In this document: positions 1 through 31,895 of the stretch, piece after piece
Layout: each line of letters begins with the position of its first letter
Numbering within the stretch: position 1 is the stretch's first letter
DNA from: a virus
Length of the DNA: 31,895 nt
Strand: one strand, 5' to 3'
Virus record (IMG/VR): IMGVR_UViG_3300030110_000563
Coordinates: 1 to 31,895 of that record
The notes under the pieces: model-generated
What the model was told of the DNA's origin: nothing
The model's database searches: none
What the model saw: the letters and a program-made list of their open reading frames with translations, nothing else
Translations under genes and position numbers: made by a program

Positions 1-209
1 ATACCACCTTCACCTAGAGCCTGATCAATCAAATCGAATCCGCTGGCGTAGTGAACTTCGACCCGCTTGATATTGTCTGAGAATTTCGCTCCTCCTCCTC
101 CAGACCGATGTTTCTCCAGTAATCGTTTACACTCTTTCCGAGTTTTAGCCCGAATGTTGTAGGCGCTTGAATCGTCTGTGCAAACTGCTATCCAGTAAAC
201 TAATTTCAT
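1..209 (-). CDS. Hypothetical protein, 3' end cut by window edge
   Basis: An open frame reads leftward from an ATG at 209 for 69 codons and leaves the window without a stop. The product begins MKLVYWIAVCTDDSS and contains a KECKRLLEKHRSGGGG stretch followed by a charged segment. The start is supported by an AGGAGA Shine-Dalgarno five bases upstream on the minus strand. It is the last visible member of a leftward run of three small genes and is preceded by the hairpin repeat at 227-249. I do not recognise a family. Its position away from the structural operon suggests an early or accessory gene. Confidence 0.7.
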   Translation of the reverse strand, partial: MKLVYWIAVCTDDSSAYNIRAKTRKECKRLLEKHRSGGGGAKFSDNIKRVEVHYASGFDLIDQALGEGG

Positions 210-226
210 ATCTATCTCCTAAGTAA

Positions 227-249
227 GTGGCACGTCCATGTGCCGGGTT
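227..249 (-). repeat. Intergenic hairpin repeat, copy 1
   Basis: A 23-base element identical to the one at 521-543 except for one loop base. On the minus strand it forms a five-pair stem GGCAC/GTGCC with a six-base loop, flanked by conserved AACCC and AC. It begins two bases after the stop of the upstream gene and ends 17 bases before the start of the next, so it sits in the leader of the distal gene. There is no T-run, so it is not a classical intrinsic terminator. An RNA processing site, a protein-binding hairpin or a translation control element are possible. Confidence 0.75.
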
Positions 250-251
250 GA

Positions 252-503
252 TTAATAAATTTTAAATACCATAACGGGTGTAATTAAATTTTCTTCTGAG
301 AGAGAACCACGATAGTCTCTCTTGATGGCTAAAAATTGATTACCTCGTATACCGGTAGAGCGACCATACTCATCAATCTCTTCAAACCATCCATCGTTAG
401 TCAAACAAACGTTACAAGTTTTTTCTAATGAAACGATGTTTGTATTTTTCAAATTACTGTAAATCCAAGACCAATCTTTATTGTCACATTTATTGCATTT
501 CAT
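252..503 (-). CDS. Small zinc-ribbon protein
   Basis: An 83-residue protein starting MKCNKC. Two CxxC pairs (Cys3/Cys6 and Cys30/Cys33) are spaced as in zinc ribbons, so it probably binds one zinc ion through four cysteines. The rest is hydrophilic with no membrane segment. The ATG at 503 is preferred over the longer frame to 527 because AGGA lies seven to ten bases upstream and the extension would overlap the hairpin repeat at 521-543. Phage zinc ribbons of this size often bind nucleic acid or modify host transcription, but nothing here identifies a target. Confidence 0.75.
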   Translation of the reverse strand: MKCNKCDNKDWSWIYSNLKNTNIVSLEKTCNVCLTNDGWFEEIDEYGRSTGIRGNQFLAIKRDYRGSLSEENLITPVMVFKIY

Positions 504-520
504 AATTGATTCCTTAGTGG

Positions 521-543
521 GTGGCACGTCCTTGTGCCGGGTT
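521..543 (-). repeat. Intergenic hairpin repeat, copy 2
   Basis: Second copy of the element at 227-249. The GGCAC/GTGCC stem is identical and the only difference is one loop base (A in place of T on the minus strand). It again starts four bases after a stop codon and precedes the next gene's Shine-Dalgarno, so both gaps in this leftward operon carry it. Confidence 0.75.
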
Positions 544-547
544 ATGG

Positions 548-808
548 TTATTGGTCTATATGGGTGTCGCCTATACTAGGCGGGAATATCTGTTTTAATC
601 CCCATTCACTCTCGGAGTAATCATATAGAAGCGAGTAGATACCAAATTCACCTCCATACTCCTTTTCAAACAACTTCTGGTAATCACAATCTAAGTGGCA
701 AATTGCACTGTGTAGCTGTTGAACTGCCCATTTAAGACTAGCGACTCGTGTATCTGGAAAGCCTCTAGCGACTATTTTTTCTTCGAACGTTTTGGGTCTA
801 TCGGTCAT
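548..808 (-). CDS. Hypothetical small acidic protein
   Basis: An 86-residue protein beginning MTDRPKTFEEKIVARGF, predicted mostly helical (residues 22-50), ending in an acidic aromatic segment with YSLLYDYSESEW. No signal peptide, membrane segment or known motif is visible. The start at 808 has an AGGTGA Shine-Dalgarno just upstream. It is the first gene of the leftward operon, downstream of the -35-like TTGACA near 887 and the hairpin at 835-857. I do not recognise the family. An early or host-takeover function would fit its position but is not shown. Confidence 0.7.
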   Translation of the reverse strand: MTDRPKTFEEKIVARGFPDTRVASLKWAVQQLHSAICHLDCDYQKLFEKEYGGEFGIYSLLYDYSESEWGLKQIFPPSIGDTHIDQ

Positions 809-834
809 AAATCACCTATTTGGTTATTTTAGTT

Positions 835-857
835 ATCGACTCCATCTCCCTGTCGAT
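835..857 (-). other. Hairpin in the leader of the leftward operon
   Basis: ATCGAC (835-840) and GTCGAT (852-857) are perfect inverted repeats around an 11-base loop. Extension by G-T pairs is possible. It lies between the candidate leftward promoter and the first minus-strand gene. It could be an operator dyad or an mRNA 5' hairpin; the sequence does not decide. Confidence 0.45.
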
Positions 858-860
858 GGT

Positions 861-892
861 TATATAGTCTCATAGATTGGTAGTAATGTCAA
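861..892 (-). promoter_or_regulatory. Candidate leftward promoter
   Basis: Reading leftward there is a perfect TTGACA (887-892). A TATATA box (861-866) follows after 20 bases, longer than the usual 17; alternative -10 hexamers at better spacing are poorer. It is the only good -35 in the divergent region and points at the three minus-strand genes. A phage-specific or host sigma-70 promoter is plausible. Confidence 0.45.
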
Positions 893-1002
893 GTTATTTA
901 TAGTTTAATTAAGTTTTTTGTATAAATAGGTGGTGATTTACAGTTTATTTCTTTTATATGCGCGTGCGCGAAGGCGTGCCCTTTTTTCTGTAGAGTGGCC
1001 TA

Positions 1003-1031
1003 CCCCGTACCCCCTCCCGTCCCCGCCCCCC
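1003..1031 (-). other. Putative G-quadruplex motif
   Basis: Five C-runs of 4, 5, 3, 4 and 6 bases separated by loops of one to three bases. The minus strand therefore carries five G-runs, satisfying the usual G3+N1-7 quadruplex pattern with room to spare. It is striking against the surrounding AT-rich bases and lies upstream of the terminase genes. Confidence 0.7.
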
Positions 1032-1194
1032 ACTATGCGACAACGGTTCCATACACGTATATGTAATAATAGTACGCACCAACAAATCACAAATTACCCG
1101 CAAAAGACCCCACCCCCTTTAAATAAAAACCCACCTAAGTCAAAAATAATGCGCCAAACTAGAAACCACCCCCTTATGGAACCTTTAACCTCCC

Positions 1195-1222
1195 TTTACT
1201 TTTCTCAATAAGTTCCTATACT
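1195..1222 (+). promoter_or_regulatory. Candidate promoter for the structural operon
   Basis: TTTACT (1195-1200, four of six -35 matches) is followed 16 bases later by TATACT (1217-1222, five of six -10 matches). Transcription would begin near 1229, about 30 bases before the small terminase start. No gene separates it from the long plus-strand operon. Hexamer matching only; a phage-specific promoter elsewhere cannot be excluded. Confidence 0.4.
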
Positions 1223-1258
1223 TACACCTTACGACACTAGGTCTGCGATGGTAACGCT

Positions 1259-1747
1259 ATGGATTCTTCCGAAACGGCTACTCCTATTGAGTTGCCAGTA
1301 AATCTCAAGTATGCAGAAGTGCGCGAAACCGCAGAGGCCGCTTGCCGCAACAAAGAATTGCTGGAAGCGCATGATTTACAGCTTGTCACCCCCGCAGCTC
1401 CTGTTGAAAAAGCCACTACCAAACCAGATAGCGCCGGGAAAGTTACCGTATCGCAGCTCCAAGCAGTGAATATCCTGAAAGAACATGGTAATTCGTTGAA
1501 TGCCACCCCTGCCAAGCTCCGTGATTTCGTAGTAAACAGCCTTATTCTGGAGACACAGAGCGATAAAGCCTCTGAACGTATCTCTGCTTTAGTTAATATC
1601 GGCAGAATTAGCGAAGTTGGACTGTTTGCTGACAAAAAAGAAATAAAAGTAACCCACCAAAACTCTCAAGAGCTACGGCAAAAGCTAAAAGAAAGCCTAT
1701 TAGAGCTAAAAGAGAACAAAGACGGCATCTATGAGGTAGCCAAGTAG
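1259..1747 (+). CDS. Terminase small subunit
   Basis: A 162-residue hydrophilic protein directly upstream of the large terminase, one base apart, which is the normal order. Residues 65-135 form a predicted helical region with TPAKLRDFVVNSLILETQ and KASERISALVNIGRISEVG, and the C-terminal tail is a charged helix (about 130-158). This pattern matches small terminases I recall from marine podovirus-like phages; the family assignment is by memory and position rather than a hard motif. It would recognise the packaging site and stimulate the ATPase. A stop at 1238 blocks any upstream in-frame start, so ATG 1259 is the only choice, although its Shine-Dalgarno is weak. Confidence 0.75.
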   Translation: MDSSETATPIELPVNLKYAEVRETAEAACRNKELLEAHDLQLVTPAAPVEKATTKPDSAGKVTVSQLQAVNILKEHGNSLNATPAKLRDFVVNSLILETQSDKASERISALVNIGRISEVGLFADKKEIKVTHQNSQELRQKLKESLLELKENKDGIYEVAK

Positions 1748-1748
1748 C

Positions 1749-3341
1749 ATGAGTGCCGTGTTACAGCCTACTCAAACCGAAGAAATAGCCAGTGAAGCCG
1801 AACTTGAAGCCCTTTTATCCGATGCAGACAACTATTCGGACGAAGAAACGCAACGATTACTCGAAGTAGTTGAAAATTATAAGAAAAAACGGCGTGTTGA
1901 AGCGGCTAGACGTGATTTAATCCAGTTTTGCAAGCGTATGCAGTCTGATTACAAGGTAGGCAAGCATCATCGCATACTGGGTGACCTTCTAATGGAGATA
2001 GAACAAGGTCGAGAGTACGACTATGCTGGCAAACCCCTGTCTAACACGGGGAAAGACCGTATTTGTGTCAATATGCCCCCCAGACACGGTAAATCCCAGT
2101 TGGTTTCTATCTATTTCCCCGCATGGTTCTTGGGTAGGAACCCCGATAAGAAGGTATTGATGGTCTCACACACCACAGACCTTGCGGTGGACTTTGGACG
2201 TAAGGTGAGAAACCTCATAGGTACGCCTCAATACCAAGAGATATTCCCTAATACCAAACTGGCGGTGGATAGTAAGTCGGCAGGACGGTGGAACACCAGC
2301 GAGGGGGGTGAGTATTTCGCCTGTGGTGTGGGTTCAGCCCTTGCAGGTCGTGGTGCACACCTGCTTCTGGTAGATGACCCGCATAACGAGCAGGACATCA
2401 TTAACGGTAATCTTGATGTGTTCGATAAAGCCTATGAGTGGTTTACCTTTGGTGCTCGAACTCGTCTGATGCCCGGAGGTCGGGTGGCTATCATACAAAC
2501 ACGGTGGCATCTGGATGATTTGACAGGGCGTGTGACACGGGACATGGCGCAGAATGAGCTGTCGGACAAATACGAGATAGTGGAGTTTCCTGCGATACTG
2601 GATGTCAATGATAAAGAGAAACCCTTGTGGCCTGAGTTCTTTAATCTTGATGCGCTTCACCGTACCAAGGCTTCAATGCCGCTTTTCCAGTGGAACGCCC
2701 AGTACCAACAGGAACCTACCGCCGAAGAAGCTGCTCTGGTGAAACGGGAGTGGTGGAAAGAGTGGAAAGATGAGAACCCGCCACAGTGTGAGTATTTGAT
2801 TATGTCTCTGGATGCCGCAGCCGAGAAACATAACCGTGCTGACTACACAGCGATAACTACATGGGGTGTGTTCCATAATGATGAAGAAGGCAGGTACGAG
2901 ATAATCCTGTTGAACTCCATCAAGCAGCGATTAGAGTTTCCTGAACTAAAAGAGTTGTCTTATAAAGAGTACATGGAGTGGGAACCGGATGCATTTATTG
3001 TGGAAAAGAAAGGTAGTGGCACGCCTTTGTACCAAGAATTTCGCAGAATGGGTTTAGTTGTGCAAGAATACACACCTCACAGAGGTTCAGGCGATAAAAT
3101 GGCGCGTCTTAACTCTGTTGCTGACATCATCAAATCGGGGTTAACGTGGGTTCCCCAAACACGTTGGGCAGAAGAACTTGTGGAAGAAGTAGCGGGATTC
3201 CCGTTCATGTCCAATGATGACTTAGTGGATGCAACTGTAATGGCGCTTATGCGATTTAGGCAGGGTGGATTCATACGATTACCCACGGATGAACCTGATG
3301 AAGTGCAATACTTTAAGCAACGTAGAGGCGGGTACTACTAA
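1749..3341 (+). CDS. terL: Terminase large subunit
   Basis: A 530-residue DNA-packaging motor. The N-terminal ATPase shows a Walker A-like MPPRHGKS (109-116), Walker B LLLVDDP (205-211) and a coupling-type IQTRWHLDDLTG segment (249-260). The C-terminal RNase H-like nuclease has the expected acidic residues: Asp355 in SLDAAAE, Glu419 in IVEKKGSG, and the Asp491/Asp494 pair in NDDLVDATVMAL. Length is typical of the family. It would pump DNA into the prohead through the portal and cut concatemers at the end. The small subunit gene ends one base upstream and its stop codon overlaps the portal start by one base, indicating translational coupling. No broken motif is visible. Confidence 0.96.
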   Translation: MSAVLQPTQTEEIASEAELEALLSDADNYSDEETQRLLEVVENYKKKRRVEAARRDLIQFCKRMQSDYKVGKHHRILGDLLMEIEQGREYDYAGKPLSNTGKDRICVNMPPRHGKSQLVSIYFPAWFLGRNPDKKVLMVSHTTDLAVDFGRKVRNLIGTPQYQEIFPNTKLAVDSKSAGRWNTSEGGEYFACGVGSALAGRGAHLLLVDDPHNEQDIINGNLDVFDKAYEWFTFGARTRLMPGGRVAIIQTRWHLDDLTGRVTRDMAQNELSDKYEIVEFPAILDVNDKEKPLWPEFFNLDALHRTKASMPLFQWNAQYQQEPTAEEAALVKREWWKEWKDENPPQCEYLIMSLDAAAEKHNRADYTAITTWGVFHNDEEGRYEIILLNSIKQRLEFPELKELSYKEYMEWEPDAFIVEKKGSGTPLYQEFRRMGLVVQEYTPHRGSGDKMARLNSVADIIKSGLTWVPQTRWAEELVEEVAGFPFMSNDDLVDATVMALMRFRQGGFIRLPTDEPDEVQYFKQRRGGYY

Positions 3342-5764
3342 TGGCTATTGAGAAAAGTTTATACCAGACTCCTGAAGGAATAGGAGTTGAAGAAGAGTCC
3401 ACGATGGAAATTGGGATTGTAAACCCTGAGATGGTGACTTTAGATGACGGGTCTGTCGAAATTACATTGGTTCCTGAAGAAGGTCTTGAAGAGACTATGG
3501 GAGCGCCATTTGATGCCAATCTTGCCGAATATTTAGAAGATTCTGACTTAATAGGTATTTCCTCTGAGCTTGTAGGCCATGTTGAAGGAGATACGTCAAG
3601 CCGTAAGGAATGGGCAGATACCTTTGTTAAAGGGTTGGATGTATTAGGTTTTAAGTACGAAGAACGTGTAGAGCCGTGGGAAGAAGCCTGTGGAGTCTAC
3701 AGTAATGTGTTGGCAGAAGCCGCTATTCGTTTTCAAGCTGAAGCAATGAGTGAAACGTTCCCCGCTGCTGGCCCTGTCAAGACCAAGATACTTGGTGAAG
3801 TCACCAAAGAAAAAGAAGACGCTGCATCGCGTGTCCAAACGGACATGAACTACGAGCTTACTGAGGTGATGATGGAGTATCGCCCGGAGCACGAACGTCT
3901 ACTTTACAGTCTTGGTCTTGCAGGGTCTGCATTTAAGAAAGTGTACTATGACCCCAATCTTGGGCGACAGGTCGCTATGTACATCCCTGCGGAAGATGTA
4001 ATTGTGCCTTATGGTGCGTCTAACATAGAGACTGCTGAACGTGTTACACACGTAATGCGTAAAACCAAGAATGAAATGATAAAACTGCAAGCGGCTGGCT
4101 TTTACCGAGAGTTAGAACTGGGTGAGCCTGTTTATTACCACACGGATATTGAAGAGAAGAAAGCCGAAGAAGGTGGTTATACGCTCAATACCGATGATCG
4201 GTACACAATACTAGAAATTCATGCTGATCTTGTTATTGATGGTGTGGATCAGGAAGATGAAGATTCTCTACAGATAGCTAAACCTTACGTGGTTAGTATC
4301 GAACAGGGGACAGGGGAAGTACTGTCGATAAGGCGCAACTGGAACCCTGACGATTCTTTGACACTCAAGCGTCAACATTTTGTCCATTATTCTTATGTAC
4401 CCGGATTTGGCTTCTATGGCCTTGGTTTAATTCACATTATTGGTGGTTACGCTAAAGCAGGAACTTCAATTATCCGTCAATTAGTTGACGCTGGTACATT
4501 GGCAAACTTGCCCGGAGGGTTAAAATCTCGTGGGTTAAGGGTTAAAGGAGATGATACTCCAATAGGGCCGGGAGAGTTTCGTGACGTAGACGTGCCAAGT
4601 GGCAGTATAAAAGACAATTTAATGACGCTTCCTTATAAGGAGCCAAGTCAAACATTACTTGCTTTACTACAACAGATAACAGAAGAAGGTAGGAGACTTG
4701 GCGCTATCTCTGATATGAACATATCGGACATGAGTGCTAACGCTCCGGTTGGGACTACATTAGCTCTCCTAGAACGTACTTTAAAACCAATGGCTGCGGT
4801 TCAATCGCGTGTCCATTATGCAATGAAACAAGAGTTTAAATTACTCAGAGCTTTGATTGCTGAGTATGCGCCTGAAGAATATATGTATGTGCCCAATCGT
4901 GCAGAGCCTCGTGCTAGACGTGCGGATTACGACACTGTAGAGGTCATTCCTGTTAGTGATCCTAATAGCAGCACAATGGCACAACGTGTGGTGCAGTATC
5001 AAACAGTGCTTCAAATGGCACAAGCTAGTCCACAAATTTATGACCTGCCTCAGTTACATCGGCAAATGATTGAAGTGTTAGGGATAAAGAACGCAGACAA
5101 ATTAGTACCGACTTCAGATGATGTAGAACCTGCCGATCCAGTGTCTGAAAATATGGATATACTAATGGGCAAACCAGTAAAAGCCTTTATATATCAAGAC
5201 CATGAAGCCCATATTGCTGTGCATGAAGCGTTCTTGCAAGACCCACAGATTGGTGGGTTTATACAGCAAAGCCCCACGGGGCAACAGGTTGTTGGTGCTA
5301 TAAAAGCTCACATTGGAGAGCACATGGCATTCTTGTACAGACAACAGATGGAAGCGCAACTCGGTGTAGAACTACCTGCTATGGGAGATGAAATGCCAGA
5401 ACAGGCAGAGAAACTTCTTTCACAGGCTATGGCTTCAGCAAGTTCACAGCTTACTGCTCAAAAACAACAGCAAGCGGCGCAAGCGGCTCAACAACAACAG
5501 GCGCAAGACCCTGTATTCCAGATGAAACAAGCAGAATTGCAGATTAAAGCGCAAGAACAACAGAGAAAAGCAGCTAAAGACGAATCAGATACGATGCTTG
5601 ATGCAGCAAGATTAGAGCTGGATACGCAGAAAGCTAAGAATACTGCGGCTATTGAGGCTTCTCGTATTGCTTCCATGACAGAACAGGCTGATGCAAAACA
5701 GAACTTAGATGAGGCCAAAACTATAATTGAACTCGCTAAAACCGATACAACTAAAAAAGAGTAA
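3341..5764 (+). CDS. Portal protein, P22-like long form
   Basis: An 807-residue protein directly after the large terminase, in the portal position. Residues about 65-560 resemble the P22-type portal core, including a DTSSRKEWADTFVKGLD helix, the EPWEEACGVYSNVLAEA segment and YIPAEDVIVPYGA. The last roughly 120 residues (from about 680) are extremely Gln/Ala-rich and strongly helical, with QQQAAQAAQQQQAQ and a long charged coiled coil. This is like the C-terminal barrel of P22 portal that projects into the capsid. Portals form the dodecameric DNA channel at one capsid vertex. The unusual length comes from this helical tail plus a roughly 65-residue N-terminal extension. A GAGGCGGG site precedes the ATG. 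Confidence 0.9.
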   Translation: MAIEKSLYQTPEGIGVEEESTMEIGIVNPEMVTLDDGSVEITLVPEEGLEETMGAPFDANLAEYLEDSDLIGISSELVGHVEGDTSSRKEWADTFVKGLDVLGFKYEERVEPWEEACGVYSNVLAEAAIRFQAEAMSETFPAAGPVKTKILGEVTKEKEDAASRVQTDMNYELTEVMMEYRPEHERLLYSLGLAGSAFKKVYYDPNLGRQVAMYIPAEDVIVPYGASNIETAERVTHVMRKTKNEMIKLQAAGFYRELELGEPVYYHTDIEEKKAEEGGYTLNTDDRYTILEIHADLVIDGVDQEDEDSLQIAKPYVVSIEQGTGEVLSIRRNWNPDDSLTLKRQHFVHYSYVPGFGFYGLGLIHIIGGYAKAGTSIIRQLVDAGTLANLPGGLKSRGLRVKGDDTPIGPGEFRDVDVPSGSIKDNLMTLPYKEPSQTLLALLQQITEEGRRLGAISDMNISDMSANAPVGTTLALLERTLKPMAAVQSRVHYAMKQEFKLLRALIAEYAPEEYMYVPNRAEPRARRADYDTVEVIPVSDPNSSTMAQRVVQYQTVLQMAQASPQIYDLPQLHRQMIEVLGIKNADKLVPTSDDVEPADPVSENMDILMGKPVKAFIYQDHEAHIAVHEAFLQDPQIGGFIQQSPTGQQVVGAIKAHIGEHMAFLYRQQMEAQLGVELPAMGDEMPEQAEKLLSQAMASASSQLTAQKQQQAAQAAQQQQAQDPVFQMKQAELQIKAQEQQRKAAKDESDTMLDAARLELDTQKAKNTAAIEASRIASMTEQADAKQNLDEAKTIIELAKTDTTKKE

Positions 5765-5770
5765 TATTTT

Positions 5771-5968
5771 ATGGCAACGACCGTCTTTGACGTGCTGGAA
5801 GAAAAATTAACTGAGTTACAGAAACAACAGGAAGAATTCGTTAGCGGTAGTGGTGCTCAAGACTACGCCGAATATAAGGAATCGTGCGGAGTAATCCGGG
5901 GTCTAGCTACCGCACGCAGAGAAATACAAGACCTCTCGCGTACATATATGGAAGATGACGATGCCTGA
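5771..5968 (+). CDS. Small conserved coiled-coil protein
   Basis: A 65-residue protein (MATTVFDVLEEKLTELQKQQ...) that is almost entirely helical and charged, ending YMEDDDA. It resembles small proteins found beside portals in other phages, but no function is known to me. The gene lies six bases after the portal and overlaps the co-chaperonin gene by 14 bases, so it belongs to the capsid operon. An accessory role in head assembly is possible, by position only. Confidence 0.75.
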   Translation: MATTVFDVLEEKLTELQKQQEEFVSGSGAQDYAEYKESCGVIRGLATARREIQDLSRTYMEDDDA

Positions 5969-6386
5969 AGCGATTGCAACAACGGCTATTGAAGCCAAGC
6001 GAAAGAAGAAAATAGCGGAACAGGAATTTGAAAGACAAAAAGAAGTAGTCTTAGATAAACATGTTCCCAAGCCTGTTGGTTATAGGGTTATGGTGGCCTT
6101 ATCTAACGCAGAAGATACGTTTGATAGTGGTATTGCGAAAGCAAATCAAACAATCAAGGAAGAAAACATTCTCCAGATGACAGGCGTTGTCTGTGATATG
6201 GGAGATGAAGCCTATAAGGATAAAGAACGTTTCCCTAGTGGCCCGTGGTGTAAGGAAGGAGATTACGTAGTATTCCGAGCAAGCACAGGTACTAGACTTA
6301 GAGTGGGTGATGTTGAGTATCGCATTATGAATGATGACTCAATTGAAGCCGTAATTGACGATCCGAGTAAACTGACTCGTGCGTAA
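5955..6386 (+). CDS. GroES/Cpn10-like co-chaperonin
   Basis: A 143-residue protein. Residues 38-135 follow the Cpn10 order: PKPVGYRVMVAL (strand 1), a Gly/Ala/Asn/Gln/Thr-containing flexible stretch at about 56-72 where the GroEL-binding mobile loop sits, GVVCDMG (77-83), CKEGDYVVF (99-107) and VEYRIMNDDSIEAVI (120-134). An N-terminal charged helix of about 35 residues is extra compared with bacterial GroES (about 97 residues). By analogy with T4 gp31, it could replace host GroES and adapt the host GroEL to fold the coat protein. Its place between portal and scaffold genes supports a capsid-folding job. ATG 5961 is an alternative start. Confidence 0.8.
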   Translation: MTMPEAIATTAIEAKRKKKIAEQEFERQKEVVLDKHVPKPVGYRVMVALSNAEDTFDSGIAKANQTIKEENILQMTGVVCDMGDEAYKDKERFPSGPWCKEGDYVVFRASTGTRLRVGDVEYRIMNDDSIEAVIDDPSKLTRA

Positions 6387-6396
6387 GGAGTAAATT

Positions 6397-7464
6397 ATGC
6401 CAATGCAACACGTAGAATATGAGTTTCCTGATCCAGAAAAGGATGAAAAACTACAGGAAGTAGAGGTAAAGGAAGAAGAAGCAGTAGACACTACAATAGA
6501 AGTAGAGGGAGCTGTAGGGCGTGAAACTATAGGAAAGCCCGATAAAAAGGAAGATACCAAAGATAATAAGGTTGAAATAGAAGTAGAGGATGATACACCT
6601 GCCGCAGACAGAGGGCGCACACCTTCGGAACCTCCTGAAGAAGTTACTAACGCAGAGTTAGAAAATTACTCAGATAAAGTTAAAAAGCGTATCCAACATT
6701 TTAGTAAAGGATACCATGATGAGCGAAGGGCCAAAGAGCAAGCTGTCCGTGAACGTGAAGAAGCAATAACTTACGCTCAAAAACTTATTGAACAAAATCA
6801 AGAACTTAACGCTAGAGGGGCGCAAAACCACAATGCTTTGATTGAATCTGCTAAGAAACAGGTTGAGTCTGAGCTTGCCGTTGCCCAAAAACAGTACAAA
6901 GAAGCGTATGAAGCAGGAGAGCCAGATGCGGTGCTACAAGCACAGACACTGCTAAACGCTGCTCAAATACGTTTAGATAAAGTTAGTGGTATGAAACAGC
7001 GGGAAATACCTGCAAATAACCAAACTACTTTACAAAATACTGAAAATAATGTTCAATCACAACAACTTGCGCCAGAACAACCGCAGCGAGACGAAAAGGC
7101 CGAAGCATGGAGAAGTAATAACTCTTGGTTTGGGTCTGACGATGAAATGACCGCGTTTGCTCTAGGACTGCATACGAAATTGACGAAAGAGGGTGTAAGT
7201 CCTCAATCAGATGAATACTACGAGAAGATAAATTCTCGTATGCGACAGATATTCCCCGATCAATTTGATGAAGGGATAGAAGATGAGCCAGAGGAGGCTC
7301 CCAAGCAAAAACCAAGCAATGTGGTTGCACCCGCTACGCGGAGCACTTCACCTAAAAAGGTGAAATTAAAGCAGTCACAAATAGCTGTTGCGAAAAGACT
7401 TGGGGTTCCATTGGAACAATACGCCAAAGAGGTTGCTGAATTAGCGAGGAAACAAAATGGCTGA
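6397..7464 (+). CDS. Capsid scaffold protein
   Basis: A 355-residue, very acidic N-terminal half (Glu/Asp/Val/Lys-rich to about residue 85), then a long helical region containing YSDKVKKRIQHFSKGYHDE and a run of charged heptads to about 185. A Gln/Asn-rich linker follows, and the C-terminus has QIAVAKRLGVPLEQYAKEV. This composition and its place between portal and coat genes are typical of phage scaffolds, which template procapsid assembly and then leave. The C-terminal basic helix would be the coat-binding end by analogy with P22 gp8. A strong AAGGAG site precedes the ATG. It overlaps the next gene by eight bases. Confidence 0.82.
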   Translation: MPMQHVEYEFPDPEKDEKLQEVEVKEEEAVDTTIEVEGAVGRETIGKPDKKEDTKDNKVEIEVEDDTPAADRGRTPSEPPEEVTNAELENYSDKVKKRIQHFSKGYHDERRAKEQAVREREEAITYAQKLIEQNQELNARGAQNHNALIESAKKQVESELAVAQKQYKEAYEAGEPDAVLQAQTLLNAAQIRLDKVSGMKQREIPANNQTTLQNTENNVQSQQLAPEQPQRDEKAEAWRSNNSWFGSDDEMTAFALGLHTKLTKEGVSPQSDEYYEKINSRMRQIFPDQFDEGIEDEPEEAPKQKPSNVVAPATRSTSPKKVKLKQSQIAVAKRLGVPLEQYAKEVAELARKQNG

Positions 7465-7909
7465 TAATAAACTACAGAAGTCCAGAGATAGCGAAAAGAG
7501 AGAAAAGGATACTCGTAAACAGGCTTGGAATAGGCCCGATACACTGCCTAGCCCAACGCCCGAAGAAGGGTATGCCTATCGTTGGATACGTATTGCCACA
7601 AGAGGCGTTTCAGACGCTACTAATGTTTCTTCTAAATTACGTGAAGGTTGGGAGCCAGTAAAAACAGATGCTCACCCTGAGATATTTTCTGATGCTGTCG
7701 CTGATGACAGGTTTAAGGATAATATTATTATAGGTGGACTAATGCTTTGCAAAGCTCCCGAAGAACTTGTTAAAGAGCGTAATGAGTACTATAAGCAGCA
7801 AACTGCTGCTCAAATGCGTTCTGTTGACAACAACTTAATGCGCGAAAGTGACCCTCGTATGCCTATATTTAACGATAGGAAATCAACGGTCTCTTTTCGT
7901 AAAGATTAA
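7457..7909 (+). CDS. Conserved head-region protein
   Basis: A 150-residue soluble protein with a basic N-terminus, the segment EEGYAYRWIRIATRG (about residues 36-50), KLREGWEPVK, and a C-terminal part with PEELVKERNEYYKQQ and RESDPRMPIFNDRK. It closely recalls a small protein that sits beside coat genes in other marine phages, but I know of no assigned activity. It overlaps the scaffold gene by eight bases and precedes the putative decoration protein. A minor head component or assembly factor is the likeliest reading. Confidence 0.78.
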   Translation: MADNKLQKSRDSEKREKDTRKQAWNRPDTLPSPTPEEGYAYRWIRIATRGVSDATNVSSKLREGWEPVKTDAHPEIFSDAVADDRFKDNIIIGGLMLCKAPEELVKERNEYYKQQTAAQMRSVDNNLMRESDPRMPIFNDRKSTVSFRKD

Positions 7910-7922
7910 TTAGGAGTCTATC

Positions 7923-8528
7923 ATGGCATCTTCTGCTACCCCTTACGGCTTAAAAGCCGTAAATCTGATAGGTGGACAGTCTTACGCTGGTTCTACCCGT
8001 CAGATAAAGATAGCGTCAGGTTATGGTACTAACATTTTCAATGGAGCAGTTGTTTCCATTGTTGCTGGAGGTACTATCGAACTTGTGACGACTAATGGAG
8101 ATAACTCAACTCCATTTCCAGCAGGTACTATTGGCGTATTTGTTGGTTGCACCTACACTGATCCAAGCACAGGACAGATTACTTTCAATCAATATTGGCC
8201 TACGGGCACTGTAGCGTCTGACGCTAAAGCATATATTGTTGATGATCCTGATGTGGTCTTCCAAGTACAGGCTGCTGGCTCTGTTACTCAGGCAGATTTG
8301 GGTCAAAATACTCATTTTGATGCGGTTCAATCTACTAGCACTGGAAGCACTGTTACAGGTAATTCCAACACTGCGGTAGATGCAACAACGGCTACGACTT
8401 CTGGTTTTGCTTTCAGAATCGTTGATTTTGTTGACGGCCCAGAGTCCACCGTTGGTGATGCGTTTACGGATTTGTTGGTTAAATTCAACCCAGACGCGCA
8501 TTCATACACCAACAAGACCGGAATTTAA
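7923..8528 (+). CDS. Putative capsid decoration protein
   Basis: A 201-residue, Gly/Thr/Ser/Val-rich protein with alternating hydrophobic pattern, probably all-beta. Recognisable stretches are YGTNIFNGAVVSI (about 34-46), GTIGVFVGCTYTDP and AYIVDDPDVVFQVQAAG. It lies 13 bases upstream of the coat gene. I recall this type of protein accompanying coat proteins in marine podoviruses; a head-decoration or cement role is inferred from position and fold type. A TAGGAG site lies just before the ATG. Confidence 0.75.
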   Translation: MASSATPYGLKAVNLIGGQSYAGSTRQIKIASGYGTNIFNGAVVSIVAGGTIELVTTNGDNSTPFPAGTIGVFVGCTYTDPSTGQITFNQYWPTGTVASDAKAYIVDDPDVVFQVQAAGSVTQADLGQNTHFDAVQSTSTGSTVTGNSNTAVDATTATTSGFAFRIVDFVDGPESTVGDAFTDLLVKFNPDAHSYTNKTGI

Positions 8529-8541
8529 GGAGCATTGAGAC

Positions 8542-9453
8542 ATGGCTATTTCAAGAGCACAACTACTCAAAGAACTCCTTCCGGGCTTAAATGCCTTATT
8601 TGGTATGGAGTATCAAAAGTATGGTGAAGAACATGCTGAGATTTTCGAGACTGAAAGCTCAGACCGTTCTTTTGAAGAAGAAACTAAGTTATCCGGTTTT
8701 GGAGCTGCCCCAGTTAAAAACGAAGGCGCTGCCATTGCTTACGATAACGCCCAAGAAGCGTTTACTGCTCGGTATAACCACGAGACAATTTCTATGGGAT
8801 TCTCAGTAACTGAAGAAGCTATTGAGGACAACCTATATGACTCTTTGTCTGCGCGGTATACCAAAGCACTAGCACGCGCAATGGCTTACACCAAGCAAGT
8901 TAAGGCTGCTACGATATTGAACAGTGCGTTCGATCCAGCAACTACTTATGGCGATGGTGTAGAGCTTTGTTCTACTGCACACCCTTTGGTGTCTGGTGGT
9001 ACTAACTCTAATGAGCCAGCTACTGGCGCTGATTTGAACGAAACTTCTTTGGAAGCTGCGGTCATTCAGATTGCTAATTGGACTGACGAGCGTGGTTTGT
9101 TAATAGCAGCCAAGCCTCGTAAGTTGGTGGTTCCTGCTGATCTTCAGTTTGTGGCAACTCGTTTGCTAGATACTGAGTTACGTGTGAACACATCTGACAA
9201 CGACATCAATGCCCTACGGCATAATGGTTCAATCCCAGAAGGTTACACAGTTAACCATTATCTGACTGACACCAATGCTTGGTTCTTGATGACTGACGTT
9301 CCAAATGGTCTTAAGCACTTTGTGCGTACACCAATGCAAACCTCAATGGATGCTGATTTCGATACTGGTAACAGTCGATATAAAGCCCGTGAGCGTTATA
9401 GCTTTGGCGTATCTGACCCATTAGGTATCTTCGGTTCCCCCGGAGCTAGCTAA
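8542..9453 (+). CDS. Major capsid protein, HK97 fold (Mu gpT-like)
   Basis: A 303-residue protein that should form the icosahedral shell. Features typical of Mu gpT-like coat proteins are present: an N-terminal helical start (LLKELLPGLNALFG), FTARYNHETISMGFSVTEEAIED (given here in part, about residues 74-97), the AKALARAM-type spine-helix region near 105-120, LVVPADLQF (about 195-203) and the C-terminal YSFGVSDPLG. No delta-domain or protease is fused, so the separate upstream scaffold likely directs assembly. AAGGAG lies 11 bases before the ATG. A strong terminator follows the stop after about 15 bases, ending the capsid transcription block. Confidence 0.9.
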   Translation: MAISRAQLLKELLPGLNALFGMEYQKYGEEHAEIFETESSDRSFEEETKLSGFGAAPVKNEGAAIAYDNAQEAFTARYNHETISMGFSVTEEAIEDNLYDSLSARYTKALARAMAYTKQVKAATILNSAFDPATTYGDGVELCSTAHPLVSGGTNSNEPATGADLNETSLEAAVIQIANWTDERGLLIAAKPRKLVVPADLQFVATRLLDTELRVNTSDNDINALRHNGSIPEGYTVNHYLTDTNAWFLMTDVPNGLKHFVRTPMQTSMDADFDTGNSRYKARERYSFGVSDPLGIFGSPGAS

Positions 9454-9459
9454 AGCTAG
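9446..9459. repeat. Small palindrome over the coat stop codon
   Basis: CTAGCT and AGCTAG are perfect inverted repeats two bases apart and span the coat gene's TAA. It lies immediately before the terminator hairpin and may simply add structure to the 3' end of the coat mRNA. Confidence 0.4.
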
Positions 9460-9467
9460 TTGAGAGA

Positions 9468-9493
9468 GGGGCACTTGTTGCCCCTTTTTCTTT
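9468..9493 (+). terminator. Intrinsic terminator after the coat gene
   Basis: A GGGGC / GCCCC stem (9468-9472 and 9480-9484) with a seven-base loop is followed by TTTTTCTTT. It is the only clear intrinsic terminator seen on the plus strand. It would set coat-level transcription apart from downstream genes, with read-through or the promoter just below feeding the rest. Confidence 0.85.
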
Positions 9494-9506
9494 GATATAT
9501 TATAAA
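9478..9506 (+). promoter_or_regulatory. Candidate promoter overlapping the coat terminator
   Basis: TTGCCC (9478-9483) and TATAAA (9501-9506) are exactly 17 bases apart. The -35 uses the 3' arm of the terminator stem. Initiation near 9512-9514 would place the mRNA start at the first arm of the leader fold described next. This is hexamer matching, so moderate weight only. Confidence 0.45.
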
Positions 9507-9510
9507 TCTA

Positions 9511-9560
9511 TCCTGACTGCGCTCCATTGGGGAGGCGGCAGACTTTAGCCACGACAGGAG
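9511..9560 (+). promoter_or_regulatory. Structured 5' leader that could hide the ribosome site
   Basis: TCCTG (9511-9515) is complementary to CAGGA (9555-9559), which is part of the AGGAG Shine-Dalgarno of the gene at 9567. Nested inside is a second stem CTGC/GCAG (9517-9520 with 9538-9541), extended by GC and TCC/GGA pairs with small bulges around an ATTGG loop. The outer pairing would cover the ribosome site, so the leader could control translation. I do not recognise a known riboswitch consensus in it. Confidence 0.5.
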
Positions 9561-9566
9561 AACTAT

Positions 9567-10268
9567 ATGGCTACTCATCACAATACCCCCGTGTTGTACA
9601 GCGGCTATGCGTCCGGTTACAAAGACCTTCGTGAAATGCCAATGTCAATTAACCCTGATTACTACTGCCTAGAAGACGATTTTGTCTACGAGCTAGACAC
9701 TGGTTGGACTGTTGTAAAAGACTCCGGTGCAACTGTAGCTATCGTAGCTGACACTGTAGGTGGAGAGCTTGCGATTACTTCCGCAGGTACTACCGATAAT
9801 GACGGTGGTTCTGTACAAGGCAATGAAATATTTGCTGTTGCAGCAAGCAAGAATATGTTTTTTCAGACTCGTATTAAAAATAACGATGTAGATCAATCTG
9901 ACATTTGTGTTGGTTTTACCGTTAATTTTGCTACTAATCCAGAAAACATGCTGACTGCAACAGACCGTATCGTGTTTCAAGTAGATGATGGAGATGCTTC
10001 TATTCTGTGTAAAACAGAGAAAGATGGCACTGAAACTTCTACTGATTCAGGCATTGATATGGCTGATAATACTTACGTCAAATTAGGTATTGCAGTAGCA
10101 GGTACTGGTAAAGTTGAGTTTTTTATTGACGATAAACTTGTTGCTACGCACAGTGCAAATATCCCTGATGACGAAAATCTGGCTATAGCAGCCATGAGTA
10201 TATCTGGTAGTGCATCAGGTACTCGTGCGACTACTATTGATTATTTAATGGGCGCTGGAACTCGTTAA
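9567..10268 (+). CDS. Virion protein with LamG-like beta-sandwich
   Basis: A 233-residue protein with a polar N-terminus (about 40 residues, starting MATHHNTPVLYSGYASG) followed by a Val/Thr/Asp-rich beta domain containing IVFQVDDGDASILCK and VEFFIDDKLVATHSAN, a pattern seen in laminin-G/concanavalin-like jelly rolls. These folds bind carbohydrate or act as capsid surface domains in phages. It is the first gene after the coat terminator and is read from the structured leader at 9511-9560 with AGGAG six bases before the ATG. A capsid-surface fibre or decoration protein is my inference. Confidence 0.7.
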   Translation: MATHHNTPVLYSGYASGYKDLREMPMSINPDYYCLEDDFVYELDTGWTVVKDSGATVAIVADTVGGELAITSAGTTDNDGGSVQGNEIFAVAASKNMFFQTRIKNNDVDQSDICVGFTVNFATNPENMLTATDRIVFQVDDGDASILCKTEKDGTETSTDSGIDMADNTYVKLGIAVAGTGKVEFFIDDKLVATHSANIPDDENLAIAAMSISGSASGTRATTIDYLMGAGTR

Positions 10269-10280
10269 TAGGGGGTAATT

Positions 10281-10409
10281 ATGGCTACGGCTAAGAAAAA
10301 AGCACCCGCTAAAAAGAAAGCGGCCCCTAAAAAACCTGCAAAAGGTGGCCTTATACCCGGCACTGCTGAGTATAAAGCCGCTGTATTGCGGGGTGAAATT
10401 AAGGAGTAA
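10281..10409 (+). CDS. Very small Lys/Ala-rich basic protein
   Basis: A 42-residue protein: MATAKKKAPAKKKAAPKKPA then GGLIPGTAEYKAAVLRGEIKE. The first half is histone-H1-like Lys/Ala/Pro repeats, the second an ordinary helical tail. A GGGGGT site precedes the ATG. Its stop overlaps the AAGGAG of the next gene, so the two are probably translated together. The basic half could contact packaged DNA or bridge capsid proteins; no activity is demonstrated. Confidence 0.75.
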   Translation: MATAKKKAPAKKKAAPKKPAKGGLIPGTAEYKAAVLRGEIKE

Positions 10410-10412
10410 GTT

Positions 10413-11012
10413 ATGTCCAAAGGTGATATTTTCGCCATAACTCCCTCCACTAGTGCTACGTTGTTAAAAGCAGCAGCAAGTATTAGCGGTGCTGGAGATG
10501 TTACGTTGCTTACTAATGATGTTAGTCCTAGTGGTACTGGTTATAAACTTTTGTTTACTTCTGCGGGTAACGATAGTGGTATTACATTTACCATAACAGG
10601 GATTAAAGTGGGTAGTCTTACTGGTGAAGCTGCTACTGAAGTAGTAACAGGAGCTAATGCTGGTACTGCTTCTTCTACTAATTTCTATACGGTAGTAACT
10701 AGTGTAGTGGCTAGTGGTGCTTCTGCGGGTAACGTAAGTATTGGTACTACAGGTTCGTTGGCTTTTGGTCGCACTAGGATTAAGAGTGTCTATTATGTAG
10801 GTGCAGGTTCTGCGGGGTCGTTGAAGTTTAATCTTAACAGCGCCAGTGGAACTCTTCTTTTACAGGTCGATACTCCTGCATCTTCTTCTTCGTTTGCTGA
10901 CAGTGTAACTATACCTGACGAGGGTATTCTTACTCAGCGCAGTAATAGTAGTAGCGACTTTACAATACTGACTCTAAGCAACATTACTAATGTAACGGTG
11001 TTTTGTGGCTAA
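10413..11012 (+). CDS. Ser/Thr/Gly-rich virion protein
   Basis: A 199-residue, all-beta-looking protein with high Ser, Thr, Gly and Val. Visible stretches are GYKLLFTSAGNDSGITFTI (about 43-61), TRIKSVYYVGAG and SVTIPDEGILTQRS. It resembles conserved head or neck proteins in marine phages that I cannot name more precisely. A strong AAGGAG lies inside the upstream gene's last codons. It overlaps the next gene by eight bases. Confidence 0.72.
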   Translation: MSKGDIFAITPSTSATLLKAAASISGAGDVTLLTNDVSPSGTGYKLLFTSAGNDSGITFTITGIKVGSLTGEAATEVVTGANAGTASSTNFYTVVTSVVASGASAGNVSIGTTGSLAFGRTRIKSVYYVGAGSAGSLKFNLNSASGTLLLQVDTPASSSSFADSVTIPDEGILTQRSNSSSDFTILTLSNITNVTVFCG

Positions 11013-11304
11013 ACAAACGGGCAAAAAGGGAACTATGAAAGGCCACACCATTAAAGGTGGTCAGAAGCGTCCGACTAAATCTGGCGCAGGTATGACCAAG
11101 AAGGGTGTGGCTAAATATCGTAGGGACAACCCCGGCTCTAAACTCAAGACAGCCGTTACTGGTAAAGTGAAGAAGGGCAGCAAGGACGCAAAGCGGCGTA
11201 AGTCGTTCTGTGCGCGTTCTGCTGGTCAGATGAAAAAATTTCCAAAAGCAGCTAAGAACCCTAATTCTAGGCTGCGTCAAGCCAGAAAACGGTGGAAGTG
11301 TTAA
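11005..11304 (+). CDS. Basic Lys-rich protein, DUF6321-like
   Basis: A 99-residue, strongly basic protein read from GTG 11005. ATG 11035, with AGGGA close upstream, is a real alternative that removes ten residues. The segment GMTKKGVAKYRRDNPGSKLK followed by RRKSFCARSAGQM matches the Lys/Arg-rich phage family I remember as DUF6321 (the assignment needs a profile search). Its function is unknown. It belongs to the run of small basic proteins between the capsid and connector genes, probably packaged in or attached to the head. Confidence 0.75.
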   Translation: MAKQTGKKGTMKGHTIKGGQKRPTKSGAGMTKKGVAKYRRDNPGSKLKTAVTGKVKKGSKDAKRRKSFCARSAGQMKKFPKAAKNPNSRLRQARKRWKC

Positions 11305-11306
11305 AA

Positions 11307-11597
11307 ATGCCTAGCAAATCTAAGGCACAACACAAATTCATGGCGGCAGTGGCTAACAACCCTAAATTTGCCAAAGAAACGGGTGTATCACAAAGTGTAG
11401 GGAAAGAGTATATGAAAGCAGATGCAGGTAAAAAGTTTAACAAAGGAGGTACAACTTTTCCCGATCTCAACAAAGATGGAAAAGTTACCCAAGCAGATGT
11501 GTTAAAGGGCCGTGGAATAAAAGGATTTAACCGAGGAGGCAAAATACATAAGTGTCCTCGTGATGGTATAGCCCAAAGAGGGAAGACAAGAGCATGA
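11307..11597 (+). CDS. Small basic protein with EF-hand-like loop
   Basis: A 96-residue protein from ATG 11307 (an in-frame ATG at 11292 would overlap the previous gene more). Three parts are visible: an N-terminal PSKSKAQHKFMAAVANNPKF segment shared by many tiny phage proteins, a DLNKDGKVTQADVL loop that matches the Asp-x-Asn-x-Asp-Gly calcium-loop pattern, and a tail FNRGGKIHKC...DGIAQRGKTRA. The loop may bind calcium like a dockerin/EF-hand half. The GGK and DGIAxRGKTRA patterns recur in head proteins of marine phages. It is probably a minor virion protein; function unknown. Confidence 0.75.
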   Translation: MPSKSKAQHKFMAAVANNPKFAKETGVSQSVGKEYMKADAGKKFNKGGTTFPDLNKDGKVTQADVLKGRGIKGFNRGGKIHKCPRDGIAQRGKTRA

Positions 11598-11776
11598 TGC
11601 GATCAAGAGGAATGGGTAGGATAAAGCCTGTTACCTTTAAAAAAGGTGGTTCTACTAAAGACGCTTGCTACCATAAGGTAAAAGCTCGGTATAAAGTATT
11701 TCCGTCTGCTTACGCTTCTGGAGCTATTGCTAAGTGTCGTAAGAAAGGCGCAAAAAACTGGGGAAATAAGTCTTAG
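11594..11776 (+). CDS. Small Cys/Lys-rich phage protein
   Basis: A 60-residue basic protein. Residues 23-56 contain ACYHKVKARYKVFPSAYASG then AIAKCRKKGAKNWG, a conserved pattern I have seen appended to many phage structural and small proteins. Two conserved cysteines flank the PSAYASG core. It overlaps the upstream gene by four bases (ATGA) and its TAG overlaps the GTG of the next gene, so it is translationally coupled on both sides. Role unknown, probably virion-associated. Confidence 0.78.
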   Translation: MMRSRGMGRIKPVTFKKGGSTKDACYHKVKARYKVFPSAYASGAIAKCRKKGAKNWGNKS

Positions 11777-12069
11777 TGGCTGTTCGTAAAACTAAAAAGG
11801 GAGCTGCCTTAAAACGTTGGTTCAAGGAAGATTGGAAAGATGTGCGAACAGGCAAGGCTTGTGGGCGACAGAAGGGCGAAAAACGCGGTACGCCTTATTG
11901 TAGGCCCACTAAAAAAGTTTCTAGTAAAACGCCAAAAACATCGTCAGAAATGACGAAATCGGAAAAGAGTAAAAGGATTGCCCAGAAGAAACGGTTAGGG
12001 CAACCAGCAGGTAAACCAAGAAGAGTTCAAGCCGCTAGACGAAAGAAACCTGCTAAGAAAAAGAAATGA
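11776..12069 (+). CDS. Small basic protein, DUF5872-like
   Basis: A 97-residue protein starting at GTG 11776. The N-terminal half holds LKRWFKEDWKDVRTGKACGR and GTPYCRPTKKVSSKTPKT, the Trp/Cys/Arg pattern of a small phage family I recall as DUF5872 (assignment by memory). The C-terminal third is almost pure Lys/Arg/Ala/Pro. The two cysteine segments (CGR, YCRP) could bind zinc. It is joined to its neighbours by stop-start overlaps of one and four bases. Role unknown. Confidence 0.78.
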   Translation: MAVRKTKKGAALKRWFKEDWKDVRTGKACGRQKGEKRGTPYCRPTKKVSSKTPKTSSEMTKSEKSKRIAQKKRLGQPAGKPRRVQAARRKKPAKKKK

Positions 12070-12638
12070 TTACTTGGAAAGAAAGAACAGGAATAGTCAA
12101 AGAAATTAAGGATTGGTCTGCACAGGTACTAGAACCAAGTAATTCAGAGTTTAACAATTTACCAGCTTGTCCTTATGCAAAAGCAGCATGGCAAGAACAT
12201 AAAGTAAGCATAGTTTTTAAGTTTGAAAAAGAAGATTACAAGCAGTTATATATGGCACTTCATAATTGGAGTGATTTAAAAGAATTAGTGATTATAGCTG
12301 ATACCGAATTTATAAAGGATAACGATGAGTTTCATCAGTTTGTAGATAACGTTAACAAAGCCATTGCAGATAATGTTTTTAGAGATAGAGATATGTGGGT
12401 AATGGGTTTTCATCCTGATGATGGAGAGCAAGAGTTATTAGATAGCGAAGCGTTTGAACCAGAGATAGATACTGAATATGCTTTGTTATTTGTGCAGCGA
12501 CTATCTAAATTAGAGAAAGCTGCCGAGAAGTTAAGACCTCTTGGGTACTACGATAGAAGTTTCCAAGAATACGATACAGAAGAAATGTATAAATTACGTA
12601 CTGAATTTTATAGGAGGTTACAAGATGGCAGGTGCTAA
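12066..12638 (+). CDS. Protein with CPYAK and FHPDD motifs
   Basis: A 190-residue acidic protein, unlike its basic neighbours. It shows LPACPYAKAAW (32-42), a hydrophobic strand LKELVIIAD, and MGFHPDD (113-119), followed by a helical C-terminus. The order W...CPxAk...FHP loosely recalls the DUF1415 family, whose function is unknown; similarity is weak and based on motif order only. It sits among head genes and overlaps the upstream basic gene by four bases. It may be an enzyme acquired into the operon rather than a structural protein. Confidence 0.65.
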   Translation: MITWKERTGIVKEIKDWSAQVLEPSNSEFNNLPACPYAKAAWQEHKVSIVFKFEKEDYKQLYMALHNWSDLKELVIIADTEFIKDNDEFHQFVDNVNKAIADNVFRDRDMWVMGFHPDDGEQELLDSEAFEPEIDTEYALLFVQRLSKLEKAAEKLRPLGYYDRSFQEYDTEEMYKLRTEFYRRLQDGRC

Positions 12639-12771
12639 AAAGAAAGGCCCAGTTAAAAAACGTAGAATGCGTGGCGGTGGTGGTGTAACTACTAAGAAAA
12701 TGCGCGGCGGCGGTGGTGTAACCGTTAAAAGAATGAAAACAGGCGCTCACGTAAAGAAAAAGAAGAAGTAA
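12625..12771 (+). CDS. Tiny Lys/Gly-rich repeat protein
   Basis: A 48-residue protein from ATG 12625, placed 8-10 bases after TAGGAGG. It contains two copies of MRGGGGVT flanked by Lys/Arg runs and ends in five lysines. Longer frames from upstream starts run through the previous gene and lack a ribosome site. Its start overlaps the previous gene by 14 bases. The composition suggests DNA or RNA contact or a capsid-bound peptide; nothing more can be said. Confidence 0.72.
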   Translation: MAGAKKKGPVKKRRMRGGGGVTTKKMRGGGGVTVKRMKTGAHVKKKKK

Positions 12772-12774
12772 ATT

Positions 12775-13479
12775 ATGGCTACTTCTGGTACTGCTACATT
12801 TAACATGGATTTCACTGAAATCGCTGAAGAAGCGTGGGAACGAGCTGGGCGTGAAATGCGTTCTGGTTATGACCTACGTACTGCAAGGCGGTCTATGAAT
12901 TTGCTTACTATTGAGTGGCAAAATCGTGGGATCAATATGTGGACGATAGATGAAGGTACGGTTAATTTAGTTGCTGGAACTGCAACTTATGATTTACCCG
13001 CTGACACTATTGATTTACTAGAACATGTTATTCGTACTGGAAGTGGAAGTGTGTCTACACAAGCTGATCTTACTGTTTCTCGTATTAGCGTTTCTACTTA
13101 TGCAACAATACCGAATAAACTAAGTCAAGGTCGCCCCATACAAATCTACATAGATAGAGCGCGGGACAACCCAAAAGCAACCTTGTGGCCTGTGCCAGAT
13201 AAAGGCACTGCCGACTCTCCTACGTATATACTAAAGTATTACCGTATGAGAAGAGTTCAAGATGCGGGTAGTGGAGTGCAAACTGCGGATGTTAACTTTA
13301 GATTTTTACCTTGTTTGGTAGCGGGGTTAGCTTACTATGTAGCTATGAAAGACTCTGAACTAGCTACAAGAGTGCCTATGTTACAGGCAGAGTACGAACG
13401 TCAGTTTGATTTGGCTGCGAAGGAGGACAGAGAAAAAGCGTCTATTAACCTAGTACCATTAATACGTAATAAAGTATGA
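12775..13479 (+). CDS. Head-tail connector, P22 gp4-like
   Basis: A 234-residue protein with the hallmarks of P22 gp4/T7 gp11-type adaptors: FTEIAEEAWERAGREMRSGY (13-32), ARRSMNLLTIEWQNRGINMW (37-56), TYDLPADTIDLLEHVIR, then KYYRMRRVQDAG and a C-terminal helix with the FLPCLVAGLAYYVAMK pattern. Such proteins bind the lower face of the portal, closing the filled head and joining the tail. It is the first of a block of neck proteins. The P22-like portal agrees with a podovirus neck. Confidence 0.83.
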   Translation: MATSGTATFNMDFTEIAEEAWERAGREMRSGYDLRTARRSMNLLTIEWQNRGINMWTIDEGTVNLVAGTATYDLPADTIDLLEHVIRTGSGSVSTQADLTVSRISVSTYATIPNKLSQGRPIQIYIDRARDNPKATLWPVPDKGTADSPTYILKYYRMRRVQDAGSGVQTADVNFRFLPCLVAGLAYYVAMKDSELATRVPMLQAEYERQFDLAAKEDREKASINLVPLIRNKV

Positions 13480-13486
13480 GGTAGAT

Positions 13487-14149
13487 ATGTCGCAGAGGTT
13501 TGCATCGGGACAACAGGCACTTGCAATCTGTGACATATGCGGGTTTCAGTACAGGTTGCGAGAGTTAAGAAATTTGGTTCAACGAGGGAACGTAACTGAA
13601 ATAAAAGCGTGTCCTGAGTGTTGGAATCCTGACCAACCTCAGAACAGGTTAGGGGAGTTTCCGGTAGATGACCCGCAAGCTATTAGAAACCCCAGACCTG
13701 ACTTTGCAGAATTAGCTGCAAGTAGAGGTCACATAGAGCCAGTTGATCCTTCTATAGTGGTAGGATTTGGTAAAGTTGGAGTTGTAACTATTTCGGGAAT
13801 AGTAACGAATACTTTTATAGTAACAGTTGCAACAGGTACAAACTCGTATGGGACGGGTAATAAATTTTATTTGGGAGGCGTGGTGAGTCCTACAATAGAA
13901 CTAACAGAAGGACTAACTTACAAGTTTGACCAATCAGATGGTACAAACGGTACGCACCCGTTACGGTTCTCTACTACGCCTAATGGTACATGGAATGGGG
14001 GATCAGAATACACCACTGGAGTCAGTACTAGTGGGGTTCCCGGTAATGCAGGAGCATATACACAAATAACAGTCGCTGATCCAGCTCCTACTTTATATTA
14101 TTATTGTTCTGCTCATAGTGGTATGGGCGGTCAAGCCAATACACCTTAA
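13487..14149 (+). CDS. Zinc-ribbon plus cupredoxin-like virion protein
   Basis: A 220-residue two-domain protein. The N-terminal domain has Cys15/Cys18 (CDIC) and Cys42/Cys45 (CPEC), a zinc ribbon common in neck-region phage proteins. The C-terminal domain (about 95-220) has a beta pattern, a His at 157 (THPLRF) and LYYYCSAHSGMGG with Cys207, His210 and Met213, which is the C-x2-H-x2-M ligand pattern of type I copper sites together with an upstream His. Similar tails occur in cyanophage fibre proteins. Whether copper binds here is unknown; a copper-free structural use of the fold is possible. It lies between the connector and adaptor genes. Confidence 0.75.
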   Translation: MSQRFASGQQALAICDICGFQYRLRELRNLVQRGNVTEIKACPECWNPDQPQNRLGEFPVDDPQAIRNPRPDFAELAASRGHIEPVDPSIVVGFGKVGVVTISGIVTNTFIVTVATGTNSYGTGNKFYLGGVVSPTIELTEGLTYKFDQSDGTNGTHPLRFSTTPNGTWNGGSEYTTGVSTSGVPGNAGAYTQITVADPAPTLYYYCSAHSGMGGQANTP

Positions 14150-14161
14150 GAGGTATTTAGA

Positions 14162-14335
14162 ATGAAACGAGAAAGTAAAAAAGCACCTAAAGTTATAGAG
14201 TTTCCAAATGAGCCTATAGTCTATAGCCCCGGCACACAAGTTAACCAGCCTATAGATATGAAAACAAGTGGTGTAGAAACCCGTGGTAACGGTGCGGCTA
14301 CCAAAGGTACTAAAGCAAGAGGGCCAATGGCGTAG
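14162..14335 (+). CDS. Small hypothetical protein
   Basis: A 57-residue hydrophilic protein, MKRESKKAPKVIEFPNEP..., ending GVETRGNGAATKGTKARGPMA (last 21 residues, here listed in part as the repeated GAATKG and KARGPMA motifs). That tail is a recurring C-terminal motif of small phage head proteins. AGAGG lies upstream. Its TAG overlaps the GTG of the next gene, so translation is coupled. Function unknown. Confidence 0.75.
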   Translation: MKRESKKAPKVIEFPNEPIVYSPGTQVNQPIDMKTSGVETRGNGAATKGTKARGPMA

Positions 14336-14961
14336 TGAATTACACAGAGCTTAAAGCCAATATTAACGACATTTGTGAGCAAACGTTCACAGATGATCAA
14401 CTTGCTATGTTTACTAAACAGGCAGAGCAAAAAATATACACTACGGTTTCTTTACCTGCACTGCGAAAAAACCAAACAGGTTCTTTAACTAGTGGGAATA
14501 AGTATTTAACAATGCCTTCTGGTTTTTTGTACGCTTACTCTTTAGCGATTGTTAGCGGAAGTGATTACATTTATTTGCTAGATAAAGATTCTAATTTTAT
14601 GCGTGAAGCATACCCAAACCCCGCTACAACAGGAGTGCCAGTTCATTACGCTGTGTTTGATCAAAATAGTTTTATAGTAGGGCCAACTCCTAATGCTAAC
14701 TTTGATGCAGAACTACACTTTGCTTATTATCCAGAGTCTATAGTTACTGCTGGAACTACATGGTTAGGTACGGAATTTGATTCTGCGTTATTAAACGGTG
14801 CTTTAATGGAAGCGATTAGGTTTCAAAAAGGGGAGCCTGATGTTATAGCTACATATGAGAAAATGTACGTACAATCCGTAGCGTTACTTAAAAATCTTGG
14901 AGACGGAAAACTACGCGAAGATGCTTACCGTAGTGGTCAAACTAGAGCAGAGTCAATCTAA
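14335..14961 (+). CDS. Tail adaptor, SU10-type
   Basis: A 208-residue protein starting at GTG 14335. It matches the pattern I remember for SU10-type phage adaptor proteins: TELKANINDICEQTFTDDQL (4-23), QAEQKIYTTVSLPALRKNQTG, LTMPSGFLYAYSLA, FIVGPTPNANF and the C-terminal GKLREDAYRSGQTR. Such adaptors form a ring between connector and nozzle. It follows the connector gene by three genes and is joined to the next gene by a one-base overlap. Confidence 0.8.
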   Translation: MNYTELKANINDICEQTFTDDQLAMFTKQAEQKIYTTVSLPALRKNQTGSLTSGNKYLTMPSGFLYAYSLAIVSGSDYIYLLDKDSNFMREAYPNPATTGVPVHYAVFDQNSFIVGPTPNANFDAELHFAYYPESIVTAGTTWLGTEFDSALLNGALMEAIRFQKGEPDVIATYEKMYVQSVALLKNLGDGKLREDAYRSGQTRAESI

Positions 14962-15248
14962 TGATAAGTTCTGAAAGTGTTGTAGAAATAGGGACTGTGA
15001 AAGTAACTACAGTATCAAAGCGTGGTTTTACTGTAGAGGAGTTAGCAGAACAGGCGTTAGATAAAATAATTTATGTGGGTGGCAATAGCCATCCTTTGGT
15101 TGTGGAACAGGCAGAAGCGTTTAAAGAGCAAATCCGTGGGGTGTTGATCGAATATATGAAACAGGCTATTCGTTCAGATCGCACAACTTTGGCAAACCAA
15201 TTCCGTGATGCTGGGCATTCGGAACTTGTAAAACTATTGGAGATATAA
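14961..15248 (+). CDS. Small conserved phage protein
   Basis: A 95-residue protein, mainly helical, with KRGFTVEELAEQALDKIIYV (20-39), NSHPLVVEQAEAFKEQIRGV and a C-terminal AGHSELVKLLEI. I recall close relatives in cyanophages and other marine phages without an assigned function. It is coupled by a one-base overlap to the adaptor gene. A chaperone or internal neck protein is conceivable, by position only. Confidence 0.78.
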   Translation: MISSESVVEIGTVKVTTVSKRGFTVEELAEQALDKIIYVGGNSHPLVVEQAEAFKEQIRGVLIEYMKQAIRSDRTTLANQFRDAGHSELVKLLEI

Positions 15249-15249
15249 C

Positions 15250-15705
15250 ATGGCAATAACAGTAGCAACAGCAATGCCCACAAGTTTTAAAGTAGAATTA
15301 CTTAAAGGGCTACACGATCTTCAGAACGGAGCTGACACGCTTAAAATAGCGTTGTTAAAATCTCAGGCAGCGGGTTCGGGTACTTACGGTGCAGCAAGCA
15401 CTAATTACACTAATATTACTGGGAATAGCGATGAGGCAAGTGGTTCTGGTTATAGTGCAGGTGGTAATACTCTCACTAACGTAACTCCAGTTGCTTCTAG
15501 CACTACGGCTGTTTGTGATTTTAATGACACTACTTGGTCAAGTGCTTCTTTTACTACTTGTGGAGCGATGATTTATAACACTAGTAATTCTAATTCTGCT
15601 TGTGCAGTGTTAAGTTTTAGTGGCGACCAAACTGTTAGTACTGGCGACTTTACCATTCAGTTCCCCGCTGCGGGTGCTTCTACTGCGATTATACGTATCG
15701 CTTAA
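15250..15705 (+). CDS. Conserved beta-rich virion protein
   Basis: A 151-residue protein following a pattern common in phage tail and fibre regions: SFKVELLKGLHDLQNGADTL (12-31), a Gly/Ser/Thr-rich middle with GSGYSAGGNTL, AVCDFNDTTWSSASFTTCGA and the C-terminal FTIQFPAAGASTAIIRIA. Probably a trimeric or decoration-type beta domain. GGAG precedes the ATG. It sits upstream of the repeat protein, at the change from neck genes to surface fibres. Confidence 0.78.
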   Translation: MAITVATAMPTSFKVELLKGLHDLQNGADTLKIALLKSQAAGSGTYGAASTNYTNITGNSDEASGSGYSAGGNTLTNVTPVASSTTAVCDFNDTTWSSASFTTCGAMIYNTSNSNSACAVLSFSGDQTVSTGDFTIQFPAAGASTAIIRIA

Positions 15706-15714
15706 GGCTGAATA

Positions 15715-16482
15715 GTGGCAGATAAACTTGTATATCTTGGCGCTGTATGGGGTAAAGACGGTTGGGGTGACGGTGCTTGGGGTGCTAATGGAAATGTATC
15801 TGTTGTAGGAACAGGTGCAGTAGGGACAGTAAGTTTTGTTCTGGACGAAAATATTGTTCCAACAGGTGTAGCAGGGACAAGTGCAGTAGGCACGGTTACC
15901 ATAAATCGCACTGGAGTTGCAGTTCCAACAGGTGTAGCAGGGACAGGTGCGGTAGGGACATTAGGTTTATCCTATAACAACATTGTGTATCTCGGTGCTG
16001 TATGGGGTAAAAATGGTTGGGGTGACGGTGCGTGGGGAGACAACGGAAATGTCTCTGTAGCAGGGACAGGCGCGGTAGGGACTGTAAGCATAGCTCTTTC
16101 AGACGCTATTGTACCAACAGGTGTAGCAGGAACAGGCGCAGTAGGTAGTGTAGGGATTATCAGAGATGATACAGTAATCCCAGCAGGTGTAGCAGGAACA
16201 GGCGCAGTAGGAACTGTAGTCATTTCTTTTGCAGAGTTGATTGTTCCAACAGGTGTAGCAGGAACAGGCGCAGTAGGAACAGGTACAGCCACTGTAATAC
16301 CAACAGCTACAGGTGTAGCAGGAACAGGCGCGGTAGGGACTGTAGGGTTAACGTTTAGTGGCTCAATAGTGCCTACGGGTGTAAGCGGTACGGGTGCGAT
16401 AGGAACGGTAGTTAGGGGTGGTTGGACAACAATAAATGATTCACAAACACCTAACTGGGTAGATATAAACAAAGCGGCATAG
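15715..16482 (+). CDS. VPTGVAGTGAVGT repeat virion protein
   Basis: A 255-residue protein (GTG start) built from about eight copies of a roughly 13-residue unit near PTGVAGTGAVGT, with variable linkers. A longer block (YLGAVWGK.GWGDGAWG..GNVSV) is present twice, about 87 residues apart, and the C-terminus is WTTINDSQTPNWVDINKAA. No charge clusters or membrane segment are seen. Repeats of this type occur in phage fibre and surface proteins and may form beta-helix or extended fibre strands. The gene lies directly upstream of the tail-fibre gene. Unlike the neighbours, it has few charged residues. Confidence 0.75.
   Translation: MADKLVYLGAVWGKDGWGDGAWGANGNVSVVGTGAVGTVSFVLDENIVPTGVAGTSAVGTVTINRTGVAVPTGVAGTGAVGTLGLSYNNIVYLGAVWGKNGWGDGAWGDNGNVSVAGTGAVGTVSIALSDAIVPTGVAGTGAVGSVGIIRDDTVIPAGVAGTGAVGTVVISFAELIVPTGVAGTGAVGTGTATVIPTATGVAGTGAVGTVGLTFSGSIVPTGVSGTGAIGTVVRGGWTTINDSQTPNWVDINKAA
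15800..16410 (+). repeat. Tandem coding repeat in the fibre-type gene
   Basis: Units beginning CCAACAGGTGTAGCAGG and ending GGCGCAGTAGG recur with very high nucleotide identity, at roughly 70-90 base spacing, between 15800 and 16410. The near-identity at synonymous positions points to recent expansion or gene conversion rather than old divergence. This is a protein-coding repeat, not CRISPR: spacers keep the reading frame and code for the linkers. Confidence 0.75.
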
Positions 16483-16491
16483 GAATATATC

Positions 16492-17484
16492 ATGGCTACT
16501 TACGTAAACAATTTAAGGCTTAAAGAAATTACCACGGGTGATGAAGACGGCACTTGGGGTACTAGTACAAATACTAATTTAGAGCTTATTGCTGACTCGC
16601 TTGGGTACAACACACAAGCAGCTTTTGCTTCAGACGGTAACGCTACTACAACTGTTGCTGACGGTGCGGCAGACCCAGCAAGAGCACTTTATTTTAAAGT
16701 TACTTCAGGTGCTACTTTAAGTGCTACTAGAGAACTTACAATAGCTCCTAATACATTATCTCGTTTAATGTGGATAGAAAATGCCACTACAGGTAGTCAG
16801 ACCATAACCATTAAACAAGGTTCAGGTGCTACTATTAATATTGGCACTGGGGAAACTAAAATAGTTTATTTAGATGGAGCAGGGGCTGGAGCTGCTGTTG
16901 TAGACGCTTTAGCTAATTTTAATCTAAATCTAGCAAGTCAAATTACTGGTACTTTGCCTGTAGCAAATGGCGGCACTGGAATTACATCTTTCGGCACTGG
17001 AGTAGCAACGTGGATAGGCACACCTTCTAGTGCTAATTTGCGCTCTGCGGTTACTGATGAAACTGGCACAGGGGCTTTAGTGTTTGCTACAAGTCCAACT
17101 CTTGTTACGCCAGCTTTAGGAACCCCTGCTTCAGGCAACCTTCAAAGTTGTACCGCAGACGGTACGGATGAAGTTGGTTTTAGAAACGCTCCTGCGGTGG
17201 GAACAAAAACAGGCAGTTACACGCTTGCTGTAGGGGATGTTGGCAAATATGTCCAATGCGGCTCTAGCGGTGCGATTGTAATACCTAACTCTACTTTTGC
17301 AGAAGGCGATGTAATTTCTATTTTTAATAACACCACAGGTGATGTGACCATAACTTGTACAATCACTACTGCTTACAAAGCAGGTGAGGACGCTGATATT
17401 GCTACGGCAACTTTAGCCACGAGAGGGGTTGCCACTATTTTATTTATTAGCGCAACCGTGTGTGTCATTACTGGAAACATATAA
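16492..17484 (+). CDS. Tail fibre protein
   Basis: A 330-residue protein with the TLPVANGGTGITSFGTGV and TDETGTGALVFATSPTLVTP motifs and GTPASGNLQSC (residues about 155-215), classic phage tail-fibre sequence, following an N-terminal beta domain that begins MATYVNNLRLKEITTGDEDG. The C-terminal beta part (about 235-330) is unlike the motif region and could be the receptor-binding end. It probably contributes to host adsorption. TAGGA lies upstream. It is flanked by the repeat protein and the RCC1 protein, so 15715-18648 forms a surface-recognition block. Confidence 0.85.
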   Translation: MATYVNNLRLKEITTGDEDGTWGTSTNTNLELIADSLGYNTQAAFASDGNATTTVADGAADPARALYFKVTSGATLSATRELTIAPNTLSRLMWIENATTGSQTITIKQGSGATINIGTGETKIVYLDGAGAGAAVVDALANFNLNLASQITGTLPVANGGTGITSFGTGVATWIGTPSSANLRSAVTDETGTGALVFATSPTLVTPALGTPASGNLQSCTADGTDEVGFRNAPAVGTKTGSYTLAVGDVGKYVQCGSSGAIVIPNSTFAEGDVISIFNNTTGDVTITCTITTAYKAGEDADIATATLATRGVATILFISATVCVITGNI

Positions 17485-17496
17485 GGGTAACTACTT

Positions 17497-18648
17497 ATGT
17501 CTGGAATAACTTTAATGATGCTGGGCAACTTTGCGTTAGCTTCAGGCGCTACGCCTTCTAGTCTTTATGTTTGGGGTGGTAACTATAACGGATCATCAGC
17601 AAGAAATTTAAACGATACTGCGGGTGAAAGCTCTTCTCCTATTCAATTAGGTTCCGAAACAGATTGGCTTCAATTTTCAGGTGCTTATAACTTTGTTGGA
17701 ACTCGTTCAAGTGGTCATCTGTATAGTTGCGGAGACGGAAGATTTGGTTGTTGGAATACAGGGCTTAACGCTTCTTCGCCTATTCAAATAGGTTCGTTAA
17801 CTAATTGGACGGGTGGAGTTCTAAACCAAGAAGGCGTTGCTTGTCACGTCATTAAAAAAGATGGATCGCTTTGGGGTTGGGGAGAGAATGATTACGGAGC
17901 GGTTGGAGTAAACACTGGCTCAGGCGACATTTCAAAATATTCATCTCCTGTGCAAATTGGGTCGCTTACAACGTGGGCTTGGACTACTGGAGGGGGTTAC
18001 GCGGCGGTTCAAGCAGTCAAAACAGATGGCACTCTGTGGACGTGGGGGATAGCTTCTCAAGGAGGTTTAGGTAATAGCACAGACACGCCAAATAAATCAT
18101 CCCCTGTACAAATTGGCTCTTTAACCAACTGGCTAAAAGGAGCTAGCGGCGGTGAAAATCACCAAATACATGTTAAAACAGATGGCACTTTATGGACTTG
18201 GGGAAATAATAATTATGGGCAGTTGGGGAATGGTGGTACAGGTAATACGAATAGTCCTAACCAAGTAGGTTCAAGTACGGGTTGGACGGCTTGTGGCGCA
18301 GGTTATCAAACTTCAGGAGCCATTGACGCTGGTAAATTGTATATGGCAGGTAGAAACAATAATGGAGAACTTGGGCGCAATGTGACGACCACCACTCAGA
18401 CCACCTTTCAGCAAGTGGGTGCGTTAACCACTTGGGAAGACATTAGGCCCGGAAACGGTATAACTCTTGCGAAAAAAACCGATGGAACTATATGGGCATG
18501 GGGAGCTAATTGGATAGGTCAAGCGGGGCAAAGCACTAAAAACCCCGTAAAGTATTCTTCCCCTGTACAAATAGGCTCTCAAACGGATTGGACGGCTATA
18601 CATCTAGGTACAACCGGTAGTGCTACTGCTATGGGAGGTAGAGCATAA
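17497..18648 (+). CDS. RCC1-repeat beta-propeller protein
   Basis: A 383-residue protein with seven RCC1-like repeats beginning near residues 23, 75, 125, 180, 232, 281 and 332. Each has the pattern [LI][WY].WG.N..G followed by SSP.QIGS.T.W; blades two and six carry Cys or Ala in the WG position. The period is about 51 residues and seven repeats would close one propeller. A short hydrophobic start (MSGITLMMLGNFALAS) may be an anchor or signal-like strand. RCC1 propellers usually mediate protein or glycan contacts. Between a fibre gene and the sulfation cassette it is probably a distal tail/receptor component. Confidence 0.83.
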   Translation: MSGITLMMLGNFALASGATPSSLYVWGGNYNGSSARNLNDTAGESSSPIQLGSETDWLQFSGAYNFVGTRSSGHLYSCGDGRFGCWNTGLNASSPIQIGSLTNWTGGVLNQEGVACHVIKKDGSLWGWGENDYGAVGVNTGSGDISKYSSPVQIGSLTTWAWTTGGGYAAVQAVKTDGTLWTWGIASQGGLGNSTDTPNKSSPVQIGSLTNWLKGASGGENHQIHVKTDGTLWTWGNNNYGQLGNGGTGNTNSPNQVGSSTGWTACGAGYQTSGAIDAGKLYMAGRNNNGELGRNVTTTTQTTFQQVGALTTWEDIRPGNGITLAKKTDGTIWAWGANWIGQAGQSTKNPVKYSSPVQIGSQTDWTAIHLGTTGSATAMGGRA

Positions 18649-18651
18649 AGT

Positions 18652-20475
18652 ATGAAAAAGCTCCACTTCTTAGCAGGACTACCTCGGTCGGGTTCTACCG
18701 TACTTGCTGCACTCTTAAAACAACATCCTGAGTTACATACTACCGCAACGTCTGGCTTATTAGGAATCTTGACGGCGATGCTAAGAGCTTGGGAAGAGTG
18801 TGAGCCAGCGCGGATCGGTACTGATAGGATTCCTCAAGAAAAGGGCGATGCAATCAAAGCACTTTGCGAAGTCAAATGTCGGGATACAGATAAAAACATT
18901 ATTTTAAATAAAGAGAGAGGGTGGGTAAAAGCGCAAAATATACACACTATGGAAATGTCTTTGGGTTATCCCCCTAAGATTATTGCTACCGTTCGCAATG
19001 TAGAAGATTGTGTAGCGTCTATGGTACGCATTGCAAAACCTAATGAACTTTCTTCTTTTTTACGAGAATCTCCCTACGTTAAGCATATTCAAGAATCTTA
19101 TGTAGATTTGCTAAAAGCTCATCACTGGAAGAGAGAATATATTTATTATGTGGATTATGATGAGTTAAACAGTAATCCAGAAGAAACTTTACGAGGGATA
19201 GAAAAGTTTTTAGAACTTTCTCCCCATACCTATGATACGGACAATATTGATGCTACTGGCCTTCACGAAAAAGACGAAGAAGTCTGGGGCATAAAAGGGT
19301 TACATGATGTTCGTAAACAATTAAAACAAGCTATTGTTCCTTCCGCGCAAGATGTTTTACAACATCGGTACAGAGATTTTGTCCAACCTCGTTTTTGGCA
19401 AGGTGAGACAAGTTCGCGTCTTCCTATACATAAGTTAGACATGATGTTAGCGGCAGGGTTGCTTGGTAATTTAGATGAGGCAGCAAAATTAGGAGACGAA
19501 CTTGGTCGTGAAGAACCCCGTAATGACCGAGCGGCTTTTAATCGTGGATGGTATGAGTTACGTAAAGGAAAACTTTTAGACGGACACCGCCTTCTTGTAC
19601 GGGGTAGGAACGAAGATGTATTTGGTAACCCCAACCCCAGTTCGCCAGTGCCTCTTTGGGATGGAAAAAGCAAAGGTACAGTCTTGCTTAACCTTGAAGG
19701 TGGTTTAGGCGATCAGATTCACGGTGCAGGAATGGTGCGCTACATTGTAAATAAAGGTTGCGAGGTGATTGTGGCTTGCTCTCCAGAGTTAACAAGTCTT
19801 TTTCGAGATGTTCCCGGTGTCAGTGCCGTGGTTGTAACGAAAGCTGCGGGTGGTGTCGTACACGATTTTTGGGTTCCTGCTATGTCTGCCGTGATACCTC
19901 TTGAGCTACAGTATGCCGATGTTGATGGGTCACCTTATATTTCTAAGCCGCTAACTCCTCTAAATAAAAAATTACGAATAGGGCTTAGATGGCAAGGCAA
20001 TCCAAAGTTTGAACATGAGCAGCATAGGTTATTTCCAAGCAGTAAGTTGTTTGATGCAGTAAAGGATATAGAGGCAGATTTTGTATCTTTACAGCGTGAC
20101 GAGGGTTCGCAGCATAAACCAGAATGGGTAAAAGAAGTTTCACTTCAACATTGGGGCGACACTCGACACGCTATTGCAACTTGTGATTTAGTAATTACCT
20201 CATGTACTTCTGTAGCTCACCTATCAGCGGCAATGGGGGTAGATACTTGGATACTAGTCCCTATTCTTCCTTATTATTTGTGGGCAAAACCGGGAAATAA
20301 GTCGGAGTGGTACGACAGTGTTACTTTGTTTAGGCAAACGACTTATGGAAATTGGGATGAGCCTTTTGAAAAAGTAAAAGAAAATTTAGGAGATACACAT
20401 GGTTACAAAAACAGGATATTGGATTCAAGTTGTAGACGGCCAAGTGAAAGAAGTTTGGGACACCACGCCGCCTAG
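18652..20475 (+). CDS. Sulfotransferase-glycosyltransferase fusion
   Basis: A 607-residue fusion. The N-terminal sulfotransferase (about 1-225) has the PAPS 5'-phosphosulfate loop GLPRSGST (9-16) and a 3'-phosphate motif RNVEDCVASMVR (115-126). Residues 262-320 look TPR-like (LLGNLDEAAKLGDELGREEP). The C-terminal part (about 340-580) has NLEGGLGDQIHGAGMVRYIV (347-366), LRIGLRWQGNP and DLVITSCTSVAHLSAAMGV, as in GT-B glycosyltransferases of the heptosyltransferase/TPR-linked type. It could sulfate and extend the same glycan. The last 27 residues overlap the start of the next gene out of frame and look like a read-through tail. PAPS would come from the kinase at 21507. Acceptor unknown. Confidence 0.83.
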   Translation: MKKLHFLAGLPRSGSTVLAALLKQHPELHTTATSGLLGILTAMLRAWEECEPARIGTDRIPQEKGDAIKALCEVKCRDTDKNIILNKERGWVKAQNIHTMEMSLGYPPKIIATVRNVEDCVASMVRIAKPNELSSFLRESPYVKHIQESYVDLLKAHHWKREYIYYVDYDELNSNPEETLRGIEKFLELSPHTYDTDNIDATGLHEKDEEVWGIKGLHDVRKQLKQAIVPSAQDVLQHRYRDFVQPRFWQGETSSRLPIHKLDMMLAAGLLGNLDEAAKLGDELGREEPRNDRAAFNRGWYELRKGKLLDGHRLLVRGRNEDVFGNPNPSSPVPLWDGKSKGTVLLNLEGGLGDQIHGAGMVRYIVNKGCEVIVACSPELTSLFRDVPGVSAVVVTKAAGGVVHDFWVPAMSAVIPLELQYADVDGSPYISKPLTPLNKKLRIGLRWQGNPKFEHEQHRLFPSSKLFDAVKDIEADFVSLQRDEGSQHKPEWVKEVSLQHWGDTRHAIATCDLVITSCTSVAHLSAAMGVDTWILVPILPYYLWAKPGNKSEWYDSVTLFRQTTYGNWDEPFEKVKENLGDTHGYKNRILDSSCRRPSERSLGHHAA

Positions 20476-20812
20476 TAATCAAGAAGGTTGGCGTGAAGCA
20501 GTAGAGGTTTTTCCAGACCTTGTTGCTAACCGAGAAATGTTTACAACACATTCTTTTGACCTTGAGGCTACTCCAGCACAAATTGTGTGGGCCAAAAGAG
20601 AGCTTACAGTTGGTGAACGTAAAGGCAGTTTAGTTGCTTCAGCAAACGCTGATTTTGAAATAGTAGTAAGAAGAGAGTTAGCCAAAGAAATAGATAACTA
20701 CCCTACAACTCAGTATGACGCTTCAGCCGTAGCCACCGCACAAGCAATTTATGAATCCCGTATAGATGTTATTAATGCTGCCGAAACACATGATGATGTG
20801 GATGGTTTATAG
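20399..20812 (+). CDS. Hypothetical phage protein, fibre-assembly-like
   Basis: A 137-residue protein, MVTKTGYWIQVVDGQVKEVW..., with GWREAVEVFPDLVANREMFT (29-48) and TPAQIVWAKRELT. The WREAVEVFPDL... pattern recalls small phage proteins near tail genes, but I assign no function. TTAGGAG six bases before the ATG is the best ribosome site in the region and fixes this start, although it lies 77 bases inside the preceding gene. Its TAG overlaps the GTG of the next gene. Confidence 0.72.
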   Translation: MVTKTGYWIQVVDGQVKEVWDTTPPSNQEGWREAVEVFPDLVANREMFTTHSFDLEATPAQIVWAKRELTVGERKGSLVASANADFEIVVRRELAKEIDNYPTTQYDASAVATAQAIYESRIDVINAAETHDDVDGL

Positions 20813-21510
20813 TGAATCTTTTTTTCTCTTACAATTTAGAAGTAGATTCAGCGTATATTATTCGAGTCAAAGGACTTGAGGATTCTGAGTGTAAGGCTAA
20901 AAATTGTGCAGCTTCTTGTGAACAGGTAGGACAACAATACAAATATTGGGATGCTTACAATGGCATTGACGGTGAAATACAAGCACCGGATCACCATAAC
21001 CCGATTATGGATTGCGTTAAAATCATAGACCATTACATGACAAGAGGAGAAGTTGCTTGCGCTCTTTCCCATATTTCGTTATGGGCAAAATGTGTAACAG
21101 AAGATAAGCCTTTGGTGGTCTTGGAGCATGACAGCATAATGGTGAAGCCCTATACCAAACACGCTGTTTATAATTCTATTTGTTATTTAGGAAGCCATGA
21201 ACAAGTACAACAGGGATGGGATGTGTTACCAACTCCTCCTCATGCAAGCGAAGGCCCAAATTATCATTTTATTTGTCGCGCTCATGCCTACGCTATTGAT
21301 CCTGCGGTAGCTAAAAGTATGTTGGCTTACGTTATTAAATACGGGCTTACAGGGCCGTTAGACATTTTATTAAGAGCTGATTTATTTCCTATCCATCAAA
21401 TGGGTGTTTATGCCTACAACAAATGGGATGGCGATAAATTAGATACGACCATTAAAGGGAGGCCACTAGAAGGCCGAAGCACTACCCGCAACGATGATTT
21501 GAAAATATGA
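20812..21510 (+). CDS. GT25-like glycosyltransferase
   Basis: A 232-residue protein starting at GTG 20812. It shows the GT25 pattern: a start with YIIRVKGLEDS, GEVACALSHISLW (79-91), the metal-binding PLVVLEHDSIM (100-110), YHFICRAHAYAID (151-163) and GPLDILL (181-187). GT25 enzymes transfer sugars, often galactose, onto lipooligosaccharide. It would extend a glycan that the neighbouring sulfotransferase and DXD glycosyltransferase also act on. Coupled to both neighbours by one-base and four-base overlaps. Donor and acceptor cannot be told. Confidence 0.82.
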   Translation: MNLFFSYNLEVDSAYIIRVKGLEDSECKAKNCAASCEQVGQQYKYWDAYNGIDGEIQAPDHHNPIMDCVKIIDHYMTRGEVACALSHISLWAKCVTEDKPLVVLEHDSIMVKPYTKHAVYNSICYLGSHEQVQQGWDVLPTPPHASEGPNYHFICRAHAYAIDPAVAKSMLAYVIKYGLTGPLDILLRADLFPIHQMGVYAYNKWDGDKLDTTIKGRPLEGRSTTRNDDLKI

Positions 21511-21938
21511 AAAAGTGTGTGGTGTTACTTACTGGTTTACCCAACAGCGGAAAAACAACGTTGGCTAAGTCACTTGTAGCAAAGCATGGAGGTTGTCACA
21601 TTAACGCCGATGAAGTTAGGGCGGCTTTGCACGATTGGGACTTTTCTATGGAGGGAAGGTTTAGACAGTTTAACCGGATGAAAGAAGCGGCTAATTATAA
21701 AAAAGGGTTAGTTTTTTTAGATTTCATTTGCCCTATAGACGCATGGCGTAAAAAACTAAACGCTGATTTGGTGGTTTGGATGGACACGGTGCAAATTTCT
21801 GAATACACAGATACTAACAAAATGTTTGAACGTCCTTCGCAGTATGATATGCGTGTTACTAATATAGATACTTTAGCTAAAGTAGAACATGAACTACTTT
21901 TGCATATAGGAAAAAATTTAAAAGCTAATGATTCCTAA
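21507..21938 (+). CDS. APS-kinase-like P-loop kinase
   Basis: A 143-residue kinase with the Walker A loop LTGLPNSGKTT (8-18), a NADEVRAALHDWDFSMEGR segment (33-51) that follows the APS-kinase DGDxVR...LgFS..dR pattern, and VFLDFICPIDAWRKKL (69-84), matching the FISP region with Cys in place of Ser. It is shorter than bacterial CysC (about 200), mainly at the C-terminus, where the lid is usually found. APS kinase makes PAPS from APS and ATP, the donor for the sulfotransferase two genes upstream. A related polynucleotide or nucleoside kinase is the main alternative. The catalytic state is untested. Confidence 0.68.
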   Translation: MKKCVVLLTGLPNSGKTTLAKSLVAKHGGCHINADEVRAALHDWDFSMEGRFRQFNRMKEAANYKKGLVFLDFICPIDAWRKKLNADLVVWMDTVQISEYTDTNKMFERPSQYDMRVTNIDTLAKVEHELLLHIGKNLKANDS

Positions 21939-22638
21939 AACAGTACATATGTCGTGGAAAGACAAGAGTATTCTTGAAAGTACAAATCCCTTAGTGGTGG
22001 AGGGAGTCAAAAAAGTTATTGAGCTAAACCCAAATTGGGAAGTTACTATTTATGATGATGCAGAAGTAGACGCTTACTTAAAAGAGCAATTAGAACCACA
22101 GCATTATGAATTGATCCAAGATAAACACATAGTCCAGAAAACAGACCTTTGGCGTTTAGTCAAACTGTTTATCGAAGGTGGTGTTTATATGGATATAGAT
22201 CGTTTTTGTAATACTAGCTTTGATAGCTTGTTAGAAGAAGGGGATAAGTGGGTTTTACCTATATGTAGAGACTATGATTTCTCACATGATTTTATGATGA
22301 CAGCACCTGAAAACCCAACGTATAACTATGCGGCTTCTTTGTACGTGCAAAGGTTAATAGAAGGACACGATAATATTTATTTTTTAGGGCCACAAACTTA
22401 TATGCACGCTGTTACTCAAGCACTTTGTGGAGAAATGATTGATCCAGACCCCGAGGTAGAGGTTTTTGAAAGAATTAAGCAACAAGCCAGTACTAGCGGA
22501 TTTATAAAGGTTTACGATGAAGACCCGCCATATGATACTGTTATCTATAAAAATGGTGCGCTGAAGTTAGATTGGGAAACAGAAAAACGTAAACTTTACA
22601 AAGAGTTCGGCTTAAAACATTGGACAGGCGATTGGTAA
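21928..22638 (+). CDS. GT32-like DXD glycosyltransferase
   Basis: A 236-residue protein with the start MIPKTVHMSWKDKS, KTDLWRLVKLFIEGG (71-85) and the DXD motif VYMDIDRF (Asp89/Asp91), the pattern of GT32/OCH1-like glycosyltransferases that use a metal-bound nucleotide sugar. The C-terminus ends GLKHWTGDW, similar to the usual his/trp tail. It overlaps the kinase gene by 11 bases, so it is co-translated. It probably adds another sugar in the same surface glycan pathway. Confidence 0.82.
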   Translation: MIPKTVHMSWKDKSILESTNPLVVEGVKKVIELNPNWEVTIYDDAEVDAYLKEQLEPQHYELIQDKHIVQKTDLWRLVKLFIEGGVYMDIDRFCNTSFDSLLEEGDKWVLPICRDYDFSHDFMMTAPENPTYNYAASLYVQRLIEGHDNIYFLGPQTYMHAVTQALCGEMIDPDPEVEVFERIKQQASTSGFIKVYDEDPPYDTVIYKNGALKLDWETEKRKLYKEFGLKHWTGDW

Positions 22639-22647
22639 GTATGAGTC

Positions 22648-22842
22648 ATGGTGTTATTTATCCTGATGGTTTCTATAGGTGGGCAAACAGTATCGCAGAC
22701 TTGCGAGGAAGCTCTGTGTTTTAAAGACATAGACCGTTGCCTGTATTTTGCCCAAAGGTTAAATAACCAACCCGAAGCACCCGACATTTCGGCACATTGC
22801 CGCCATATTAACGCAGATAACGAGTCGAGGTGGTACAAATGA
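22648..22842 (+). CDS. Small cysteine-rich membrane or exported protein
   Basis: A 64-residue protein with a hydrophobic N-terminus (MVLFILMVSIGGQTVSQ) followed by four cysteines in the mature part and FKDIDRCLYFAQRLNNQP, ending DNESRWYK. I recall very similar small proteins with a conserved FKD(I/V)(D/N)RCLYFA core in marine phages. The hydrophobic start may anchor it to the inner membrane or export it. It begins the probable lysis block. An ATG at 22641 opens only a 27-codon frame. Its stop overlaps the next start (ATGA). Confidence 0.72.
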   Translation: MVLFILMVSIGGQTVSQTCEEALCFKDIDRCLYFAQRLNNQPEAPDISAHCRHINADNESRWYK

Positions 22843-23327
22843 TTGGGGAAGCGATGATAGCGATTAAAGCCTTGGACAGCGCATTTGTCATGGTTCAGGG
22901 TGCGATTGCTAAAAAGAAAGAAGTGGAGGATATGGCTGGTGAAGTGGGCCGTTTCTTTACTGCTAAGAAAAAAGTTGAGGAGCATATTACAAGGGCACGT
23001 TTGGCTGGTGATGACGACATAATGATAGGAAGTGCTTTAGAGGAAGCCATTACTATTGACCAGCAGGAAGAGCGCATTGAAAAGATGATGAACAAAATAC
23101 GTGACCATTACTCACGTAAAGGACAAACCCACCGTTGGGTTAAGATCAAAGCAGAGGCCGCTAAGATTGAGAAGAAAAGAGCAGTTAAGAAGAAAGCGAA
23201 AGCGGCAGCAACCAAACAGGAAGACGCTTTAATACACGACTTAGCGGTAATGTTTGGGTGGGTGATAGGAACAGTCATAGTAATTTTTGGAGTAGTATTT
23301 TTAATATTTGGATTAGGTGCTGAGTAA
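22839..23327 (+). CDS. Coiled-coil protein with C-terminal membrane segment
   Basis: A 162-residue protein from ATG 22839, which overlaps the upstream stop by four bases; GTG 22830 is less likely. Residues 1-130 are helical and charged with KKKEVEDMAGEVGRFFTAKK and many Lys/Glu pairs; residues about 138-159 (VMFGWVIGTVIVIFGVVFLI) form one transmembrane helix. It is thus probably a tail-anchored cytoplasmic protein. Similar proteins exist in marine phage lysis regions, but neither holin nor spanin signatures are complete. It could be a structural or lysis-timing protein. Confidence 0.72.
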   Translation: MIGEAMIAIKALDSAFVMVQGAIAKKKEVEDMAGEVGRFFTAKKKVEEHITRARLAGDDDIMIGSALEEAITIDQQEERIEKMMNKIRDHYSRKGQTHRWVKIKAEAAKIEKKRAVKKKAKAAATKQEDALIHDLAVMFGWVIGTVIVIFGVVFLIFGLGAE

Positions 23328-24076
23328 TGAAACTAGACCCTGTACTACTTAATATGGCTTGCTCGTGGAGTATGAAGGCGTACGATGATGAGAACAAAAA
23401 GTCCATCAAGATAGAAAGCCGACTAACCTCTACTACTGTATATATAGCTAAACGTAAGACGATAGATGTGATTGCATTCAGGGGTACACAACAAGGCCAA
23501 GATTGGCTAACCGATGCAATGGTAGTACCCGTACCTTACGCAGGTAGGTTGTGCCACGGCGGGTTTGTAGCTGCCCATGCTTCAGTGTGGCGTAAGATTA
23601 AAAAACACCTAGATATGAAGAAACGTACACTAGTCTGTGGGCATAGTCTTGGTGGTGCGTTAGCAGAGCTAACAGCGGCTAAGTTGTGGAAGAAACACCC
23701 TAACCTCAATCTTATTACCTTTGGTAAGCCGAATACGTTCTTCAAGGGATTTAAACGCCCTATGACGTTAGATAAACAAATTTCCTGCGTGGCTGGTTCT
23801 GACATGGTGGCGCGTATACCCCGCATTTGCTATGGCCCTTCTAAGTCACAGACTATGCTGTACTTTGCCAATAGTGGGCAAGACTTTATTGATCCTACAA
23901 AAGATTTACGGGATAAAGACAGAGGTGGGTTAAAAGACCGGATTACTGACCACTTTATGGGAGGCTATAAAGAACGGTTAGAGGGGTTTTTAGATAATCA
24001 AAACGAAGAACTTAAACTTAGTGAAGAAGAAGTAAAAGAATTAAAAACACTTATTAATGAGGTTAAAGATGGTTAG
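23327..24076 (+). CDS. Class 3 lipase-like hydrolase
   Basis: A 249-residue alpha/beta hydrolase of the lipase class 3 type. VIAFRGTQQGQDWLTD (48-63) carries the oxyanion region, CGHSLGGALAELTA (104-117) holds nucleophile Ser107, and Asp159 (GSDMVARIP) and His209 (ITDHFMGGY) are in the right places for the triad. No signal peptide is seen, so holin or membrane disruption would be needed to reach the outer membrane, or it acts on cytoplasmic membrane lipids. It lies directly before the lipoprotein, holin and endolysin genes, so a lysis role is likely but inferred; hydrolysis of other esters is possible. Confidence 0.83.
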   Translation: MKLDPVLLNMACSWSMKAYDDENKKSIKIESRLTSTTVYIAKRKTIDVIAFRGTQQGQDWLTDAMVVPVPYAGRLCHGGFVAAHASVWRKIKKHLDMKKRTLVCGHSLGGALAELTAAKLWKKHPNLNLITFGKPNTFFKGFKRPMTLDKQISCVAGSDMVARIPRICYGPSKSQTMLYFANSGQDFIDPTKDLRDKDRGGLKDRITDHFMGGYKERLEGFLDNQNEELKLSEEEVKELKTLINEVKDG

Positions 24077-24278
24077 AATTGTTGCGTTGTGTGTACTAAT
24101 GGCTGGTTGTACAGTCTCTGAGGAGATGATAGCCAACAAAGAACTGTACTGCTCTGGGATATACAAAGGCATACGGGCTGTAGGGCGCGTCACTACTGAG
24201 GTGACTACTGGCATAGCCATACCAGACGTATGCGATACGATTGACGAGATCGTGGAGGAAGACTCTACGGGAAAGTAA
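24069..24278 (+). CDS. Small lipoprotein
   Basis: A 69-residue protein from ATG 24069 (ATG 24057 is in frame and adds four residues). MVRIVALCVLMAGC is a typical signal peptide with lipobox LMAG before Cys14. The mature part (about 55 residues) contains two more cysteines and is acidic at the end. It overlaps the lipase gene. Its position next to the holin and endolysin resembles an o-spanin (Rz1-like), but no clear i-spanin partner is visible, so it could also be a superinfection-exclusion lipoprotein. Confidence 0.75.
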   Translation: MVRIVALCVLMAGCTVSEEMIANKELYCSGIYKGIRAVGRVTTEVTTGIAIPDVCDTIDEIVEEDSTGK

Positions 24279-24282
24279 TTAA

Positions 24283-24298
24283 CAACGCTGAAGCGTTG
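24283..24298 (+). other. Intergenic hairpin
   Basis: CAACGCT and AGCGTTG are seven-base inverted repeats separated by GA, with outer TTAA/TTAA half-matches. No T-run follows, so it is not a standard terminator. It lies in the 42-base gap between the lipoprotein and holin genes, one of the few gaps in this operon, and may affect mRNA stability or processing. Confidence 0.5.
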
Positions 24299-24320
24299 AT
24301 TAAACTATGGTTGATGTTAT

Positions 24321-24674
24321 ATGAAACTAGGTGGATTACTTAAGTCTCTTGAGCGAGAGCCTGAGAAAGCAGTGCTGTTGAAGGAAGCAGATACCGAGTT
24401 TAAAGACCGTATTAAAGAAATGGAAATTGACTTGGAATCTTTTAAGTCCGAGTTAGAAGACAGACAACACGCTAGAGAAACTTTTAAGAACGACTGGACT
24501 CCTAAAGTGTTTGGGATACTGGCGTTACTGCTGTACGGAGCGTATGTCTTAACCGTAACAATAATGCCCCATGACCAGAATGATGAGACTATTATCTCAC
24601 TGGTGCTAGGTCAATTAAGCGGTATTCTGGGGACTATGGCGGCATTTTGGTTCTCTGGGTCTAGTACGAAGTGA
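24321..24674 (+). CDS. Holin-like membrane protein
   Basis: A 117-residue protein with a charged helical N-terminus (residues 1-57, coiled coil), two transmembrane helices at about 61-82 (WTPKVFGILALLLYGAYVL) and 91-112, and a short FSGSSTK tail. Two membrane helices, small size and position immediately upstream of the endolysin fit a class II/III-type holin that opens the inner membrane. The long cytoplasmic coil is unusual for classical holins, so confidence is limited. Its stop overlaps the endolysin GTG. Confidence 0.65.
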   Translation: MKLGGLLKSLEREPEKAVLLKEADTEFKDRIKEMEIDLESFKSELEDRQHARETFKNDWTPKVFGILALLLYGAYVLTVTIMPHDQNDETIISLVLGQLSGILGTMAAFWFSGSSTK

Positions 24675-25105
24675 GTAAAATGGAAAAGTTAATTGCCATG
24701 TTAAAGCGCCATGAAGGTGTAGAAACCCATGCTTACGAGTGTTCTGAAGGAAAGATTACTGTAGGGGTAGGGCGAAACATTGACCAACGCGGCGGCATGG
24801 GTCTGTCAGAAGATGAAGTAGAATACTTGCTTGAAAACGATATTGAACGTGTTATCAAGGAGTTAGCAAAAGAGTATCCGTGGTTTAACAAGCTAGATGA
24901 TGTACGTAGAGATGCTATGATTGACATTAGCTTTAATCTTGGTGCAACTCGTTTACGAGGTTTTAAACGTGCTTTATCTGCGATGGAACGGGAAGAATAC
25001 GCAGAAGCGGCTACTGAGTTCTTAGACTCACGTTGGGCTAAACAAGTGGGTGGTAGAGCATTAGAGCTTACCGACTTAATTAAAACAGGCGAGTATGTAG
25101 AGTAA
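24671..25105 (+). CDS. GH24 endolysin (T4-type lysozyme)
   Basis: A 144-residue muramidase. The catalytic triad spacing E-8aa-(D/C)-5aa-T is exact: Glu15 (KRHEG), Cys24 (YECSEG) and Thr30 (KITVGVGRN). Cys in the Asp position is an accepted variant in this family. The lower lobe FNLGATRLRGFKRALSAMER and the C-terminal AKQVGGRALELTDLI region are typical. No signal peptide is seen, so release by the holin is needed. The start is GTG 24671 overlapping the holin stop or ATG 24680, three codons later. It cuts peptidoglycan glycan strands at the end of infection. Confidence 0.9.
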   Translation: MSKMEKLIAMLKRHEGVETHAYECSEGKITVGVGRNIDQRGGMGLSEDEVEYLLENDIERVIKELAKEYPWFNKLDDVRRDAMIDISFNLGATRLRGFKRALSAMEREEYAEAATEFLDSRWAKQVGGRALELTDLIKTGEYVE

Positions 25106-26994
25106 TGCCTTACAAAAAAGTACAGTTTAAAGCAGGAGTAGACCGAGAAAACACCCGTTATGCGGCTGAAGGTTCTTGGTACGAAACTGAAAAGGTGCGG
25201 TTTAGAAGGGGGTTGCCTCAAAAGATAGGTGGTTGGGAACGACTGTCTGCTAATACTTATCTAGGAGTAGCACGCTCTTTACATAACTGGGCTACTTTAA
25301 GTCTTCAGAATCTTGTTTCTGTAGGTACTAACCTTAAGTACTACATTGAAAGAGGCGGGGCTTATAACGACATTACTCCTATTAGGTTAACTACAGCAGC
25401 GGGAGATGTTACTTTTGCGGCTGTAAACGGCGATGCCACTATTACTGTTACGGACACTGCACATGGAGCGGTTGTTAACGATTTTGTTACTTTTAGCGGT
25501 GCTGTTTCTTTGGGTGGAAATATTACGGCTGCTGTTCTAAACCAAGAGTACCAGATAGCAACTAAAGTAAATGATAACTCTTACACCGTAGAAGCCAAAG
25601 ACACCTCTGGCAGTACAGTTACTGCTTCTGCGGGAGACTCAGGTAATGGAGGGTCTAGTACTGTAGGTACTTATCAAATTAATACCGGAAACGAAATAGA
25701 AGTTCCGTTTACTGGGTGGGGTGCAGGTACATGGAGTTCAGGCACATGGGGTACAGGCGGCACTACTCTTGCTGGAATGCGTCTTTGGAGTCAGGCTAAC
25801 TTTGGGGAAGACTTGTTTTTTGTCCATAGAAACGGCGCTTTGTATTACTGGGACGCAGGTAGTGGCGTTACTACAAGAGGAGTGTTAGTAAGTTCTTTAG
25901 GTGGTGCAGCACAAGTGCCTACTGTGGCTAATATTGCTTTTGTATCAGATGTATTCAGGTTTGCTTTTTGTTTTGGTGTAAATGCCGTAGGTAGTTCTAC
26001 TTTAGACCCTATGCTTTTACGGTGGTCTGACCAAGAAGATATTGCTGATTGGAACCCTACCGCTACTAATCAAGCGGGAAGTCTCAGTCTTTCCGAAGGT
26101 ACGGAAATCATTCAGGCTGTACAAGCACGTCAAGAAATATTGGTATGGACTGACTCGGCTATGTATGGATTACAATATCTAGGTGCGCCTGTGGTGTGGG
26201 GTGCAACCCTATTGGGGTCTAACATTACCATAGCCAGCCCTAATGCAGCCGTTTACTCTAATAATATTGCCTATTGGATGGGCACAAGTAAGTTCTATTA
26301 CTACGATGGTACAGTTAAAACACTGCCTTGTTCGGTACGCAGCTATGTATTTGACGATTTTAACAGTGAACAGGCAGAGCAAATTATATGTGGGTCAAAC
26401 GAAGAGTTTGATGAAATATGGTGGTTTTACTGTTCCTCTGGGGTGACTCGTAATGACCGTTATGTTGTGTATAACTACGTAGAAAACATCTGGTATTACG
26501 GCACGTTGTCACGTTCAGCGTGGATAGACTCTGACTTACGGGACTTTCCAATAGCCGCTACGTTCGATGGTAAATTAATCAATCAAGAGAAAGGTGTGGA
26601 TGATAACGAAACAGGCACTCCAGCAGCCATAACAGCCAGTATCACCTCTTCCCAGTTTGATTTGGATGACGGTGACAGATTTATGTTAATAAACAAGATG
26701 TTACCTGATTTGACCTTTGAAGGTTCTACCACAGGTTCTCCTAGTGCTGTTGTTACTTTATTACCGTTAAAAGATTCTGGGTCTGGCTACTATAGCCCTG
26801 CTTCAGTAGGAGGTAGTGATAACGCTACTGTTACTCGTACAGCTACGACACCTATTGAGGCTTTTACTGGCATAGTAGATACACGGGTACGGGGTAGGCA
26901 AATGTCTTTTAAGCTAGAGTCCACAGCGGCTGGAGTTACTTGGAAGCTAGGCATACCACGTTTAGAGATGCGTCCTGATGGTAGGAGGGGCTAG
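25105..26994 (+). CDS. Tail nozzle-like protein (P22 gp10/T7 gp12 type)
   Basis: A 629-residue beta-rich protein with YKKVQFKAGVDRENTRYA at the start and RFRRGLPQKIGGWERLS (32-48). GWGAGTWSSGTWGTGG lies near 206-221, and the C-terminus ends in the pattern WKLGIPRLEMRPDGRRG that I associate with nozzle or stabilisation proteins of podoviruses. The middle looks like a beta-propeller-type fold (YWDAGSGV, YYYDGTVKTLP and similar). It would form the tube end below the adaptor ring. Its start overlaps the endolysin stop by one base, so lysis and tail genes are co-translated here. Confidence 0.75.
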   Translation: MPYKKVQFKAGVDRENTRYAAEGSWYETEKVRFRRGLPQKIGGWERLSANTYLGVARSLHNWATLSLQNLVSVGTNLKYYIERGGAYNDITPIRLTTAAGDVTFAAVNGDATITVTDTAHGAVVNDFVTFSGAVSLGGNITAAVLNQEYQIATKVNDNSYTVEAKDTSGSTVTASAGDSGNGGSSTVGTYQINTGNEIEVPFTGWGAGTWSSGTWGTGGTTLAGMRLWSQANFGEDLFFVHRNGALYYWDAGSGVTTRGVLVSSLGGAAQVPTVANIAFVSDVFRFAFCFGVNAVGSSTLDPMLLRWSDQEDIADWNPTATNQAGSLSLSEGTEIIQAVQARQEILVWTDSAMYGLQYLGAPVVWGATLLGSNITIASPNAAVYSNNIAYWMGTSKFYYYDGTVKTLPCSVRSYVFDDFNSEQAEQIICGSNEEFDEIWWFYCSSGVTRNDRYVVYNYVENIWYYGTLSRSAWIDSDLRDFPIAATFDGKLINQEKGVDDNETGTPAAITASITSSQFDLDDGDRFMLINKMLPDLTFEGSTTGSPSAVVTLLPLKDSGSGYYSPASVGGSDNATVTRTATTPIEAFTGIVDTRVRGRQMSFKLESTAAGVTWKLGIPRLEMRPDGRRG

Positions 26995-27632
26995 TGGCTA
27001 ACGACCTTATAAATCAGGTTACTAACCCAGCTCTTCCCGTTGCTCCAAGAGAAACCTCTCTAAGTACTTACCTAGATGACTTAAACAACATATTACGTTT
27101 GTTTTTCAATGGCCTAACAAATACTGTAAACTTATTGTCTGGAGATTACGGGGGTCGTTTCATTAGCACCCCGAATGGTAAGTTCTTCTCCACAGTCGAT
27201 CAAAATGCAGGGTCTACGGGCACTGCATATGCCATACAGTTTGAAAACACGTATCTTGGCGAAGCCATGAGCGTAGCGTCTAATACCCGAATAACCCCAA
27301 CTCATTCAGGGGTTTACAACTTTGAAGTGTCGGCTCAGTTAACCAGTAGTTCAGCCGCTGCCAAGACAGTTGACGTTTGGGTAAAAAGAAGTGGTACGGA
27401 TGTTACTAATACTGCCAAACAGCATGTGTTGTCTGGGTCAGGTAGTATAGACGCAATTAACTATAACTTTACGATTGATGTGCAAGCAGGGCAATACATA
27501 GAGATTATGTGGGCAACTAGTGATACAGACGTAAGCCTTAACCATCAGGCCGCTTCAAGCCCAAGACCTGTAGTGCCATCAGCGATTGTGAGTGCGTTTT
27601 TAATTTCAGCACTCCCAGAAACTTTACCGTAG
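26994..27632 (+). CDS. Fibre protein with C1q/TNF-like jelly roll
   Basis: A 212-residue protein from GTG 26994. A short N-terminal helical anchor (TYLDDLNNILRLFFNGLTNT, about 25-44) precedes a beta domain containing SGVYNFEVSAQLTSSSAAAK, VWVKRSGTDVTNTAK and IEIMWATSDTDVSL, which follows the C1q/TNF-like trimer pattern seen in phage fibre tips. It probably forms a trimeric fibre attached to the tail. It is read directly after the nozzle-like gene via a TAGTG stop-start overlap. Confidence 0.75.
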   Translation: MANDLINQVTNPALPVAPRETSLSTYLDDLNNILRLFFNGLTNTVNLLSGDYGGRFISTPNGKFFSTVDQNAGSTGTAYAIQFENTYLGEAMSVASNTRITPTHSGVYNFEVSAQLTSSSAAAKTVDVWVKRSGTDVTNTAKQHVLSGSGSIDAINYNFTIDVQAGQYIEIMWATSDTDVSLNHQAASSPRPVVPSAIVSAFLISALPETLP

Positions 27633-27638
27633 GTAGCT

Positions 27639-30317
27639 ATGGATTACGGGCTAGATAGACTACTAGGAGCTATTCGAGACAGAAGCTATATTGGGTCTGA
27701 TGATGCTCCTTATGCTGGTACGGGTGTTCCCGCTAAGTATGCCGATGTACCTTCTGTAATAAGCACGCCTTCAAAAGGAAATCTAGGTATAGATTTAAAT
27801 GCCAACAGAGACGCACTGGATGCGTTGGTTGATGCAGGGTTAGTAGATTTAGGGTCTATGGGGTCTATGGGCGGTATGTCTAGTATAGGAGGTTCTGCAC
27901 CTGCCATAACTGAACAAGCTCAAATAAACGCTGCACAAACATACGCAAACTTAGTATTAGGGCCGCAACCTACAACAGCAAAACAATTTGCTGACATAGA
28001 AAAAGCAAAACAAGCCTTGGTAGATTTAGATGTAAGTAGAGAACAAATTGAAGCAGCTACAGTTACTGATAGTTTTGGAAACGAAAAAAGTGTGGATACT
28101 TCCCGTGGTATATCAGGAGTCATGGGGTCAACAGTAGGTGGAGCACTTGGAAGTGCTGCTGACGCATTAGTAGACAAATACGGGACAGGCGCACTTAAAG
28201 CATTGGATGCTTACACAAGTCTTTTTGGTTACGATGCAGATGAGCTTTTAGGAGATACCTCCATAGCTTTTAACCCCCTTGCTCCGGGCGCTACTTATAT
28301 TTTTGGGGAAGATGGGAAAGTCCCAACAACTCCTTTAGGAACAACTTCTAGTGGAAATCCTGTAGTACTAGGCGGCCCAATAGGTGCAGCGGGGTCTGTT
28401 TTGGGCGACTTGATGGACGGAGATATAGGGTTACTAGATTTACCCAGAGCTGCGGTAGAGGCAGCAGGGGGTCTAGGAGGTGCAGCTCAAACGGTAGCAG
28501 GTGCGTTAAATGTTGCTGATGATACCCAGACCAAAGATAAAGTCACGCTAGACACCACAGGAGTATTAGAGCCGACAAGTGATAGTGGTAGCAGTAGTGG
28601 AGTAAAAACTACAGACCCAACGGGCGGTGCAAGTACAACACCTACAAGTGACACGGATAGTGCGGCTTCTGTTGTAAAGACAGGTGGAGTTGGTATACCT
28701 GAACCGGAAGCACCAAAACTAGGCGGAGTTGGTATACCTGAACCGGAAGTTGCTAAATTAGGACTTACCCCTATAGATGACCCTTTTAAAGAGAAAAAGA
28801 CCCCAGTTGTTAAAACTGGAGAAGAAGTAAGTTCTACTTCTACTCCCGCTGCTGGGGGTGGCGGTGGTGGAGGCGGTGGAATGCCTACAGGTAGTGGAGC
28901 ACGTACTGTTTCTGGTGGCCCCGGAGATGTAGTTGAGATACCATATTTCTACGATATGGCAGGAAGTTTAGCCCAACCTTTTATAGAAGACGAAGATGAA
29001 GACGAGGAAGACCTTAGAAACTATATTTACGCAAATGGTGGGAAAGTGAAAAAATTTAGCGGAGCTTCAGGTAGTCAAGTTTTGCCGGGAAGCGATCAAG
29101 ACATAGACAATGTAATTGGAAATACTAGTTCAAGCAGCACCGGATTTAACATCTTTGACAAAATTATAGATAACCCAAAGCTATCAGGACTTGTTGGTGG
29201 CGCATTGGGTGGTTTATTTGGTCTTGCTAGTGGTGGTGGAGATACTAGCGGAAGCCAAGGATACACAGGTGGTATCCCTGATTACACTGCTAATCGTGGT
29301 TTAAGAGACAATGCGTTTAGCACTGTCAACCCTGATGGCACATCACGTAGACCCGGAAGTATGGGCAGGTCTTACTTTAACCCCGTTACTTTTACACAAG
29401 GGCAAGAAACTTATACTGATCCCGATACAAATGAATCTATTACTGCGCCTAGCTTTTTAGGTGGTGCTCAAATGCGAACCGCTGAAGCGGCTGAAGCAAA
29501 ACGAGTAGCAGATCAACAAGCAGCGGGAGACGCATTATTAGGGGCAATAAGTGGAGGTATAGATACTACTGAAGCGGCTGCTGCTACACCTACACCTGCT
29601 ACTACACCTACACCTGCTGCTACACCTGCACCTGCTGCTACACCTGCACCTGCTGCTACACCTGCACTTAGCGCCTATGATCTTTTAATGGCAGGGGCAA
29701 CACCTTCATCAGATAACATAGGCACAGTTGTAGATGCAATAAAAAGTGGAGAAGCAAATATTCCACAGGTAGCAGGTAAATTCGATGTTGGAACATTAGA
29801 TGTTGCGGAAGACTTGTTAAGGAACAGAGGGTTTACTCCTCCTGACGTTGTAAACTATATGGGTCAAGAAGGGCTTACAGAAGAAGAATTAATAGTACGT
29901 TTACTTGATGCAGGTAGAACCACACCTGAAGAAGTCGCGGCTTATTACAGTAATGATCCTAAGTTTGAAGGTATTACGGCAGATCAGATTCGGGACAATT
30001 TCAATACTAATTCTCGTGGTTTCAAAGACCTTACTCGTACATTAGCTCAAGGTGGAGCTTTAGATAGTTATTATTTAGGTGGGCCTACAGACGGTATGGC
30101 TGATCTCGTACCCGCTAACATAGATGGAACACAACCAGCCGCATTAAGTGATGGAGAATTTGTAGTTCCTGCTGATGTTGTTAGTCATTTAGGTAATGGC
30201 AACTCAGATGCTGGAGCAAAACAACTGTATTCAATGATGGATAGGGTAAGAGAATCCCGTACTGGAACTACCAAACAAGGTACGGAAATAGACCCTATGC
30301 AAAAACTTCCTGCTTGA
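27639..30317 (+). CDS. Large Gly/Ala-rich virion protein
   Basis: An 892-residue low-complexity protein. Features: Gly/Met/Ser-rich region (about 68-90), a repeated GVGIPEPE...KLG (two copies), a run of eight glycines near 408, an acidic cluster EDEDEDEED, a YANGGKVKKFSG motif, (TPAPAA) repeats (about 647-676), and a C-terminal SDGEFVVPADVVSHLGNG with QLYSMMDRVRESRTG. The last part recurs in large proteins of many marine phages, function unknown to me. Ala/Gly-rich size and position fit an internal or ejection virion protein. Confidence 0.68.
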   Translation: MDYGLDRLLGAIRDRSYIGSDDAPYAGTGVPAKYADVPSVISTPSKGNLGIDLNANRDALDALVDAGLVDLGSMGSMGGMSSIGGSAPAITEQAQINAAQTYANLVLGPQPTTAKQFADIEKAKQALVDLDVSREQIEAATVTDSFGNEKSVDTSRGISGVMGSTVGGALGSAADALVDKYGTGALKALDAYTSLFGYDADELLGDTSIAFNPLAPGATYIFGEDGKVPTTPLGTTSSGNPVVLGGPIGAAGSVLGDLMDGDIGLLDLPRAAVEAAGGLGGAAQTVAGALNVADDTQTKDKVTLDTTGVLEPTSDSGSSSGVKTTDPTGGASTTPTSDTDSAASVVKTGGVGIPEPEAPKLGGVGIPEPEVAKLGLTPIDDPFKEKKTPVVKTGEEVSSTSTPAAGGGGGGGGGMPTGSGARTVSGGPGDVVEIPYFYDMAGSLAQPFIEDEDEDEEDLRNYIYANGGKVKKFSGASGSQVLPGSDQDIDNVIGNTSSSSTGFNIFDKIIDNPKLSGLVGGALGGLFGLASGGGDTSGSQGYTGGIPDYTANRGLRDNAFSTVNPDGTSRRPGSMGRSYFNPVTFTQGQETYTDPDTNESITAPSFLGGAQMRTAEAAEAKRVADQQAAGDALLGAISGGIDTTEAAAATPTPATTPTPAATPAPAATPAPAATPALSAYDLLMAGATPSSDNIGTVVDAIKSGEANIPQVAGKFDVGTLDVAEDLLRNRGFTPPDVVNYMGQEGLTEEELIVRLLDAGRTTPEEVAAYYSNDPKFEGITADQIRDNFNTNSRGFKDLTRTLAQGGALDSYYLGGPTDGMADLVPANIDGTQPAALSDGEFVVPADVVSHLGNGNSDAGAKQLYSMMDRVRESRTGTTKQGTEIDPMQKLPA
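28683..28749 (+). repeat. Two-copy direct coding repeat
   Basis: A 28-base segment (28683-28710) is repeated at 28722-28749 with a single mismatch, period 39 bases, coding GGVGIPEPE twice. The near-identity suggests recent slippage-type duplication inside the large virion protein gene. Confidence 0.7.
29581..29667 (+). repeat. Thr-Pro-Ala tandem repeat in the large virion gene
   Basis: Units of 18 bases (ACACCTGCACCTGCTGCT and variants) repeat about five times and code for TPAPAA/TPTPAA. Pro/Thr/Ala repeats make extended flexible linkers; here they separate the helical N-terminal part from the conserved C-terminal domain. Nearly identical copies suggest slippage, so length may vary between relatives. 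Confidence 0.75.
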
Positions 30318-30327
30318 GGAACTTATA

Positions 30328-31146
30328 ATGAGCTTATTAGGTAGATCATCTTCTTTATCCCCATACGCTGGCCCTTATGTGTCAGAGATGTTAGGGAAAG
30401 GCGCGGCATTAGCCGATATGCCTTACACCGCATACCAAGGCCCACTCACGGCTGGCCCTTCTTCCTTGCAAAACCAAATGTTTCAAGGGTTAGCAGGGCT
30501 GGCCGTTCCTTCCGCTACCATGACAGGTTCTTTTACAGGACAAGCACCTACTATCCCAACCGCACAAGATGCGGCAAGTGGTGTACCTTTGCCGGGAGCG
30601 GCTGCAAGCTCTGCAAGTCCTGTTTCTCAGTACATGAACCCTTACATTGAAGCTGCGCTTAATCCGACAATAAGACGTGTAGGGGAAGAAACAGCAAAAG
30701 CACAACAGAACCTGCAAAGCCAATACGCTAAAGCAGGGGGGTATGGAGGTGGACGACAGGCTGTAGCTGAAGCAGGTTTACAGAATCGCGCCCTAGATAG
30801 AATCGGAGACATAACAGCGCAAGGTTACGCAACAGCTTATGATAAAGCGACTGATATGTTTGATAAAGAACGTAATTACGGATTAACTGCTTTAGACGCA
30901 ATGGGTAGGGGAGGGGCACAACAAAGAGACATTGAACAGGCAGGAATTACTGCTGATTTACGTCAATTTGAACAAGAGCGCGACTACCCATACAAACAAG
31001 TACAGTACATGCAATCTCTATTGCAGGGACTTCCTATCAGTACTCAGGAATATCAATACGCTGAACCTTCCGGTCTTTCTAATTTTATGGGCGGTTCGGG
31101 TGGTATTTTAGGGTTCTTGGATACTTTAGGTTTATTTGGAGAGTAA
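30328..31146 (+). CDS. Putative internal/ejection virion protein
   Basis: A 272-residue Ala/Gly/Gln-rich protein. After a Ser/Pro/Thr-rich N-terminal third come YMNPYIEAALNPTIRRVGEE (about 103-122), QNLQSQYAKAGGYGGGRQAV and a helical segment with GYATAYDKATDMFDKE. These YxNPY and GGxGGxRQ motifs are common in small phage virion proteins located near the ejection proteins of podoviruses. No catalytic motif is visible. The C-terminal 30 residues are Gly/Leu-rich (FMGGSGGILGFLDTLGLFG). AGGAA lies eight bases before the ATG. Confidence 0.7.
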   Translation: MSLLGRSSSLSPYAGPYVSEMLGKGAALADMPYTAYQGPLTAGPSSLQNQMFQGLAGLAVPSATMTGSFTGQAPTIPTAQDAASGVPLPGAAASSASPVSQYMNPYIEAALNPTIRRVGEETAKAQQNLQSQYAKAGGYGGGRQAVAEAGLQNRALDRIGDITAQGYATAYDKATDMFDKERNYGLTALDAMGRGGAQQRDIEQAGITADLRQFEQERDYPYKQVQYMQSLLQGLPISTQEYQYAEPSGLSNFMGGSGGILGFLDTLGLFGE

Positions 31147-31148
31147 TA

Positions 31149-31895
31149 ATGGCTGGTATAGACCAAGAAATACAAACGCGGATAGATGCAGCTAACGGTA
31201 ACCCACAAGCTGCAATGCAACGTTACGGGAAGTCACAATCAGTCTTAGACCTAATCTCTGCACAACTTCTTGCCAACCAGAATGCGGAAGCTAATAACGC
31301 AATAAAGGCTATGTTCAGTGGTTCCAACCAGACCGAATTACAACGGTTGAATCAACAAAATGCTACTTCTGCTCGGAACGATACTATAAGTGCCATCATG
31401 CCCGGAGTTGCTCAAAAAGCAGCACGCGATCAACAGGCCATGCAACGACAGGCTATGGGTATACCAAGCCAACCCGCACCAAATATGCGTATGTCTGACG
31501 GTGGGATTATTGGATTTAAGAAAGGCGCTCCAATACTGGGTGACAGACCTATACCCCAAGGACAACCCAGTGCTGCTTCTCAAGATGCAGAGGCTAAAGA
31601 TATAGATAACTATATTAAAACGTATAGAGACTACGAAGCTAGTCTAGCTAATGCACCTACAGCCGAAGAAAAACAAGACGTAGAAGCTAGGTTTACGGCA
31701 GAGCAACAAACTTTTGAAGATGACATTAGGACAAAAGCACACCAGAAAATGGCTTCTGAATCCAGCATGAAAGGTATGGATGGTTTTCAGGGCGGTGGTG
31801 TTGTTGCACTTAGAGCAGGTGGCGGGATTGGAGAAACACTCAGTGATTTGTTGACTTTAGCTACTAGAACTCCATTCACACCTGAAGGAGAACGA
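31149..31895 (+). CDS. Internal virion protein, C-terminus cut by window edge
   Basis: An open frame of 249 codons from ATG 31149 to the window end with no stop, three bases after the previous stop. Residues about 5-100 are Gln/Ala/Asn-rich helices (IDAANGNPQAAMQRYGKSQS). MRMSDGGIIGFKKGAP (117-132) and GGVVALRAGG are copies of the GG-hydrophobic motif seen in the large protein at 27639. Proteins of this type in marine phages are often over 1,000 residues and probably internal DNA-ejection components; here the size is unknown. Function by position and composition only. Confidence 0.68.
   Translation, partial: MAGIDQEIQTRIDAANGNPQAAMQRYGKSQSVLDLISAQLLANQNAEANNAIKAMFSGSNQTELQRLNQQNATSARNDTISAIMPGVAQKAARDQQAMQRQAMGIPSQPAPNMRMSDGGIIGFKKGAPILGDRPIPQGQPSAASQDAEAKDIDNYIKTYRDYEASLANAPTAEEKQDVEARFTAEQQTFEDDIRTKAHQKMASESSMKGMDGFQGGGVVALRAGGGIGETLSDLLTLATRTPFTPEGER

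Follow-up and report, generated by a model that had tools for sequence, protein, structure and literature searches.

Comparative analysis of a 31,895-nt IMG/VR virus record, analysed over its whole length and hereafter called the window, indicates that the element at positions 9511-9573 is likely to be a cis-acting, pseudoknotted 5' leader in which two helices, P1 and P3, close the Shine-Dalgarno (SD) sequence and the AUG of a capsid-decoration gene and have to open for this gene to be translated (Table 1). Comparative evidence shows the helices P1, P2 and P3, a layout that divergent relatives have in common, and the tie between the element and the gene downstream. Since P1 and P3 interleave, they make up an H-type pseudoknot over the SD sequence and the AUG. 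This knot probably gates the output of the decoration protein, presumably by lowering initiation and with the help of an opener or a stabiliser. A reading of the letters alone, made beforehand (the sequence-only reading), had described a structured leader whose outer stem holds the SD sequence of the next gene; the RNA is indeed conserved and the stem is placed as described, but the helix between linker and start codon (P3), and hence the pseudoknot, had been missed.

Table 1. Features of the leader and of its surroundings in the window
Feature	Positions	Strand	Remarks
Major capsid protein gene	8542-9453	+	Phage_capsid_4 / Mu-like_gpT, Pfam and PHROGs matches; 5' of the element
Intrinsic terminator of the capsid gene	9462-9494	+	12-pair stem 9462-9490, loop of 5, T tract; fold z -3.7
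Extended -10-like box TGATATATT	9493-9501	+	In relatives, TATA boxes gather 13-16 nt 5' of the element; RNA start expected at about 9508-9511
P1, 5' strand (U)CCUG	9511-9515	+	Covariation
Unpaired A at the P1/P2 junction	9516	+	Invariant in the leader alignment; anchor of the sequence-free descriptor
P2 hairpin, outer CTGC/GCAG and inner CTCC/GGAG	9517-9541	+	Covariation; exceeds the Rfam consensus length
Unpaired AC 3' of P2	9542-9543	+	Conserved
P3, 5' strand UAGCCA (linker)	9546-9551	+	Can pair with the gene start; no clear exception among 236 distinct elements
Unpaired GA 5' of the P1 3' strand	9553-9554	+	Invariant in the leader alignment
P1, 3' strand CAGG(A)	9555-9559	+	Holds most of the SD sequence AGGAG (9556-9560)
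Decoration/cement-type protein gene	9567-10268	+	N-terminal arm and SO2946-like ConA-lectin fold; Pfam PF22237
P3, 3' strand UGGCUA	9568-9573	+	Covers the start codon and the second codon

The coat terminator that had been placed before the leader was recovered as an intrinsic terminator. A Mu gpT-like coat gene lies 5' of the Mu-gpT-DE-type element in the window and for 233 of 241 distinct elements. Among 199 relatives, a TATA box clusters 13-16 nt 5' of the element (TATAA in 78 against 16 shuffled; TG.TATA in 43 against 4) and -35-like words show no enrichment (50 against 48). In the window, a sigma-70 promoter scan detected none. The promoter pair proposed earlier, TTGTTG (9475-9480) and TATTAT (9498-9503), does occur with its 17-base spacing; it is a weak pair, however, whose -35 half is unsupported and whose -10 half is better read as TGATATATT. 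A nucleotide search of phage records with this region gave no match, and neither the coat protein nor the decoration protein had a meaningful match in PDB sequence searches. Elsewhere in the window, two genes (12775-13479 and 14335-14961) match SU10_adaptor and are possibly duplicated head-tail adaptors; a sulfotransferase, two glycosyltransferases, an APS-kinase-like AAA protein and a class-3 lipase are encoded together at 18652-24076; and a Cpn10/GroES-like gene (5955-6386), present in cultured relatives too, lies 5' of the coat gene.

Both stems of the sequence-only reading are present at the places it gave, namely the outer stem TCCTG/CAGGA, which overlaps the SD sequence ahead of the ATG, and the inner stem CTGC (9517-9520) with GCAG (9538-9541). 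In 37 distinct homologous (type-1) leaders, the pairing of P1 and P2 reaches 96.4% of cells against 84.0% after shuffling (0 of 500 shuffles as high), the covariation score is 0.343 against 0.135, and slid versions of the two helices all collapse. The variants of P1 are matched in 40 of 40 elements (CCTG/CAGG in 31, CCTTG/CAAGG in 9, never mixed); this count covers distinct elements from loci fetched via the capsid gene, with no length filter. A test of P1 on the capsid tree was circular through its equal-length filter and was dropped for that count. Covariance analysis and folding had been named as checks on the leader, and they part ways here: homologous leaders do show compensatory changes, whereas P1 is open in the nested fold of lowest energy for 9508-9600. 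Nested energy models of this transcript, in which pseudoknots are unscored, prefer an alternative P2 plus the P3 hairpin, a fold that lacks P1 and keeps the SD sequence largely unpaired, so that the stability of P1 together with P3 is unproven for the window copy. The single-sequence fold z-scores of the leader are weak (-0.5 to -2.0).

The evidence for P3 comes from a type-1 set of 241 distinct elements. Searches with the protein sequences of the coat and decoration genes led to 160 fetched loci, and pattern scans placing no constraint on linker or gene start enlarged the set. Among 236 distinct type-1 elements, a GCC linker goes with AUGGC in 187, CCC with AUGGG in 41 and GUC with AUGAC in 1; in the other 7 (ACC/GGGU, GCC/GGGC and a linker read as CCAA ahead of GGG) pairing is still possible, with the register shifted in some. 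Over 117 sequences, P2 and P3 are 90.4% paired against 75.3% when shuffled, with a covariation of 0.385 against 0.134 (0 of 500 as high). On a coat-protein tree, linker and start change together in 12 of 12 supported independent pairs (p 0.0005), a count that may be inflated if leader and gene recombine jointly. Furthermore, the synonymous choice at Ala codon 2 tracks the P3 linker: type-1 genes use GCT in 174 cases and GCA in 6, all 6 with a UGCC linker (p 0.003), and the relatives, in which P3 mostly lies elsewhere, use GCA in 31 and GCT in 26.

The AlphaFold model of the product of the downstream gene (pLDDT 78) matches SO2946 (2a5z) and lectin/glucanase folds, and the positional homologue in phage DSL-LC04 is annotated as a cement protein. 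In the type-1 loci among L001-L415, the C-terminal parts of the downstream proteins fall into at least 19 families, all behind one short N-terminal arm (MANTTFSGPVRS-like), which suggests a cassette exchange of capsid decorations. In six loci (L105, L110, L115, L125, L126, L134), extra sequence, mostly with an open frame, splits the coat and decoration genes and the element accompanies the decoration gene; in L259 a distance of 2.7 kb separates the element from the coat gene, and the gene 5' of the element is one other than the coat gene in L180 and L207 (L135, where the coat frame ends early, was omitted from this count). Since the element goes with the decoration gene when the latter is split from the capsid gene, it is read as the cis leader of the decoration gene, and the earlier view that the leader is dedicated to the next gene, not to the capsid gene, holds at these loci with intervening genes. 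Genes inserted between the coat and decoration genes are seen in L105, L125, L126 and Caulobacter phage GB2A (L167), the one in GB2A being annotated as a homing endonuclease.

A 2017 study by Weinberg is said to have described the Mu-gpT-DE motif, which is catalogued as RF03012 in Rfam. In a search of Rfam with relaxed thresholds, this family matches 9511-9569 with 46.5 bits (E 4.7e-10), below its gathering cut-off of 49 bits; as the match sits just under this cut-off, an Rfam search of the whole window at the gathering threshold returned nothing. The window copy aligns over the full model (1-53), with P1, P2 and the consensus linker UAGCCAcGA all present, and shares the genomic place of the family. 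It differs in its longer P2, which, together with its score, makes it a variant, that is, a sub-threshold relative of RF03012. Sister loci at the same genomic place score 60.9-74.6 bits, and of 20 relatives sampled, 7 score above the cut-off. The sequence-only reading had matched the leader to no known riboswitch; no riboswitch family indeed reaches its cut-off, but the catalogued Mu-gpT-DE family had escaped it. The Rfam model ends at the AUG and marks the linker as unpaired, so it is without P3; CaCoFold finds extra covarying pairs for versions of RF03012 (PMC7657543), and P3 may be among these or not. The exact type-1 pattern had no match in bacterial genome contigs. The Roseobacter phages CRP-901/902 carry a type-1 element.

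The leaders of more distant phages, the cultured HTVC023P and DSL-LC04 among them, have the same order as type 1 (P1-A-P2-AC-P3-GA-P1'-P3'), with an extra pseudoknot, before the same kind of gene. They differ in that P1 is long and without the SD sequence and that P3 lies at or just upstream of it; over the relatives, P3 coincides with the SD sequence in 29 cases and with the start codon in 6, and in a further 22 it sits shortly before the SD sequence. In the loci tested, divergent leaders had no match in Rfam. A descriptor with free stem sequences matches 80 of 80 type-1 leaders and 67 of the 97 others; it matches about 3% of shuffled sequences and 32 of 1306 (2.5%) other RBS-preceded starts. 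In 66 of 66 divergent leaders the P2 loop pairs, over 5 bp or more, with a stretch 5' of P1 (shuffled mean 3.6). Another type of structured leader, built around a TTCG hairpin and outside the descriptor, stands before similar decoration genes in L484, L492 and L455.

Other explanations of these pairings were weighed. It is unlikely that the structure mainly guards the decoration-gene mRNA against decay at its 5' end, the overlap with the ribosome-binding site (RBS) being secondary: the TATA box fixed 13-16 nt before the element does put the 5' end at the edge of the element, but a stabiliser need neither pair with the start codon nor track synonymous codon changes, and one of the two helices, P3 or P1, touches the SD sequence or the AUG in type 1, its place in relatives being on the SD sequence or shortly before it. 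Closure of the RBS by a pseudoknot is the general principle of known H-type pseudoknot riboswitches, and a metabolite-binding riboswitch built on such a knot would fit it; this is nevertheless very improbable here, as the conserved unpaired bases (A, AC, GA) are few for a ligand pocket, the gene product is a structural protein and the preQ1-II family scores 15.2 bits against a cut-off of 47.

Rfam files RF03012 under 'Gene; sRNA' with its role unexplained, which would speak for a free small RNA acting in trans, whereas the window element reads as a cis leader. A trans-acting RNA is given next to no probability: the element runs into the SD sequence and the AUG of the next gene and accompanies this gene when it is split from the capsid gene, and the sole terminator-like site on the strand between 9000 and 10000 is the capsid terminator, which precedes the element instead of ending it. 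Finally, the complementarities could be by-products of DNA conserved for recombination between decoration-gene cassettes, as the conserved leader and arm before many C-terminal families suggest exchange. Such homology, however, predicts sequence conservation and not compensatory changes, and it is disfavoured by the covariation and by P1 of the divergent leaders, whose 58 distinct strand pairs are 100% paired against 58% when swapped, partly by construction since the helices were chosen for pairing; this origin is thus considered extremely improbable.

In the preferred reading, a gating cis leader, transcription would probably start a few bases 5' of the element from its own -10 box, past the capsid terminator. 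P1, with the P2 hairpin nested inside it, would bury the SD sequence and the P3 linker would pair with the start codon, so that the initiation site would be closed twice over; the opening of the knot would then set or switch the amount of decoration protein relative to the coat protein. In phage GP4, the cement and coat proteins are present in 540 copies each, and the cement protein of Pam1 engages the coat protein by way of an extended N-terminal loop (PMC9698820); these copy numbers and this loop motivate a stoichiometric control here, a step that we infer. A site that stayed closed for good would ill suit a decoration protein needed at high copy, so that some means of opening it would be required. 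As many unrelated protein bodies stand behind one arm, the body of the decoration protein is unlikely to be the regulator, and the best candidates are the conserved capsid protein, the common arm and the ribosome itself. It is conceivable, though doubtful for now, that Mu-gpT-DE and the leaders unmatched in Rfam form one large class of phage RNA switches on capsid-decoration genes, with a P1xP3 pseudoknot and often a second, kissing pseudoknot, through which a conserved virion protein, for example the coat protein, would link the translation of the decoration protein to capsid assembly. Mu-gpT-DE, catalogued without a known role, would thereby gain a concrete and testable mechanism, a pseudoknot on the SD sequence and start codon of a capsid-decoration gene; its reading as a free sRNA would be corrected, and it would be linked to further leaders that aquatic phages carry. 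The cultured carriers HTVC023P, CRP-901/902 and DSL-LC04 are open to experiment.

Pseudoknots in the translational control of messengers have precedents. The translational operator of Escherichia coli rpsO contains one (PMC3014915); that gene encodes a cellular ribosomal protein with a known regulator, S15, whereas the window element belongs to a phage decoration gene. In phages T4 and T2, a pseudoknot in the mRNA leader of gene 32, situated 67 nt upstream, nucleates gp32 binding and is tied to translational control of its gene, and a review of 2010 regarded this T4-type knot as possibly the sole viral pseudoknot in translational autoregulation (PMC3014915). Autoregulation of the gene 32 type, in which the product binds its own leader, is argued against here by the at least 19 C-terminal families, as far as the body of the decoration protein is concerned. 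The likeness is that of a phage leader pseudoknot tied to the translation of the gene downstream, a control that is probable for the window element; the gene 32 knot lies upstream, whereas the knot of the window itself contains the SD sequence and the AUG.

Follow-up and report, generated by a model that had tools for sequence, protein, structure and literature searches.

A late-gene cassette encoding a sulfotransferase fusion protein, two glycosyltransferases and a small APS-kinase-like protein was found in a 31.9-kb virus record with a G+C content of 43%, which was analysed over its whole length and is referred to as the window. The cassette is real and conserved and most likely acts on an RCC1-repeat propeller of the tail; judged from sequence, sulfation is likely to be part of this action. 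In the best explanation, to which we assign a probability of roughly 0.45, the window phage would be a P22-type marine podovirus that glycosylates and sulfates its own RCC1 tail propeller, the kinase raising PAPS from APS provided by the host. A search of the available literature detected no described phage system combining the parts of the cassette; an earlier note on this DNA likewise knew of none.

The gene block and its genomic setting

Genes for terminase, portal, capsid, tail, holin-like, lysozyme and P22-gp10-like proteins were all found in the window. The terminase and gp10-like proteins are closest to those of the Pelagibacter phages HTVC023P/HTVC027P and of phage DSL-LC04, whose genomes are about 60 kb in size. 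Therefore, probably about half of the genome of the window phage is present. The block at 18652-22638 is situated between tail genes and lysis genes, with the holin-like and lysozyme genes coming after it, and every ORF is located on the plus strand (Table 1). From the fusion gene to the GT32 gene, successive ORFs overlap by 77, 1, 4, and 11 bases. The single overlapping block adjoining tail genes that the earlier note had described was confirmed, including its coordinates, and the set is kept in relatives. The block also contains an ORF of 137 aa, not mentioned before, for which no Pfam match was obtained.

Table 1. Predicted features of the cassette and of the gene preceding it
Feature	Position	Strand	Evidence
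RCC1-repeat beta-propeller; probable tail fibre/receptor-binding protein and proposed acceptor of the modification	17497..18648	+	Pfam RCC1 4.1e-28, WD40_RLD 5.2e-48
Sulfotransferase (aa ~1-250) fused to TPR/GT-like C-terminal domain (aa ~260-607); 607 aa, FLAGLPRSGSTVL	18652..20475	+	Sulfotransfer_3 6e-16
Conserved 137-aa ORF, possible tail assembly protein	20399..20812	+	Kept in relatives; co-varies with RCC1 and fusion
GT25-type glycosyltransferase	20812..21510	+	Pfam Glyco_transf_25 8.4e-14
APS-kinase-like P-loop kinase, 143 aa; lid and C-terminal nucleotidylyltransferase (the latter present in relatives) missing	21507..21938	+	NADEVR, DFICP motifs; Pfam, fold
GT32/DXD-type glycosyltransferase	21928..22638	+	Pfam Gly_transf_sug 1.6e-11

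The order of the cassette genes is kept in independent contigs, and purifying selection is apparent from dN/dS values of 0.035-0.12 for the kinase and 0.07-0.08 for the GT25 gene. The arrangement is therefore beyond chance. In DSL-LC04 and HTVC023P, a comparable position is taken by different enzymes, e.g. 2OG-Fe(II) oxygenases, which suggests that the cassette occupies a variable decoration slot. A defence system was also considered and rejected, as PADLOC yielded weak P-loop and chance-level matches alone.

Enzymes encoded by the cassette

The N-terminal domain of the fusion protein passes the Pfam cut-offs for Sulfotransfer_3 (PF13469; 59.8 bits versus 27) and Sulfotransfer_1 (PF00685; 6.8e-10, 39.2 bits versus 22). 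The PAPS 5'-loop PRSGxT is present as PRSGST at residues 11-16, and of the residues binding the 3'-phosphate, Arg115 is nearly invariant and Ser123 invariant among 14 relatives. The sulfotransferase with a PAPS-binding loop recognized in the earlier note is well founded on these data. Its closest solved structures are human and tick tyrosylprotein sulfotransferases (profile 1.7e-14; Foldseek 1.9e-8). Profile and fold, the PAPS 5'-loop, and the Arg/Ser pair at the 3'-phosphate are common to TPST1/2 and the phage protein, but the latter is phage-encoded and fused to a TPR-type domain, and the catalytic Glu of TPST (GEETR) was not found in it, the sequence at that position being TATSG. Relatives of the fusion are encoded in at least 588 viral-contig stretches, and nearly all of the best 80 are full-length fusions. 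Thus, the fusion cannot be explained as a chimera in a single contig.

The fusion ends in a domain with homologues among the TPR proteins of phages S-SRM01 and ctDrO704. Searches of Pfam and PDB gave no significant profile match for this domain. A GT9 match (E 0.047) was obtained with only one of its relatives, and Foldseek detected a weak match to SPY (probability 0.41) in a part of the model where confidence is low. From these results, the GT-B identity previously proposed for this domain is unproven; the other two of the three glycosyltransferase domains claimed are supported. The GT25-type product reached 52.3 bits with Glyco_transf_25 (PF01755; cut-off 24) and matched a GT25 profile in PDB (1e-3). 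The GT32-type product, containing a DXD motif in GGVYMDIDR, scored 45.1 bits with Gly_transf_sug (PF04488; cut-off 23), and its match in PDB is the YeGT glycosyltransferase (4e-8).

For the kinase, Pfam returned AAA_33 (1.1e-7) and APS_kinase (1.6e-7; 31.9 bits, above the cut-off of 21.1), and a profile search matched mainly APS kinases. When a 252-aa relative was modelled (pLDDT 90), the top 17 Foldseek neighbours in PDB were all APS kinases. Alignment to a genuine CysC from SAR11 revealed that Walker A, Asp35, Arg38, Phe46, Arg51, Arg57, and Pro76 are retained, and NADxxR, WDF, and FICP are present where the APS pocket of apsK has DGDxxR, Phe, and FISP. Best fold and profile matches, and most of the pocket residues, are those of CysC/apsK and PAPS synthases. 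Compared to SAR11 CysC, however, 16 residues comprising the lid RDPKGLYKKARxGxI are deleted, RxxQ is found where apsK has RxxN, and the score with NCBIfam apsK (TIGR00455) is 26 bits, far under the curated cut-off of 138.7. Cut-off and lid deletion rule out membership in canonical apsK. The designation as APS kinase in the earlier note can thus be maintained in so far as the protein most closely resembles APS kinases; because the lid is lost and the curated cut-off was missed, we go no further than to infer APS-kinase activity from its sequence.

The kinase and its partner in phages and SAR11

Relatives of the kinase are paired with an HxGH nucleotidylyltransferase, either as a C-terminal fusion or encoded by an adjacent gene, and this partner was in view in 17 out of 38 non-redundant kinase groups. 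Outwardly, the arrangement resembles the combination of kinase and ATP sulfurylase in PAPS synthases, but the partner domain is of the NMNAT type, matching NMN adenylyltransferases (MJ0541, 3.6e-6) and CTP_transf_like. ATP-sulfurylase Pfam profiles gave at best 17.9 bits (0.002) with this domain, below the cut-off of 24.3, and none exceeded the cut-off among the phage records. Comparison of the domain to SAR11 Sat by hhalign yielded a probability of 4%. With these matches, its identification as a true ATP sulfurylase is unsupported.

Unlike PAPS synthases, the window kinase is devoid of any such partner, while its counterpart in the related contig L010 has a nucleotidylyltransferase fused to it. 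Fusions in L010, L013, and the phage loci L002/L003 make it probable that the window lineage lost the domain rather than never had it. As a consequence of this loss, APS would have to be supplied by the host in the window lineage. No ATP sulfurylase domain was detected by Pfam among the cassette ORFs. The self-contained sulfation pathway envisaged in the earlier note was not borne out, and since the kinase is stripped down and its partner lost, a complete pathway in the window phage is improbable.

A sulfotransferase is encoded in 20 of 80 kinase-centred viral loci, or in 12 of 70 if window-type loci are left out. In control loci centred on DNA polymerase the number was 0 of 78; as these come from other phages, the contrast between 12/70 and 0/78 is indicative. 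Directly upstream of the kinase (position -1), sulfotransferases are more frequent than elsewhere (4/38 versus 6/339, p 0.012). In 28 of the 38 non-redundant kinase groups, no sulfotransferase was detectable nearby, and among the fusion loci (the best 80 of at least 588 relatives) 17 contain the kinase within 8 kb. Kinase and sulfotransferase are therefore separable. Co-occurrence in relatives, a point raised in the earlier note, holds for relatives of the cassette, in which the set is conserved, but not for most relatives of the kinase nor for bacterial loci.

The bacterial kinase loci inspected (n = 80) are nearly all from Pelagibacteraceae, and in most of them the nucleotidylyltransferase adjoins the kinase. 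No sulfotransferase was found within 8 kb of the kinase in any of these 80, mostly SAR11, chromosomal loci. Neighbouring genes, named by eye from sequence, comprise Rieske oxygenase, methyltransferase, and C1-type genes, which point to C1 and betaine metabolism. It is a serious, if tentative, alternative that the kinase and its lost partner are unrelated to sulfation and provide another activated group, e.g. a nucleotide-linked alcohol, or take part in NAD-type salvage, serving a different decoration. The NMNAT-like partner and the lack of sulfotransferases in the SAR11 loci both speak for it. The APS-kinase homologue Cj1415 of Campylobacter, whose substrate is another nucleotide, provides a parallel. 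On the other hand, the retained APS-pocket residues, the fold neighbours and the enrichment of sulfotransferases beside the kinase in viral loci argue against it.

The distribution in 148 Pelagibacterales genomes bears on both views. A strong kinase is present in 105 genomes and the nucleotidylyltransferase alone in 11 more. Sulfotransferases were detected in 112 genomes and known ATP sulfurylases in 12, so that about 100 genomes, taken from incomplete drafts, possess a sulfotransferase and no recognized ATP sulfurylase. CysD and an apsK above the cut-off occur in the same six genomes, representing the canonical CysD/CysNC set, and the kinase-nucleotidylyltransferase pair is absent from all six (hypergeometric 7e-5, uncorrected for phylogeny), which again disfavours a role outside sulfation. 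PF01747 Sat was found in seven genomes; five of these contain the kinase as well, a result in favour of such a role. As a predictor of sulfotransferases across SAR11 the pair proved weak: at E 1e-3, they are present in 87 of 105 genomes with the kinase versus 17 of 26 without pair or CysD, and at E 1e-10 in 58 of 105 versus 13 of 26. Because sulfotransferases are frequent, ATP sulfurylases rare, and the pair is missing where CysD/CysNC is present, the pair may be an unrecognized PAPS route in SAR11.

The RCC1 tail propeller as probable target

In 61 out of 66 non-redundant loci having an upstream gene, the gene directly upstream of the fusion gene encodes an RCC1 protein, and in most loci the two genes overlap or are separated by a few bases. 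Using RCC1 as search anchor, only seven loci were obtained, too few for statistics, four of them with a sulfotransferase. In the cultured cyanophage S-SRM01, the gene after that of RCC1 encodes a TPR protein sharing its C-terminal domain with the fusion (E 3e-48). In BUCT-ZZ01, also a cultured cyanophage, a gene annotated as BNR repeat specifies RCC1 (2e-130) and lies directly upstream of another relative of this domain (39% identity). These proteins share with the fusion the C-terminal domain and the place after the RCC1 gene, but both are without a sulfotransferase domain, and the S-SRM01 version is adjoined by a 2OG-Fe(II) oxygenase. The C-terminal domain is therefore tied to RCC1 itself.

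The RCC1 gene is the fastest-evolving of the block (dN/dS 0.39-0.52). Identity to L010 is 40% for RCC1, 55% for the sulfotransferase domain and 62% for the 137-aa ORF, while the flanking gp10 and the tail gene at 16492 are 96-98% identical (gp10, 98%). We infer that the sulfotransferase fusion is matched to its RCC1 protein; block-wide recombination would give a similar pattern of divergence.

From the linkage in 61 of 66 loci and the TPR-RCC1 pairs of cyanophages it appears likely that the target is the phage tail propeller and not a host glycan, although gene linkage as such demonstrates an association. The earlier note had left open whether host surface or virion is altered; the RCC1 linkage favours the virion. 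If the host surface were modified, the enzymes would add or sulfate sugars on LPS or capsule, mask the receptor, and block superinfection, which we consider somewhat unlikely. GT25 and GT32 families are commonly active on LPS or surface glycans. LPS biosynthesis is also the Pfam description of GT25, and the cassette adjoins tail genes, a region often encoding receptor-related traits. However, the RCC1 linkage across unrelated phages would be left unexplained, the nearest structures of the sulfotransferase are protein-modifying, and enzymes encoded between late structural genes and lysis genes are more readily understood as modifying the virion than as altering the host early on. Hypermodification of phage DNA bases by sulfotransferase, glycosyltransferases and kinase is very improbable: base modification by glycosyltransferases and sulfotransferases was proposed from phage genome mining by Iyer et al. 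2013 (as cited in PMC10829341), and kinase homologues of T4-like and Casjensviridae phages lie near replication genes, but base hydroxylase, thymidylate-synthase-like, and other nucleotide-modifying genes are absent from the cassette, with about half of the genome perhaps present, and the linkage runs to RCC1 tail genes.

If the cassette glycosylates and sulfates the propeller, the TPR part of the fusion would bind the RCC1 protein encoded just upstream and, together with the GT25 and GT32 enzymes, furnish it with a glycan. The sulfotransferase domain would then move sulfate from PAPS onto this glycan or onto the RCC1 protein itself. The small kinase would most likely phosphorylate APS at the 3'-OH and thereby raise PAPS, with APS or PAPS drawn partly from the host. 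A tail tip glycosylated and sulfated in this way would change how the phage binds its receptor or would protect the virion. We know of no report of sulfation in the virion glycosylation of mycobacteriophages. There, phage glycosyltransferases are reported to decorate virion proteins (Freeman et al. 2023, cited in PMC12619734), but in other phages and with other enzymes.

Should this explanation be correct, the receptor-binding propellers of phages would carry glycans that the phages themselves assemble and sulfate; no description of such a virion modification was found. Many viral 'cysC' genes have been reported as assimilatory sulfate-reduction genes (e.g. PMC9789665). At least some phage kinases matching Pfam APS_kinase belong to the lid-less family, with genes for tail decoration or replication as neighbours, and these should not be taken as sulfur assimilation without test. 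Among the loose ends, the kinase family holds the most interest. That the pair constitutes a minimal new PAPS-making system of SAR11 bacteria without canonical sulfate activation, borrowed by phages to sulfate tail propellers in a first dedicated virion sulfation pathway, is an unlikely proposition at present. For SAR11, the pair offers a testable answer to how these bacteria obtain the PAPS that their frequent sulfotransferases require.

Genes around the cassette

The sulfotransferase fusion gene shares 77 bases, read in a different frame, with the conserved 137-aa ORF, an arrangement which is kept in relatives. Between the cassette and the holin/lysozyme genes, a gene for a class 3 lipase is located (Lipase_3, 4.6e-19). 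Its identity to relatives is only 78-79%, whereas the P22-gp10-like gene flanking the cassette reaches 97-98% in the same relatives. Adjoining the tail genes, a protein consisting of VAGTGAVGTV-type repeat units is encoded, to which no PHROGs match was obtained.

Coordinates of the features described
Feature	Locus	Position
VAGTGAVGTV-type repeat protein	window	15715-16482
Fusion gene	window	18652-20475
137-aa ORF	window	20399-20812
Class 3 lipase gene	window	23327-24076
Split sulfotransferase domain	L342	4728-5510

Related genes in other phages and loci

At locus L342, two ORFs 3' of RCC1 share one sulfotransferase domain, possibly split by a frameshift. In L070, L072, and L075, the run sulfotransferase-kinase-nucleotidylyltransferase is found close 3' not of RCC1 but of large tail proteins with repeats assigned by eye to a Kelch-like type. 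Clavibacter phage 33 (L002) and Stenotrophomonas phage DLP_6 (L003) harbor the same kinase-nucleotidylyltransferase fusion in the vicinity of genes for MazG, topoisomerase, DNA ligase or an Fe(II) oxygenase, and no annotated sulfotransferase is present near it.

SAR11 chromosomes

The kinase and the HxGH nucleotidylyltransferase constitute a common chromosomal pair in SAR11 (L167-L246). Its neighbors, named by eye from sequence, are putative Rieske oxygenase, DmdA/GcvT-like, betaine-homocysteine methyltransferase-like, and EgtB/EgtD-like genes. Sulfotransferases were detected in 112 of 148 Pelagibacterales genomes, but recognised ATP sulfurylases in only 12 of the 148.
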